Notes under the pieces: generated by a model
Seen by the model: only the letters and a program-made list of their open reading frames with translations
The model's database searches: none
What the model was told of the DNA's origin: nothing
DNA from: a virus
Strand: one strand, 5' to 3'
Length of the DNA stretch: 45,187 nt
Virus record (IMG/VR): IMGVR_UViG_3300032046_000054
Span: 1-45,187 of that record
In this document: one piece after another, positions 1 to 45,187 of the stretch
Layout of the letters: each line of letters begins with the position of its first letter
How positions within the stretch are numbered: the first letter of the stretch is position 1
Translations under genes and position numbers: made by a program

Positions 1-151
1 ATCATAGATTGTATGCTGAGAATGCTGCTCAGCCATATAGCCAAGCATAAAATCTTTACCGTCTATTGGTTTAATTTGATGCTGAACTGGCATGTTTAAA
101 CGTTTAGACAAAGCTGCTGCGAGTGTTGTCTTTCCAGCGTTGTCAGGGCCT
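1..151. repeat. Terminal redundancy, left copy
   Basis: These bases recur at 45037-45187 with one difference (C at 25, T at 45061). The difference is silent (CAG/CAA, Gln) in the kinase gene that crosses the junction. The window is therefore a circular or circularly permuted genome written with a 151-base overlap. An exact assembler k-mer overlap would carry no mismatch, so a population variant, a sequencing error or a real short terminal repeat are all possible. Confidence 0.93.
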
Positions 152-174
152 TCAATAATAAAAGTAGATAACAT
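1..174 (-). CDS. Deoxynucleoside monophosphate kinase-like protein, N-terminal part
   Basis: This is the first 58 codons of a gene continued at 44710-45187 once the terminal repeat is closed. The reading starts at ATG 174 with AAGGAAA upstream and opens with a beta strand and the P-loop GPDNAGKT (residues 9-16), typical of thymidylate/dNMP kinases. The closed product is about 166 aa, shorter than most thymidylate kinases (about 200 aa). Such enzymes phosphorylate dNMPs in the cytoplasm; phage T4 gp1 does this for hydroxymethyl-dCMP, dTMP and dGMP. The nucleotide genes at 36.3-37.7 and 41.5 kb make a similar supply role likely. Exact substrate unknown. Confidence 0.75.
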   Translation of the reverse strand, partial: MLSTFIIEGPDNAGKTTLAAALSKRLNMPVQHQIKPIDGKDFMLGYMAEQHSQHTIYD

Positions 175-198
175 ATTGTTTCCTTGTGAAGAATAGCT

Positions 199-227
199 AT
201 TATACAGCTTTAGTCTCTCGAAGTACA
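199..227 (-). promoter_or_regulatory. Sigma70-type promoter for the dNMP kinase
   Basis: On the minus strand TGTACT (227-222), a 17-bp spacer and TATAAT (204-199) precede the kinase start at 174. The -10 box overlaps the stop codon region of the LytTR gene, so the kinase can be transcribed separately from the upstream three-gene unit. Confidence 0.6.
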
Positions 228-541
228 CTATCAAGACGACGACGGCTAATTGGTAAACGAGCTGGAATATCTTTTGTAACGACTTCCCACTGAGTCTTAT
301 TGACTCTGGATATATGCGTTATTTTTGTTTTATTTACTAGATACATGCGATTAATAAAAATAAAGGATTTACCAATATCTTCCGATAAAGATTTAAGTGT
401 ACCATCAATTATCCACGACTTATAGTCGGCTGTTCTAACGATTAAGCCTTTATACTTAGCTTCAACGTAAACTATGTCGGTAACGTTGATGGTATGGTGA
501 GTACCACGATAGTCTTTAAAGACAAGAGAGTTAAGGCTCAT
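200..541 (-). CDS. LytTR-domain DNA-binding protein
   Basis: A 113-aa protein that is almost entirely a LytTR domain. It shows a DIVYVEA strand, the conserved FIFINRMYLVNKTKI segment about two thirds along, and a C-terminal LPISRRRLDSVL segment, all matching LytTR proteins such as the AgrA and ComE output domains. There is no receiver domain, so it would act as a stand-alone DNA binder, presumably a transcription regulator. The start at 541 is chosen because its ATG overlaps the TGA of the upstream gene (ATGA coupling); an in-frame ATG at 559 is the alternative. Target sites are unknown: I found no convincing LytTR direct repeats. LytTR domains are uncommon in phages. Confidence 0.8.
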   Translation of the reverse strand: MSLNSLVFKDYRGTHHTINVTDIVYVEAKYKGLIVRTADYKSWIIDGTLKSLSEDIGKSFIFINRMYLVNKTKITHISRVNKTQWEVVTKDIPARLPISRRRLDSVLRETKAV

Positions 542-738
542 CGTACTTCTCTTGACCATTGACCACCACCATTCAGGATATGCTCTGGCTTACGACGATT
601 CTTTTTGTTCCAATCTTTAACACGCTGCTTTAGCGCGTTGCGTGTAGCAATTGTTTCAATATCGTCAAACTTAGGGATTGAGGCAGTTGTAATTGTCTCG
701 TGCGGATTAGCAAATAAAGATAAGAAAGCTTTTAGCAT
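538..738 (-). CDS. Small protein of unknown function (66 aa)
   Basis: Middle gene of a three-gene leftward unit ending in the LytTR protein. Its start overlaps the end of the upstream gene by 7 bases and its stop overlaps the LytTR start (ATGA), so translation is probably coupled. The product is basic in its C-terminal half (KDWNKKNRRK), which would suit nucleic-acid binding, but no family is recognised. Confidence 0.6.
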   Translation of the reverse strand: MLKAFLSLFANPHETITTASIPKFDDIETIATRNALKQRVKDWNKKNRRKPEHILNGGGQWSREVR

Positions 739-1052
739 TTGATTGGCCCTGATGTGTAAGTCAGCACTTTAAAAACAGTGCAGGCATAACGTTTAAATGA
801 AAGGCAGTCTGCTTCAGTAAAGTATAACATATTATCACGAACAGCCTCTGGCTTATGTGATAATAATTGTAATAATTTCACACTTTCAAGACTCTCATTA
901 CCCATCTTCAATGAGCATTGAGCACGCACTAACTCATGACCAGCAATAACACAATCAGCAAAACCTTTCATTGCCCAGCCAGCTAACTTCTTATCTTGTT
1001 GGATCATATCTAAGATTATTAAAAACCTTACTTTAAAGCTGTCCTTGTTCAT
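732..1052 (-). CDS. Protein of unknown function (106 aa)
   Basis: First gene of the leftward early unit, just downstream of the promoter at 1110-1082. Soluble and probably helical, with scattered cysteines (residues near 34, 46, 83, 91 and the last residue) but no clear metal motif. Coding is supported by its place in a tight overlapping gene string with the LytTR gene. No family recognised; possibly a host-takeover or early regulatory protein by position only. Confidence 0.6.
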   Translation of the reverse strand: MNKDSFKVRFLIILDMIQQDKKLAGWAMKGFADCVIAGHELVRAQCSLKMGNESLESVKLLQLLSHKPEAVRDNMLYFTEADCLSFKRYACTVFKVLTYTSGPIKC

Positions 1053-1081
1053 AAAGCACCGCTTGCTTATTAAGTAGGTTC

Positions 1082-1110
1082 ATTATATACTAAATACTGT
1101 TGGTCGTATA
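1082..1110 (-). promoter_or_regulatory. Leftward early promoter
   Basis: Minus strand TATACG (1110-1105), 17-bp spacer, TATAAT (1087-1082), followed by GAAC. It faces away from the rightward promoter at 1136-1164, making this the divergent control point of the genome. Confidence 0.6.
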
Positions 1111-1135
1111 TTGTTTGTATGTGTGAATAAAGTTG

Positions 1136-1164
1136 TTTACTTTATTATAAATATATTATATAAT
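1136..1164 (+). promoter_or_regulatory. Rightward early promoter
   Basis: TTTACT (1136-1141), 17-bp spacer, TATAAT (1159-1164) in a very AT-rich stretch, 34 bases upstream of the first rightward gene. One of the best sigma70-like matches in the window; likely drives the primase operon. Confidence 0.75.
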
Positions 1165-1197
1165 GATTTTGCCTACTTTTAATGAGGAGACAGTAAA

Positions 1198-1524
1198 GTG
1201 ACACCAGAGCGAATTCAGCTTTATAAATTACAGCTGTTGCTTGCTTCGTCAGGCTTTACTGACGATCGTAAGGCAAAGATCTTTAATATGTCAATTGCTC
1301 ATAAACAACAGCGTGTTATTCCTCGTGTATCGTTTACAAAGGATATTCTACGCTTTGTGCGTGCGCCTGACTACTACGCCAATAAGGAGAAAAGTAAACA
1401 ATCAATGTTTGATGAGCTAGACTGGCTAGTAGCTAACGGTTATTTTAAACTTGTACTAGTTGATGGTCCTAGAGTTAAAGGTCAGTTATGCTATGCAGCT
1501 ACAGATAAACTCTCTGAGGTTTAA
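1198..1524 (+). CDS. Protein of unknown function (108 aa)
   Basis: GTG start with a strong GAGGAG ribosome site 9 bases upstream, directly after the rightward early promoter and two bases before the primase-helicase gene. The C-terminal half (LDWLVANGYFKLV...LCYAATDKL) looks like a winged-helix fold, with a recognition helix and a wing, so DNA binding near the origin is possible. This is inference; no family is recognised. Confidence 0.7.
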   Translation: MTPERIQLYKLQLLLASSGFTDDRKAKIFNMSIAHKQQRVIPRVSFTKDILRFVRAPDYYANKEKSKQSMFDELDWLVANGYFKLVLVDGPRVKGQLCYAATDKLSEV

Positions 1525-1526
1525 GC

Positions 1527-3944
1527 ATGAGTCGTTTTAATTGGGATAATATACCCTTACCACTCCAAAAAGAAAGACGTTGGGCAGTGTATAAAGCTGG
1601 GCCAATTGGCACACATGGCCAGTCAGAATGTTGGGTAGTTCCTGGTACAAGGACTAAATTCAAGGCTAATGACCTTAGCACTGCACTTTCATATAATAAA
1701 GCATGTGCATACGCATCTTCTTTAAATGCACAGCATTGCAGTGAAGACTTTGGCTTAGCTTACATTGTCGGGCCTGAGCATATTGTCTTAGACTTCGACA
1801 AGACAGAAGAGTCTTCTCTTGATCCTAAGATTAAGTCAGAACAATATCGCTTAATGAAGGAGATGCCTACCTGGATTGAGAAGTCTTCATCAGGCACAGG
1901 TTACCATGCTTGGTATGCTTCAGGTGGCAGAGGTTCAGCAACTACACGACTAGACGACCTTGAGTTGGATATTAAGGGTGCAAACTCATTTATCTATATG
2001 ACAGGTAATGTAGTGACTGCCAATGGTGGCTTGCTTTCGTTAGCCGGTGACTTTGTAGCTAAAGTACTTGAGCACGCTTTAGAGAAGCGGGATTTTGTTA
2101 AGTCAGCAATTGCTTGGCAAGAAGAGTCTTATTCTGATGAAGAGCTATTTGAACGATATGCCAAAGAACGACCGGAGCAGCTTGACTTCTTAAGGACAAG
2201 TCAAGAGCAAACAGGTATTGGTGAACAACGCTTTGCCGCTTTAAAAGACTTGATTGTTAGATCAATGAACTACGAGCAAATTGAGCGAATCTACCTACAA
2301 GCTCCTGCATGTAGTCATAGCAATAAGTCAAGCAAACGTGGCTCAACAGACAAATCAGAAGATGGCTATAAGGACTATCTTCGTCGCGAGATTATGCGTG
2401 CAGCCCATGAGTTGCGAATGTCAGGCCACTTTAATAAGCAAATGCAGTTTGGTCTTAAGGTACCAGGAGAACCTACAGAGCCAGTAGACGTGAGTAAGCT
2501 AGCCGTAGCTGCTCCGACGGAAGAATACAGATACCCACCTTTGTTTGGTGTAGCTGCTAAAGCGCAAGAGTCATTTGATCTGCTTGGCGCATGTGCACCA
2601 GACTTATCAGTAATGTCCACGCTGAGCTTCTTAGCCTTAGCGTGTGGAAGAAACTATGCAACTCGAGGATTTGACTTTGACTACGACAAATGGGGTATTA
2701 ACAACTCATTAAACTTTCTGAGTGTTGACTTCTTAGTAGTAGCAGGGTCTAAGTCAGGTAAGTCAACAAGTATTGAACGCTTTGGCAAGTTTGGTAAGTA
2801 TATACCAGCAGATATGATCGCGGCAAAGATGTGGTGGAGCACAGATAGATCCACACAGTTCAGCCCGAAGTCGCTAAGCTCCAAAGTGTTGCATAGTAAG
2901 GTAACGGCCAAGCCTGATGGTGTGCTATTGCACTTAGATGAGATTGGTATGATCCTTGAAGCATCAGGTCAAATGGGTGGTCTAGAGGGTTGGATTAACT
3001 CCATCAATAACGCAAGACAAGTAGGAGGTATCTTAAGGGCACCAGAGTTCACTGACGGTAAGAATAACTTATCAGCAGTTGAAGACCCAGTGTTATCTTT
3101 AATAGCAACAGGTGTACCGAGTTCAATAGCAAAAGAGATTAAGAAGAATAGTCGAGTAGACGGAGGCTTCTTGTCGAGGTTTGTAATTATCCTAGCTAAT
3201 CCAATGCCAGAGAAACCAAAGGAAGGTAGACGGCGAGCATCGTTCAACACACAAGCAGTAGAAGAGATTGAGCTAAACCGTGAGTTTATGGTTTGGTTGA
3301 ATAAAGTGACCTTTAAACGTGATAAGCCGATAGAGATTCGCTGGGACAGTAGTATCACAGATGAGCTGCTTGAAAGAGTTAAAGAAGTAGCAGAGTTTAA
3401 CGATGACTTCAAGCTAACAATTCCTTTTAACAGGTATGATGATTATACCATTAAACTATCGGGGCTTATGGCAGTGACCATTAATCCAGATGATCCAGTC
3501 CACACAGGCAAGACTATTGAGTGGGCGTTAGAATATACAAAGGCAGCTCGAGGAGGTGCTGCCGCTTTCATGAACTTTCATAGCCAACCCGGAACTGTTA
3601 AGCGGTCTGAACTCGAAGACGTCGAACCTTCGGAGGTCTCTGACAGAATTTATAAGATGGTCAGCCAGTTCATATCTGATAAGCGCGAAGGAACGGAGGC
3701 GCATACGAAACGCATTCAATATTACCTAAAGCAAGGTCGTAAGGCTTATATAGCAGCGTTAGAAGCAAATGCTGTAGACTTATCTTGTATATCAATTAAT
3801 AAGAATACATTAGGTTGCAGTAAAGTAGGCTCTAATCTAAAGGCTATTTTGAATGAAGCAGTTGACATAGGTATTAAAGACGGTCGATTGAATGTTATTC
3901 TAGTCAATGGGAGAAAAGCTATCCAGGCCTTAGCTTTAGAATAG
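1527..3944 (+). CDS. Primase-helicase: prim-pol domain plus DUF3987-type ATPase
   Basis: An 805-aa replication protein. The N-terminal third resembles archaeo-eukaryotic primase/prim-pol domains: a GLAYIVGPEHIVLDFDK segment with acidic catalytic residues near 89 and 91, then SSSGTGYHAW and a DIKGANSFIYMTGNVV strand. The central part is a P-loop ATPase of DUF3987 type, with Walker A GSKSGKS (about 406-412) and Walker B LLHLDEIG (Asp about 471). Prim-pols make primers; the ATPase part is probably a helicase or primer-associated motor. No separate replicative helicase of DnaB type is seen, so this protein may fill both roles. The gene is followed at once by the iteron region, as is common for initiator-primases of plasmids and phages. 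Confidence 0.82.
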   Translation: MSRFNWDNIPLPLQKERRWAVYKAGPIGTHGQSECWVVPGTRTKFKANDLSTALSYNKACAYASSLNAQHCSEDFGLAYIVGPEHIVLDFDKTEESSLDPKIKSEQYRLMKEMPTWIEKSSSGTGYHAWYASGGRGSATTRLDDLELDIKGANSFIYMTGNVVTANGGLLSLAGDFVAKVLEHALEKRDFVKSAIAWQEESYSDEELFERYAKERPEQLDFLRTSQEQTGIGEQRFAALKDLIVRSMNYEQIERIYLQAPACSHSNKSSKRGSTDKSEDGYKDYLRREIMRAAHELRMSGHFNKQMQFGLKVPGEPTEPVDVSKLAVAAPTEEYRYPPLFGVAAKAQESFDLLGACAPDLSVMSTLSFLALACGRNYATRGFDFDYDKWGINNSLNFLSVDFLVVAGSKSGKSTSIERFGKFGKYIPADMIAAKMWWSTDRSTQFSPKSLSSKVLHSKVTAKPDGVLLHLDEIGMILEASGQMGGLEGWINSINNARQVGGILRAPEFTDGKNNLSAVEDPVLSLIATGVPSSIAKEIKKNSRVDGGFLSRFVIILANPMPEKPKEGRRRASFNTQAVEEIELNREFMVWLNKVTFKRDKPIEIRWDSSITDELLERVKEVAEFNDDFKLTIPFNRYDDYTIKLSGLMAVTINPDDPVHTGKTIEWALEYTKAARGGAAAFMNFHSQPGTVKRSELEDVEPSEVSDRIYKMVSQFISDKREGTEAHTKRIQYYLKQGRKAYIAALEANAVDLSCISINKNTLGCSKVGSNLKAILNEAVDIGIKDGRLNVILVNGRKAIQALALE

Positions 3945-4353
3945 CCGTTGTCGACAACGATTCGTTTTCATTTTCCGTTTTCATTCGTAAGTCCTTGATT
4001 TTATTAGTGTTGTCGCGTTGACATTCGTTGTCAGAGGCTAAGTGCCCAGGGTACCTGGTAGGGTGTAGTGGGAGGTGTAGTAGCACTATGTAGTCTGTGT
4101 ATATACAGCCACTTCCTACCAAGGTTCCTATATACTTACTCTTATATTATATATAATTAATTGTTGTATACATGACAACGGACGACAACGTGACAACGTA
4201 TTGATTTTAAAGGACTTTTTTTGTCAACGAGAAATGACAACTAAGGACAACATGACAACATCAGCAAATTTATAGAAGCCAACAATTTGATTTTCTAGAC
4301 AGCTAGATTGTGCCGTCCGGGTTGGAATCTAGATTGGTTTCCCAAACTACTAA
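3945..4353. other. Candidate replication origin: GACAAC iterons and AT-rich tract
   Basis: A 409-base gap without a credible gene. It opens with the 14-bp palindrome CGTTGTCGACAACG (3946-3959). GTTGTC also occurs at 4009 and 4027. GACAAC occurs at 4174, 4184 and 4192 and again at 4236, 4246 and 4254: two triplets with the same 10/8 spacing, exactly 62 bp apart. An AT-rich run (about 4130-4170) flanks the first triplet. Position right after the primase gene, iterons and AT tract together suggest an origin; operator use is the alternative. Confidence 0.6.
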
Positions 4354-4371
4354 TTGAAGGGTGTGATTGAT

Positions 4372-4806
4372 ATGGGTATTAATATACGACATAAGGGCCA
4401 GATCGGTGAACGAGAAGTATGTGCCATTTTGGTTGAGCAAGGACTCTGTATCGAAGCTAGTCGAGAGCTCGACCAGGTTAGAATAGGCGGGTCAGATGTT
4501 GAGGCGCTTACACACATGTCGATTGAAGTGAAGAGGCATGAGAAGGTAGCAGTAAAGACTTACTGGGACCAGGTAATGAAGTCTGCTGCAGCTGTTGGTA
4601 AGTGCCCATGTGTATGGTGGAGACCAAACCGTAAGGCCTGGCTAGTTATGCTACCAGCTGGAGCAATACCTAAATCTGATTTGGCTAATAGTATCCTCCA
4701 GTGTGGAAAGATCATTCCTAAAAACTATCCGCATCTCCAGTTTGTACACTATAAAGACTTCTGCAATTGGTATAAAGCAAAGTATGTAGTCAATAAGGTA
4801 GCCTAG
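4372..4806 (+). CDS. Holliday-junction-resolvase-like PD-(D/E)XK nuclease
   Basis: 144 aa from ATG 4372 (AAGGG about 11 bases upstream). The sequence follows the Hjc-like plan: KGQIGEREV near the N-terminus with the helix glutamate, an Asp in GGSDVEAL, then the SIEVKRH strand (E-x-K), and later a WWRPNRKAWLVM segment. Such enzymes cut branched DNA; in phages they resolve recombination or replication intermediates before packaging. It lies alone between the origin candidate and a long regulatory region. The catalytic assignment is by motif only. Confidence 0.7.
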   Translation: MGINIRHKGQIGEREVCAILVEQGLCIEASRELDQVRIGGSDVEALTHMSIEVKRHEKVAVKTYWDQVMKSAAAVGKCPCVWWRPNRKAWLVMLPAGAIPKSDLANSILQCGKIIPKNYPHLQFVHYKDFCNWYKAKYVVNKVA

Positions 4807-4861
4807 TTTCCTGGCAGCTGCCTAGCTTCTGGGTGGCTGCTCAGTTTCCTGGCGACTCTTC
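4805..4861. repeat. Three degenerate 19-bp tandem units
   Basis: Units begin at 4805, 4824 and 4843, each opening AG(T/C)TTC and carrying CTGG. Units 1 and 3 share AGTTTCCTGGC. They start inside the stop codon of the resolvase gene. Function unknown. Confidence 0.55.
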
Positions 4862-4936
4862 ATCTGTACGCTGCTTACCACTTCCTCTATGTAAGCCAGG
4901 ACAGAATAGCATAGGAAAATAGTGCCTAGAAAGCAC

Positions 4937-4958
4937 TTTAGATAGACTTTAGATAGAC
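4937..4958. repeat. 11-bp tandem repeat and nearby short hairpins
   Basis: TTTAGATAGAC occurs twice head to tail (one helical turn apart). It is flanked by AGTGC/GCACT (4921-4937) and by GCCACAG/CTGTGGC (4960-4966 and 4979-4985), both able to form hairpins. The stretch 4862-5090 holds nothing else convincing. Confidence 0.55.
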
Positions 4959-5090
4959 CGCCACAGTCTTGAAATAGGCTGTGGCTTATGCTTTACTATA
5001 TTCGAGGATGGAAGTCTTAAAAGGCTATGCGAAGGATGTGAATTTAGTGGAGAAGCTTACGAGATTTACATGCAAAAACTTTTTACTTCG

Positions 5091-5124
5091 AAAAATCTGG
5101 GTCCAAGCAAAAACCTAGATTTTT
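5091..5124. terminator. Bidirectional intrinsic terminator
   Basis: AAAAATCTGGGT (5091-5102) pairs with ACCTAGATTTTT (5113-5124) in a 12-bp stem with one G-T pair, ending in T5 on the plus strand and mirrored on the minus strand. The element CTGGGTCC...AACCTAG is repeated 28 bp further on (5125-5146). It would insulate the accessory control region from the primase operon. Confidence 0.6.
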
Positions 5125-5218
5125 CTGGGTCCGACCACAAACCTAGTTTCGCCAGCCAGGATCATTTCATCTGACCACATAATGCGATTTAACAGTATGT
5201 GTTTATGCAATTGAGAAT

Positions 5219-5237
5219 GGTAATGAGAATCATTATC
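5219..5237. promoter_or_regulatory. Fur-box-like operator
   Basis: The 19 bases GGTAATGAGAATCATTATC match the classical Fur box GATAATGATAATCATTATC at 17 of 19 positions. A weak promoter shape (TTGAGA at 5211, TATCGA 17 bp later) overlaps it on the plus strand. Host Fur with Fe(II) would repress it. The nearest downstream gene starts at 5634. Confidence 0.5.
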
Positions 5238-5270
5238 GATTACCGGATCACATAATGTGAATTTACATTT

Positions 5271-5343
5271 TGTCCAATGTTGTCTATTGGACAATCCAAA
5301 GCAGACAATGTGTCCAATGTGACGTCCAATTGGACACATTGTC
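5271..5343. promoter_or_regulatory. TGTCCAAT inverted-repeat operator cluster
   Basis: TGTCCAAT (5271-5278) faces ATTGGACA (5286-5293). A perfect 15-bp inverted repeat, GACAATGTGTCCAAT (5304-5318) and its complement (5329-5343), follows with a 10-base spacer holding one more GTCCAAT half-site. That is five half-sites in 66 bp. Then come GATTTGAT (5354) and a GATAC/GTATC hairpin. This looks like a repressor or partition-protein binding array; the binding protein is not identified. Confidence 0.6.
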
Positions 5344-5549
5344 AAGTGTATCCGATTTGATACGACATTGTATCATATTTGCAACAAGTATGAAAATAAG
5401 TGTACAACCGATCGCTTTTGTGCTAGCAACAAAATAAATGTGTACAACGTGAAGAAAGTGTGCTATTCGTGCGCTTATTAATAGGCATTCTCATCCGCAC
5501 TCAATAGGTTTTATCTATCGAATCGCATCAAGCAATAAGTTTATTTGTG

Positions 5550-5611
5550 TGTACAACTAAAATAAATCAATACATAATAGACTCATCAAATCAAGCAACA
5601 CACGATTTGAT
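5550..5611 (+). promoter_or_regulatory. Promoter and operator unit 1 of the accessory island
   Basis: TGTACA (5550-5555), 17-bp spacer, CATAAT (5573-5578), then CTCATCAAATCAA. ATCAAATC (5585-5592) faces GATTTGAT (5604-5611) across 11 bases, an operator-like inverted repeat just after the expected start site. TGTACAAC also occurs at 5401 and 5441. Two sister units lie at 5895 and 6682. Confidence 0.65.
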
Positions 5612-5633
5612 AATTTAACAACAAGGGAACAAC

Positions 5634-5891
5634 ATGAAAAAAGTACTTATAGCATTATGCTTAGCTTCAAGCTTTGCCTCAGCATCAACAAAATGCTTTA
5701 CCGAAAAGCAGCTTGAGGAAGCTACTCGACCTGCTTTGAACAATGCCATGTGCATTGGATTTGCATTAGGTAATTTCATTGGTAAAAACAAAGTTGATCC
5801 AACCGATTTGCAATATGTTGTCACTCAACAACAATGTGCAAAAGATCCATACAAATATATGGATCGATTGGAAAAAGAAAGTAAAAAATAA
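5634..5891 (+). CDS. Small exported protein of unknown function (85 aa)
   Basis: ATG preceded by AAGGGA. Residues 1-18 (MKKVLIALCLASSFASA) form a clear Sec signal peptide with an A-S-A cleavage site, so the mature protein of about 67 residues should go to the periplasm. It has three cysteines after the signal and a charged C-terminus (KESKK). It follows promoter unit 1 and has its own unit downstream. Secretion from a phage accessory gene suggests host modification, such as superinfection exclusion or a fitness moron; no family is recognised. Confidence 0.7.
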   Translation: MKKVLIALCLASSFASASTKCFTEKQLEEATRPALNNAMCIGFALGNFIGKNKVDPTDLQYVVTQQQCAKDPYKYMDRLEKESKK

Positions 5892-5894
5892 ACG

Positions 5895-5936
5895 TTTACA
5901 AACGATCGAATTCGTAATATAATGAATCATCAAATC
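5895..5936 (+). promoter_or_regulatory. Promoter and operator unit 2
   Basis: TTTACA (5895-5900), 17-bp spacer, TATAAT (5918-5923), then GAATCATCAAATCAA with ATCAAATC at 5929-5936. The first bases follow the stop codon of the preceding gene by only three bases. Confidence 0.75.
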
Positions 5937-5961
5937 AAAAAATAAACAAGGAATAAACATC

Positions 5962-6678
5962 ATGGCTAAGCTCAACAAACAACAACTTATCGAAGCTCTC
6001 GCAACCGTTGCTCACAACGCTTCACTAAGCGATTTGGAAGCGATGACCAGCAAAGAGTTAGGTGCGTTGCTTCAAAGCTCTCCAAAGCTATCCACACCGA
6101 TCATGCTTGAGAAAGAAGTCGTTCAACTCGGCGAATTGGTTGAAATTACGGATGAGTCAATTGAGCATGACAAAGAGATGGCTCGTCAATGCAAAGACAA
6201 AAAGGACCTCGATTCGTTGCCTTTGGGTTACTCAATCATGAAAGAAGACGAAAACGCTTTCTACATTACAATGCCAAACGGTAAAGAGTCCGAGAACACC
6301 CACACTACGTATGCCTCGGCTCTCGCAGAAGCGATCGAAGATGCAAAGGCAAACCCGGCCCGAGTAGTGACAAAGAAGCGAGGTGAAGCGCTCCGTGTGG
6401 ATAAAAAAGTGTCGGCAAAAGACAAAGCATACGATTTATTCAAAACGAATGCGGAACTCAAGTCAACCGAATTGTTGAATTTGGTTTGCTTAGAATTGTC
6501 AATGGATCGCAAAGTAGCATCTTCATACCTTTGTTATTACCGGAAAGAATATAACATTGTTGCAACTCGCGGTTTGACAAAAGAAGACAAATTGCTTGCA
6601 TTTATCAATGACCAATTCTCATGCGATTTGAGTGAAGGCCAAATGAAAGCGATTTTATCTTCAATAAACGAAGATTAA
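5962..6678 (+). CDS. Protein of unknown function (238 aa)
   Basis: ATG with CAAGGAAT upstream, transcribed from promoter unit 2. The N-terminal 45 residues (KLNKQQLIEALATVAHNASLSDLEAM) are helical and resemble a short dimerisation or SAP-like segment. The middle has a strand-rich ITMPNGKESENTHTTYASALAEAIEDA stretch. The last 80 residues (KDKAYDLFKTNAELKSTELLNLVC... SMDRKVASSYLCYYRKEY) look like a helix-turn-helix found in proteins that count generations of charged helices, so DNA binding is possible. It favours TTG for leucine more than phage core genes do, a sign of separate origin. No firm family. Confidence 0.7.
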   Translation: MAKLNKQQLIEALATVAHNASLSDLEAMTSKELGALLQSSPKLSTPIMLEKEVVQLGELVEITDESIEHDKEMARQCKDKKDLDSLPLGYSIMKEDENAFYITMPNGKESENTHTTYASALAEAIEDAKANPARVVTKKRGEALRVDKKVSAKDKAYDLFKTNAELKSTELLNLVCLELSMDRKVASSYLCYYRKEYNIVATRGLTKEDKLLAFINDQFSCDLSEGQMKAILSSINED

Positions 6679-6681
6679 GTG

Positions 6682-6723
6682 TTTACATGTTGGTTGGTTT
6701 GATATATAATGAATCATCAAATC
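6682..6723 (+). promoter_or_regulatory. Promoter and operator unit 3
   Basis: TTTACA (6682-6687), 17-bp spacer, TATAAT (6705-6710), then GAATCATCAAATCAA. GGTTTGAT (6696-6703) in the spacer faces ATCAAATC (6716-6723), so the -10 box lies inside the dyad. Same -10 to +15 text as unit 2. Confidence 0.75.
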
Positions 6724-6746
6724 AACTAACACTCAAAGGCTTCAAA

Positions 6747-6915
6747 ATGTTTGAACTCACAATCATCAAAGAAAACGGCAACTTTATGGTATTTTTGCTT
6801 CACATCATTTGAAGCCTTTACGAGTGCTTGTGATCGCTATGCGGTTTCACATGGTGACTTGGTTTGGGAATTGGTAATCATTATCAACAACGTATGCTCA
6901 ACATTCGAGGTATGA
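6747..6915 (+). pseudogene. Small gene interrupted by a frameshift
   Basis: ATG 6747 with AAAGG 7 bases upstream, under promoter unit 3. The frame stops after 21 codons, but the +1 frame from about 6797 continues as FTSFEAFTSACDRYAV and on to a TGA at 6913-6915 that overlaps the next ATG (ATGA). Removing one T from the T5 run at 6792-6796 joins the parts into one protein of about 55 aa. Either a real lesion, a sequencing error in a homopolymer, or recoding. Confidence 0.6.
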
Positions 6916-7130
6916 CCATGACACAAGTGCTCAACATCAAAGACAATGAAGTCGATTCGACTGAAGTCCTACCCGCTCAAGCCGAAGTGCTATGGTCTAT
7001 CTCAAAAGAAGCACTCCACACCATGGTACAAAGCGGTTGGTTGGTAATGACAATCGACATCGATATCGAAGCATGTACATATGGCGATGTACTACAACAC
7101 CTTACGAATGGTGTAATCTTCTTTCGATGA
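6912..7130 (+). CDS. Small protein of unknown function (72 aa)
   Basis: ATG 6912 overlaps the TGA of the frameshifted gene before it. The product is acidic with a central IDIDIEACTYGDVLQHL segment. Last gene of the accessory island. A TCCACAC copy of the genome-wide 7-mer lies inside it (7015). Function unknown. Confidence 0.6.
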   Translation: MTMTQVLNIKDNEVDSTEVLPAQAEVLWSISKEALHTMVQSGWLVMTIDIDIEACTYGDVLQHLTNGVIFFR

Positions 7131-7536
7131 TAGTGACAATCAAGTGGGGCCATGGGGCCCTACGCGATGCGAATGGATGACGGACGCCGTCCGCACCCGA
7201 TTCTCGTTATCAATTGGGAAACCCTCATTGGAGGGCATACTCAAATCGAGTTGTCAACGTAAATATTACCATCACTTCCCTCACTCAATAGGTATTGATA
7301 GACGTTATCAATGGGGCGGGAGGGGGGGGGGGGCGAGCCAAGCGGGCTGCCGGACGCTAGTCGCATTCAATTTTTCAATCAGTTCACTTTGTACTATCTA
7401 ATATATCGTATCCTAATTTTTCTAGATCACTCCATTAATCATCTAATATACTTTCATCCTCCAGATTCCTCCAATAGCTCCTATCAGTATCTAACATATT
7501 TATCGACACTCTAGCTACTCTGAATCGACATAAAGC
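7131..7536. other. 406-base gap with G12 tract and hairpin
   Basis: No credible gene. The first 200 bases are GC-rich and unlike the phage core, with the odd-length palindrome CGGACGCCGTCCG near 7183-7195. ATTGATA/TATCAAT forms a short hairpin just before 7312, followed by runs G4, G3 and G12 (7322-7333) that could fold as a G-quadruplex. The remainder (7370-7530) is pyrimidine-rich on the plus strand and AT-rich, with nothing recognised. This gap marks the right edge of the accessory island. Confidence 0.55.
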
Positions 7537-7565
7537 TTTACTTCCCTGTGTGGAAGTGATATAAT
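7537..7565 (+). promoter_or_regulatory. Promoter of the small-gene operon
   Basis: TTTACT (7537-7542), 17-bp spacer, TATAAT (7560-7565). The spacer contains a copy of the GTGTGGA 7-mer (7548). It precedes a tightly spaced string of genes running to the ligase. Confidence 0.75.
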
Positions 7566-7587
7566 AATCACATCTTAAGGAGCTTAT

Positions 7588-7659
7588 ATGGAATTGTATA
7601 AGGTAAGTATTAAGCATTATTTCAATAATAAATATGGGTTTTTAAAATGGAGAGTTTAA
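7588..7659 (+). CDS. Very small protein (23 aa)
   Basis: ATG 7588 has an ideal AAGGAG site 7 bases upstream and lies 22 bases after the -10 box, so it is the first gene on this transcript. The product is basic and aromatic (YKVSIKHYFNNKYGFLKW). The next gene starts two bases after its stop. It may be a leader peptide or a genuine small protein. Confidence 0.5.
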   Translation: MELYKVSIKHYFNNKYGFLKWRV

Positions 7660-7660
7660 C

Positions 7661-7870
7661 ATGATTAAGATCAAAAGTATCCGTGAGCTTGAGGATAACC
7701 TGCAGAGTATTGAAACTGCTTTACGCATTCTCAAGCGTGTTAAAGACGAGCAAGTTGATGTGCAGTCGCTATACACAATTGCTTCTCAGTTAAACCAGGC
7801 AAATAATTATGTTAACCAGCTTATTGGTGCGTCTATAAGCTACCGTCTTGTAAAGGTTGTTGTATCATGA
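7661..7870 (+). CDS. Small helical protein of unknown function (69 aa)
   Basis: Predominantly alpha-helical with heptad-like leucines (IRELEDNLQSIETALRILKRV), probably a coiled coil or small helical bundle. Its end overlaps the next start by four bases. No family recognised. Confidence 0.65.
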   Translation: MIKIKSIRELEDNLQSIETALRILKRVKDEQVDVQSLYTIASQLNQANNYVNQLIGASISYRLVKVVVS

Positions 7871-8676
7871 AATATCAATATGAAAAGTATCGTGGCAAGT
7901 GTAAAGAGTACTGCGATGCTGCAGTTGCTGCTGATTCCACACTAACACTTGTCCGCGGTCATTACTGGTGGCCAGTCTGGGATCGCAATGAGGAGCACTG
8001 GTGGACTACTCGACCTGATGGCACTATCTATGATCCTACTGTCGAGCAGTTCCCTTCGCTAGGTTGTGGTGAGTACACTCCTTTCAATGGCATTGTCGAA
8101 TGTGCTCAGTGTGGAAAAGAGGGTAAGGAGGAGGAAGATTACCACCCAATGGGCAATTACATTTGTTGCTCAAGTGAATGCTGTGCGTCTAGTGGGGTTA
8201 CTATAATGTTTTTAATTAATATTGATATTGCTTATCATAGTAATAACTCACAAGGCCATTTGTACAAAGCTTTTGTGAAAGACGCTTGTGATAAGATTGG
8301 CATAACTTTGATTGACGGTAATATTTCACTATGGGGTAGTAGCAAAGCTGTTGCCTCTAGTAGGCAACTCGCCTTACTTAGTGCTGCTGATCCTGGTGTA
8401 ATTAGCGTAGAAGTAGTCGATGAGATTAACTCACCGGCTTCTGCTGCAGAACTACCTCAGATCGTAAATGATATGGTAGCTAAGCTTGAACAAATCTCTT
8501 CTGCATATGGTAACTTTAACGGCCGATGCGAAGTACATATGCCAGGTAATGAAGGTGCATGCTCAGATGTGCTACAAGAGTCCCTCAATAAAGGCTGGCG
8601 TATTACCTCCGCTCAACCACAGCCTGATCCGCGTCGTCCTGACTATATCCTTGGCCGATATCCTTGGCCGATTTGA
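7867..8676 (+). CDS. Two-domain protein: predicted papain-like N-terminus, zinc ribbon, C-terminal domain truncated by a duplication
   Basis: 269 aa. The first 70 residues have Cys12, EHWW with His44 and GTIYDPT with Asp56, then QFPS. This spacing resembles small phage proteins with a papain/transglutaminase-like Cys-His-Asp set; activity is a prediction. Residues 79-105 hold C-x2-C...CC-x3-C, a likely zinc ribbon. The rest is a separate domain ending in RRPDYILGR. A 13-bp tandem duplication (8646-8671) shifts the frame there: without it the protein would end DYILGRFDPDHGPYSSH at 8707, matching the run of the sentence better than the present end. Role unknown. Confidence 0.6.
   Translation: MKYQYEKYRGKCKEYCDAAVAADSTLTLVRGHYWWPVWDRNEEHWWTTRPDGTIYDPTVEQFPSLGCGEYTPFNGIVECAQCGKEGKEEEDYHPMGNYICCSSECCASSGVTIMFLINIDIAYHSNNSQGHLYKAFVKDACDKIGITLIDGNISLWGSSKAVASSRQLALLSAADPGVISVEVVDEINSPASAAELPQIVNDMVAKLEQISSAYGNFNGRCEVHMPGNEGACSDVLQESLNKGWRITSAQPQPDPRRPDYILGRYPWPI
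8646..8671. repeat. 13-bp tandem duplication inside a gene
   Basis: TATCCTTGGCCGA occurs twice in direct succession (8646-8658, 8659-8671). Thirteen is not a multiple of three, so it shifts the reading frame of the 7867 gene and replaces its last residues. It looks like a recent slippage event. Confidence 0.8.
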
Positions 8677-8721
8677 TCCCGACCACGGTCCTTATAGCAG
8701 TCATTAGGTAAAAAGACGACC

Positions 8722-8871
8722 ATGAGAATAGTCAGAGCTGCTTGCCCTCAGCGGCCTCCTTGGGCTAAATGGAAGGTGTACATGGACGATGGTTCAATCT
8801 GGTACTATGAAGGCTCTCCTGTAAATGATGAAGCAGGTCCTCTGTGTGGAAGAAGGAAACAAATCAAATGA
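8722..8871 (+). CDS. Very small protein (49 aa)
   Basis: ATG 8722 to TGA 8869-8871; the stop overlaps the next start (ATGA). The product is rich in Trp, Tyr and Pro (PQRPPWAKWKVYMDDGSIWYY), like a small beta-rich domain. Gene spacing in the operon supports it. Function unknown. Confidence 0.55.
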   Translation: MRIVRAACPQRPPWAKWKVYMDDGSIWYYEGSPVNDEAGPLCGRRKQIK

Positions 8872-9083
8872 AATACATTATGTTTGAAACAGTCAAAGAT
8901 AACCGTAAGCCAATTATGATCGTATTCCCTAAGTGTATTGAGCACTACAGGATTGCTGAAGCAATAGCGTTCTTACGTGAAGGTTCAACATACCAGTGGG
9001 AACGCGCTAGCTATACGCCAGTATCTGCTGGTTTTACTGATGGTACTGCTTGCTTTGGTCGAAGTGAGACACTTAACCTTTAG
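8868..9083 (+). CDS. Conserved phage hypothetical protein, truncated by frameshift
   Basis: 71 aa from ATG 8868 (AAGGAAA upstream). The pattern KYIMFETV...PIMIVFP...PVSAGF...CFGRSETLNL resembles small phage proteins I recall that read ...VSAGFV...C.G.S..L..SR..DA. Here the frame stops just before the expected SSRPTDAKFL. That text is present in the +1 frame at 9079-9171, which ends in an ATGA overlap with the next gene. One extra T in the TTT at 9079-9081 would explain it. The intact product would be about 100 aa. Function unknown. Confidence 0.6.
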   Translation: MKYIMFETVKDNRKPIMIVFPKCIEHYRIAEAIAFLREGSTYQWERASYTPVSAGFTDGTACFGRSETLNL

Positions 9084-9171
9084 CTCTCGTCCTACTGATG
9101 CCAAGTTTCTACCTGGTGCACCTGAGGTCATTCCTTTCCAACTTGATGAACCTTACGGAACAATACCATGA
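9079..9171 (+). pseudogene. Detached C-terminal part of the 8868 gene
   Basis: The +1 frame reads SSRPTDAKFLPGAPEVIPF and ends at TGA 9169-9171, overlapping ATG 9168. A GTG at 9064 could start it as an independent 35-aa protein, but it lacks a good ribosome site, so a frame-shifted tail of the upstream gene is more likely. Confidence 0.5.
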
Positions 9172-9425
9172 GCTATATGGAGCAGAAAGCACAAGAACAA
9201 CTTGAAGGTGGTCTACACACCTACGAAGCAATGGCCTCTCGCATTGAGTTCCTAGAACAGTCACTAATAGCTATGACCCGTGGCAGTGTAGAGGACTTGC
9301 GTGAAAGGCTTCACAAGCAGTTTCGTAATCGTGGTTATGTGACTAATGGTCAAGCATCTGACCAGGCTCACGATGTTCTGGTTATTCTTGGGCTCGCAGA
9401 ACCTGATGAAGATGATGACGAATAA
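9168..9425 (+). CDS. Small protein of unknown function (85 aa)
   Basis: Helical N-terminus (YMEQKAQEQLEGGLHTYEAMAS), central basic segment (RERLHKQFRNRGY) and very acidic end (PDEDDDE). Tightly packed in the operon with overlaps on both sides. No family recognised. Confidence 0.6.
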   Translation: MSYMEQKAQEQLEGGLHTYEAMASRIEFLEQSLIAMTRGSVEDLRERLHKQFRNRGYVTNGQASDQAHDVLVILGLAEPDEDDDE

Positions 9426-9572
9426 CGTAATTGAACTTGATGCCCACAGACCTCACAATGTCGTTCATATCGAATGTGAGTACTGTGGCACAATTGGGTA
9501 TTAGTTATACCTATTGGAGCATCATTTGGAGTCTGTCCTGCATGTACCAAACAGGTTGAAACTGTGTTATAA
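9415..9572 (+). pseudogene. Small zinc-ribbon gene split by a frameshift
   Basis: ATG 9415 opens a frame reading VVHIECEYCGTIG and stopping at 9504. The -1 frame from the GGG at 9496-9498 continues GASFGVCPACTKQ to TAA 9572. Together they give a C-x2-C...C-x2-C zinc ribbon of about 52 aa, typical of small phage proteins. One missing base near 9498 would explain the break. Confidence 0.5.
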
Positions 9573-9596
9573 TGTATTCTTACTAAGGAGAAATAC

Positions 9597-9798
9597 GTGG
9601 CTTTCTTTCGGTTTGTTAACAGCAATAATATTACTCAAGTTATCAATACGGATCACGTAGTCAAAGTGGTAATTACTGGTAACGGCCCTTTCGACGCAGG
9701 TATCTGCTTTAACTGCGCTGAGAATGACTTCTACTACGTTTGCTACACGTGAGAAGCTTAATGACTTCCTTCGGCAGTCTACTGGTCATACATTATGA
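9597..9798 (+). pseudogene. Small gene with apparent frameshift
   Basis: GTG 9597 follows AAGGAG by about 9 bases. The frame ends at TGA 9752 (51 aa), but the +1 frame from 9727 reads TSTTFATREKLNDFLRQST and ends at 9798 in an ATGA overlap with the next gene. The composite of about 66 aa is the likely original product. Function unknown. Confidence 0.5.
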
Positions 9799-9998
9799 GC
9801 GTAACGGCTAAGGTAAGTGTGACTGTTACGCTACTAGGTCTTGGTTTCTGGGGTGAAGAGTGTACAGTCGGTCAAGTACGTAAGCAGGCTTCACTAGAAG
9901 CTATTAGTAAACTGCGTAAGTTGATCGGCGATCAAGATATTAATGTTATAACCAACTCAATCAGTGTTGATGTTATGTTCCTTACGGTGACAAAATGA
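9795..9998 (+). CDS. Small protein of unknown function (67 aa)
   Basis: A strand-helix-strand layout (TAKVSVTVTLLG...ASLEAISKLRKLIG...ITNSISVDVMFL), like a small ferredoxin-type or dodecin-sized fold. Coupled by overlaps to the genes before and after it, including the ligase. No family assigned. Confidence 0.6.
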   Translation: MSVTAKVSVTVTLLGLGFWGEECTVGQVRKQASLEAISKLRKLIGDQDINVITNSISVDVMFLTVTK

Positions 9999-10930
9999 GT
10001 CTATTTACAGACGATGTAAAAGAAATTGGCGATCTATTCCCTGAGCTTGCTGGGCTTCCACACATAGTACAACTTTCAAAGCACTATTACGATATCAAAG
10101 ACGATAGTACCATTGTCTTCCCAGTAGCTGGTGAGCTTAAAGAAGATGGTGTCTATGGTTTCGTAGTAAAGCATGAAGGCCAGGTGTACTTATTCGGTCG
10201 CTCAGGTTTACGTCTTACAAATGTTGACTTTATTGCTAAGCGCTTTACTGATTGCGCTGATGGTACTTACCATGGTGAAGTTGTTAATGATAACTGGTCT
10301 CTTGAGAAGTTATCTGGTGCTACTTCTCCTGCTCGTGTTAATCCATTGGAGCAGGTAGATGCAGTAGACTTACTGTATTACGGCCATATTCGCTTATTTG
10401 ACTTTATATCGATCGATGAGTTTCGTGCTGGTATATCAAAGACAGCTTACGAGGATAGAAGAAAGCGACTTACAGTCTATAACCACTCAGGCGAGTGTGA
10501 AATTAAGCACATACTTCTCCACACAGTAGAAGAGATGCTTACACATGCGTCTGAATTGTCTTCTAGTGGCCTTGAAGGTGGTTGCTATAAAGAAGTTAAC
10601 GGTGACTGGAAGCGAGGTCGTCGTGACCATCGGTCTATTAAGGTTGTCTCTGAGGTCTCCTTTGATCTAGAGTGTATCCGTGTGGAAGACGGCAAAGGTA
10701 AACGAGCTGGCATGGTTGCAAACATGTTCTTCCGTTGGAAGGGTGGATTAGAGTTGAAAGCTGACATGGGTAAAGGCTACGGCAATGTTGAGCGTATTGC
10801 TTTATACTTGAATCCACCAATTGGTAAGATCTTTAGGGTTACGGCAATGAAAGAATCATCAGTTAATGGTCTACTTCGTAAAGCAAAAGTAAAAGAGCTA
10901 CGCGAAGACAAATTGGTGCCAGACTTCTAG
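9995..10930 (+). CDS. ATP-dependent DNA ligase-like nucleotidyltransferase
   Basis: 311 aa. Motif I is KEDGVY with the candidate AMP-accepting Lys49. HGEV (94-95 GE) fits motif III, LEGGCYKEV (Glu194) with WKRGRRDHRSIKV fits motifs IV and V (Lys216). An OB-fold tail ends in REDK. The order and spacing match small phage ATP ligases of T7 type (359 aa), somewhat shortened. The enzyme would seal nicks in replication and repair using ATP. It is the last gene before a terminator, downstream of the small-gene operon. Motif III is weak, so RNA-ligase or a relaxed activity cannot be excluded. Confidence 0.75.
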   Translation: MSLFTDDVKEIGDLFPELAGLPHIVQLSKHYYDIKDDSTIVFPVAGELKEDGVYGFVVKHEGQVYLFGRSGLRLTNVDFIAKRFTDCADGTYHGEVVNDNWSLEKLSGATSPARVNPLEQVDAVDLLYYGHIRLFDFISIDEFRAGISKTAYEDRRKRLTVYNHSGECEIKHILLHTVEEMLTHASELSSSGLEGGCYKEVNGDWKRGRRDHRSIKVVSEVSFDLECIRVEDGKGKRAGMVANMFFRWKGGLELKADMGKGYGNVERIALYLNPPIGKIFRVTAMKESSVNGLLRKAKVKELREDKLVPDF

Positions 10931-10933
10931 CCA

Positions 10934-10962
10934 TATACAGAACTATTGTACCAGCGTATAAT
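10934..10962 (+). promoter_or_regulatory. Promoter for the late block
   Basis: TATACA (10934-10939), 17-bp spacer, TATAAT (10957-10962). The expected start near 10969 lies inside the terminator at 10961-11000, so transcripts made here lack most of the terminator's left arm and should pass through it. Confidence 0.55.
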
Positions 10963-11000
10963 CCCTACTAAGATCAATTTATCCTAGTAGGGATTTTTTT
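10961..11000 (+). terminator. Intrinsic terminator after the ligase
   Basis: ATCCCTACTA (10961-10970) pairs perfectly with TAGTAGGGAT (10985-10994), followed by a run of T to 11000. It should stop transcription from the ligase operon just before the terminase genes. Confidence 0.88.
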
Positions 11001-11004
11001 CATC

Positions 11005-11337
11005 ATGGCTACACCAAACAAAAAAACACTTGAAGACCGCGTCGATGCAGTGTCATCTATCTTTGCTGCTTCTGGCTACAATCCTTTTGAGTCTGCAGTA
11101 AACCAAGCCATTCGCTTGCAGGCACGTAATAAAGATATTATGTCACAAGGTAAAATTGATGTCGATTGTGAAAAACTTGAGATGGCAGTTAATTCTGATC
11201 TGTGCAAGTATATCTCACCTCAGCTCAAGTCTGTTGAGTTGTCTGGCCAAGTTGATTCTACTATTACTGGTGGTGTCACCGTCAATTTGGCAGTAGGTAA
11301 TGCGCAAGCTGTTGCATCTTTCCTTGTGGATAACTAA
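11005..11337 (+). CDS. Putative terminase small subunit
   Basis: 110 aa. Assigned mainly by place: it directly precedes the large terminase gene and overlaps it by one base. The N-terminal half is helical (KTLEDRVDAVSSIFAASGYNPF), the second half strand-rich (VELSGQVDSTITGGVTVNLAV). Small subunits bind the packaging start site on DNA and regulate the large subunit. The ribosome site is poor (AGGG, 12 bases upstream, within the terminator's right arm). Confidence 0.55.
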   Translation: MATPNKKTLEDRVDAVSSIFAASGYNPFESAVNQAIRLQARNKDIMSQGKIDVDCEKLEMAVNSDLCKYISPQLKSVELSGQVDSTITGGVTVNLAVGNAQAVASFLVDN

Positions 11338-12797
11338 TGGAACTAACGCTTCCACCATTGACTGATAAGCAAGGTGAAGCATTCAGCGCTATTGGTACTG
11401 AAATATTGTACGGTGGTGCTGCAGGTGGTGGTAAGTCTCACCTTATGCGGATTATGGCTATCATTATTGCTTTAATGATCCCAAATGTGCAGATTTATCT
11501 ATTCCGCCGTAAATATGCCGATCTGTACGCAAATCATATGGACGGTCCATCCGGCTTTATGGTAATGCTATCACCACTTGTTAAAGCCAAGAAGTGCAAG
11601 ATCAATACAGGTGATAATGAAATTATCTTCTGGAATGGTGCTAAGATTCACTTATGCCACGTTCAGCATGAGAAAGATCGGTATAACTATCAAGGTGCCG
11701 AGATTCATGTATTATTAATCGATGAGCTCACACACTTTACAGATGTGATCTATCGTTTCTTACGCAATCGTGTACGACTCGGTGCATTGAAAGTGCCACA
11801 AGCAGCAAAAGACTTATTTAATAGTCGCTTTCCTATGATCTTTTGCGGCTCTAACCCTGGTGGTGTAGGCCATGGATGGGTAAAGAGAACGTTTGTCGAT
11901 TCAGCGCCACATGGTAAAGCACATAAGACAGTTAAGAAAGAAGGTGGCATGCTACGCCAGTATATTCCTGCTAAGCTTTCAGATAATCCTATTATGGCTA
12001 TTACCGACCCAGAGTATGCTGATCGACTATCTGGTCTAGGCTCTCCTGCTTTAGTTAAGGCTATGCTAGAAGGTAGCTGGGATATTGTTGCTGGTGGTGC
12101 ATTTGATGATATTTGGGATCCTGATAGTATGATCCTACCACGCTTTAAGATCCCACTGGGCTGGCGCGTGGACAGAGCGTTTGACTGGGGTTCAACACAC
12201 CCATTTAGTGTAGGTTGGTGGGCTGAGACTAATGGTGAAGAAGTAGAAATGCCTGATGGCTGCATACTGATGCTACCTGCTGGCTCCTTGGTGCGCTTAG
12301 CTGAGTGGTATGGTACTAAAGAGATTGGTACAAATGAAGGTCTTAAGATGTCAGCTAGATCAGTTGCTGAGGGCATCATTGAACGTGAAGAGAAGCTATA
12401 TGGACAAGGTTGGATTTGCACTGATGTAGCCTCAGGTCCTGCGGATAACCAGATTAGAAATGTTATTGAATACGAATCTGACTCCATTGAAAAGAAGATG
12501 GCAGATAAAGGTGTTCACTGGACTGAGTCGGATAAGAAGGCCGGTAGTCGTGTAAACGGATTACAGTTAGCACGAGACCGTATGCAAGCGTCTACTACTA
12601 AGGATGGTCCTGGACTATACTTTATGGACAACTGTGTAGCAACAATTCAGATTCTCCCTATTCTTGCACGGGATGAAAATAACTCAGAGGATATTGATGG
12701 TGACCAAGAGGATCATATCTGGGATGAAGTACGCTATCGTGTGCTTGCATCTAGTAATAGAATTGCAACATCAATCAAATTAAGGGTTCCAACATGA
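11337..12797 (+). CDS. terL: Terminase large subunit
   Basis: 486 aa. Walker A GGAAGGGKS (26-34) and Walker B LLIDE (126-130) form the packaging ATPase; a CGSNPGG coupling segment follows. The C-terminal half carries the RNase H-like nuclease, with its first acidic residue in RAFDWGSTHP near 280. The protein pumps DNA into proheads and cuts it. Start and stop overlap the neighbouring small subunit and portal genes. Packaging mode (pac, cos or terminal repeat) cannot be told from the sequence. Confidence 0.93.
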   Translation: MELTLPPLTDKQGEAFSAIGTEILYGGAAGGGKSHLMRIMAIIIALMIPNVQIYLFRRKYADLYANHMDGPSGFMVMLSPLVKAKKCKINTGDNEIIFWNGAKIHLCHVQHEKDRYNYQGAEIHVLLIDELTHFTDVIYRFLRNRVRLGALKVPQAAKDLFNSRFPMIFCGSNPGGVGHGWVKRTFVDSAPHGKAHKTVKKEGGMLRQYIPAKLSDNPIMAITDPEYADRLSGLGSPALVKAMLEGSWDIVAGGAFDDIWDPDSMILPRFKIPLGWRVDRAFDWGSTHPFSVGWWAETNGEEVEMPDGCILMLPAGSLVRLAEWYGTKEIGTNEGLKMSARSVAEGIIEREEKLYGQGWICTDVASGPADNQIRNVIEYESDSIEKKMADKGVHWTESDKKAGSRVNGLQLARDRMQASTTKDGPGLYFMDNCVATIQILPILARDENNSEDIDGDQEDHIWDEVRYRVLASSNRIATSIKLRVPT

Positions 12798-14251
12798 CCA
12801 CAAGTGCAGTTACCAATATTTGCCCAGACGTCGTTAAACGTCTATATGCGTGGACACTTATCCGCGATGCTTTGGATGGTAGTGAAGCGATCAAGCGTGC
12901 TAATACTAAGTACCTACCTCAGCCTAACCCATGTGACCTTAGCGAGACTAATAAAGCTCGTTATATAATGTATGTGATTCGCGCTGTATTCTACAATGCG
13001 ACTGGTCGTACACATCACTCATTAGTAGGTCAAGTGTTTGCTAAGCCAGTAAAGTATAACTTACCAAAAACTATTGAGAAGTACAAGAACAATATTGATG
13101 GTGCAGGTGTTAGTCTAGACCAGCAGTTAAAACAAACCGTAGGCTATGCCTTGGCTTATGGCCGTACAGGCCTACTTGCCAACTTTACATCTACGAATGG
13201 TGCGACCACTGAACAGTTAGCTACTGGTGCAGCTCGGCCAGTGATTAAGACTTACTCACCATTCGATATCATTAACTACCGTGTGGATGATGATGGTGGT
13301 CTAGTAATGCTTGTACTTAAAGAAATGTACCAAGACTCAACATCAGAGTTTGCAGTTAGCTCTAAGCCACAGTACCGAGTGTTGCGAAACTATGGTGGTA
13401 TGGTAACATCTCAGATTTATCGATTTGATACGTCAAATAACTTATCGGAGTCTGAACAAGAAAATGTTATTATTGGCGCAGATGGTAAGCACTTTACTGA
13501 GATTCCATTCTGCTTTATTGGCTCAGAAAATAATGATGTATGGACTGACATTCCACCATTATACGACTTAGCTGAGCTTAATATTGCACACTACCGAAAC
13601 TCAGCTGACTTTGAAGAGTCATCTTACATTTGTGGCCAGCCCACGCCATACGTGACTGGACTTACCCAGGCTTGGGTAGATACAGTGATGAAAGGTGTAC
13701 TTGAGTTAGGCGCACGTGCAGTTATTCCTTTACCTGCTGGTGCAACAGCAGGTCTCTTGCAGGCAAGCCCTAATAACTTACCTAAAGAAGCTATGGAGCA
13801 CAAAGAGCGGCAAATGGCTGCTCTTGGTGCTAAGCTAGTTGAAAAGAAAACTGTTGAACGTACAGCAACAGAAGTTAAGACTGATGAAGCTGCTTCAGTG
13901 TCTATTTTAGGTTCTGTAACAGCTAACGTTGAATCAGCCTACATGAAAGCATTGGCATTTGCTGCAGCTTTCTCAGGTGAGACATTACCTACTGACGCAT
14001 TACAGATGAGCACTGATTTTGATATTAGCCAAATGTCTGCAGGTGCCCGTCAACAGCTTATGCTTGAGTGGCAAGCAGGTGGTATTGTATTTAGTGAGTA
14101 TCGTGATGCTCTGCGTCAAGCAGGTGTTGCAACACTTACTGATGATGAAGCACAGGCTGAACTAACAAAGACACCTCCACCTTCTCTAGCAATAGCGCAA
14201 GAAGCCAGTAAGGCTAAGTCTGACCGGCAAGGTGTAGATAACACTAAGTAA
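12794..14251 (+). CDS. Portal protein
   Basis: 485 aa, ATGA overlap with the terminase. Matches DUF4055-type portals: an N-terminal helical region, a GYALAYGRTGLLANF strand, and the stem/clip segment with VERTATEVKTDEAASVSILGSV. It forms the dodecameric ring at one capsid vertex through which DNA is packaged and to which the neck proteins bind. Length is normal for the family. Confidence 0.9.
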   Translation: MTTSAVTNICPDVVKRLYAWTLIRDALDGSEAIKRANTKYLPQPNPCDLSETNKARYIMYVIRAVFYNATGRTHHSLVGQVFAKPVKYNLPKTIEKYKNNIDGAGVSLDQQLKQTVGYALAYGRTGLLANFTSTNGATTEQLATGAARPVIKTYSPFDIINYRVDDDGGLVMLVLKEMYQDSTSEFAVSSKPQYRVLRNYGGMVTSQIYRFDTSNNLSESEQENVIIGADGKHFTEIPFCFIGSENNDVWTDIPPLYDLAELNIAHYRNSADFEESSYICGQPTPYVTGLTQAWVDTVMKGVLELGARAVIPLPAGATAGLLQASPNNLPKEAMEHKERQMAALGAKLVEKKTVERTATEVKTDEAASVSILGSVTANVESAYMKALAFAAAFSGETLPTDALQMSTDFDISQMSAGARQQLMLEWQAGGIVFSEYRDALRQAGVATLTDDEAQAELTKTPPPSLAIAQEASKAKSDRQGVDNTK

Positions 14252-14294
14252 CATTTAGGTTACAATAACCGTAGATAACGTAATGGGAATAATT

Positions 14295-14588
14295 ATGAAT
14301 GAGTCATCGCCGGACAGAGTAGTGGACGCAGTTCACTGGGTAGATTTATTAGCTACCATGCCAGGAGTGAGTAGTATTTTAATTCAGAATAAAGGTAAAT
14401 CACCTTTACAGTATTATGCGTCTGAAGTACCACCTGACCAGATGGCTAGAAATGGGTTACTTTTATACCCAGGAGCAACTATGTCAATCGCTCCTACCGA
14501 AACTGTAAAAGGTTGGGTTAAGGTGCTTGGTATGCGTAGTGATGTACTAACAGAATTAACACTTGCCATTGTAATTACAGGCAGGTAG
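14295..14588 (+). CDS. Virion-associated protein of unknown function (97 aa)
   Basis: Lies between portal and scaffold, where small structural or decoration proteins are common. The sequence (ILIQNKGKSPLQYYASEVPP...LLYPGATMSI) suggests a beta-sandwich. ATG 14295 is preferred for GGGAA six bases upstream; ATG 14283 in the same frame is possible. No certain family. Confidence 0.6.
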   Translation: MNESSPDRVVDAVHWVDLLATMPGVSSILIQNKGKSPLQYYASEVPPDQMARNGLLLYPGATMSIAPTETVKGWVKVLGMRSDVLTELTLAIVITGR

Positions 14589-14625
14589 TTATTGGCCAAT
14601 AGTGGCCAATTTACAGGAGTGCATT

Positions 14626-15669
14626 ATGCTACCTGGAGAGCTAGACCTGTCACCCCCATGGGTGTCAGGAACACTGAAGATGGAGAGTAATACTATGGCC
14701 GAACATCAGCCCAGTATCACACTTGCAGAGCACGAAGAGATGTCAGAGCATCGTGCACACAAGATCAAGCGTGCTGTAAAGGACCTTGGTCACAAAATTA
14801 ATATCTTTAAAGAAGGCAGTGACGGTATGGATAGCGTAGCAGCAATTTTGCCAGCAATCATGGCAGCACAAAAAGACGGTTCTGGTTCAGCGGTTGGCGC
14901 AGGGGCTCTTGGTTTCGTCGCGGGTGCAGTATTGGGCGGTCGTGGAGGCCTCTTAGGCGGCGCTGGTGCAGTTGCTGATGGTGGTTGTGTTACGCCTACT
15001 CAACTTACAACAGCACTTTCTGGCGTTACTGATACCTTGCAGAACTCTGCGCTGCTAACAGCTATTGGTAATACTACCTCTGCTGTGCAGTTAGCCGAGT
15101 CACAAACACAGTTGGCATTAGCCGGTGCCATGTCAGAGTTGACTTCTGTTAACACCACTAACCAAGCAGCTAACGCTGCAGGTCAAGCCGCGATTAATAA
15201 AAATATCAGTGAAGCAATTGCAAGCGCTTTAACTGGTCAAAATAACATTAATCAAAATGTTTCTGCACAAGCTACTTTGAACTTGATTGCAACTAAAGAA
15301 GCCCAGTTTGCAAATCAATTAGCAGTTTCAAACAGCACAAAAGAAATTTTGGCTGCATTGAACGATCAAAATATGGCTAATCTGCAGCGTCAGCTTACTG
15401 TTGCCGAGTCTGCTCTTGCAGAATCACGTAGTGCTTCCCGTGAGCATGTCAATACCTTGACAATCACAAACACAAATACCAATACCGCAACTGCGATTGC
15501 TGCACAGCAACAATCTCAAGCACAACTGCAGGCTATCCTGCAGCTTGCTGCCCAAGTACAAAACTGCCATGCAGAAGTTCAATCTGTACGTCAAGGTCAG
15601 GTAACGTTTAATAGTGGTACAATGACTGGTGCAGGTAATCAAACAGCAGCAAATACTAAAGTTGCTTAA
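14626..15669 (+). CDS. Ala/Gln/Asn-rich helical protein, probably virion-associated (347 aa)
   Basis: Start 14626 has AGGAG 7 bases upstream; in-frame ATGs at 14680 and 14695 also have GGAG nearby. A glycine-rich hydrophobic segment (AGALGFVAGAVLGGRGGLLGGAGA, about 87-110) could insert in a membrane. The following 200 residues are low-complexity helix rich in Ala, Thr, Asn and Gln (ALAGAMSELTSVNTTNQAAN), likely coiled coil, ending in a QVTFNSGTMTGAGNQT strand. The layout resembles internal virion or ejection proteins. Upstream TGGCCAAT occurs twice. Function by context only. Confidence 0.6.
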   Translation: MLPGELDLSPPWVSGTLKMESNTMAEHQPSITLAEHEEMSEHRAHKIKRAVKDLGHKINIFKEGSDGMDSVAAILPAIMAAQKDGSGSAVGAGALGFVAGAVLGGRGGLLGGAGAVADGGCVTPTQLTTALSGVTDTLQNSALLTAIGNTTSAVQLAESQTQLALAGAMSELTSVNTTNQAANAAGQAAINKNISEAIASALTGQNNINQNVSAQATLNLIATKEAQFANQLAVSNSTKEILAALNDQNMANLQRQLTVAESALAESRSASREHVNTLTITNTNTNTATAIAAQQQSQAQLQAILQLAAQVQNCHAEVQSVRQGQVTFNSGTMTGAGNQTAANTKVA

Positions 15670-15681
15670 TAGCTAACTAAC

Positions 15682-15703
15682 AAGAGGGAGGACGCTCCTT
15701 CTT
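15682..15703 (+). terminator. Intergenic hairpin, possible weak terminator
   Basis: AAGAGGGAG (15682-15690) pairs with CTCCTTCTT (15695-15703) over 9 bp (one G-U) around loop GACG, followed by CTACTTTATT. The weak T tract suggests partial termination or a processing site. Confidence 0.4.
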
Positions 15704-15722
15704 CTACTTTATTGAGGTCTCT

Positions 15723-15920
15723 ATGTTAGACGATCTACTATTAGGTAAGCAAGTGCTTACTGCTGTTGGCGGTTGTATTAATGAGGAAGAGCAAGAGATT
15801 CTATCAGAATTCAGAAGTCATATGCCTGCTTTTATGTCCACACAGGACGGTAAGGACGCAGTGCAGTTATTATGTGCTGAGTTTATAAAGTATCTAGAGG
15901 TAACTGTAGGGACTGAATAA
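15723..15920 (+). CDS. Small protein of unknown function (65 aa)
   Basis: Acidic helical protein (NEEEQEILSEFRSHMPAFM). Its TAA overlaps the next ATG by one base. In the head-gene cluster but with no recognised family. Contains one TCCACAC copy (15837). Confidence 0.6.
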   Translation: MLDDLLLGKQVLTAVGGCINEEEQEILSEFRSHMPAFMSTQDGKDAVQLLCAEFIKYLEVTVGTE

Positions 15921-16099
15921 TGAGCCTATTTACATCAATTAAGCTGATAGTTGTGTCCTTATACCTATGGGTTACCTTTGACCTAGTGTATGGGCTATCT
16001 CACAACGCTCGCAGTATATTCTATGGTACAGTAGGGGCCATGTTTGCCTTATTCTATCCAAAGAGCCTTGTTAAGAGGCTGATTGACCATTTAAGCTAA
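15920..16099 (+). CDS. Small membrane protein (59 aa)
   Basis: ATG overlaps the preceding stop. Two hydrophobic segments (LIVVSLYLWVTFDLVYGL and IFYGTVGAMFALFYP) separated by a short polar turn (SHNARS) predict a helical hairpin in the inner membrane; the end is basic (KSLVKRL). Position in the head cluster is unusual for a lysis gene; superinfection exclusion is one possibility. Confidence 0.6.
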   Translation: MSLFTSIKLIVVSLYLWVTFDLVYGLSHNARSIFYGTVGAMFALFYPKSLVKRLIDHLS

Positions 16100-16115
16100 T
16101 AACCCGCTAATACTG

Positions 16116-16170
16116 CATACATCGGTAGGCTTTAAGCTGTATAATCTTCATTGATTGTGTCCAGTGGACA
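16116..16170 (+). promoter_or_regulatory. Possible promoter and TGTCCA palindrome before the scaffold gene
   Basis: CATACA (16116-16121), 18-bp spacer and TATAAT (16140-16145), followed by the perfect palindrome TGTCCAGTGGACA (16158-16170). The palindrome shares TGTCCA with the operator cluster at 5271-5343, which may be coincidence. Confidence 0.4.
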
Positions 16171-16190
16171 CTAACCTTGGAATCTGCAAC

Positions 16191-16841
16191 GTGCCTAAAT
16201 ATACTGATGAAGCTAACGTCGTGTTCGACACTGGTGATGTTACTATCAAAGAAATTCAAGACGAAATCAAACGCCTGCAGACGCATAACACTACGCTACT
16301 TGGTGAAAAGCGTTCTGAAGCAGACAAGCGTCGTGTAGCTGAAGAAGCTACAGCGTCAGCAGTAGCTGAAGTTGTAACAGTTAAGTCTTCTGTAGAAGCT
16401 GAATGGACCACTAAGATCACTGCTAAGGATGCTGAGTTAGCTGCCGCTTCTACACTGGCTGAGAAGTATAAAACATCTGCGCTTAGCTTAGCTATTGACT
16501 CGCCGGCGCGTGAACTTGCAACAACGCTTACTACTGCACCAGACTTAGCTCTTCCACACATTAAGTCACGCCTATCTGCTGAAATTGGTGCTGATGGTAG
16601 CATTGTTACTAAGGTATTAAGTAAAGACGGCAAAGCGTCAGATATGACCCTCGATGCACTGATGGCTGAGCTTATTGCAGACCCAAAGTTGACTCCAATT
16701 ATGAAAGCCAGCCAAGCTAGTGGCGGTGGCGGCGGACCCCGAGGTGGTAGTGGTCATCAGGCCAGTACCAAACCAAAAACCGAAACAGTTGCTGAAGCTA
16801 CAGCTCGTCGTATTGCTGAACGTGCTGCCGCTGGCAAATAA
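16191..16841 (+). CDS. Capsid scaffolding protein
   Basis: 216 aa from GTG 16191. Highly charged and Ala/Glu/Lys-rich with a long coiled coil (about 25-100), then a domain with LPHIKSRLSAEIG, a glycine-rich linker (GGGGGPRGGSG) and a basic helical tail (EATARRIAERAAAGK). This layout, directly before the major capsid gene, is that of scaffolding proteins whose C-terminal basic helix binds the coat protein. A frame extension upstream (from 16155) lacks a ribosome site. No protease gene was seen. Confidence 0.75.
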   Translation: MPKYTDEANVVFDTGDVTIKEIQDEIKRLQTHNTTLLGEKRSEADKRRVAEEATASAVAEVVTVKSSVEAEWTTKITAKDAELAAASTLAEKYKTSALSLAIDSPARELATTLTTAPDLALPHIKSRLSAEIGADGSIVTKVLSKDGKASDMTLDALMAELIADPKLTPIMKASQASGGGGGPRGGSGHQASTKPKTETVAEATARRIAERAAAGK

Positions 16842-16850
16842 GGATTCAAA

Positions 16851-17849
16851 ATGGCTTTGTCTGATCTGCAAGTCTTCCAAGAGGAAGCGTATACAGCAAT
16901 GGTGGAAACTCTCCACATTAACATTGATCTGTTTAATCAAGCTACACAAGGTGGCCTAATTCTAGCACCTGCTGTTCATATGGGTGACTTCTCTACTGAA
17001 ACCTTCTGGAAAATTACCGAAGGTCTGGTACGTCATCGTGACCCATATAAGAAAGATGGTTCCGTCCCTTCGAAAGAACTTTCGATGGGTACAAAAACGT
17101 CTGTTCGCTACGCATCTGGTACGCCAGAACTGCGTATGGACGCTACTTGGATGAACTGGATTCAACGTGCACCTGTTGAAGCAGCCATCGTATTTGGCCG
17201 TCAGCTTGCTGAACAACGCCTACGCGATCAGTTATACACAGCGTTAGGTTGCTTTATTGGTGCTGTAAGCTCACATGGTAAAATGGTTTATGACCATGGT
17301 GCCGCTGCAGGTGCAGAAAATGACGGTAAAGCTTGCTTGCAGGCTATGCTACGCGGTGCAGCTAAATTTGGTGATGAAGCAGACAATGTAAACTGCTGGG
17401 TAATGTCGTCTAAGTCTCAAGTTGACATCTACGAGCAAACACTTTCAAATGAAAACCGTTTATTCAGCTTCGGTAACGTTATTGTAAACTCTGATGCGCA
17501 AGGTCGTCCGATCATCTCTACAGATGCGGCTCCTCTGTACGTAGCAAGTCCTGACGCAGGTACGACACCAGATAAATACTACCTGTGTGGACTTACCTCA
17601 GGTGCTATTGTTCTTGAGCCAAACAATGACTTTAATGCTGCTACCAATAACCTAACTGGTAATGAAAATATTAAGACTACCTACCAGGCTGAGTGGTCTG
17701 AGCAGATCGGTATTAAGGGCTTCACCTGGGATACAGCTGCTGGTGGTAAGAACCCAGACTATACCAAGCTTACTACCGGTTCAAACTGGGACCAGGTAGA
17801 TGGTCTAAACGATAAGACTATTGCTGGCTGCCTTGTAATTACAAAGTAA
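16851..17849 (+). CDS. Major capsid protein
   Basis: 332 aa, AAGGAT upstream of ATG. It follows the scaffold gene and is followed by a strong terminator, as usual for the most abundant late protein. The sequence (FSTETFWKITEGLVRHRD...RRAPVEAAIVFGRQLAEQ-like region, ...QAEWSEQIGIKGFTWD near the end) fits HK97-fold coat proteins of phages with DUF4055 portals. It builds the icosahedral shell. Confidence 0.85.
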   Translation: MALSDLQVFQEEAYTAMVETLHINIDLFNQATQGGLILAPAVHMGDFSTETFWKITEGLVRHRDPYKKDGSVPSKELSMGTKTSVRYASGTPELRMDATWMNWIQRAPVEAAIVFGRQLAEQRLRDQLYTALGCFIGAVSSHGKMVYDHGAAAGAENDGKACLQAMLRGAAKFGDEADNVNCWVMSSKSQVDIYEQTLSNENRLFSFGNVIVNSDAQGRPIISTDAAPLYVASPDAGTTPDKYYLCGLTSGAIVLEPNNDFNAATNNLTGNENIKTTYQAEWSEQIGIKGFTWDTAAGGKNPDYTKLTTGSNWDQVDGLNDKTIAGCLVITK

Positions 17850-17866
17850 TGCAGTAGCTTTAAGAC

Positions 17867-17893
17867 AATGGGAGCTACGGCTCCCATTTTTTA
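17867..17893 (+). terminator. Strong intrinsic terminator after the capsid gene
   Basis: AATGGGAGC (17867-17875) pairs with GCTCCCATT (17880-17888) around loop TACG closed by C-G, a UNCG-type tetraloop, then a T run. Probably sets the high ratio of coat to neck transcripts by partial termination. Confidence 0.88.
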
Positions 17894-17904
17894 TAGGTGA
17901 TACC

Positions 17905-18387
17905 ATGATTATTGTAGAAGATGGTACAGTAGTGGACGGTGCTAATAGCTACGCGTCTGTTGCTCAATTACTCATGTATATCATGACTCGATACCCTGAG
18001 GACACAATTACTGTTCCACAGTGTGAGGCACTATTGCTCAGAACTATGCCTTTCATTGAACAGTATAACTTTAAGGGTTATCCTGTTACGCCTTTCCACA
18101 CAGTTAAATGGCCAAGAAAAGATATTTGCTTCTTACCGTGTGTCATGTGGCCTGAAGGTAAGATCCCACCTCAGCTAGTAGAAGCTCAGCTTAGCCTTAG
18201 CCTTGGCATTCACCTAGAAGGCGATGAGGCTATCACACCTCCACAGAATATTCGCCGGGAGAAAGTAGGTCAGGTTGAAGTAGAGTTTTACTCTAATGGT
18301 GGTGTTGGTACTGAGTCGGTGTATCAGCAACAAGCCATTGCAGCATTACGGCCTTTCACTGACTACCTTAGAAGCATCCGTGTATGA
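17905..18387 (+). CDS. Head-tail connector protein (DnaT-like family)
   Basis: 160 aa. The opening IIVEDGTVVDGANSYASVAQL and later VKWPRKDI match the phage family labelled DnaT-like, which in many genomes lies after the capsid gene and acts as an adaptor under the portal. Overlaps the next gene by four bases. The DnaT name is historical; a neck role is inferred from place. Confidence 0.75.
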   Translation: MIIVEDGTVVDGANSYASVAQLLMYIMTRYPEDTITVPQCEALLLRTMPFIEQYNFKGYPVTPFHTVKWPRKDICFLPCVMWPEGKIPPQLVEAQLSLSLGIHLEGDEAITPPQNIRREKVGQVEVEFYSNGGVGTESVYQQQAIAALRPFTDYLRSIRV

Positions 18388-18812
18388 GTGTCAAGATAAC
18401 ACGTAATGGCAATTATGTTAAGGCGCTTAGCCGATATGATAACTTGCCAACATTACACCTTGGGGTTACAAGAAAGAACTCTCCTCGTGATGACGATACC
18501 ACTAATGCTATGCTACTAGGCTACCACCAGTTTGGTACAGAGAATATGCCGGCACGTAGGCCTCTTAATGTGCTTAAGACTGATAAAGGCTTTAGGGATG
18601 CTCTTCGTATTGCCGTTAAGCTTGCTGAGCCAGGTGTGATGAAGCTTGCGGGTGTCTACGGTGTGGATGCCATCAAAGGTGCAATAATGGCTGGGCTGTC
18701 TCCGGCAGTAAAGGCAAGTACAATTGATGACAGGCGTGAAAGTAAAGACCCTACACCTCTTATCGACACAAAGCAGTTTATTAACTCAATTAGTTTTGAG
18801 GTTAAAAAATGA
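18384..18812 (+). CDS. Head-tail joining protein (HK97 gp10-like)
   Basis: 142 aa. LGYHQFGTENMPARRPL near the middle is the hallmark of tail-completion proteins of the HK97 gp10 class, followed by a helix (AIKGAIMAGLSPAVK) and TPLIDTKQFINSISFEV, which closes such proteins. It likely helps join neck and tail. Coupled by overlaps on both sides. Confidence 0.75.
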   Translation: MSVKITRNGNYVKALSRYDNLPTLHLGVTRKNSPRDDDTTNAMLLGYHQFGTENMPARRPLNVLKTDKGFRDALRIAVKLAEPGVMKLAGVYGVDAIKGAIMAGLSPAVKASTIDDRRESKDPTPLIDTKQFINSISFEVKK

Positions 18813-19192
18813 CAATGCTTAAACCTAGTAGACTACTCCTTAAGAGTCGGTTTACACAGCTATACAAGGTACGTATCAGAGACTTTACCCGTGAAGACGA
18901 TGGGTCCGGCACTGATTTGTATATAGAAAAGAAAGATGTAAGAATGTCAATCCAGCCACTTGACAAAGCTAACGACGAGTTAAAGTCGTATGACTCAGGC
19001 GAACGCGTGCAAGACAAGGCCGTATTTTATACACAGATGATTCTCAATGCTGGAGACATGTTTTTCTTTGATAACTCCTGGTTCAGGGTTACTAAACCAA
19101 ACTATAGAGGTGCGTATGGATTCAGTGACGGTGAAGGCACTAGATTTACAGGGCCTAATACTCCTGGTTCAAAAGGCTTTGTCGTTACCTGA
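18809..19192 (+). CDS. Neck / head-closure protein
   Basis: 127 aa, beta-rich (DVRMSIQPL...FYTQMILNAGDMFFFDNSWFRV), located between joining protein and tail terminator, the usual slot of the head-closure or stopper protein that seals the portal channel. Its last 77 bases overlap the next gene in another frame. Assignment mostly by order. Confidence 0.6.
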   Translation: MTMLKPSRLLLKSRFTQLYKVRIRDFTREDDGSGTDLYIEKKDVRMSIQPLDKANDELKSYDSGERVQDKAVFYTQMILNAGDMFFFDNSWFRVTKPNYRGAYGFSDGEGTRFTGPNTPGSKGFVVT

Positions 19193-19634
19193 GGGCTCTG
19201 TACGGTTGTCTAATGAAGCCTTCCCATCAGGCAATGAGCCGTATGTTACGATAGAGCAGCATACTGATATACGGACAACATCAACTGCAACAAAGTTCGA
19301 TCCCATTAAAGAGATTACTACTTTAACCACTAGTAAAAATACCACTTTATCGGTCAATGCTTATGGTGCTAATGCTTTTGCGTTATTAAATAAGCTTAGG
19401 GATTTACTTTCAGCAGCGCCTATGATAAAATCAGGACTTAGAAAGCTCGGGTTAGGCGCTCTTTCTTTTTCTGCAGTCAGAGATATTTCTGCGTGGGCTC
19501 CGCCAAGTTTTGAGCATAGAGCGGTATTTGAGGTTGAGCTCTTATATGTACATAAAATCAATGTAGATACTAAGCGACTTGAGCGGATTGATATTAATAT
19601 TAACGGTATTGAGTGTTCCGTGGGGATAGACTAA
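19116..19634 (+). CDS. Tail terminator protein
   Basis: 172 aa. ATG 19116 with GAGGTG upstream is preferred over a longer reading from 19047. VRLSNEAFPSGNEPYVTIE, then a long strand-rich middle and NAYGANAFALLNKLRDLL fit the neck/tail-terminator family that caps contractile tail tubes. Its TAA overlaps the sheath ATG. The 77-base overlap with the preceding gene is long for this genome. Confidence 0.7.
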   Translation: MDSVTVKALDLQGLILLVQKALSLPEGSVRLSNEAFPSGNEPYVTIEQHTDIRTTSTATKFDPIKEITTLTTSKNTTLSVNAYGANAFALLNKLRDLLSAAPMIKSGLRKLGLGALSFSAVRDISAWAPPSFEHRAVFEVELLYVHKINVDTKRLERIDININGIECSVGID

Positions 19635-21145
19635 TGACTTTACCAATTTCAGAAGTTGTAAACGTAAAGCTGAGTAATGTACCAACAGCTGAGTCACAAC
19701 GTAACTTCGGCATGCTGGCTCTGCTGTCCAGTGAGTATAAAAACTCACAAGTGAAGGACGAGCCTTACGTTATTGTAGCAACGCAGGATGATGTTGATCT
19801 TGCCTTTGGTACCAACTCAAAAACTGCGGCTGCTTGCCGTCCGTTTATGAGTCATACACCACGACCATCAACATTAGTTATTGGTCCTATTGATCGTACA
19901 CCTAAGGCATCTGCATCTGCACCAGCGACTAAGTCCACACTAACAAGCGGTACTATTACTGACTTTTCAGCTATCCAGGATTTAGGCGCAGACGCGCAAC
20001 TTACCCTATTGATTAACGGTACACTGCGTACTGTGATTGATCTTGACTTCACAGATGCTGATGATGTGGCAAAGACTGTTGCAGTATTAGCACCTAAATT
20101 TGCAACATACGCAGTTGTGTCAGCGCTTGTTGGCAAGATTGTATTTACTGCAGTAACTGCAGGCTTTGGCTCTATTGATGCTACACCTACTGAAGCAGCG
20201 CCAAGTGGTAAAGATTCTTACCTTGCACTTATGCTGTCATCTGGCCTAGGTGCCGTTGTTGTAGCAGGCAAAGATGCTATTCCGTCTGGTGCACCTGAAC
20301 AGACTGAGAATGAGGCTATTGAAGCCTTTACTCAAGTCTATCCTGAGTGGTATGCTATGACATTTGTTGAGAATATTCTCACTGATGAGGCTATCTTTAA
20401 TACTGGTATTTATATCCAGTCACTTGATAAGCGTATTATGGGCTTGTCTACAAGTAAGGCCGGTCACTTAACTCCTGATGGTACAAACCCCTTCAAGAAG
20501 CTATTTGATGCTTTAGCTAACCGCACTTGTGCAGTTTACCATAAGTCAGAGCCTTACGCGCATATGGCTGCTCTTGCTGAAATGTTGGCTGTAAACTTTG
20601 AAGGTACAAAGACTGTTAAGACTCTGAAGTTCAAGACTGCCACAGGTGTTGTTTCAGATAATCTTGATATCACTACAGCTAAAAAAGCCTTTGCTCTCGG
20701 TCTGAATGTTTACACGTACTATGGCAGCTCACCGATGTTCTCTGAAGGTACGATGATTGGTAAGAATCGTTACTTTGATGAAATTCATTGGCTTGACTGG
20801 CTTGTTGATGCTGTTCAGAAGAATGTGTTTAATGCCTTATACCAAACACCTACACAAATTGATTTAACTGACGCTGGTACTGCTAAGCTTCTTGCACGTG
20901 TAACTGAGATTGCTGAAAAAGGCGTTGGCAATGGCGGTGCAGCCCCTGGTGTATGGCGTATTGACGGCTTTGGTACATTACAGCGTGGTGACTTCCTTGA
21001 AGAAGGTTATTATGCTTGGGCTGACACAGTTGCTAACCTGTCAGACACTGACGTTGAAAACCGCAAGGGCCCTACGATGTACCTTGCTATCAAGCGTGCT
21101 GGTGCAGTTCATAAATCAGAAGTTATTATCGGCTTTAGCCGCTAA
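19634..21145 (+). CDS. Tail sheath protein (DUF3383)
   Basis: 503 aa. PISEVVNVKLSNVP at the N-terminus, repeated beta domains (IDLDFTDADDVAKTVA) and a C-terminal MYLAIKRAGAVHKSEVIIGF match DUF3383 proteins, the contractile sheaths of a subset of myophages. It surrounds the tube and contracts on infection. GGGGA precedes the start. Followed by the tube gene, as usual. Confidence 0.85.
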   Translation: MTLPISEVVNVKLSNVPTAESQRNFGMLALLSSEYKNSQVKDEPYVIVATQDDVDLAFGTNSKTAAACRPFMSHTPRPSTLVIGPIDRTPKASASAPATKSTLTSGTITDFSAIQDLGADAQLTLLINGTLRTVIDLDFTDADDVAKTVAVLAPKFATYAVVSALVGKIVFTAVTAGFGSIDATPTEAAPSGKDSYLALMLSSGLGAVVVAGKDAIPSGAPEQTENEAIEAFTQVYPEWYAMTFVENILTDEAIFNTGIYIQSLDKRIMGLSTSKAGHLTPDGTNPFKKLFDALANRTCAVYHKSEPYAHMAALAEMLAVNFEGTKTVKTLKFKTATGVVSDNLDITTAKKAFALGLNVYTYYGSSPMFSEGTMIGKNRYFDEIHWLDWLVDAVQKNVFNALYQTPTQIDLTDAGTAKLLARVTEIAEKGVGNGGAAPGVWRIDGFGTLQRGDFLEEGYYAWADTVANLSDTDVENRKGPTMYLAIKRAGAVHKSEVIIGFSR

Positions 21146-21156
21146 AAGGACGTATT

Positions 21157-21591
21157 ATGTCGATTTTTGATCCTTCACAAATGTCAGTCATCATTGATGG
21201 CCGAGCTATCACTACTTGGGGTGAGAAGGGCGATATGCTCACGCTTACTCCAGGAGTACCTGCTGGTACTTACACAATGGGCGCTGACGGTAAAGGGGTC
21301 TTTGTTAATGATCCTGATAAGTCAGCCACTCTTGTACTTAACTTGCCGCAGCACTCGCCTGACAATAAATGGCTTATGCAGCAGCAAGCTATTCAGCGGA
21401 ACTCAATCCGTAGCTTTGTCCCTAAGCGTCTTGAAATTAAGGACTTGCTCAATGATGACGTAGTGACAGCATCTAAGGGTTATTTTACAGAAGTGCCACC
21501 GTATGCCCGTGGTACCAATGCTAACAACACTGTGTGGACTCTTGTCTTTGAGTCACACTCACAGAATCTTGCAGAAGGGTTTGGTAACTAA
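21157..21591 (+). CDS. Tail tube protein (DUF3277)
   Basis: 144 aa. FDPSQMSVIIDGRAITTWGEKG and the closing WTLVFESHSQNLAEGFGN are typical of DUF3277 tube proteins. Hexameric rings stack into the inner tail tube. AAGGA ribosome site; its stop overlaps the chaperone start by one base. Confidence 0.87.
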   Translation: MSIFDPSQMSVIIDGRAITTWGEKGDMLTLTPGVPAGTYTMGADGKGVFVNDPDKSATLVLNLPQHSPDNKWLMQQQAIQRNSIRSFVPKRLEIKDLLNDDVVTASKGYFTEVPPYARGTNANNTVWTLVFESHSQNLAEGFGN

Positions 21592-21983
21592 TGGAAATTA
21601 CTCCACTTGATGTTAATGATAACAAAGCCACACTGGTGATTGACGGTGTATCTTATATCTACTCAATGGCAAATGCAGAACCTGCTTACAAAGCGTTTAA
21701 GGCTGCATGTGCGGTTATTAAGGACGCAAGCAAGGACTCTGATATTCTTGCAGTAATCGCAAGTAATATCGGTCACCCAGCTATTGATAATTGTGAAAAG
21801 CTTGTTCGCAATAACTTGGTTGTGTCTGTACCAAAAGATAACGGTGAAGTAGAGACCTTTAAGGTTAACGACCGATTTGACTCTCACTTTAATAAGCACC
21901 GTAAGCATCTGCTTGTTGTTATGTTTAATGGACTAAAGTACCAGTTCGGGGATTTTTTCGACATGAGCGGGCTTGGCCTGTAA
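21591..21983 (+). CDS. Tail assembly chaperone, short (G-like) form
   Basis: 130 aa, read without frameshift. Sits between the tube and tape measure genes, where tail assembly chaperones lie. Near its end the frame crosses the heptamer T TTT TTC (21953-21959), which allows a -1 shift into a longer product. The short form ends MSGLGL. It should bind the tape measure protein and recruit tube subunits. Confidence 0.8.
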   Translation: MEITPLDVNDNKATLVIDGVSYIYSMANAEPAYKAFKAACAVIKDASKDSDILAVIASNIGHPAIDNCEKLVRNNLVVSVPKDNGEVETFKVNDRFDSHFNKHRKHLLVVMFNGLKYQFGDFFDMSGLGL

Positions 21984-22171
21984 CCGATAAGGCAGAAAAG
22001 AACCAGTTCATAACGGACTGGTTCATTTTTGGTCCTATATCCGAAGGTTACTGCACGTTGCATGAGTTAAGAACAGTATATAACCTTGTAGACTTACTTC
22101 AGTTCAACAATGCTATGTACGAAAGGGCTAAGGCTGTTAAGGACGAGCAGAATGTCAACAACAATCGATGA
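21591..22171 (+). CDS. Tail assembly chaperone, frameshifted (GT-like) form
   Basis: A -1 shift at T TTT TTC (21953-21959) after codon 123 adds 70 codons (RHERAWPVTDKAEKNQF and onward) ending at TGA 22169-22171, for about 193 aa. The extension overlaps the tape measure start by 20 bases and reads as a normal acidic/aromatic protein (TDWFIFGPISEGYCTLHEL). This is the lambda G/GT arrangement, widely conserved in long-tailed phages. A hairpin at 22000-22024 lies 41 bases downstream, farther than typical stimulators. Confidence 0.82.
22000..22024 (+). terminator. Hairpin in the chaperone extension
   Basis: GAACCAGT (22000-22007) pairs with ACTGGTTC (22017-22024), followed by ATTTTT. It lies in the GT extension before the tape measure gene; it may attenuate transcription or affect frameshifting. 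Confidence 0.4.
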
Positions 22172-23885
22172 GCTTCTTGTGTCAGTCAGAGTTGCCTTAA
22201 CTGGTAACAGGGCAGCAATACTATCTCTACGTGAGCTAGAAAGACAGTTCAGAAATACCACACAAGCTGCTCAGCGTACTGATGGAGCTATCACCAATAT
22301 TGGCCGTAATGGTGGCCTTCAGCATCAAGCCGGACAAGCGCTACAGCTTCTTAATCAGGTAGGCCACACTAATAGTGGCTTGCACATAATGCACACTCTT
22401 CTATCTAAGATTGGTGGGCTGGGGCCAACGCTAGCTGTTGTTGCAGGTGCCATTGCCGGCATGGCAGCGTTTAAGCTATCTGAGGAGGTTGCTGAATTAG
22501 AGAAGAAGAGAGTACAGCAAGACTTCTTATTTAGTGATACGCCAACAGGTGGGCCAGGTATGCGAAAGCGTGCCGATGAGCTAGGCCAAGAGTTTGGTAG
22601 ATCAGTAGATGGCTTGACTGATGCTATTACATCCTTTAAGCTACAAAGTATTGATATTAATGAGAAGTTTTTGCCGGCTATGATGGCAGGGGCTGAGTCT
22701 CAAGGTCGTACACTTAAATCTGTTGCTTTAATGGTAGACGACGCTCTTGCTGGTCAAGGTAAACGTCTAAAAGAATATGGTATTTCGCAGTTAACTGGAC
22801 CTAACGGCTACACCTTCAGAAAGTTTGGTATGAAGACCCAAACTTTTGGTAAAGAAGACCGCGAAGGCATGATTGATTACCTAGGTAAAGCCTTTGAGCA
22901 GCAGTATGGTGGTTTAGCAAAAGCTGCAGCTGATACTATTAGTGGTGACATGACTCGAGTCAGGAACTCGTTAGTAGAGGGTTCTACATCGCTATGGAAG
23001 ACTTTTGCTAAAGGTGCTACTGATCCAATCTATGACGCCTGGCATAATATTGCTAATAGGATCTCTGAGTGGCTTAAAGACCCTTCAGTGCAAGCTGCAC
23101 TTGTAAATATTGGTCGTGGTATTGGCGAGGCTATTTATCTAATAGGTAAGGCTGTAGAGCTTATCGGTGTGGTTATAGGTAAGTTAACACCTGTGCTAGA
23201 TGTACTCTTTACTGCACTTGGTATCTTATGGGATATTTTTGGTGGTGGTATTAAGTATATTACTGCACTTCTTACTGGACAGTTTGCTGAGTCAGTAAAG
23301 ATTTGGGATGAGTGGGGTGAAACAATTTACCTGAGCTTACAGCTTATTGTGCTTAAGTTTGTTAATGGTGTACTTGACCTTATCGAGCTCTGGGTTCCTG
23401 GAATGGACGAAGCTCGCGAGGCTACAACAAACTTTTTTGTTTGGCTAAGTGAAGGTTTTGGTGGAGCAACTGGCGACATAGACGATATGTTTACAGAGTT
23501 TAAACGTGCTACTCTTGCCGCTGAAGTAGAATTTATGCAGTGGATTGAGGGTTTACTCGGCCAGTTCTTTACTCTGCTAGAAACTAAGTGGAATGAGGCA
23601 GGTGCATTTGTTTCTAGTACTATCGATAATATTGAAGAAAGTGTTACATCCTTACTAGTCGGTTTTAGCAATGGTATTACAGGTGTGTTCACTGATATTA
23701 TTACCTGGCTAAAGGATGCGTTTAGCTTCTTTACTGATACATCAAATATTCCAGTAATGACTGGTGGCCGTGGTGGCGGAGTAGTGTCTAATACTAATGT
23801 AAATGCTAACTATAGTATTACGGCCCCGACAGTTGAGGCTGGTATGGCCTCTGCAAGAATTAATACAAGTTACTTATACGGGTGA
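22152..23885 (+). CDS. Tape measure protein
   Basis: 577 aa from ATG 22152 (AAGGACGAG upstream). Helical N-terminus (SVRVALTGNRAAILSLRELERQF), hydrophobic segment LAVVAGAIAGMAAF (about 90-105), a long hydrophobic middle (IYLIGKAVELIGVVIGKLT and LFTALGILWDIFGGG) and a flexible Gly/Asn tail. Follows the chaperone gene. It sets tail length; at about 1.5 angstrom per residue this predicts a short tail of roughly 85-90 nm (inference). Confidence 0.88.
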   Translation: MSTTIDELLVSVRVALTGNRAAILSLRELERQFRNTTQAAQRTDGAITNIGRNGGLQHQAGQALQLLNQVGHTNSGLHIMHTLLSKIGGLGPTLAVVAGAIAGMAAFKLSEEVAELEKKRVQQDFLFSDTPTGGPGMRKRADELGQEFGRSVDGLTDAITSFKLQSIDINEKFLPAMMAGAESQGRTLKSVALMVDDALAGQGKRLKEYGISQLTGPNGYTFRKFGMKTQTFGKEDREGMIDYLGKAFEQQYGGLAKAAADTISGDMTRVRNSLVEGSTSLWKTFAKGATDPIYDAWHNIANRISEWLKDPSVQAALVNIGRGIGEAIYLIGKAVELIGVVIGKLTPVLDVLFTALGILWDIFGGGIKYITALLTGQFAESVKIWDEWGETIYLSLQLIVLKFVNGVLDLIELWVPGMDEAREATTNFFVWLSEGFGGATGDIDDMFTEFKRATLAAEVEFMQWIEGLLGQFFTLLETKWNEAGAFVSSTIDNIEESVTSLLVGFSNGITGVFTDIITWLKDAFSFFTDTSNIPVMTGGRGGGVVSNTNVNANYSITAPTVEAGMASARINTSYLYG

Positions 23886-23889
23886 GTTT

Positions 23890-24717
23890 ATGATCGGCAT
23901 TTCAGACTTTTTTAGTGAGGTAGCAGTATCAAGAAAAATTGGTACGTTTAGGCTTGATGCTACTGTTGAAGAGTCCCATCAGTCCACACTGAAGACTACA
24001 AAGAACCCTATTGAGTCTGGTGGTGTAATTGCCGATCATGCTTATTTAGAGCCCCGCCAGTTAACTGTTCGTGGTATTATAGTTGACTATGAGGTTGTGT
24101 CAAATGTAATTAGTGCAGTTATGTCACCGTCTATGGAGAGTACAGTTGGTGTGCTTGGTGATGTTATTACCGGTGATTTTAACCCATTTGATCCAGCCAC
24201 TCAGGATAAACTTTTAAACGATGCTGGTATATTTGCAGGTGACTACGCAATTGGTGCAGTTCGTAATATTGCACCATGGTTGCCTAATCTAGTCACTAGA
24301 GCACTTGACCTTGGTGAAGCACCATCGCGTATTCGTAAGCAACTTGCTGAGTTAGAGTCTATGCAGGCTAGCGGTGAGATGCTTAAAATTAGTACCAAAG
24401 CAAAAGACTACACTAATATGGTGCTACAAGGCCTTGCTACGGTTACACGTAAAGACACAGTGCTTGAAGTAGTCTTATCTTTTGGTGAGATTCAAGTGTC
24501 TGCTGAGCAGTTGGTAACTTCGTCAGGTCTTACTGGAGGCGAGGCTGATATGCGTCCTAAGGGTGGGAAAGGTAAAGATGGTGATACTGACCCAACAGGC
24601 GACTCCGGTAAAGACACACGTGTGCCGCCTAAAGTTAATCATCAAAGTGTAAATGAGCGTATGCGAGGCCAAGTAGAGGCTGAGCTAGGTAAGCTAAAAG
24701 GTAGGATGGGATTCTAA
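23890..24717 (+). CDS. Dit-like tail/baseplate protein
   Basis: 275 aa from ATG 23890. SRKIGTFRLDATVEESHQST, then a ...NPIESGGVIADHAYLEPRQL pattern, matches the Dit-like domain family in which a beta-barrel ring joins tube to baseplate. The C-terminal 60 residues are low-complexity and charged (GGKGKDGDTDPTGDSGKD). Its stop overlaps the next start by one base. Confidence 0.75.
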   Translation: MIGISDFFSEVAVSRKIGTFRLDATVEESHQSTLKTTKNPIESGGVIADHAYLEPRQLTVRGIIVDYEVVSNVISAVMSPSMESTVGVLGDVITGDFNPFDPATQDKLLNDAGIFAGDYAIGAVRNIAPWLPNLVTRALDLGEAPSRIRKQLAELESMQASGEMLKISTKAKDYTNMVLQGLATVTRKDTVLEVVLSFGEIQVSAEQLVTSSGLTGGEADMRPKGGKGKDGDTDPTGDSGKDTRVPPKVNHQSVNERMRGQVEAELGKLKGRMGF

Positions 24718-25058
24718 TGGCATTATACGAGCTTAGGGTTATTGATTCAACATTTCAAACGTTTAATACTCTTATCAATAGCATTAACTACCGAATTACT
24801 ATAAGGTATTACCCAGTTATTCAGCAGTGGACAATTGACATATATAACTTGTTAGAGACTCGCTGGCTATGTCAAGGGCAGTGTCTAGCGTTAGGTACAC
24901 CATTGCTATGGGAGTCTGCAGAGGATATTGTGTTTTTTATTAGTGATATTAGCAGTCTTGGTATTGATCCAGGACTAGCCACAGATATGACAAGCAGAAT
25001 TATTTTATGGGCAGCAGACAATGACAAAGAAACTCTACGGGCGTTCGTTCCTTCTTGA
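24717..25058 (+). CDS. Baseplate plug-like protein
   Basis: 113 aa. Strand-rich with YRITIRYYPVIQQWTIDIYN and CLALGTPLLW, the signature of small baseplate plug proteins found between Dit-like and hub genes. It overlaps the hub gene by 38 bases. Confidence 0.65.
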   Translation: MALYELRVIDSTFQTFNTLINSINYRITIRYYPVIQQWTIDIYNLLETRWLCQGQCLALGTPLLWESAEDIVFFISDISSLGIDPGLATDMTSRIILWAADNDKETLRAFVPS

Positions 25059-25905
25059 GGTAGGTAATAAAGATCAGACGTTGATGATTGATGCATTACG
25101 TGTTAAGTTTAAGATTAAACGTGGTAATGTAAAAAGCCCTGATACAGCAACATTTGAAATTTATAATCTTAATATCTCACATCGTTCACTTATTACTGAG
25201 TCATTTAATCAAGTTCGTTTCTCAGCTGGCTATGGTGAGCTTGGCTTAATATACCTTGGGCAAATACTATCAACTGATATTACAAATAATAATGAGGGCG
25301 ATATCATACTTAGGATTGTAACAGGTGATGGGGCTACTGACTACGCAAAGGCTAGTGTAGCTGTGGCCTTTGCTGCTGGTGTGGATGATAAAGATATTAT
25401 TCAGCAATGCCTAGTAAATATGGAAAGTACTAATGGCTTGAATATTGATAAGTTATCAAGTGTTAAACTACCAAGAGGTAGTGTGATGTTAGGTCGTTGT
25501 AGGAAGTATCTATCACTTGCTGCTACTAATCAGAGCCGTGAGTGGAGTATATATAATAATGACCTTCGTATGTTAGAGTTTAAGTCAATTCCAGATGGTA
25601 CAATTGTTTTACTATCAGAAAGAACTGGTATGATTCAAACGCCAAGTAGGACTAAGGATGGTATTGTAGTAAAGTGTCTGATAAATCCTGCTATTCAATT
25701 GGGAAGTCATATATCTTTACGATCAGCAGTAAATCCTGATGTTGACGGAGAGCTAAAAGTCATATATAATGAAATTGACGGTGACACAATGGGCGATAAG
25801 TGGGAAATGTCATTAATTTGTGTTAATGGTAAATTTAGCCCAATGAACCCAGAGAAGTTCCTTTTTAAGAAAGAAAAAAAGAAGGTAAATAAAAAACGTG
25901 GATGA
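25021..25905 (+). CDS. Baseplate hub protein
   Basis: 294 aa. The N-terminus (LRVKFKIKRGNVKSPDTATFEIYNL) matches hub proteins of small myophages that correspond to T4 gp27 or Mu gp44. The region IQLGSHISLRSAVNPDVDGELKV and GDTMGDKWEMSL completes a second barrel. The very basic tail (KKEKKKVNKKRG) is unusual. It links tube, spike and wedge. Confidence 0.72.
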   Translation: MTKKLYGRSFLLEVGNKDQTLMIDALRVKFKIKRGNVKSPDTATFEIYNLNISHRSLITESFNQVRFSAGYGELGLIYLGQILSTDITNNNEGDIILRIVTGDGATDYAKASVAVAFAAGVDDKDIIQQCLVNMESTNGLNIDKLSSVKLPRGSVMLGRCRKYLSLAATNQSREWSIYNNDLRMLEFKSIPDGTIVLLSERTGMIQTPSRTKDGIVVKCLINPAIQLGSHISLRSAVNPDVDGELKVIYNEIDGDTMGDKWEMSLICVNGKFSPMNPEKFLFKKEKKKVNKKRG

Positions 25906-26641
25906 CCAACTAGTAGAAGCAGCCATTGCAGACTTTTCTAGGTATCTACACACTGGTATGCCCGGAAAAGCTGTAGCATGGAACAGCGAGCAGCAGACAG
26001 CAACTATTCGGCCAATGGTATACTTCGTTGATGGCGATGATCTTATAGTCATCCCAGACCTACCAGATGTGCTTGTTCAGTACCCTGGTTGTGGTGACTT
26101 GTTCTTAACTTTCCCTATTGATGTAGGCGCTGAGTGTCTAATTACCTTTTCTGAGCGCTGTATAGATAGCTGGTGGGATACAGGTGACCTTGGTGATGTA
26201 CTTAGCATGCGTTTGCATGACCTATCTGATGGTTTTGCACACTTTGGTTTTAACTCTAAAGGTAGAGCAGTACCAAATCCAGATAAGGACGCGATTGCTA
26301 TTAGAACGCGTGCAGGTAATGCTTTTGTAAAGGTTACCAAGGATGGTGAAGTAATTATTGACGGGACAAAGCTCACTGTCTTATGCCCTACTGAAATGAT
26401 GCAGACGCAGAAAGTAGTGGGTGCAGTTACAATGGAGTCTACAGCTGATATCGTAGGCATAACAACAGTTAAAGCAGCTATTGTAGGTCAAGGTGGTATG
26501 GCAGTGAGTGGTGGTACTGGAGCCTCAGTGAGTGGTAATTTAGTCCACACTGACGGTAAATTAACATCTAACGGCATCAGTGTGGATGGTCACCACCATA
26601 CAGAACATGATGGCCCTTCAACTAGTGGACCAATAGGATGA
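25898..26641 (+). CDS. Baseplate spike protein (Gp138/gpV-like)
   Basis: 247 aa, GTG start. An OB-like N-terminal domain (MPGKAVAWNSEQQTATIRPMV) is followed by RPV-like LTFPIDVGAECLITF, then a repetitive beta-prism (VVGAVTMESTADIVGITTV... AIVGQGGMAVSGG) and the metal-binding-type end DGHHHTEHDG. This is the plan of membrane-piercing spikes at the tip of the tube. Coupled to hub and wedge genes. Confidence 0.83.
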   Translation: MDDQLVEAAIADFSRYLHTGMPGKAVAWNSEQQTATIRPMVYFVDGDDLIVIPDLPDVLVQYPGCGDLFLTFPIDVGAECLITFSERCIDSWWDTGDLGDVLSMRLHDLSDGFAHFGFNSKGRAVPNPDKDAIAIRTRAGNAFVKVTKDGEVIIDGTKLTVLCPTEMMQTQKVVGAVTMESTADIVGITTVKAAIVGQGGMAVSGGTGASVSGNLVHTDGKLTSNGISVDGHHHTEHDGPSTSGPIG

Positions 26642-26973
26642 GAGCAGTTAGAAGTTTAGACTCAGCAGGCGACTGGACATTTGGTAATGGTCGTAGTAAC
26701 TACTTAGTAGGCAAAGATGCTGTTTCACAGCGTCTTACCACTAGAATTCGACTTGTAACTAACGATTGGTTCTTGAACCTAGACATAGGTATTGACTACT
26801 TCTCTGCACAGCCATTTACTATTATTCAGCAAATTCGTGAAACTATACTTACTACTGATGGTGTTGTTGAGCTAGTATCACTTGACTCTAGCTATGACGG
26901 TGAAGAAAGAAAGCTAGTAGTCTCTGCTATCGTTAGAGATGAGCAAAACAATTTAATTGAGGTTACAACCTAA
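26638..26973 (+). CDS. Baseplate wedge protein (gp25/gpW-like)
   Basis: 111 aa. DAVSQRLTTRIRLVTNDWFLNLDIGIDYF is the classic gp25-like pattern, followed by a beta sheet (VELVSLDSSYDG). Gp25 starts sheath polymerisation on the baseplate. Overlaps both neighbours. Confidence 0.85.
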   Translation: MRAVRSLDSAGDWTFGNGRSNYLVGKDAVSQRLTTRIRLVTNDWFLNLDIGIDYFSAQPFTIIQQIRETILTTDGVVELVSLDSSYDGEERKLVVSAIVRDEQNNLIEVTT

Positions 26974-28112
26974 TGGCAAAAGTAACAGGTGCTGGGTATA
27001 TAGCTAGAACGCTACCAGAAATTATTGCTGACCTTACAGCCTTATTTAAGGGTGTGTATGGTAATGATATTAGTGTAGCGCCTGATACGCAGGACGGCCA
27101 GTTTATTGGTATTCTTGCGCAGATGTTTGCTGATTATGAGGAGCTAGGTGCCTCTATCTACCGTCAGCTTGACCCAAGCTCAGCTACAGGTCGTTGGCTT
27201 GAGCAACGTGCTGCCTATGTAGGTGTGTATCGTGACCGTGGGACTTCATCCACGCTGCCTGCAGTTCAGATTAATGGTGCTGCAAGTACACCAGTACCTA
27301 ATGGCTTTACTGTAACAGATGCTAACTCAATAAGATGGATTATCGCTACTCCAGCTACTATTGGTCCAGATAACTTTGTATACGCTAATTTTTATAGTGA
27401 AGAGAAAGGCTCGTACTTAGTACCACCTGGTACGGATATGAAGACCTCTATCCAGATTCCTGGTATCACCAGCGTGGTTTCGACAGTTCCAGTTGTTGAA
27501 GGTAGCAATCGTGACAGTGACCCAATGCTACGTAATAATATGCTTGTACGTAAGTTAGGTGTAAGTTCAAACGTATGTACTCGTATTACTGATGCCCTTA
27601 CTAAAGTTCAAGGTGTTGGCGTAGCAATTGCTTACGAAAATGTTGAAGATACGCCTGACTCAGTCGGATCACCTCCACACTCAATCTGGTGTATTGTTGA
27701 TGGAGGCGATAGTACTGACGTTGCAGTGGCAATTCTTAACACAAAGACAGGTGGTGCCAAGCTACGTGGCGAGGTAAAGGTAACTGTTATTGATGATGAT
27801 GGTATACCTAGACCAATTGCATTTGATCGCTTTACACCTGTAGCTATTGAAGCTAGACTTGCTATTGTGCGTAGTGAAGGTGTAATCTCAGTAGACGTTG
27901 CCTCTATCGAGAAAGCGCTACTTGACTATAAGCCACAAGCTGGCGAAGATGTGTATATCTCACGAGTATACTCTATTGTAAATGAGACACCTGGCTTTTG
28001 GATTAGAGAATTGTTAATTGGTAAAGTAGGTAACACGCCAGCAGCAAATAACGTTATAATCGGACCTCAGGAAGTTGTTAGATTCACCAAGGTAGATATC
28101 ACAATGGAGTAG
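26973..28112 (+). CDS. Baseplate J-like protein
   Basis: 379 aa. ISVAPDTQDGQFIGILAQMFADYEELGASIYRQLDPSSATGRWLEQRAAYVG (quoted here only as a pattern region at residues about 34-85) is the conserved N-terminal region of gpJ-like wedge proteins; VTVIDDDGIPRPIAF and the closing DVYISRVYSIV strands agree. Confidence 0.85.
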   Translation: MAKVTGAGYIARTLPEIIADLTALFKGVYGNDISVAPDTQDGQFIGILAQMFADYEELGASIYRQLDPSSATGRWLEQRAAYVGVYRDRGTSSTLPAVQINGAASTPVPNGFTVTDANSIRWIIATPATIGPDNFVYANFYSEEKGSYLVPPGTDMKTSIQIPGITSVVSTVPVVEGSNRDSDPMLRNNMLVRKLGVSSNVCTRITDALTKVQGVGVAIAYENVEDTPDSVGSPPHSIWCIVDGGDSTDVAVAILNTKTGGAKLRGEVKVTVIDDDGIPRPIAFDRFTPVAIEARLAIVRSEGVISVDVASIEKALLDYKPQAGEDVYISRVYSIVNETPGFWIRELLIGKVGNTPAANNVIIGPQEVVRFTKVDITME

Positions 28113-28115
28113 TAT

Positions 28116-28697
28116 ATGGGCTATGAGCAACTACTGGTTTGGCAGTATAAAGACAAGCCCAAGGCTCTAGCCCTCATGGAAGGCTTCTCTAAAGAGAGTG
28201 AGCTTTGGCAGAAAGCAGCTATTGACCTTATTGATTGTCTAGATATTGAAACAGCTGATGACAATAACCTTGATTTAGTAGGTGAGCATGTTGGCGTAAG
28301 TCGTTTTATGAAAGATGCTGTTCCACTTTACTTATTTGGGTTCCGTGCGCCTCTTGGTGGTTTCAGTAAAGGTGGAGTAGGTGGTGCCCGCTTCTGGCGT
28401 ATTGGTAATAGGCTAGCTTCTAGCGTTCGTCTTGAAGACACTGAGTATCGCCTGATTATTAAGTCTGCTATTATTAAACTCTGGTCGACTAACACAATCC
28501 CAGGTTTACAGAAAGCCACTAATGCTCTACTTGGCCCGGGCTCAGCACGTGTGACTGATAATGAGGATATGAGTATTACTGTTGATATCCTACGCGGTGT
28601 GGCTTTGTTCGAACGCTTTGCATTAGAAAGTCTTGACATCCTACCTAGACCACCTGCTATCAAATTAATTTTAAATTTTACTGTTGAGAAACAATAA
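28116..28697 (+). CDS. Baseplate protein, DUF2612 / gpI-like
   Basis: 193 aa, GGAG six bases before ATG. The start YEQLLVWQYKDKPKALALM and LDLVGEHVGVSR fit DUF2612 proteins, which follow gpJ in small myophages and take the place of P2 gpI in attaching fibres to the wedge. ATG of the fibre gene overlaps its stop. Confidence 0.75.
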   Translation: MGYEQLLVWQYKDKPKALALMEGFSKESELWQKAAIDLIDCLDIETADDNNLDLVGEHVGVSRFMKDAVPLYLFGFRAPLGGFSKGGVGGARFWRIGNRLASSVRLEDTEYRLIIKSAIIKLWSTNTIPGLQKATNALLGPGSARVTDNEDMSITVDILRGVALFERFALESLDILPRPPAIKLILNFTVEKQ

Positions 28698-30364
28698 TGG
28701 CTATTGCACCTCGTCCTAGCGATACACTCTTTGCTGCTGCTGCTCTACCCGGTGAAGTAGTTAGCTTTCCTGACTGGGCACGTGGCTGGGGCCTAACCTT
28801 TGACCCTGGTCAGACTGGTGGTGTTCCACCTATGGAGTGGTTCAATAGTACATATAAGACTTTAAACGAAGGTATCTTATATAATACTCAAACCGGTATT
28901 GCTCCATGGTCTGCAACAACTGACTACCCTTTGAACGCCTATACAAGTTATAACGGTGTAATGTATCAAGCTAAGGCCAATAGTAAGAATATAACTCCTG
29001 GTACTAATGAGGCCTACTGGGGCCCAGTTGTATTTTCAGGTGTGACTACTGGTGCTTTTTCTGCAGCAACAATTATATCTAATGGCAATGTAACAGCTGG
29101 TGGTGTCTTCAACTCAAACAGTTCTACACAGAACTCTGTTACAGGTAACCATGACTGGTCACAAGCAGTGTTCCACAGTTACGCACAAGGTTCACCATTA
29201 GATAGCAAAACTGCTTGGATCTTAGGTGCTTCTACACAGTATTCATCTGGCTATGCAATGATAAGCAAGATTGGTATTGCACGTGGCTGGATGTGGGACA
29301 ATGATTTTGTATTTCAGCATACTGGGGAAGGTAACCATCCTGCAGGCGTGTTTAAAATGGGTAGCGATGGTACATTTAGAACAGCTAAGATATCGCTGGA
29401 TAAGGATATTGATACTCAGATATCTAGTGATAATTACTCTATTTTATCGTTCCGAAGAAAGCAAGCTCAAGTCGATAGAAAGGTACTTGGTTCAATTACT
29501 TGGGATTCCTATCGTGATGCCTCTGACCCATCAAATGTAGCTGCTATATGGGCAGAAGGTGCTGGCACATCGGCCAATTGGGGTGAAATCCTCATGGGGG
29601 CAAGAGTTAATGGTGTTGCTGGGTTACCTACACCTACATTTAGGCTAACTGCAGACAAGTTATTCTTAGAGAATGTAGAAACGCAAAGTATTTACTCTAA
29701 GGCAACTAAATCCTCTGATACCAACTTAGCTAGATATACGCAAGAATTGGACTTTGATGGTGTCTCTACTCACCTTCGTTGGAAAAACTACGGGAGTAAA
29801 CACGTAATATTCGATGCAAGTGCAGGCAAAGCACCTGACGGAAGAACTTGTAATGTAAAAGATGCAGAGATACCTTGGTCGCAGATTCCAAATACTCCTA
29901 CACTTATGGGCCATGCAGACGCCGGTGCAACATATGGTGTTCGTGTAGACTCAGCTAGACAGGCAGATGTACTAGGTACGTACTGCTCAGCAGTAACTAA
30001 TGGCCTACAGGTTCAAGGTGCGCAGCCTATGGTTGAGTGGCATAAAGTAGGCGTTAAAGCTTATATGTCATATATTAACATTAATAATGACCTTATAATT
30101 GCAGAAACAGGTGGTAACGGTGAGCAACGTGGCCAAAACCTTTATACTTTTGCTCAAAATGGCTCATTTGGTGCTGTAGCAGGGCTTTGGTCTAATGGCG
30201 ATGTAGTCGCATATGCAGGTGTACCAGCTAAGGAAGTCACTTATCCACACACAACAAGGGTTGCTCTCAGTCCTGACGGGTTTGGCTTAGTGGATATTAT
30301 CGAGAAGATGGCTGAAGAGATTGCTAAGCTATCAGCAAAGGTCGCAAAGTTGGAAGCTAAATAA
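28697..30364 (+). CDS. Tail fibre protein
   Basis: 555 aa. The N-terminus (PDWARGWGLTFDPGQTGGVPPMEWFN, about 22-50) is a baseplate-attachment segment common in fibres. DYPLNAYTSYNGVMYQAK resembles a carbohydrate-binding module of chitin-binding type. The middle is beta-rich and likely trimeric; the end is a short coiled coil (MAEEIAKLSAKVAKLEAK). It should recognise the host surface. No chaperone of TfaE type follows. Confidence 0.8.
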   Translation: MAIAPRPSDTLFAAAALPGEVVSFPDWARGWGLTFDPGQTGGVPPMEWFNSTYKTLNEGILYNTQTGIAPWSATTDYPLNAYTSYNGVMYQAKANSKNITPGTNEAYWGPVVFSGVTTGAFSAATIISNGNVTAGGVFNSNSSTQNSVTGNHDWSQAVFHSYAQGSPLDSKTAWILGASTQYSSGYAMISKIGIARGWMWDNDFVFQHTGEGNHPAGVFKMGSDGTFRTAKISLDKDIDTQISSDNYSILSFRRKQAQVDRKVLGSITWDSYRDASDPSNVAAIWAEGAGTSANWGEILMGARVNGVAGLPTPTFRLTADKLFLENVETQSIYSKATKSSDTNLARYTQELDFDGVSTHLRWKNYGSKHVIFDASAGKAPDGRTCNVKDAEIPWSQIPNTPTLMGHADAGATYGVRVDSARQADVLGTYCSAVTNGLQVQGAQPMVEWHKVGVKAYMSYININNDLIIAETGGNGEQRGQNLYTFAQNGSFGAVAGLWSNGDVVAYAGVPAKEVTYPHTTRVALSPDGFGLVDIIEKMAEEIAKLSAKVAKLEAK

Positions 30365-30918
30365 TGGGCATCTTACTTAGAGAAGAATCAGAGGGCATTG
30401 ATACATATGTAAAGAGAATGCTCTCTGATAGTAATATGCGTACTCTGCCTGCATCTGGACGTATTTCTGCAAGTCAGATTAATACTGAGTTAGGTAGGCC
30501 AGCAACAAGTAGGCTAGCTCTTAGTGATCCACGTGTAAGATTATTGGCAGAGATGCCACCTACCGGAAGGATTGCTTATTCTGACTTATATGGAAAAAGT
30601 AATCTTAAGTTAACTGGCAAACACTTAACTGTTGATATGCGTCAATATGGTAACTCTGTTTGTTACTGGAATGTAAAGACAGGTGGATTCTCCGCACCTG
30701 GTACAGACGTATACTCCGTGTGGACTAGCCCAGAGTCTAAGGTACGTATTGACCTTTGCTCTCGTGCTAACGTGGTTGGTTGGGCAACAGGTGGTTCTGT
30801 TGGTAATGGTTACACAATTCAGCAGCCTACTCCTGAGAATGGATGGCAGTGTATTTACCAGTGGACAGGTTCTGACCACTTTGCAGGTCACTTAGCACTA
30901 GACGCTTGGGTAGAGTAA
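30364..30918 (+). CDS. Tail/virion protein with receptor-type C-terminus
   Basis: 184 aa. Two copies of a short motif, SGRISASQINTELGRP (about 32-47) and TGRIAYSDLYGKS (about 77-89), are typical of phage tail proteins that dock on fibres. The last 95 residues form an unknown beta-rich domain with several Trp. It follows the fibre gene with one-base overlap, so it may be a fibre tip or fibre-associated protein. Confidence 0.65.
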   Translation: MGILLREESEGIDTYVKRMLSDSNMRTLPASGRISASQINTELGRPATSRLALSDPRVRLLAEMPPTGRIAYSDLYGKSNLKLTGKHLTVDMRQYGNSVCYWNVKTGGFSAPGTDVYSVWTSPESKVRIDLCSRANVVGWATGGSVGNGYTIQQPTPENGWQCIYQWTGSDHFAGHLALDAWVE

Positions 30919-30941
30919 TTGTAAACAACTGTAGGTATATT

Positions 30942-31250
30942 ATGGACAACCATGTAGTACTAGCATACCTTGCAGGTATTGGTGCTACCATGGGTTTAGG
31001 TAATCTACTAATATCAGATGAGCCTTTAACAACTCGTTTGATATTTGGTAGAATTATCCTAGGCTCTGGTGCAAGTATAGCAGCAGGATCAGTGTATCTG
31101 CTATTCCCTACACTTCATCCACTTGCTTTAGTCGGTATTGCAAGCTTGACTGGCCTTGCTGGTGCAGCCTGGCTTGAAGTACTTTTTAAACGTAAAGTAG
31201 AAAGTATGCTTGATAAGGCTAAGCCGGGAGAAGACAATGCTCAACATTAA
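30942..31250 (+). CDS. Holin
   Basis: 102 aa from ATG 30942 (AGG upstream). Three hydrophobic segments (VVLAYLAGIGATMGLGNLL, IILGSGASIAAGSVYLLF, LALVGIASLTGLAGAAWL) and a charged C-terminus. Position directly before Rz and endolysin supports a holin that opens the inner membrane at a set time. The end overlaps the Rz start. Confidence 0.78.
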   Translation: MDNHVVLAYLAGIGATMGLGNLLISDEPLTTRLIFGRIILGSGASIAAGSVYLLFPTLHPLALVGIASLTGLAGAAWLEVLFKRKVESMLDKAKPGEDNAQH

Positions 31251-31710
31251 ACAAATTAGTGTGACATGGGTAATTGGCTTCGGCCTGGTTGCTCTTGGCT
31301 ACTACTATGGTGATCGCCATGCAGTAGCAGAGCAGTTAGTAAAGGAGCAAGCTGCTGAAATTACATCAGCACATAACGCTTTAAAGGAACTCTCTGAAGT
31401 GTCGTTGGCTTTATCGGTAGCACAAACTACTTTCTCTAATGGAGTGTTAAATGACAGAAAAGAAATTAGTGATGTTCTTAGTAGCATCCACACTGGTGTT
31501 AGGCGGTTGTCAGTCCCTACCAAACCTTCCACCACAACCGCAAGTGCAAGTGCCAGTGCCCCAGCAAGCACTCAAGAAGTACGAACCGAACTTTCTGACG
31601 TCGCTTCTAGCTTTTTTATCAGAGAAGCCGGAAGAGCAGACGAAGTAGTAAGAACACTTAACCTTTGTCAACAAACGATAATTCAACTCAATAGGATGAA
31701 GTGTCAATGA
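31237..31710 (+). CDS. Rz: i-spanin (Rz-like)
   Basis: 157 aa from ATG 31237 with GGGAG upstream. One N-terminal membrane segment (SVTWVIGFGLVALGYYYG) followed by a long periplasmic coiled coil (AVAEQLVKEQAAEITSAHNALKEL). A Rz1-like lipoprotein is encoded in another frame inside it. The pair fuses inner and outer membranes in the last step of lysis. Confidence 0.82.
   Translation: MLNIKQISVTWVIGFGLVALGYYYGDRHAVAEQLVKEQAAEITSAHNALKELSEVSLALSVAQTTFSNGVLNDRKEISDVLSSIHTGVRRLSVPTKPSTTTASASASAPASTQEVRTELSDVASSFFIREAGRADEVVRTLNLCQQTIIQLNRMKCQ
31451..31648 (+). CDS. Rz1: o-spanin lipoprotein (Rz1-like), nested in Rz
   Basis: 65 aa, entirely inside the Rz gene in another frame. It has a lipoprotein signal (KKLVMFLVASTLVLGGC) with lipobox LGGC and Cys20 as the lipidated residue, then a proline-rich stretch (SLPNLPPQPQVQVPVP) as in Rz1 proteins. 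GGAG lies before ATG. It would sit in the outer membrane and bind Rz. Confidence 0.82.
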   Translation: MTEKKLVMFLVASTLVLGGCQSLPNLPPQPQVQVPVPQQALKKYEPNFLTSLLAFLSEKPEEQTK

Positions 31711-32255
31711 AATTCACAATCACTGCCGGCCATTCAAACCGCGATCCAGGTGCAGTTGGTCAAGGTACCACTGAAGCAGAAGTAGTTGTTGATATGCGTA
31801 ATATCCTTGCTGGTAAGCTACGTGCGTTAGGCCATACTGTCTTTACTGACGGTGAAGGCTCAGTAAACCTTGAGCTTCGTGAAGCAATTAAGCTTATTGA
31901 TAAAAGTGATGTAGCTATTGAACTTCACTGCAATGCTTCGTTAAACTTTAAGGCTACCGGTGTGGAAGTTATCGGCTTGGATAAGGATAGAGTTCTTTGC
32001 CAACGTTTAGCTAATGCTGTTGCCACTACTTTGCGCCAGAAGACTCGTGGTGATAATGGTTATATTAGCCAAAGTCAAAGTGCATTAGGTAAGCTCGGTT
32101 ATGTGTCGGCTGGCGGTATCATCTTAGAGATGTACTTCCTCTCTAACGCAGCCGATCACATGTTCTATCAAGTGAATAAAGATAAGGTAGCTAATGCGAT
32201 TGTTCATGTATTAACTACCACTTATTCTAACCCTGCGCCTCTGCCTGTATTATAG
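31707..32255 (+). CDS. Endolysin: N-acetylmuramoyl-L-alanine amidase
   Basis: 182 aa, Amidase_3 type. Zinc ligands and catalytic residues are visible: His9 (TAGHS), Glu23/25, His74 (ELHCNA) and Glu141 (ILEMYFLSN). There is no signal peptide or wall-binding domain, so export depends on the holin. ATG 31707 overlaps the Rz stop; GTG 31701 is an alternative. It cuts the amide between MurNAc and the stem peptide. Its 3' end overlaps the convergent gene by 29 bases. Confidence 0.9.
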   Translation: MKFTITAGHSNRDPGAVGQGTTEAEVVVDMRNILAGKLRALGHTVFTDGEGSVNLELREAIKLIDKSDVAIELHCNASLNFKATGVEVIGLDKDRVLCQRLANAVATTLRQKTRGDNGYISQSQSALGKLGYVSAGGIILEMYFLSNAADHMFYQVNKDKVANAIVHVLTTTYSNPAPLPVL

Positions 32256-32643
32256 CAAGAGCCTTATAGCACTGGTCACTATCAAACCAGCTAATATGGC
32301 AGTGGTTAGTAGGTATATCCATTTTACCTGCTAGCCGCTTATACGCTTGACTCCTTGTCATATCGCCTTCCTGCCAAAGCCTATTAAAAGCAGGTTTCAC
32401 GTCCTTCCTTGCTTGCCTAGTTTCCTTATCAGCTAATGTACCGAGTGGAACAGTTGTACCTGGATGCACACCAACATAAGCGTCACAACTTGTACAAGAG
32501 TAAGCATATGGCCAACTACCATATGATCTACCATAAATCTCTTTGTTATCAACATATACCACTTTACCTGCACAATACCGACAACGTGTAGGCGTCTCAA
32601 TTATGTCTATCTTAAAGCCGGCTTTGATTAAGGCTTGCTGCAT
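32227..32643 (-). CDS. DUF3268-like zinc-finger protein
   Basis: 138 aa. CRYC (21-24) and CTSC (50-53) form a four-cysteine zinc site, followed by DAYVGVHPGTTVPLGTLADKETRQARK, the signature of DUF3268 phage proteins. ATG 32643 is preferred since GGGAG lies seven bases upstream; ATG 32649 is in frame. Last gene of the leftward early block. Biochemical role unknown. Confidence 0.75.
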   Translation of the reverse strand: MQQALIKAGFKIDIIETPTRCRYCAGKVVYVDNKEIYGRSYGSWPYAYSCTSCDAYVGVHPGTTVPLGTLADKETRQARKDVKPAFNRLWQEGDMTRSQAYKRLAGKMDIPTNHCHISWFDSDQCYKALAIIQAEAQG

Positions 32644-32899
32644 TTTCATTCTCCCAGTCTGCAACAAGCTTAACTAGTTCATTGCGGGCTTTTGCCATGT
32701 TTGCGTAGTAGTTTGATTCAGACCCACACTGAGCGGTAAGCCTGGACGGAATATGTAGAATTTTACAGCCTTGGTTAGTAATAAGCCAAGCAGACCCAAG
32801 GTTATAGGCTGTAAATAGAAAATCACCTTCATGTAGTGCCATTGTAGTATCTCCATAAATCGCCGCTATGGCATTTCTTAAGTTAAGGTAGCTAAGCAC
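32612..32899 (-). CDS. Protein of unknown function (95 aa)
   Basis: GTG 32899 has an excellent AGGAGG site eight bases upstream. An in-frame ATG at 32842 with GGAG is an alternative giving 76 aa. The C-terminal half is helical (NYYANMAKARNELVKLVADWENE). It overlaps the zinc-finger gene. No family recognised. Confidence 0.6.
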   Translation of the reverse strand: MLSYLNLRNAIAAIYGDTTMALHEGDFLFTAYNLGSAWLITNQGCKILHIPSRLTAQCGSESNYYANMAKARNELVKLVADWENENAASLNQSRL

Positions 32900-32920
32900 T
32901 AGCCTAGCCTCCTAGAAAGC

Positions 32921-32968
32921 TTACCACGGAGGTTTAGCTAGTCTCCTACGTAATTCCGCAGCTTTCAC
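32921..32968 (-). CDS. Possible 15-aa leader peptide
   Basis: GTG 32968 with GGAG nine bases upstream opens MKAAELRRRLAKPPW. It lies in the leader between the promoter at 33025-32997 and the 32899 start, with the stop about 20 bases before it. Too short to judge from sequence; may be a translated leader. Confidence 0.25.
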   Translation of the reverse strand: MKAAELRRRLAKPPW

Positions 32969-32996
32969 CAGGGTTGTCTCCGTTAAGTATGAGTTC

Positions 32997-33025
32997 ATTA
33001 TAGCACACATCACACCAAAAGTGAA
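32997..33025 (-). promoter_or_regulatory. Leftward promoter downstream of the polymerase gene
   Basis: Minus strand TTCACT (33025-33020), 17-bp spacer, TATAAT (33002-32997), then GAACTCATAC. It drives the last two early genes independently. Confidence 0.7.
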
Positions 33026-33038
33026 GCACTAAGCTGGT

Positions 33039-35027
33039 TTATATTGAGTCATATGGAACTTCCTCAGCATCACCCCAGTTTGTACCGCGATCACAAGCAA
33101 CAATAATAGGAACACTTAACCCAGAGATTGCTGTTTCCATGATGTGTCGAATCTCTTTGAATTGCTTATCTGACCAAGCTTCACATGGGTCTGACCAGTC
33201 AAGCTCATCGTGAACAGTGAGTGATGGCATCAAGTCATTGAATAAACCTGCTTCATACGCCTCCACCATACCCTTCTTCATTAAGTCTGCTGCAGAGCCT
33301 TGTAGCAGTCTGTTAACAGCTTTGTGTAGACCTACACGCTCAACACGATTACCCCACTTGGCCACTGCTTCCTCGTAAGGTAGTGGCATTTCATTTCTAC
33401 CTCCCCGTGTGGATGGAACAAACTTTGTAAATCGTGAACGTCTACCCATAACTGTTGCAATGTAGCCTTCACGTCCTGCTTGACCACCGTACTGCTCAAG
33501 TGTTGTCTTAACATACGGTAATGATTCAAAGTATGTTGCGATAAGGCTCTTACCTTCGGCTTCTGACAGACCAAGTGATAAAGCAAGCTTCGCTATACCC
33601 ATTCCGTAAACTAGGCCAAAGTTAATTGTTTTTGCTGGCTTACGCTTAAGTCCAATATGTGTAAGATCATTAATCATATCACAAACAGTCTGATGATAAT
33701 CAGCAAATGGGTCTTTGTTGAATACTGATCTTACGTGATCTGCACCTTGACCTACTGCATAGTGAGCTAAGAAACGATATTCGATAGATGAGTAGTCAAA
33801 TGCTCTCCATCCTGGGTGACCATGATCTGGAACAAAGCAGCCACGTATTAACGGGCCAAGGATAGGGTCACGGGCAGGTAAGTTTTGTAGATTAGGATCA
33901 GAAGAAGCGAATCGTCCTGATACAGTGCCGCCACTGTCACCTTTAAGCGGGTGAAATGAACCATAGACACGTCCATTGACATTTTTGGCAAGAATATAGT
34001 TATCAATAAATGTTGACCGAGCCTTTTGAACCTGCCTAACACGCATAACCTCTTTTGCTAATGGATGTTCTACTGACTTCAAGAAGTCACCAGTAAAGCT
34101 TGGTGCGCCCTTCTCTGTTCTTGGATATTGGATTGCAAACTTATCAAATGCTTTTGCTAAATATGGTCCTGAGTTTATCTTAACATTAAATCCACACTGT
34201 TGATTCAGAATTATCTGATGGTCTCTTTCAATTACAATAAGATCATCATGAGCCTTATTGGCCTTTGCTAAGTCTACCCTTACTGCCTGGTACCGCATAT
34301 CAATAAGTAATGGTATAAGTCGACACTCAAGATCATAGACTTCTAGTAAGCCTTGCCACTCAAGCTGATGGCATTGCCATCGTATAATCTCAAGAGGTAG
34401 TGTTGCATCTGACTCTGCGTAAGCACCGACTAGCTTTGGTGGACAACGCCAGATGTTCTTACGCTGCGTACCGTCTGGCTTACCTCCATAGGCATCTGCA
34501 AGCCATTCATACATCTTAGACGACTCTTTACCAAGTCCTAGATACTTCTGCCCAAGTGCTTCAAGTGCCACAGAAGCTTCTTCATCTATCAGTGCCTCAG
34601 CAAACTGTACATCATGAAGCTTACCTTTGACAAGTACACCTTCCATTCTGAGCCAACCTATATCATAGATTAAGTTAGCTCCAACCTTTACCTGGTGTGG
34701 ACGGCATAGCTGCTCACGTAACCACCTGAATACAACTATTGGGTCAAGGTTATCTTCAGTAGAGATAGAATGGCGTACGGGATAATAACACTTAAACCCA
34801 TCATCAGTAGCAATAGATACACCAACGATATGACCACGACCTCGAGCCCATCCAGGGCCAGCATCCATAAGCTCTGGGTCGTAGGTCTCAGTATCAATTG
34901 CAATTGCCTTCGCTGAAGATAAATCAGGGAAGACAGCACGTGTTTTCCAGCCAGTGCTAGGAATCGCAGGCATTGGTCGACGATTTGGTTTAATACTCTT
35001 CTCATCTTCATCCCAGAATAATCCCAT
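33039..35027 (-). CDS. DNA polymerase, family A, with 3'-5' exonuclease
   Basis: 662 aa. Exonuclease motifs: DTE (Asp45, Glu47), Asp122 in LIYDIGW, and YAESD (Tyr203, Asp207). Polymerase motifs: A, DYSSIE (411-416); B, K466TINF470GLVYG; C, HDE (606-608). No 5'-3' nuclease domain, as in T7 and other phage replicative polymerases. Phe470 occupies the position of E. coli F762. It follows the clamp-like gene by four bases, which suggests joint use at the fork. Confidence 0.95.
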   Translation of the reverse strand: MGLFWDEDEKSIKPNRRPMPAIPSTGWKTRAVFPDLSSAKAIAIDTETYDPELMDAGPGWARGRGHIVGVSIATDDGFKCYYPVRHSISTEDNLDPIVVFRWLREQLCRPHQVKVGANLIYDIGWLRMEGVLVKGKLHDVQFAEALIDEEASVALEALGQKYLGLGKESSKMYEWLADAYGGKPDGTQRKNIWRCPPKLVGAYAESDATLPLEIIRWQCHQLEWQGLLEVYDLECRLIPLLIDMRYQAVRVDLAKANKAHDDLIVIERDHQIILNQQCGFNVKINSGPYLAKAFDKFAIQYPRTEKGAPSFTGDFLKSVEHPLAKEVMRVRQVQKARSTFIDNYILAKNVNGRVYGSFHPLKGDSGGTVSGRFASSDPNLQNLPARDPILGPLIRGCFVPDHGHPGWRAFDYSSIEYRFLAHYAVGQGADHVRSVFNKDPFADYHQTVCDMINDLTHIGLKRKPAKTINFGLVYGMGIAKLALSLGLSEAEGKSLIATYFESLPYVKTTLEQYGGQAGREGYIATVMGRRSRFTKFVPSTRGGRNEMPLPYEEAVAKWGNRVERVGLHKAVNRLLQGSAADLMKKGMVEAYEAGLFNDLMPSLTVHDELDWSDPCEAWSDKQFKEIRHIMETAISGLSVPIIVACDRGTNWGDAEEVPYDSI

Positions 35028-35031
35028 GTTA

Positions 35032-35988
35032 TTAATCCAATTTTAATGCTAAAACAATAGTTCGTTTATCACTCTTAACTGATACAAACTTCTTTGTGTA
35101 AGCAAGTGACACACCTGAAGTATAAAATTGTAGCATAGTTTTCAACTGAAGGGAATGTGTAAATGCGATAATATTACCATCAAATACAATTGTTGCTTCA
35201 CTCGTACCAGCATTGAATGATGCTTTGTTTGGTTTCTCCATATTAAAATGAACACCAGTCTCACCATACGGTTTGATTTGTTCTAATACTTCTAACAATT
35301 CATCGTCAACTGGTGTATATGTTAGTTCAGGAAAGAACGCCTGTAGGTCCGGCCACGCATCGGCAAGCACCGGCGTCTGCATGTAAGAGTTGTCCGCAAA
35401 TGTAAAGGTGAGTATGTTTTTTTCGAAGGCCAAAGCGACCGGCTCACGAGCAAGCCGTGAAAGAACGGTAACACATGCCTTTGATAAGGCAACTTCGAAA
35501 GGCAGTTTAACACCAAGGAGCACTCTGACCATATACTGTGAGTCAGTAGCATAGCCAAAGTCTCCACGTAGTAGTAGCGATGTGCCCCATGACCTCGGCG
35601 CCTCTTCGGGTACAAGCTTGGCGAGCTCTTTAAGCGTTGGAAGTAAGTCACCTGACACCTGTATAAAATGAGTTGGTTGTGGAAGAATTGGTAGTTCACG
35701 ATCAAGAAATAATGGAAGCCAACTCTTAACCCGTCCAGAGGTAATAGTCAAACGTTGCTCTGTTACAGTCAGCTTAACCTTACCTTTTGCTGATGCTGCA
35801 GCTTTAATGAGTGCTTCACCTCCCACGCAGAAGTCTGGTAAGCCTGGTGCCGGTGTGGATAAGAGAACTGATCTGTAATAGCTGTAAGCTACTTCATTAC
35901 GAATAAAAAACATAGAAGCCAGGCCATCAGTACTATCTTTGAGTGGTCTGGCTTGACTGACGATCTTGCGTAGTTCATCTGCTTCCAT
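35032..35988 (-). CDS. Sliding-clamp-like protein (DnaN-like, divergent)
   Basis: 318 aa. No close family is obvious, but the layout follows DNA polymerase beta clamps: a domain ending in ALIKAAASAKGKVKLTVTEQRLTITSGRVKSWLPL, a second with DLLPTLKELAKLVPEE...GTSLLLRGDFGYATDSQYMVRV (short quotes of the pattern), and ADAWPDLQAFFPE, comparable to the FPDY element. This alternation of helix pairs and strands is that of clamp domains. Gene order, directly before DNA polymerase, fits a processivity factor. Translation start 35988 uses a ribosome site set back behind a hairpin (see 35989-36019). Confidence 0.6.
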   Translation of the reverse strand: MEADELRKIVSQARPLKDSTDGLASMFFIRNEVAYSYYRSVLLSTPAPGLPDFCVGGEALIKAAASAKGKVKLTVTEQRLTITSGRVKSWLPLFLDRELPILPQPTHFIQVSGDLLPTLKELAKLVPEEAPRSWGTSLLLRGDFGYATDSQYMVRVLLGVKLPFEVALSKACVTVLSRLAREPVALAFEKNILTFTFADNSYMQTPVLADAWPDLQAFFPELTYTPVDDELLEVLEQIKPYGETGVHFNMEKPNKASFNAGTSEATIVFDGNIIAFTHSLQLKTMLQFYTSGVSLAYTKKFVSVKSDKRTIVLALKLD

Positions 35989-36019
35989 ATTGATTAGAGG
36001 GCCGAAGCCCTCCCTCCTA
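35989..36019 (-). promoter_or_regulatory. Ribosome site separated from the start codon by a UUCG hairpin
   Basis: On the minus strand TAGGAGG (36019-36013) is followed by GAGGGC-TTCG-GCCCTC (36012-35997), then TAATCAAT and ATG 35988. Linear spacing from the Shine-Dalgarno is 24 bases, too long; with the hairpin folded it is 8, ideal. Phage T4 genes 25 and 38 are known to use such folding. Confidence 0.7.
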
Positions 36020-36271
36020 TTAAACTGCTTCGTAGGTAAACTCAAAGATATCAGGTTTGCATGGGTATAGCTCACCCTTTACACCAACGATGATATAGTC
36101 ACCTAAATTACCTTGCATTGTGCCTTCTAACGTATCAATAAATACACGCTTATTGATTGGATCATAAATAACACCATGTAGGTGTTCAGGGTTTGGATGA
36201 GGTCCATCAAATGTTTTGTCAGTAATCTTAATAGCTTCGATAATTACTGGTTTTTTACGGTATTGTTTCAT
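36020..36271 (-). CDS. Conserved phage hypothetical protein (83 aa)
   Basis: KQYRKKPVIIEAIKI at the start and GDYIIVGVKGELYPCKPDIFEFTYE at the end match a very common small phage protein family of unknown role. ATG 36271 lies two bases after the stop codon of the dCMP-type synthase gene; a longer frame from 36289 is less likely. Confidence 0.75.
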   Translation of the reverse strand: MKQYRKKPVIIEAIKITDKTFDGPHPNPEHLHGVIYDPINKRVFIDTLEGTMQGNLGDYIIVGVKGELYPCKPDIFEFTYEAV

Positions 36272-36272
36272 T

Positions 36273-37118
36273 TTACACCGCCATTTCAAATTTGTAGTAA
36301 GGGCCTTGATTTGCTTCTACAGTCCACAAATTGTGAGGTGTAAAAGACTCAAGATCTTTGTGGCCAACCTTCCATGCAATATTCACGTAGTAGGGGTAGT
36401 CCTCCTCTTCCTTATCAAAAGCAAAAGTGTCTTCAAGCATTTGCTCTGCTTGCACAACATGGTTTTCATATACATGAGTATCAGCCATGTTGAAAACCAA
36501 CTCACCGAGGCCTAGCCCAAGGATTTGAGACAACGCTACTTGTAAGAACGCATGGCCAATTAAGTCACTCGGTAAGCCTAGAATCAAGTCCACACTGCGC
36601 ATGTTCACGAGCATTGACAGCTTACCATCTTTAATAAATAACTGGAAACTGTAATAGCAAGGCGGTAAGCACATCTCATCCATTTCTGCAGGATTCCAGC
36701 ATGATACCAAAAGACGACGCGATGTTGGATTGCGCCTAGCTTCTTCAATTACTTCTTGTAGCTGGTCTACACCGTAGAAATCCCGCCATTGTGAACCGTA
36801 TACAGGACCTAAGCTATCATTACATAAATAGCCATTATACTTATTCCATGCCTTAAGGTTTGCATCCCAGAAGTTGCAGCCCCATGACTTCAATACTGCA
36901 TTATCAGTAATACCATTCATAAAGCAGTACATCTCGCCAATGGCACCAGTGATAGCTAGACGACGATGAGTAATAAGTGGAAAGCCTTCAGACCAGTCAT
37001 GTCGAATCTGAGTTGCAAACAACGCACGAGTGCCTACTTTGGTGCGATCCATACGCTTATCACCAAAACCAATAGCACGTTCAGCTAATGCAAGATACTG
37101 CTGTTCGAATTGTTTCAT
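36273..37118 (-). CDS. Thymidylate synthase family enzyme with dCMP-type active site; putative dCMP (hydroxy)methylase
   Basis: 281 aa. Thymidylate synthase fold markers: Glu62, catalytic Cys154 in LPPC, RSVD (174-177), DTHVYENH (His215, Tyr217). The residue that in thymidylate synthase is Asn (GLPFN, E. coli N177) is Asp185 here (GLPSD). Asp at this place is found in T4 dCMP hydroxymethylase, and the N-to-D change is known to switch preference from dUMP to dCMP. The enzyme thus probably makes 5-hydroxymethyl-dCMP (or 5-methyl-dCMP) from dCMP and methylene-tetrahydrofolate. The MazG-like gene overlaps its start (ATGA). Reduction to methyl versus water addition cannot be decided by eye. Confidence 0.8.
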   Translation of the reverse strand: MKQFEQQYLALAERAIGFGDKRMDRTKVGTRALFATQIRHDWSEGFPLITHRRLAITGAIGEMYCFMNGITDNAVLKSWGCNFWDANLKAWNKYNGYLCNDSLGPVYGSQWRDFYGVDQLQEVIEEARRNPTSRRLLVSCWNPAEMDEMCLPPCYYSFQLFIKDGKLSMLVNMRSVDLILGLPSDLIGHAFLQVALSQILGLGLGELVFNMADTHVYENHVVQAEQMLEDTFAFDKEEEDYPYYVNIAWKVGHKDLESFTPHNLWTVEANQGPYYKFEMAV

Positions 37119-37693
37119 AGTGATACTTCCTTCTTAGGATCAAAACCATTTGCAATAAGTACTTTATCAATATTAGGTCCAACCCAACCTGCTGGTTTAA
37201 CAATATCAAAACCATTGCCATACTTGCTTGTTTTTGGGTTGCCACGTTCTTTACGCATATTGGCTTCGTGTACTTCCAGAAACAAGTCCATAAATGGGTA
37301 GCGTAGGTAATAGCAGATACGTCCACACAGATAAAGAACCGAGACAAGGTGCTCTGTATTGATTATCTTATTTTCAATACAAAGTGTTGCAAGCGTACGC
37401 ATTGAGTCTTCTTCAGTGTAGTCGTCTGCGTAGTACACTCGGTTATCTACAAATACTGGCTGTGCTATACCAATCAAATACAATGTACCAATGGCAATGT
37501 ATAGGATATCAACAAGTGCATCTGCACGGTCATGCACAGTCTTTGCGTCAAGAAGCTCTTGACCTTCTTCAGCAAGTCGCTTGATACGCAAGTCAAGCAT
37601 ATCACCTGTTAACTCACGAGGACCGTCAATGTACTGTAGGCCAAACTTAGTGTGGAAGTCATGGATAAGAAGCAATGCGTTAATTGATGACAT
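37115..37693 (-). CDS. MazG-like nucleoside triphosphate pyrophosphohydrolase
   Basis: 192 aa. RIKRLAEEGQELLDA (Glu42, 43, 46) and DALVDILYIAIGTLYLIG (Asp58/62 region) form the all-alpha NTP pyrophosphatase site; VHEANMRKERGNPKTSKYGNG and DIVKPAGWVGP at the end are like phage members of this class. It hydrolyses (d)NTPs to NMPs. Coupled to the dCMP-type synthase, a dCTPase role feeding dCMP to it, as T4 gp56 does, is likely but inferred. Promoter at 37752-37724. Confidence 0.78.
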   Translation of the reverse strand: MSSINALLLIHDFHTKFGLQYIDGPRELTGDMLDLRIKRLAEEGQELLDAKTVHDRADALVDILYIAIGTLYLIGIAQPVFVDNRVYYADDYTEEDSMRTLATLCIENKIINTEHLVSVLYLCGRICYYLRYPFMDLFLEVHEANMRKERGNPKTSKYGNGFDIVKPAGWVGPNIDKVLIANGFDPKKEVSL

Positions 37694-37723
37694 TTAGTAT
37701 CTACTTTTCGTTAGTGTAAATAC

Positions 37724-37752
37724 ATTATAACGCACTTATACGAATTTGTAAA
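37724..37752 (-). promoter_or_regulatory. Promoter of the nucleotide/polymerase operon
   Basis: Minus strand TTTACA (37752-37747), 17-bp spacer, TATAAT (37729-37724). It lies just downstream of a terminator and 31 bases before the MazG-like start; probably drives MazG, synthase, clamp and polymerase genes. Confidence 0.75.
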
Positions 37753-37760
37753 TCCGGGAT

Positions 37761-37789
37761 AAAAAAGAAGCCCACCAGGAGGCAGGCTT
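37761..37789 (-). terminator. Intrinsic terminator of the structured RNA unit
   Basis: Minus strand AAGCC (37789-37785) pairs with GGCTT (37772-37768), with inner CC/GG pairs, followed by C and T6 (37766-37761). It ends leftward transcription before the MazG promoter. Confidence 0.7.
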
Positions 37790-37827
37790 TAAGACTACGA
37801 CAAGGAAAACTACATGCTAGTGAGACT

Positions 37828-37909
37828 CACCAACATCTGACAAGCCTGGGATCGAACCAGGGTAAGAGAACGCGTCGCTTATACCTTGTTATCTTGTCAG
37901 ATGTTGGTG
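37828..37909 (-). ncRNA. Structured RNA candidate 1: 17-bp stem enclosing a tRNA-like T-arm
   Basis: CACCAACATCTGACAAG (37828-37844) and its exact complement (37893-37909) form a 17-bp stem. Inside, the minus strand reads CCTGG-TTCGATC-CCAGG, a perfect tRNA T-stem/loop, placed directly next to the 7 bp TGACAAG/CTTGTCA as in a tRNA acceptor. Only 31 bases separate acceptor and T-arm, too few for both D- and anticodon arms, so it is not a normal tRNA. AAGGTA may be a D-loop remnant. No protein frame fits. Confidence 0.55.
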
Positions 37910-37983
37910 CTCGCTACTTTCCCGAGCTGTTCATGTTGGTGTGGGCCACAGTGTAAGCAACACCGTATCGGCACTATTGTTTT
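37910..37983. other. Linker with further hairpins between the two stems
   Basis: TGTTGGT and ACCAACA, repeated from the flanking stems, can pair across this segment, and minus-strand CCG-ATA-CGG, GTGT-TGCTT-ACAC and GTG-GCC-CAC give a cloverleaf-like set of small hairpins. These could compete with the two long stems. No gene. Confidence 0.4.
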
Positions 37984-38095
37984 ACCAACATTTCTGTATG
38001 CTAATCCACTCGTGTCGTTTGAAGCGCTCGTGGGTGGAAACCGGCACAGTGACAATTCACATATCTCTTTCGAGTTAACATACAGAAATATTGGT
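37984..38095 (-). ncRNA. Structured RNA candidate 2: 17-bp stem with 78-base loop
   Basis: ACCAACATTTCTGTATG (37984-38000) pairs with CATACAGAAATATTGGT (38079-38095); the one irregular pair is G-U on the minus strand but C-A on the plus strand, which supports minus-strand transcription. The inner CCACTCGTG/CGTGGGTGG stem, however, has its G-U pairs on the plus strand. It shares CCAA(C/T)AT with candidate 1. No protein frame. Confidence 0.5.
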
Positions 38096-38104
38096 GCTAG
38101 GTAG

Positions 38105-38137
38105 TTTATACTCCGCCTAGCCGGAGTCGCCTGTCAA
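38105..38137 (-). promoter_or_regulatory. Unusual promoter candidate with dyad in a long spacer
   Basis: Minus strand TTGACA (38137-38132), 21-bp spacer containing ACTCCG/CGGAGT, then TATAAA (38110-38105). A start near 38098 would begin exactly at the structured RNA. The spacer is too long for plain sigma70; MerR-type activators work on long, dyad-bearing spacers. Confidence 0.3.
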
Positions 38138-38140
38138 GGA

Positions 38141-38611
38141 TTAGGCTGCAGTTGTTTCATCAGCTTGGGTAGGAGCTGTAGCAGCTTGGGCAGCAGCAAC
38201 TTGCGCCTGGAGTTTAGCCAGTTTATCAGCTGCTTTCTTACCGTCTTCAATCACTTTAGCTGCTTTCTTGTCAGCACGTTCTTGTTCACGCTTTGCCTTG
38301 GCTTCTGCTTTTTCGGCGTCTTTCTTTGCCTTCTCGGTAGAAGCTGCTTTAGCCAGGGTTTTGTTGGTAGCTTTGCGCCAGTAAGTAAGCTGGCTGGAAA
38401 CAGTACCATTTGACATAGTTGTTTCAGCAGTCAACTTGGCGATAACATCGCTTGAAGTCTTACCTGATTCAACAGCCAAGTCAGCTGTGTCCCAAACCAT
38501 ACGAGCACCAGTGCCAGCAGCTGGGTAAAGAACGCCACCAACTTCTTCTTTGGTTTGACGTGATACTTGGATCTTGTGGGTAGCTTGCTCGGTAACTTGT
38601 TCTTGTGACAT
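38141..38611 (-). CDS. Protein with Lys/Ala-rich coiled coil, possible DNA-binding (156 aa)
   Basis: GGAG before ATG 38611 and its own promoter at 38682. The N-terminal 75 residues (LYPAAGTGARMVWDTADL...TMSNGTVSSQLTYWRKAT) resemble phage/plasmid proteins with a winged or AraC-like small helical domain in which TVSSQLTYWRK is a recognition-type helix. Residues 80-135 are a charged coiled coil (KKDAEKAEAKAKREQERADKK). The end is Ala/Thr rich. Probably oligomeric; function unknown. The structured RNA region forms its 3' neighbour. Confidence 0.65.
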   Translation of the reverse strand: MSQEQVTEQATHKIQVSRQTKEEVGGVLYPAAGTGARMVWDTADLAVESGKTSSDVIAKLTAETTMSNGTVSSQLTYWRKATNKTLAKAASTEKAKKDAEKAEAKAKREQERADKKAAKVIEDGKKAADKLAKLQAQVAAAQAATAPTQADETTAA

Positions 38612-38653
38612 TTGTTGCTCCAGTATTTAGTGAGGTATTTAAGTAATGAATTC

Positions 38654-38682
38654 ATTATACACAAGAACACTTCCTACGTAAA
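38654..38682 (-). promoter_or_regulatory. Promoter of the 38141-38611 gene
   Basis: Minus strand TTTACG (38682-38677), 17-bp spacer, TATAAT (38659-38654), then GAATTCATTAC. It shares TATAATGAA with several other promoters in the window. Confidence 0.75.
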
Positions 38683-38716
38683 ATCTATTTTATTGGTTTT
38701 GTACCGATACCAACTG

Positions 38717-38902
38717 TTAAAATGGTATATTCATTTCGAAGTTTTCACAACCCGATAATACAACCTTCATTGGTGGCTGAGCCTCAAATAGATCACACTT
38801 TGACAGTACTAGATTAGCGTGCATGCAATTACCACAGTTCTTAATAATTGTATACCTTAGCTCATCGATAAGTTCTAGGCTAGTCAACGTCTGTTGTGAC
38901 AT
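38717..38902 (-). CDS. Small four-cysteine protein (61 aa)
   Basis: Cys23, Cys26, Cys36 and Cys52 (NCGNCMHA...SKCDLF...SGCENFE) suggest a zinc or iron-sulphur site. A similar Cys pattern ends the exonuclease encoded at 40613-41515 (NCRTCKY...WLCDI...KPCINYE). Its start overlaps the helicase stop by 23 bases. Possibly an accessory subunit; no function known. Confidence 0.65.
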   Translation of the reverse strand: MSQQTLTSLELIDELRYTIIKNCGNCMHANLVLSKCDLFEAQPPMKVVLSGCENFEMNIPF

Positions 38903-40616
38903 TGGTCTCTTCCTCTTTGTAGATAACTTTCAAAATTTGTGGTACACCTTTGCCACCTCTTGGGCCTTTCTTCATCCACACACGGAGTATCCTAGGTGTA
39001 GACAGTTCAGCTTTACGAAGTAAGAACTCTACACAAGTCTTTGGTACTGTTCCAATGGCGTCAGTTGCGCTGTTCCACCAGTCTATTGCTAAGCCTCTAG
39101 CTGCACCAGTATGCTCAATGTTGATCCATTGCGCAAAGAATCGTAACCCAACAGAGTACACCGCCTTAATAGAGCTTGGTCTACCTGGCTTAGAGTATAA
39201 ACTGTAAGTAGTGAAGTCTACTTCAAGCTCCTCTATTATCGGTGTGGAGTCAACAATAATATCTTGAACCGATGCACCTGACTCGATCTTAAGTTCTGGG
39301 TCTGGGAATATGTAATCGCAAGGTGTCTCGTCCTCACGTATTCCAGTACAGTTAAGCACACGTGCGTAGTTGTACCCATTACATTTAGGACACTTCTTCA
39401 TTGGAGGAGGTGCACCACCGCCGCCCTTCTTTTTAGGATCAGGTAAATGTGGATCATTGATAGGGCCAAGTCTTAGCGTGTTATCACCAAAGTCAAGTAC
39501 TAAACAGTTTTGCTTAACAGATGCAGCTATAGCAGCCAATCGCCCAGCTTTCGTCGATACATCGTAGCCAAGCGCAAACAAAGGTCTGGTACCACGGCCA
39601 AGCATCTGAATCCAAAGGACGTTGCTACGAGTAATACGAAGCATACCAATAAGATCAATTCCAGGGCAATCATAGCCAGTAGTAAGAATACCGTTGTTAA
39701 CCATAGCACGATACTCACTAGCCTCAAACTTCGCAAGTTCTTCATCCCTGCTTCCTAACATTTTAGAGTGAATACAACCAGTCGGAATACCTCTGGCTCT
39801 CAAGCAAGCGGCTACATGTTCTGCATGCTCAATGCCTGATGCAAAGATAAGCCACTTCTTTCTATCCTTGCCCTTCTCAATAATCTCATCCACACAGGCA
39901 ATCGTGATATGATCTTTATCAAAAAGCTCTTGCATGTCACCAAGGTTATACTCGCCTGCAGTGATACGTACACCTTCATCAGAGACAGTAGTATTCGTTG
40001 CTTTAGCAATTACTGGTGCCAAGTACCCATCTGAGATAAACTGAACAAAGCGCTCAGCCTGTGTGGCATCATAAGCTATATGATTAAACAACCCATGGTT
40101 TATCAGCATACCACCTTTCGACCGGAAAGGAGTAGCAGTTAAACCGATAACAACCATCTTTGGGTTTGCTTTCCGAAGAATGTCGATAGTCTTACGATAG
40201 CCGGACTCAGAGCTTGCAGGAATCATGTGAGCTTCGTCTACTAGCACTACACAAGGATTCTTAATTAAGTGAGCCACAGAAACAAATGACTGAATACCTG
40301 CTACAATAACTTGGCCGGATAGGTCCTTACTTCCTGCACCATCAGAGTAAATAGATAAACGAACTTGTGGCCATACCCATCTAATAGACGCAGCATCATT
40401 AATAACAAGTTCTTTGACATGTGTCAATACAATAACTGTACCTGTATCTGGCCAGTTTGTATAAATATCTTTAATAATCATACCAAGCAGACTAGCTTTT
40501 CCAGTGCCAGTAGGTAAGCAAATAAGTGGATCAATCCGCTGAGTCTCTGCAAACGACGACCATAAACTACTGACTGCTTCTATTTGGTAATCACGAGGTA
40601 TAAATGGCTTACTCAT
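38880..40616 (-). CDS. SF2 DNA helicase (UvsW/SSL2-like)
   Basis: 578 aa. Walker A region LPTGTGKAS (34-42), DEAH box VVLVDEAH (123-130), GLTATP (158-163), NGILTTGYDCPGID and QMLGRGTRP (motif VI). A zinc finger with CPKC and two further Cys lies near 396-425, then a unique C-terminal domain. Such helicases remodel forks and recombination intermediates. The usual Ser/Thr after the P-loop Lys is Ala41 here, with Ser42 next. Overlaps the exonuclease gene by four bases. Confidence 0.88.
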   Translation of the reverse strand: MSKPFIPRDYQIEAVSSLWSSFAETQRIDPLICLPTGTGKASLLGMIIKDIYTNWPDTGTVIVLTHVKELVINDAASIRWVWPQVRLSIYSDGAGSKDLSGQVIVAGIQSFVSVAHLIKNPCVVLVDEAHMIPASSESGYRKTIDILRKANPKMVVIGLTATPFRSKGGMLINHGLFNHIAYDATQAERFVQFISDGYLAPVIAKATNTTVSDEGVRITAGEYNLGDMQELFDKDHITIACVDEIIEKGKDRKKWLIFASGIEHAEHVAACLRARGIPTGCIHSKMLGSRDEELAKFEASEYRAMVNNGILTTGYDCPGIDLIGMLRITRSNVLWIQMLGRGTRPLFALGYDVSTKAGRLAAIAASVKQNCLVLDFGDNTLRLGPINDPHLPDPKKKGGGGAPPPMKKCPKCNGYNYARVLNCTGIREDETPCDYIFPDPELKIESGASVQDIIVDSTPIIEELEVDFTTYSLYSKPGRPSSIKAVYSVGLRFFAQWINIEHTGAARGLAIDWWNSATDAIGTVPKTCVEFLLRKAELSTPRILRVWMKKGPRGGKGVPQILKVIYKEEETNVTTDVD

Positions 40617-41515
40617 TTCAACACCAAGTTGATCTTAATATCCTTAGGTCGAATAAATATTGTATGTTTTTCATAGTTAATACACGGCTTCTGTGTGTTA
40701 GGTATAAGTTCAGCAGGTAAAAGCTCTTCACCACCAATATCGCATAACCAAGTTGCTTCATTACCTGGTCGGGAATACTTACATGTACGGCAGTTTGTGT
40801 GAGGTTCATCACCTTTGTGAAAGCACAATGACCGGTAATCGCAAAAGCGACACTCAAAGTAAGCACTTGAATCACTTACACGATCAGGAATATGGTCGCC
40901 AAATACAATCTCATCCGCATTGGCAATGTACTTCATAGCTAACTCATCGTCTGCATGAACCCATTCAGTCCAAATCTCATCAGTATTCTTATTTACAGCC
41001 ATGTATAGGCAATGCTTAAGATTGAACTTATACATATAGATAATCATTTGAATAAAGTGCACTGGCTTAGCCTTTTCTACACCACCCTTTAGAAGTAGCG
41101 TGAATGACTTATCACCGTGAGTCTTATACTCTGACAATACCCATTCATTAGGATATTCAGGAAAGCCAATACCCATACCATCACATGAACCACCACCATG
41201 ACCACCAGCAAAGTTAGTTCTAAACTGTTTACCAGTTTCTGGGTGTACGTCATGGAACTCAATACCAATACTACGAAGCATATTTGAAAAGCGTGGCTCT
41301 TCTAGGTGACCACGATTAAACAAACGAATAATACGGGCTTCATGCTTGATGAGCTTTGAGTGGCGGAAGTTAAACCACATCTGACGCTTACACGACCCAC
41401 CTAAAACAGAAGCGCCAATATGATTACGAAAACCTGATTCTTCAGGATGCAGTAAGTCAACAGCTTGACGCTTCTCTTGAAGTTCTTCAAACATTGTTTG
41501 TGTGAGTGTTGTCAA
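40613..41515 (-). CDS. PD-(D/E)XK exonuclease, Cas4/RecB-like
   Basis: 300 aa. GASVLGGSCKRQMWFNF (Cys42) at the N-terminus, RGHLEE, Asp112 in SCDGMG, Glu129-x-Lys131 in LSEYKT and Gln156 (HFIQMIIYMY) form the nuclease core. ECRFCDYRSLC (Cys222, 225, 231) with Cys42 suggests a 4Fe-4S cluster as in Cas4/AddB-type enzymes. A second Cys set follows (242, 245, 258, 278). Alone, without other cas genes, it is most likely a recombination exonuclease acting with the Sak4-like protein. Promoter at 41569-41541. Confidence 0.83.
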   Translation of the reverse strand: MTTLTQTMFEELQEKRQAVDLLHPEESGFRNHIGASVLGGSCKRQMWFNFRHSKLIKHEARIIRLFNRGHLEEPRFSNMLRSIGIEFHDVHPETGKQFRTNFAGGHGGGSCDGMGIGFPEYPNEWVLSEYKTHGDKSFTLLLKGGVEKAKPVHFIQMIIYMYKFNLKHCLYMAVNKNTDEIWTEWVHADDELAMKYIANADEIVFGDHIPDRVSDSSAYFECRFCDYRSLCFHKGDEPHTNCRTCKYSRPGNEATWLCDIGGEELLPAELIPNTQKPCINYEKHTIFIRPKDIKINLVLK

Positions 41516-41540
41516 TTCGTTTCTCCATTAAGTATATACA

Positions 41541-41569
41541 TTATACCGTAACGAAGTGAACCTGTATAC
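41541..41569 (-). promoter_or_regulatory. Promoter of the exonuclease-helicase pair
   Basis: Minus strand TATACA (41569-41564), 17-bp spacer, TATAAT (41546-41541). It lies within the end of the dCMP deaminase gene, its -10 box covering the stop codon. Confidence 0.65.
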
Positions 41570-41975
41570 CATTATTTTCTAGGTACGACAATGCTTCCAA
41601 TTGAGAGTCATACCACTTACTTGCGGTAGCTGCAGGCGGACAAAACAAGTGGCAGATATTAGCGGAGTTATACTTAGCACTTACTATCTTCCTGGCGCAG
41701 TCCATGCAAGGTGGCTTGGTGATAAATATTGAGCCATTATGTACATGTCCACACCGAGCCAAGGCATTGTCTTCTGCATGGATAATGAAGTTATTCTTAT
41801 GTACTGACTCAAATATACGTGCGTCGTCTTTGTAGTGAGCTGGTCCGTTGTAGCCCATACCACGAACTTCTTTCTCTTCGCTGATGACACAGCCAACCTG
41901 TGTGGAGTCTTTACTCCAGGTGGCAACCTCAGCTGCAAGCTTCATAAAGCGGCTAATCCATTTAGCTTCTAACAT
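41541..41975 (-). CDS. dCMP deaminase
   Basis: 144 aa. Zinc-dependent cytidine/deoxycytidylate deaminase core: HAED (His66, Glu68) and PPCMDC (Cys90, Cys93). It converts dCMP to dUMP for dTMP synthesis. No separate dUMP-type thymidylate synthase is seen in the window, so dUMP would go to the host enzyme, while the synthase here appears to use dCMP. GGAG before ATG. A UUCG hairpin separates it from the SSB-like gene upstream. Confidence 0.88.
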   Translation of the reverse strand: MLEAKWISRFMKLAAEVATWSKDSTQVGCVISEEKEVRGMGYNGPAHYKDDARIFESVHKNNFIIHAEDNALARCGHVHNGSIFITKPPCMDCARKIVSAKYNSANICHLFCPPAATASKWYDSQLEALSYLENNGIQVHFVTV

Positions 41976-41994
41976 ATAATCTCCAGGTATAAGA

Positions 41995-42014
41995 AAGGCG
42001 ACCGAAGCCGCCTT
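41995..42014 (-). terminator. UUCG hairpin between SSB-like and deaminase genes
   Basis: Minus strand AAGGCGGC-TTCG-GTCGCCTT (42014-41995), an 8-bp stem with a C-UUCG-G loop, followed by TCTTAT. Likely an intercistronic stabiliser or partial terminator, like the CUUCGG hairpins of T4 transcripts. Confidence 0.65.
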
Positions 42015-42037
42015 GTTTACTTATTTAATGCACTAGC

Positions 42038-42544
42038 TTACCATGGTGCTTTTGGTTTGCTTGTTTCAGCTGCAGGAGCTGTACCTGCTTCAGCATGTGT
42101 ATGACTAGCAACTACAGTGCCTTCAAGAGCCTTAAAGTTTTGGATGTCATTGCCTGCACCATACTTAATACCAGACTCAGGTTTGTCTTTAATTTCATAC
42201 TGAGGTGCTGTGATCTTAACCTTAATCAACAATGGTTTACCACAAAGCTGATTGGCATCTTGCAAGTTCATTACACCTACTGCATGACAAACTGCTGAAA
42301 GCTGGCGATGACCAATTTCAACTGCTTTTTCATTTGGATTGGTATAAGTAATATTTGCAAAGATTGTACGCTCTTGATGCGTCGGGCCTTGAATCTTCGC
42401 CTTAAGCGAAAGGTAAGAACCTGTGCCCAAAGACGTTGGTTTAAGTTCAGCACCTTCAATGATTGCTTGATACCAACCTGCGGGTACTGGAACAAACTCT
42501 TCTGCTGGTTTAACTTCATTTGCATTAAATTGTAATTGAGCCAT
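42038..42544 (-). CDS. DUF669 protein, probable ssDNA-binding protein
   Basis: 168 aa. VPAGWYQAIIEGAELKPT, GSYLSLKAKIQGP and FANITYTNPNEKAVEIGHRQLSAVC are the DUF669 pattern: an OB-like fold seen beside Sak4-type recombinases in many phages. It should coat single strands for annealing or replication. The tail is Ala/Pro-rich and ends APW rather than with an acidic tip. A GAAA-loop hairpin lies just upstream (about 42566-42584). Confidence 0.78.
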   Translation of the reverse strand: MAQLQFNANEVKPAEEFVPVPAGWYQAIIEGAELKPTSLGTGSYLSLKAKIQGPTHQERTIFANITYTNPNEKAVEIGHRQLSAVCHAVGVMNLQDANQLCGKPLLIKVKITAPQYEIKDKPESGIKYGAGNDIQNFKALEGTVVASHTHAEAGTAPAAETSKPKAPW

Positions 42545-42611
42545 TGTTCATTATCCTGTGATGTTGTCCCTGCTTTCGCGGGAAGTAAGTACTAAGGTGA
42601 GAAAGGTTTAA

Positions 42612-43508
42612 TTATAACACATATTTCTCAAGGATGGTCCGGACTTCAGAACCTTCTGGATAGGCTTTCTTCAATACCTTCAGTGTAGTTTTACGTTGTA
42701 CTTGACGTGCTTCTTGCTCAGCTGCAGCTGTCAACACGGCTTCGAGTACAAGCTGTTCCTGGTATGCTTTATTGTCTACACGTTGAACAATCCATCTGTA
42801 GTTAATGCCTGGAGTAAATTGTGGTGTATTGTGAACAGCCACTACATCAACAATGACATATCCATTTGCTGGTGTAAGAACCACCACAATATCACCAACC
42901 ATAATGCTGTCAGACTTCTTAGCCTTGTAGGTATATGTTTTTTGGTTAGCATCACGGAACTTACATTCGATTGTAACGAAGTTATCGGATACTGCTGCGA
43001 ATAGAGCTGCGCCTGTGTTCATAGTTTTTACTTCCTTAGTTAGCTCTTGATTGTTAGAGGTAATACGTAAACCACGACCAAACTGTTGGCCAAACATTGC
43101 AAGTTGTCTTTTTTGATACTCCTCAGGTGTTTCACCTTTAAAACGATTTTGTTGTATCAATGCTAATTCACGCTTTTGAATAGCAGAAAAGTCCATACTA
43201 ATTTTAACACCAGTTGCTTCACATTTTGACACATCGCCAACTTGTTCAACTTTAACTGATTCAATCTTAACTGAATAGTTACCTGGTGGTAAAGCTGTTT
43301 TGTCTGTGAATTTCAGATTAATAATTGGTTTAACCTTTTCAATTGGTGAGAAGTTTTCTTTTTGGAAGAAAGTACCCATGCCGTGCTCTTCTGTTGAGAA
43401 GCATTCAACGCCATCCCAATCAACAGTTAACACTCTGTCAGCAAATACCATTATGCGTTTCTTTGACTTCTGTGTGGAGAAGTTCTTGCAAAGTGCGATT
43501 ACTTTCAT
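42612..43508 (-). CDS. Two-part protein of unknown function (298 aa)
   Basis: N-terminal part (1-155) is strand-rich then helical (FSAIQKRELALIQQNRFKGE). The C-terminal part (from Met163, MNTGAALFAAVSDNF) resembles a small phage domain with TYKAKKSDSIMVGDIVVVL and INYRWIVQRVD, found alone in other phages. AAGGAAG stands 8 bases before Met163 (43022), so the second part may also be made separately. Located between the Sak4-like and SSB-like genes, so a recombination accessory role is possible. Confidence 0.65.
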   Translation of the reverse strand: MKVIALCKNFSTQKSKKRIMVFADRVLTVDWDGVECFSTEEHGMGTFFQKENFSPIEKVKPIINLKFTDKTALPPGNYSVKIESVKVEQVGDVSKCEATGVKISMDFSAIQKRELALIQQNRFKGETPEEYQKRQLAMFGQQFGRGLRITSNNQELTKEVKTMNTGAALFAAVSDNFVTIECKFRDANQKTYTYKAKKSDSIMVGDIVVVLTPANGYVIVDVVAVHNTPQFTPGINYRWIVQRVDNKAYQEQLVLEAVLTAAAEQEARQVQRKTTLKVLKKAYPEGSEVRTILEKYVL

Positions 43509-43530
43509 GACTTGTTCCTTTGTTTCTAGA

Positions 43531-43563
43531 GGGTATGAATCAAGGCATTATGTATTCATACCC
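43531..43563. promoter_or_regulatory. Perfect 10-bp inverted repeat between genes
   Basis: GGGTATGAAT (43531-43540) and ATTCATACCC (43554-43563) flank 13 bases. No T tract follows on either strand, so it is more like an operator or mRNA stability element than a terminator. Confidence 0.55.
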
Positions 43564-43572
43564 ACTGTACAC

Positions 43573-44289
43573 TTACGTTTTCAACTTTGCAAACAAATGT
43601 GTCAGCGAAGGGAATTCATACAAATCAAGAACGCCAGAGCGATCTTTTACATCATATTGCCAGTCTTTACGACAGCGCAAATAGCGCTCAGCCTTACCAT
43701 CTGTTGTAGGACTTAGCTCAATAGCAAGTACCTCGTCGAATAAATAAGGAAGTTGTTTCGATAGCTGTTGACCTGGCATCATAGGACCAAAAGCAACACC
43801 ACCAGTCACCTCATCCTTAACCTTATCAAGTTTAGCCAGGAAGACAACGTTGAAGTTTGGCAAGTCGCGGAACGATCGCAGAATAACCATCATGTCTTCT
43901 GCAAGCTTACCATATGCTGCTCGACCATCCTTAGAAGTCTTCTTAGCTTCAGCCAAGACAACTTCAGCAATGTCAGTTACTGAGTCAAGAAATAGTGTAT
44001 CATAGGCACAAGCATCAGGTGATTCAGTTAGCCAGACGTAAATATCCTTAAGCTCGTCCATTGTACGACAAGTCACAAACGGGATATTATAGCAAATGCC
44101 TGGAGTGTCCACACCAAAGACACGCTCGATGTTCGCTTTACGCAAAGACAATAAACCACTTTCAGCTGACATGATAAAAGGCTTTGGTGCAGTTGCTGCG
44201 AGCATAGTCTTTCCTACTCCACTTGGCCCATAAATACAAAGCTTTACACACGATTCTTGCATGACGTCCTCCGTATACTCAATCTTCAT
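43573..44289 (-). CDS. Sak4-like RecA-family ATPase
   Basis: 238 aa. Walker A GPSGVGKT (21-28), Walker B TLFLDSV (Asp102), RDLPNFNVVFLAKLDKV and a short C-terminal domain match the AAA_24/Sak4 single-strand annealing proteins. They work with a DUF669-type SSB, encoded two genes on, and an exonuclease. ATG 44289 keeps the N-terminal strand; ATG 44262 has a stronger GGAGG site five bases upstream and is a serious alternative. Confidence 0.85.
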   Translation of the reverse strand: MKIEYTEDVMQESCVKLCIYGPSGVGKTMLAATAPKPFIMSAESGLLSLRKANIERVFGVDTPGICYNIPFVTCRTMDELKDIYVWLTESPDACAYDTLFLDSVTDIAEVVLAEAKKTSKDGRAAYGKLAEDMMVILRSFRDLPNFNVVFLAKLDKVKDEVTGGVAFGPMMPGQQLSKQLPYLFDEVLAIELSPTTDGKAERYLRCRKDWQYDVKDRSGVLDLYEFPSLTHLFAKLKT

Positions 44290-44713
44290 TTTCGTCAACC
44301 TCTACTGTAAATTTTAGGGTAGGTGTAGCTGGTTTAGCGATGAGTGCATCGTTGATGGCTTCACGGCTCTCTTCTGGTAGCTTCTTATGACCAGTCGCTG
44401 AATAAGTAATCTTAGCAGGAAAGGCTGAATCATAGTAGCCATTACCAAGCTTATCACCATAAATCTCTACAAGCTGCGCACGAACACCTTCAAGACCTGC
44501 TTCGTAAATAGTAATATTGGTTTTAGCTGTTGCTTCAACTTTATACCCATGAGTACGGAAAGTAGACGAGCCATTGCGCTTAGCAAGCTTTAAGTCAGCT
44601 AACAGCCCAAACAAAGCTAAACGTAAAGTCATCTCACGGGCTGCTGCGCGTTTTGACACAAGCTGCGCATCAATAAATTCTTGAATGCTGACTGCTAGCT
44701 TTGCATCGCTCAT
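44279..44713 (-). CDS. Protein of unknown function (144 aa)
   Basis: ATG 44713 (AGG upstream) overlaps the kinase stop (ATGA). Helical N-terminus (LAVSIQEFIDAQLVSKRAAAREM), then RTHGYKVEATAKTNITIYEAGL and an acidic end (VEVDENED). It precedes the Sak4-like gene with overlap. No family recognised; perhaps an early recombination accessory protein. Confidence 0.65.
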   Translation of the reverse strand: MSDAKLAVSIQEFIDAQLVSKRAAAREMTLRLALFGLLADLKLAKRNGSSTFRTHGYKVEATAKTNITIYEAGLEGVRAQLVEIYGDKLGNGYYDSAFPAKITYSATGHKKLPEESREAINDALIAKPATPTLKFTVEVDENED

Positions 44714-45187
44714 AGTGCTACCTGTGTATGAAGCCATTCAACTGCATTATCAATTGAGTGAATTGTATAATCAAATACAACAACTTTGTCATTACCAATT
44801 TGTGCTTTTGCAAAGTAGCTATAAAGTCTATATAGCTCGTCACGACGTTCAACTACACCAGCCATTTCTTCACGAGCTGGATCAACGTTACACACGACTT
44901 CAGGCGGAGGTAAACAAATAATTACTGGGATACTAGACAACGTATAGTCAACAAACAAAGCAAGCTCAACCCCTCTAATAATTTTACTACGGTTAAGGAG
45001 TTTGTCGTAAATGAGCTGGCTAATCGCCATAGAGCGATCATAGATTGTATGCTGAGAATGTTGCTCAGCCATATAGCCAAGCATAAAATCTTTACCGTCT
45101 ATTGGTTTAATTTGATGCTGAACTGGCATGTTTAAACGTTTAGACAAAGCTGCTGCGAGTGTTGTCTTTCCAGCGTTGTCAGGGCCT
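44710..45187 (-). CDS. Deoxynucleoside monophosphate kinase-like protein, main part
   Basis: The gene runs off the right edge and continues at 174-1 through the terminal repeat. Visible parts: P-loop strand, DRS in TIYDRSMAISQLIYDKLL, which fits the DR(Y/S) element of thymidylate kinases, VIICLPPPEV strand and a C-terminal HSIDNAVEWL helix. First gene of the long recombination/replication string after the promoter at 227-199. See the entry at 1-174 for function. Confidence 0.75.
   Translation of the reverse strand, partial: GPDNAGKTTLAAALSKRLNMPVQHQIKPIDGKDFMLGYMAEQHSQHTIYDRSMAISQLIYDKLLNRSKIIRGVELALFVDYTLSSIPVIICLPPPEVVCNVDPAREEMAGVVERRDELYRLYSYFAKAQIGNDKVVVFDYTIHSIDNAVEWLHTQVAL
45037..45187. 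repeat. Terminal redundancy, right copy
   Basis: Copy of bases 1-151 with one mismatch (T at 45061 for C at 25). Confidence 0.93.

Follow-up and report, generated by a model that had tools for sequence, protein, structure and literature searches.

Positions 36273-37693 of the viral record IMG/VR IMGVR_UViG_3300032046_000054 (1-45,187; the whole 45,187 bp are referred to below as the window) hold two genes on the minus strand, exactly where an initial annotation had placed a thymidylate synthase (TS) homologue and a pyrophosphatase. The first (36273-37118, 281 aa; PF00303, E=1.8e-63) encodes a TS-family enzyme and predicted dCMP methylase, and the second, upstream of it (37115-37693, 192 aa; PF01503 PRA-PH, E=1.4e-6), a DR2231-type all-alpha (d)NTP pyrophosphatase and presumed dCTPase. 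Their stop and start codons share a 4-nt ATGA (37115-37118, minus strand), read directly in the sequence. This overlap, like which the corresponding genes of Stenotrophomonas phage AXL1 and Salmonella phage S144 also overlap, bears out the arrangement first described, and the translational coupling stated at the time is our reading of it.

The pair belongs to a replication operon encoded throughout on the minus strand. Adjacent to it are genes for a PolA-type DNA polymerase and a clamp-like protein (33039-36075; PF00476, 8.2e-60; phrog_947, 1.2e-32), and the rest of the operon comprises a phrog_28664 protein, a helicase and a Cas4-domain exonuclease (38141-41515) as well as a dCMP deaminase (41541-41975; PF00383, 7.7e-13; phrog_174, 9.4e-25). 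The deaminase had been proposed as a partner of the pair, as had a dNMP kinase, and both are present. The gene of the latter, which is thymidylate-kinase-like, is split by the contig ends, its larger part lying at 44710-45187 and its 5' part, matching kinase residues 1-58, at 1-174, both on the minus strand; once the ends are joined, its product is a P-loop protein of 166 aa that matches the thymidylate kinase family phrog_761 (8.8e-17). A search of the window for dihydrofolate reductase (DHFR) found none.

The first 151 bp of the window recur at its end (1-151 and 45037-45187) with a single mismatch (position 25, C/T). This terminal repeat makes it probable that the whole genome, ~45 kb long, has been recovered and was read across its ends. 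Tail sheath and baseplate proteins are encoded, which identifies the phage as a myovirus. Megablast against named phages returned no close DNA relatives, and a search of bacterial and archaeal genomes for a close relative was likewise negative. Elsewhere on the minus strand, a possible phage transcription regulator of 119 aa contains a LytTR domain for DNA binding (200-559; PF04397, 9.3e-17), and a small ORF (32612-32899) matches a phage family of peptide chain release factors with an RF-1 domain (phrog_20323, 5.6e-7).

Membership of the first protein in the PF00303 superfamily is evident from its fold and from the catalytic Cys, Arg, Tyr and Glu, all of which are present. Its AlphaFold model (pLDDT 86) adopts the TS fold (Z 32), with cellular TSs as nearest neighbours. 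We aligned it with E. coli ThyA, T4-like td, T4 gp42, AXL1 and other sequences. Retained catalytic residues, in window numbering, include Cys154, Glu62, Trp84, Tyr107, Arg174, Asp177 and His215/Tyr217. The pyrimidine site, however, departs from that of ThyA at three positions. Firstly, Asp185 (codon GAC) aligns with Asp179 of gp42 and stands where ThyA has Asn177 and T4-like td also has Asn, as had been noted from the sequence alone. Secondly, Tyr155 replaces ThyA His147 (H147Y). Thirdly, Met173 replaces ThyA Gln165 (Q165M) and sits in a VNMRS motif identical to that of gp42. The first of these changes, N177D (N229D in L. casei), is enough to make TS methylate dCMP (Liu & Santi 1992; Hardy & Nalivaika 1992, both as cited in PMC8670742). 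In the metagenomic association study MetaGPA, no TS positions told phage contigs with modified cytosine from unmodified ones better than 177 and 147, and TS was accompanied there by PRA-PH pyrophosphatases (PF01503) and by dCMP deaminases (PMC8670742). By its Asp at the Asn177 position, the window enzyme is predicted to use dCMP, and the enzyme class to which it belongs is already known.

The second protein scored 29 bits against PF01503 (cut-off 21.3), and its family profile matched both DR2231 (E=9.5e-18) and the solved NTP pyrophosphatase 3nl9 (4.9e-14). E43, E46 and D62 of the acidic metal-binding motif are invariant and E42 and D58 nearly so; a tail of the form NM-K...KPxGW is also common to DR2231, which differs in being a cellular enzyme and in lacking the helical insertion of the phage protein. 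Homology and motif together support the earlier description of an all-alpha NTP pyrophosphatase, here of DR2231-like kind. The best structural matches of the model (pLDDT 88) were dimeric dUTPases (Z 11.6), followed by DR2231 (Z 5.8), values that are modest for a helical protein; at E<=0.001, Foldseek returned no hit, and it was the profile comparison that placed the protein. As DR2231-like enzymes hydrolyse dUTP among other dNTPs (PMC5122711), dCTPase activity is suggested by genomic context only, and hydrolysis specific to dCTP is presumed. Against the family profile, a single T4 gp56 sequence gave no detectable similarity (hhalign probability 0.1, E 0.56); the phage protein may work like gp56.

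We gauged how regularly such enzymes are paired by scanning viral contigs with TS motifs only and retaining the best 80 TS loci by similarity to the window enzyme, or 72 after removal of near-duplicates. Pairing was scored where a pyrophosphatase of the window family occurred within the fetched flank of the TS locus. Such a neighbour accompanied 8/8 TSs in which Asp177 is combined with any residue but Gln at position 165 (ThyA numbering), as against 3/64 of the others (Fisher p=1.4e-8), where the eight represent about four lineages and are not phylogenetically independent. For Asp177 alone the corresponding counts, likewise not independent of descent, were 8/25 and 3/47 (p=0.012). The weakness of Asp177 as a marker is due to 17 distinct phage TSs in this sample, forming one clade, which carry D177/H147/Q165 and invariably lack a pyrophosphatase neighbour; on its own, the residue is not decisive. 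That clade (loci L034, L037, L038, L040, L041, L044, L046-L051, L053, L058, L061, L070, L105 and L109) is well supported and mostly features LSVG/LNVG-type tails. In Vibrio phage BX-1 (Ackermannviridae; L014), a TS with Asp177/Pro147/Gln165 adjoins a pyrophosphatase of the window family, and a deaminase-like gene and one for DHFR lie close by. The Ackermannviridae are better known for modified thymine.

In the TS tree, the window enzyme falls in a clade of nine sequences with Asp, Tyr and Met at positions 177, 147 and 165 (D/Y/M; support 98/83), and its sister group is a clade of D/F/M enzymes (98/97). Neither T4 gp42 nor the Xp12-type enzymes join these clades, though their long branches leave the exact placement unsure. 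These results bear on one alternative, namely that the window encodes an ordinary dUMP-using TS with a dUTPase partner and that Asp185 is neutral. The cellular TSs and dimeric dUTPases nearest to the two models would suit such an arrangement, as would the existence of the D177/H147/Q165 clade with its missing pyrophosphatase neighbours. However, N177D shifts TS preference from dUMP to dCMP (PMC8670742), two further substrate-site residues are altered, and Asp is invariant in 9/9 members of the window clade, at 36-73% identity to the window enzyme. We therefore regard an ordinary TS as highly improbable.

Cultured relatives extend these observations to phages with studied DNA. The order of PolA, clamp, TS, pyrophosphatase, helicase, Cas4-type exonuclease and dCMP deaminase is syntenic in S144 (Loughboroughvirus) and in Erwinia phage RF1, and also in Rosemountvirus rivia, where the fetched stretch ends short of the deaminase. 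Operon proteins of these three phages are mostly 31-51% identical to those of the window; in S144 the values are 42% for the TS, 33% for the pyrophosphatase, 38% for the helicase, 37% for the exonuclease and 69% for the phrog_28664 protein, compared with 25% for the capsid protein. All three TSs display D177/Y147/M165 and a C-terminal MAV tail, as does the window enzyme. The same operon was found in Escherichia phage fHy-Eco03 (Rosemountvirus), the TS of which has the D/Y/M residues, and homologues of the kinase occur in S144, fHy-Eco03, rivia, RF1 and BX-1. According to its annotation, the fHy-Eco03 record (L113) has both proteins of the pair, TS and pyrophosphatase, among those that LC-MS/MS detected in virion preparations, which may reflect either carry-over or packaging.

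The DNA of two of these relatives resists cleavage at nearly every restriction site that contains GC. That of S144 was uncut by five enzymes with such sites, XhoI, EheI, Bsp120I, Cfr42I and SspDI, with 2-5 sites for each and lambda controls cut, while SspI and PacI cleaved it; its authors suspected a cytosine modification but named no gene, ORF63 being the sole candidate (PMC7432712). Only one of 10 enzymes, ScaI, cut fHy-Eco03 DNA, a result left unexplained (PMC8145870). Neither the window nor rivia nor fHy-Eco03 has ORF63, and we reject it as the modification gene because fHy-Eco03 does not share it. Searches for a C5 DNA methylase (PF00145) in S144, rivia, RF1 and the window, and for QueC of the deazaguanine route in these four and AXL1, were negative. 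With ORF63 unshared and both of these absent, the TS/pyrophosphatase pair is the best shared candidate, and shared gene content makes it a possible cause of the resistance of S144 and fHy-Eco03. Slight avoidance of 4-mer palindromes was common to window, T4 and S144 pieces, and restriction-site avoidance is therefore uninformative.

Two alternatives would detach the gene pair from this resistance. In one, another modification such as a deazaguanine protects S144 and fHy-Eco03 and has no bearing on the pair. The GC-containing sites hold guanine too, and phage 9g, in whose vicinity S144 has been classified, contains dG+; the missing QueC and PF00145 genes in the phages searched speak against this possibility, which we consider distinctly improbable. 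In the other, the pair supplies thymidylate and leaves the DNA unmodified, either because methylated dCMP is converted to dTMP by deamination, or because pyrophosphatase and deaminase provide dUMP for host ThyA. A dCMP deaminase does lie in the same operon, and a new thymidylate biosynthesis is reported for Xp12-infected cells (Kuo et al. 1982, as cited in PMC11946847). Under such a scheme, however, the restriction resistance of S144 and fHy-Eco03 would need another cause, and a plain N177 TS would be a simpler way to the same end; it appears improbable.

Whether the product would be methylated or hydroxymethylated is a further concern. A dCMP hydroxymethylase in the manner of T4 gp42 would yield 5-hydroxymethylcytosine (5hmC) DNA, bare or decorated by an unrecognised enzyme. 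Asp185 and VNMRS are common to gp42, Asn87 occupies the position of E. coli Trp83 in place of Trp, and the presence of a pyrophosphatase and a kinase recalls the roles of gp56 and gp1 in dCTP removal and phosphorylation. The ternary structure of gp42, however, defines a hydroxymethylase signature: an Asp/Glu three residues before the catalytic Cys (Cys-3) that activates water, together with a Ser/Thr at the second position ahead of the catalytic Tyr; gp42 is also devoid of the TS tail that seals the active site (PMC6400193). At Cys-3, the Asp of gp42 is replaced in the window enzyme by Leu151 (ahead of C154), as in TS; Pro-Val-Tyr107 stands in place of Ser-Asn-Tyr; and its TS-type MAV tail is kept throughout its clade. 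It thus fails as a T4-type hydroxymethylase, which hydrates the methylene, and fits hydride transfer. The Xp12-type TSs have neither the MAV tail nor Leu (Asn is found at Cys-3), so that these features are not required of a methylase and argue only by analogy to TS.

Evidence independent of the residue signature comes from ScaI, which cuts fHy-Eco03 DNA, whereas T4gt 5hmC DNA is fully resistant to it (PMC7653180). KpnI, which has the GTAC core in common with ScaI, cuts the 5-methylcytosine (5mC) DNA of Xp12. The beta-glucosyltransferase family of T4 (PF09198) was not found in the window with T4 as positive control, nor was any glucosyltransferase seen among the scanned window ORFs, in agreement with the initial annotation, and the carbamoyltransferase partner reported in MetaGPA was also looked for and absent. 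Lack of both partners is as expected for 5mC, and the missing hydroxymethylase signature would explain why no glucosyltransferase is needed. From the signature residues, we infer addition of hydride rather than water; a gp42-type hydroxymethylase is, in our estimation, unlikely.

A close functional parallel to a dCMP methylase is offered by Xp12, the genome of which contains 100% 5mC. Xp12 (MT664984) and Bosa were compared via relatives, chiefly AXL1. In this Xp12/Bosavirus module the pyrophosphatase and TS genes overlap, as in the window, a dCMP deaminase gene follows, and the TS likewise combines Asp177 with a residue other than His at 147. Unlike the window, Xp12-type phages also encode DHFR, in the order pyrophosphatase-TS-deaminase-DHFR. 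The AXL1-type TS, moreover, is of a separate lineage (30% identity) with Pro147/Leu165.

A mechanism may be outlined in which the gene pair replaces cytosine at the nucleotide level, although each catalytic step, the identity of the base and the extent of replacement are deduced from the comparisons above. The pyrophosphatase would hydrolyse dCTP, and probably dUTP, to monophosphates, so that the polymerase runs short of ordinary dCTP and the coupled TS homologue is supplied with dCMP. There, Asp185 would recognise and protonate N3 of cytosine and, with Cys154, allow the one-carbon unit of methylene-tetrahydrofolate to be transferred to C5. Since both the Leu that TS has at Cys-3 and the C-terminal tail that closes the site are retained, the methylene would be reduced by hydride and not hydrated, giving 5-methyl-dCMP and releasing dihydrofolate for host DHFR. 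The phage dNMP kinase would begin conversion to 5-methyl-dCTP, from which the phage polymerase would make restriction-resistant 5mC DNA, such resistance itself having been seen in the relatives. The dCMP deaminase, retained in the S144 and RF1 operons, may channel dCMP into dTMP formation, or possibly 5-methyl-dCMP, for which there is a report in Xp12.

A TS homologue predicted to act on cytosine nucleotides and coupled to a pyrophosphatase makes it likely that the window phage carries modified cytosine of some kind. The initial annotation had suggested hydroxymethyl- or methyl-dCTP by analogy with T4; its core of a dCMP-type synthase and a pyrophosphatase is strengthened by H147Y, Q165M, the pairing statistic, MetaGPA and the resistance of the relatives, whereas its gp42-like hydroxymethyl arm lost ground with the absent signature. 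Our preferred reading, to which we assign a probability of about 0.6, is that a dCMP methylase and a presumed dCTP-removing pyrophosphatase give rise to 5mC DNA in the manner of Xp12. The odds appear even that the enzyme, with its full TS tail and D177/Y147/M165, is a third, separately evolved, dCMP-methylating type of phage cytosine-replacing enzyme, founding a previously unrecognised 5mC group of Rosemountvirus/Loughboroughvirus-type Salmonella, Escherichia and Erwinia phages together with the uncultured window myovirus.

For metagenomic TS genes, the combination of Asp177 with a non-Gln residue at 165 marks the pyrophosphatase-paired kind in this sample, which Asp177 alone does not. The added value of the analysis lies in its link to two orphan reports of restriction resistance and in a concrete prediction of the base: S144 and fHy-Eco03, whose resistance had neither a chemical nor a genetic explanation, now have a named two-gene candidate, and the base it would place in their DNA is predicted to be 5mC.

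What the first reader, a model, noticed from the sequence alone, without database searches (positions are those of the whole stretch)
37761..38137. A discrete, gene-free RNA unit with two long stems, a possible promoter and a terminator
Between two early operons lie about 340 bases with no protein frame, two inverted repeats of 17 bp that share CCAA(C/T)AT, further hairpins with the same TGTTGGT words that could pair alternatively, a promoter-like element whose start would fall at the first stem, and a T6 terminator at the other end. This looks like one or two phage small RNAs or a switch built from mutually exclusive helices.
Basis: partly seen in the sequence, partly recalled or inferred. 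Interest (0 to 1): 0.78.

Follow-up and report, generated by a model that had tools for sequence, protein, structure and literature searches.

The report
Phage RNA array with sealed tRNA mimic
This stretch of a phage genome makes no protein but very likely makes a chain of folded RNA pieces, one of them a tRNA look-alike with its business end sealed shut; similar chains turn up, unannotated, in hundreds of phage and prophage sequences, including laboratory phage P1, and what they do is unknown.

Summary
On the minus strand, 38127->37762, lies a gene-free RNA unit. Its 17-bp helix (37828-37909) is the only perfect inverted repeat of 16 bp or more (loop up to 150 nt) in the window. The window's only tRNA T-arm motif sits at its tip, in exact acceptor-stem geometry, yet it is not a tRNA. 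Module A (37984-38095) has homologues in two other phages whose closing stem is largely replaced by compensatory changes while the core is kept. In a relative the same site holds a real tRNA-Met with an equally extended acceptor stem; in cultured phages (Erwinia SOI901; about 60 Rosemountvirus-like records) it holds tRNAs or arrays of 13-28 bp closed modules.

A linker motif of the relative led to a scaffold (clasp helix, two hairpins with complementary loops, variable payload) in at least 120 viral contigs, 74 genome contigs, over 170 phage records and P1, often beside tRNAs or between Q and holin, without an Rfam match. The window itself lacks the canonical scaffold hairpins.

Best reading: a noncoding array of stem-sealed, partly tRNA-mimicking RNAs co-transcribed with the upstream gene; a trans-acting decoy role is inferred.

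The parts
38654..38682 (-). sigma70-like promoter (TTTACG-17-TATAAT) of the transcription unit that holds the RNA
   Evidence: 10 of 12 in consensus scan; same hexamers and spacing before the orthologous gene in L001. Number of such sites in the region is no more than in shuffles, so weak alone.
38141..38611 (-). 156-aa gene (PHROG 28664, unknown function), upstream and probably co-transcribed
   Evidence: no Pfam match
38096..38121 (-). hairpin hp0 GCTAGG...CCTAGC in front of module A
   Evidence: fold; kept in L001
37984..38095 (-). module A: 112 nt closed by a 21-nt helix (arms 38075-38095 and 37984-38004), conserved core
37933..37991 (-). segment bounded by ATGTTGGT (37984-37991) and ACCAACAT (37933-37940): possible alternative 8-bp pairing; position of the clasp unit in relatives, but without its canonical hairpins
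   Evidence: I12; no match to clasp model
37909..37927 (-). hairpin hp0' GCTCG-GGAAAGTAG-CGAGC, within a 33-nt block shared with L001
37828..37909 (-). module B: 17-bp perfect helix closing a tRNA-like element (sealed acceptor stem)
37845..37861 (-). T-arm CCTGG-TTCGATC-CCAGG at the tip of module B
   Evidence: only such motif in the window, both strands
37762..37789 (-). intrinsic terminator with T6
37724..37752 (-). sigma70-like promoter (TTTACA-17-TATAAT) of the next operon (MazG-like, thymidylate synthase)
   Evidence: 11 of 12

Best explanation
The unit is a noncoding RNA array on the minus strand, the 3' part of an early-type transcription unit: promoter 38682 -> 156-aa gene -> RNA -> terminator 37768. 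SHOWN by sequence and comparison: it holds two stem-closed modules; A is a conserved fold whose closing helix is kept by compensatory change; B is a tRNA-like element (T-arm plus acceptor helix) whose acceptor end is sealed by ten further base pairs and which lacks a normal D-arm and anticodon arm. The site holds tRNAs or structured RNA modules in relatives, and the design (hairpin, long sealed stem, payload, complementary linker strands) recurs in many phages. INFERRED: the transcript is cut in the long helices by RNase III-type processing and possibly RNase P, releasing stable RNAs that act in trans by binding proteins that handle tRNA (host tRNA-cleaving defences, or tRNA maturation or modification enzymes) as decoys that cannot be charged; payloads would change faster than the scaffold because they track host targets.
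For: Compensatory changes in module A, 9 of 46 pairs, 0/500 shuffles on a 28-pair subset. T-arm in acceptor geometry at the tip of the only long perfect inverted repeat. Relative L001 has tRNA-Met with a 16-bp acceptor helix at the same place. SOI901 has tRNA-Pro and tRNA-Gln plus long-stem modules there, and 60 phage records carry the BP63-type array. Other sealed tRNA-like units lie next to clasp scaffolds in L140, L048 and L055. T-arm motifs are about ten times denser around the scaffold, on the same strand. T4 rnaC, an expressed stable RNA, has a T-arm on a non-tRNA body.
Against: No expression, processing or binding data for this phage or its relatives. The trans-acting decoy role is inference by analogy. 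The window lacks the canonical clasp hairpins. Module A is compared in three sequences only; module B has no sequence homologue, so its helix is not tested by covariation. T-arm enrichment includes ordinary tRNA genes.
Confidence: 0.5

Rival explanations
1. Cis-acting transcription switch: the middle strand pairs first with the upstream strand and later, after cleavage or ligand binding, with the downstream strand, and this strand exchange decides termination or antitermination, as in phage P4 and P1 immunity RNAs.
For: CA-GT-CA strand order in the window and family-wide dual complementarity; a terminator follows directly in the window and in L127; HK620 member lies between annotated pR' and terminator tQ.
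Against: In the window and in L001 a promoter for the next operon follows the terminator, so read-through is not needed; the upstream helix is much stronger than the 8-bp alternative; long conserved payloads are not needed for a switch.
Confidence: 0.18
2. RNA-only assembly: modules and complementary loops make the RNA fold or oligomerise into a particle or cage, as GOLLD and ROOL do.
For: Complementary loops of the two clasp hairpins in 51 of 51 sequences; same niche beside tRNA islands as GOLLD and ROOL (PMC12286853); shared complementary strands would allow intermolecular pairing.
Against: The window lacks the clasp hairpins; loops show no covariation; no Rfam match to GOLLD or ROOL; the window unit is only about 350 nt.
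Confidence: 0.12
3. Decaying tRNA genes: the site is a tRNA slot, and modules are pseudo-tRNAs and hairpins without function.
For: Real tRNAs occupy the site in L001 and SOI901; module B lacks D and anticodon arms; rivia has lost part of one module.
Against: Compensatory stem changes; a perfect 17-bp helix and T-arm; core of A conserved between phages with different gene neighbourhoods.
Confidence: 0.1
4. DNA-level element (cruciform, replication or recombination site) rather than RNA.
For: Long inverted repeats; a DnaA-box-like TTATCCACA in the Rosemountvirus module.
Against: Exceptions in stem A's closing helix are G-U on one strand; T-arm motif; co-directional terminator; tRNAs in the same slot.
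Confidence: 0.05

Closest known systems
T4 stable RNA rnaC (species 1 RNA)
   Same: Phage stable RNA at a tRNA site, ending in a perfect T-arm on a non-tRNA body, function unknown (PMC9697503, PMC3014915).
   Different: 139 nt with a roughly 8-bp acceptor-like pairing in my scan, no 17-bp seal; late in T4 according to PMC9697503; no sequence relation shown.
GOLLD and ROOL RNAs
   Same: Structured phage RNAs near tRNA islands, unknown function; tRNAs sometimes lie inside GOLLD (PMC12286853).
   Different: No match to their Rfam models; smaller modules and different architecture.
Phage P4 CI RNA / P1 c4 RNA immunity systems
   Same: From general knowledge: one RNA segment complementary to two others around it; processing from a leader.
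   Different: Long stem-closed payloads and tRNA-like modules; in the window no regulated leader gene without its own promoter; no Rfam match.
Lambda late-leader (6S) RNA and StxS
   Same: Wider-family members in HK620, PAJU2 and E. coli prophages lie between Q and the lysis genes.
   Different: The window unit follows a gene of unknown function in a different kind of phage.

Membership tests
tRNA (module B) | T-arm with TTCRANY loop stacked on a 7-bp acceptor stem | tested here: met
tRNA (module B) | D-arm and anticodon arm; detection by tRNA models | tested here: not met
   31-nt body; ARAGORN none, Rfam none
tRNA (module B) | Free 3' discriminator/CCA end | tested here: not met
   acceptor helix continues for 10 more pairs; cleavage after transcription not testable
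Clasp scaffold family defined here (model R1) | hp1 and hp2 hairpins with GCUGA/UCAGC loops within a clasp helix | tested here: not met
   best match in the unit 6.8 bits; met in L001 at 33.3 bits
Clasp scaffold family defined here (model R1) | hairpin, long stem-closed module, complementary linker strand order | tested here: met
   module A fused to clasp hairpins in L014
GOLLD / ROOL | match to the Rfam covariance model | tested here: not met
T4 species 1-like stable RNA | T-arm at a phage tRNA site on a non-tRNA body | tested here: met
   tRNAs at the orthologous site in L001 and SOI901
T4 species 1-like stable RNA | stable, processed transcript | not testable with these tools
   no expression data
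P4 CI / P1 c4 antisense RNA | match to a known Rfam model of that type | tested here: not met
   no Rfam match in the window
P4 CI / P1 c4 antisense RNA | controls termination in a leader by antisense pairing | not testable with these tools
   three complementary strands exist; terminator followed by an independent promoter makes it unlikely

The most novel reading that the evidence does not exclude
A widespread, undescribed class of modular phage RNAs: interchangeable payload folds, many tRNA-like, are carried in sealed stems linked by clasp units whose strands can pair in either of two registers, forming an armoury of trans-acting (anti-defence) or self-assembling RNAs across phages of Proteobacteria, of which the window is a divergent member.
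Probability: 0.35. Interest if true: 0.9.

Novelty: new variant of a known kind. Interest (0 to 1): 0.74.

Why it matters
Phage tRNA islands are known to carry abundant RNAs of unknown function (T4 rnaC and rnaD, GOLLD, ROOL). Here a gene-free gap leads to a modular kind that is absent from Rfam and, as far as the held literature shows, undescribed, present in more than 170 phage records and in laboratory phage P1. It turns the old question of what tRNA-like phage RNAs do into one testable in E. coli K-12, and it would affect annotation, because several predicted ORFs overlap these arrays.

Tried and rejected
Rfam at gathering and relaxed thresholds: nothing but tRNAs in relatives and sub-threshold chance hits. 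A promoter of its own: spacer 21, not conserved. Nipunavirus blastn hits lie under the neighbouring gene (query 857-941 = window 38256-38340), not the RNA. L012, L013 and L015, found with an 18-nt core pattern, are chance matches without the fold. DNA polymerase scan of viral contigs: no relative. A loop-loop scan of the clasp hairpins gave redundant hits dominated by the same GCTGA/TCAGC pair, so kissing is neither supported nor refuted by covariation. ICP1's abundant ncRNA (PMC7567579): long-stem grammar not seen. E. coli Pas sRNAs (PMC13192938) are other prophage sRNAs. Text search for hp1/hp2 sequences in 5.4 million papers: none. The tmRNA that ARAGORN reports in L137 spans the array; I take it as an artefact.

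Full report
WHAT IS IN THE SEQUENCE. The window is a 45,187-base virus record of a tailed phage: primase, terminase, portal, tail-fibre, DNA polymerase, clamp, thymidylate synthase, MazG-like and helicase genes. The long genes right of about 33 kb run on the minus strand. Between the 156-aa gene (38611-38141) and the MazG-like gene (37693-37115) lies the reported unit. On the minus strand the order is hairpin hp0 (38121-38096), module A (38095-37984), a 43-nt segment, strand ACCAACAT (37940-37933), hairpin hp0' (37927-37909), module B (37909-37828) and the terminator (37789-37768 plus T6). The sigma70-like site at 37752-37724 belongs to the next operon. The likely promoter of the unit is at 38682-38654, in front of the 156-aa gene; the same hexamers occur before the orthologous gene in relative L001.

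MORE THAN CHANCE. Stem B is the only perfect inverted repeat of at least 16 bp with a loop up to 150 nt in the window; 60 Markov resamplings gave none. The 366-nt unit folds with z = -5.2. Exceptions from Watson-Crick pairing in the 21-nt closing helix of A are G-U on the minus strand, which points to RNA of that strand.

MODULE B IS A SEALED tRNA MIMIC. Its tip holds CCTGG-TTCGATC-CCAGG, a textbook T-arm, the only such motif on either strand of the window. It abuts TGACAAG/CTTGTCA exactly as a T-arm abuts an acceptor stem, and the helix then runs on for ten more base pairs, so there is no free discriminator or CCA end. The 31-nt body is too short for normal D and anticodon arms; ARAGORN and Rfam do not call a tRNA.

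MODULE A IS A CONSERVED FOLD. An 18-nt piece of its core found L001 and L014 among five viral loci, the other three being chance matches. Across window, L001 and L014 the core is nearly identical while the closing stem is largely replaced. In RNAalifold 9 of 46 pairs changed on both sides with pairing kept; on a 28-pair subset 98.8% of cells pair, against 88.6% in shuffles and at most 50% with slid partners, and no shuffle of 500 reached it. A 2-nt indel inside the core argues against coding. These are only three sequences.

THE SITE IN RELATIVES. L001 (IMGVR_UViG_3300020045_011081; MazG 64%, 156-aa protein 81% identical) has 1.4 kb of array at the same place: module A, further long-stem modules, a canonical clasp unit, the hp0' block, and tRNA-Met(CAU) whose acceptor stem is extended to 16 bp, then terminator and promoter. 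Erwinia phage SOI901 has tRNA-Pro and tRNA-Gln with 22- and 24-bp modules there. Salmonella and Escherichia phages of Rosemountvirus and Loughboroughvirus type carry the same gene order and arrays of 13-28 bp modules with T-arm-like hairpins; 60 records match the BP63 array. One of those modules keeps its payload while four stem pairs change on both sides.

A WIDER FAMILY. A linker hairpin shared by L001 and L014, ATGCGYAGGCTGATGCGC, has at least 120 hits in viral contigs, where I estimate about 4 by chance. Its context defines a clasp unit: helix strand (about 9 nt), hp1, payload of roughly 25-220 nt, hp2 GCCGGAGATCAGCACCGGC, complementary strand. In 51 sequences the clasp helix has double changes in 8 of 9 pairs and the whole structure beats all 500 shuffles. 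Those sequences were selected for clasp pairing; without that selection clasp pairs average 7.83 of 9, against 5.86 with shuffled partners. The loops GCUGA and UCAGC are complementary but nearly invariant, so kissing is a suggestion only. hp1 stem variants GCAC/GTGC (P1) and ACGC/GCGT support the hairpin itself. Upstream, the same strand closes a helix of 14 or more pairs in 68 of 172 loci, against 2 of 285 control positions. Other counts: 74 genome contigs, mostly Gamma- and Betaproteobacteria; 172 phage records covering at least 80% of a 30-nt query; 107 of 5,426 E. coli genomes for the HK620 type. Settings: between Q and holin or lysis genes in lambdoid phages, and near tRNA genes in other phages, P1 among them. 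T-arm motifs are about ten times denser around hp1, on the same strand; this count includes ordinary tRNA genes. L140, L048 and L055 show extended-acceptor tRNA-like units beside the clasp.

LINK AND LIMIT. The window does not match the clasp model. Its link to the family rests on L001 and L014, which carry module A together with clasp hairpins, on the shared hp0' block, and on the order of parts. I therefore do not file the window as a member of the clasp family; it has the same design.

HOW IT MOST LIKELY WORKS. Co-transcription with the 156-aa gene, folding of each module as it emerges, processing in the long helices, and action of the freed RNAs in trans. The tRNA-like geometry and the sealed end suggest decoys for tRNA-handling proteins. 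Only the structure and the tRNA-site context are shown; processing, stability and targets are inferred. The switch reading has support from the three-strand design, but here it lacks a gene to regulate and the upstream helix dominates.

KNOWN RELATIVES IN KIND. T4 rnaC is a stable RNA in the T4 tRNA cluster that ends in a perfect T-arm on a non-tRNA body, with no known function (PMC9697503, PMC3014915). GOLLD and ROOL share the niche (PMC12286853) but not the models. Nothing in the held literature contains the hp1 or hp2 sequences; subscription papers and most preprints are outside that library, so an existing description cannot be excluded.

Noticed in passing
L218:1655-2224 (phage P1, AF234172): The annotated P1 ORFs plp and upl lie antisense to a clasp/long-stem RNA array that follows tRNA-Asn and tRNA-Thr; one or both may not be genes.
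   Followed up: partly
L227:186-461 and L228:158-481: Annotated small ORFs in Salmonella phages ZCSE2 and SE4 lie antisense to the RNA array and may be spurious.
   Followed up: no
L145 (minus strand, 45-100 nt before hp1) and L211: Two T-arm motifs in a row, the first followed by a hairpin whose strands could be acceptor strands in swapped order, like a permuted tRNA.
   Followed up: no
L224, L225, L227-L230: A conserved module of these phages holds TTATCCACA, the DnaA-box consensus, in a small hairpin.
   Followed up: no
L138:2406-5742 (Klebsiella phage UPM 2146): 3.3 kb without annotated genes, full of 13-23 bp stems and T-arm-like payloads, upstream of tRNA genes.
   Followed up: partly
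window 5304-5343: The only other perfect inverted repeat of 13 bp or more in the window, in a gene-poor stretch (4807-5633).
   Followed up: no
window about 7320-7335: A run of G, possibly an assembly artefact.
   Followed up: no
L014:8145-8242: Another odd tRNA-like unit (TTGACG...GTAGGTTCGAATCCTAC-ACGTCAA) lies just before module A, between terminase-side and lysis-side genes.
   Followed up: partly
L217:98-1108 (Vibrio phage ICP1): Site of ICP1's most abundant transcript (PMC7567579): strongly structured by prediction but without the long-stem grammar.
   Followed up: partly
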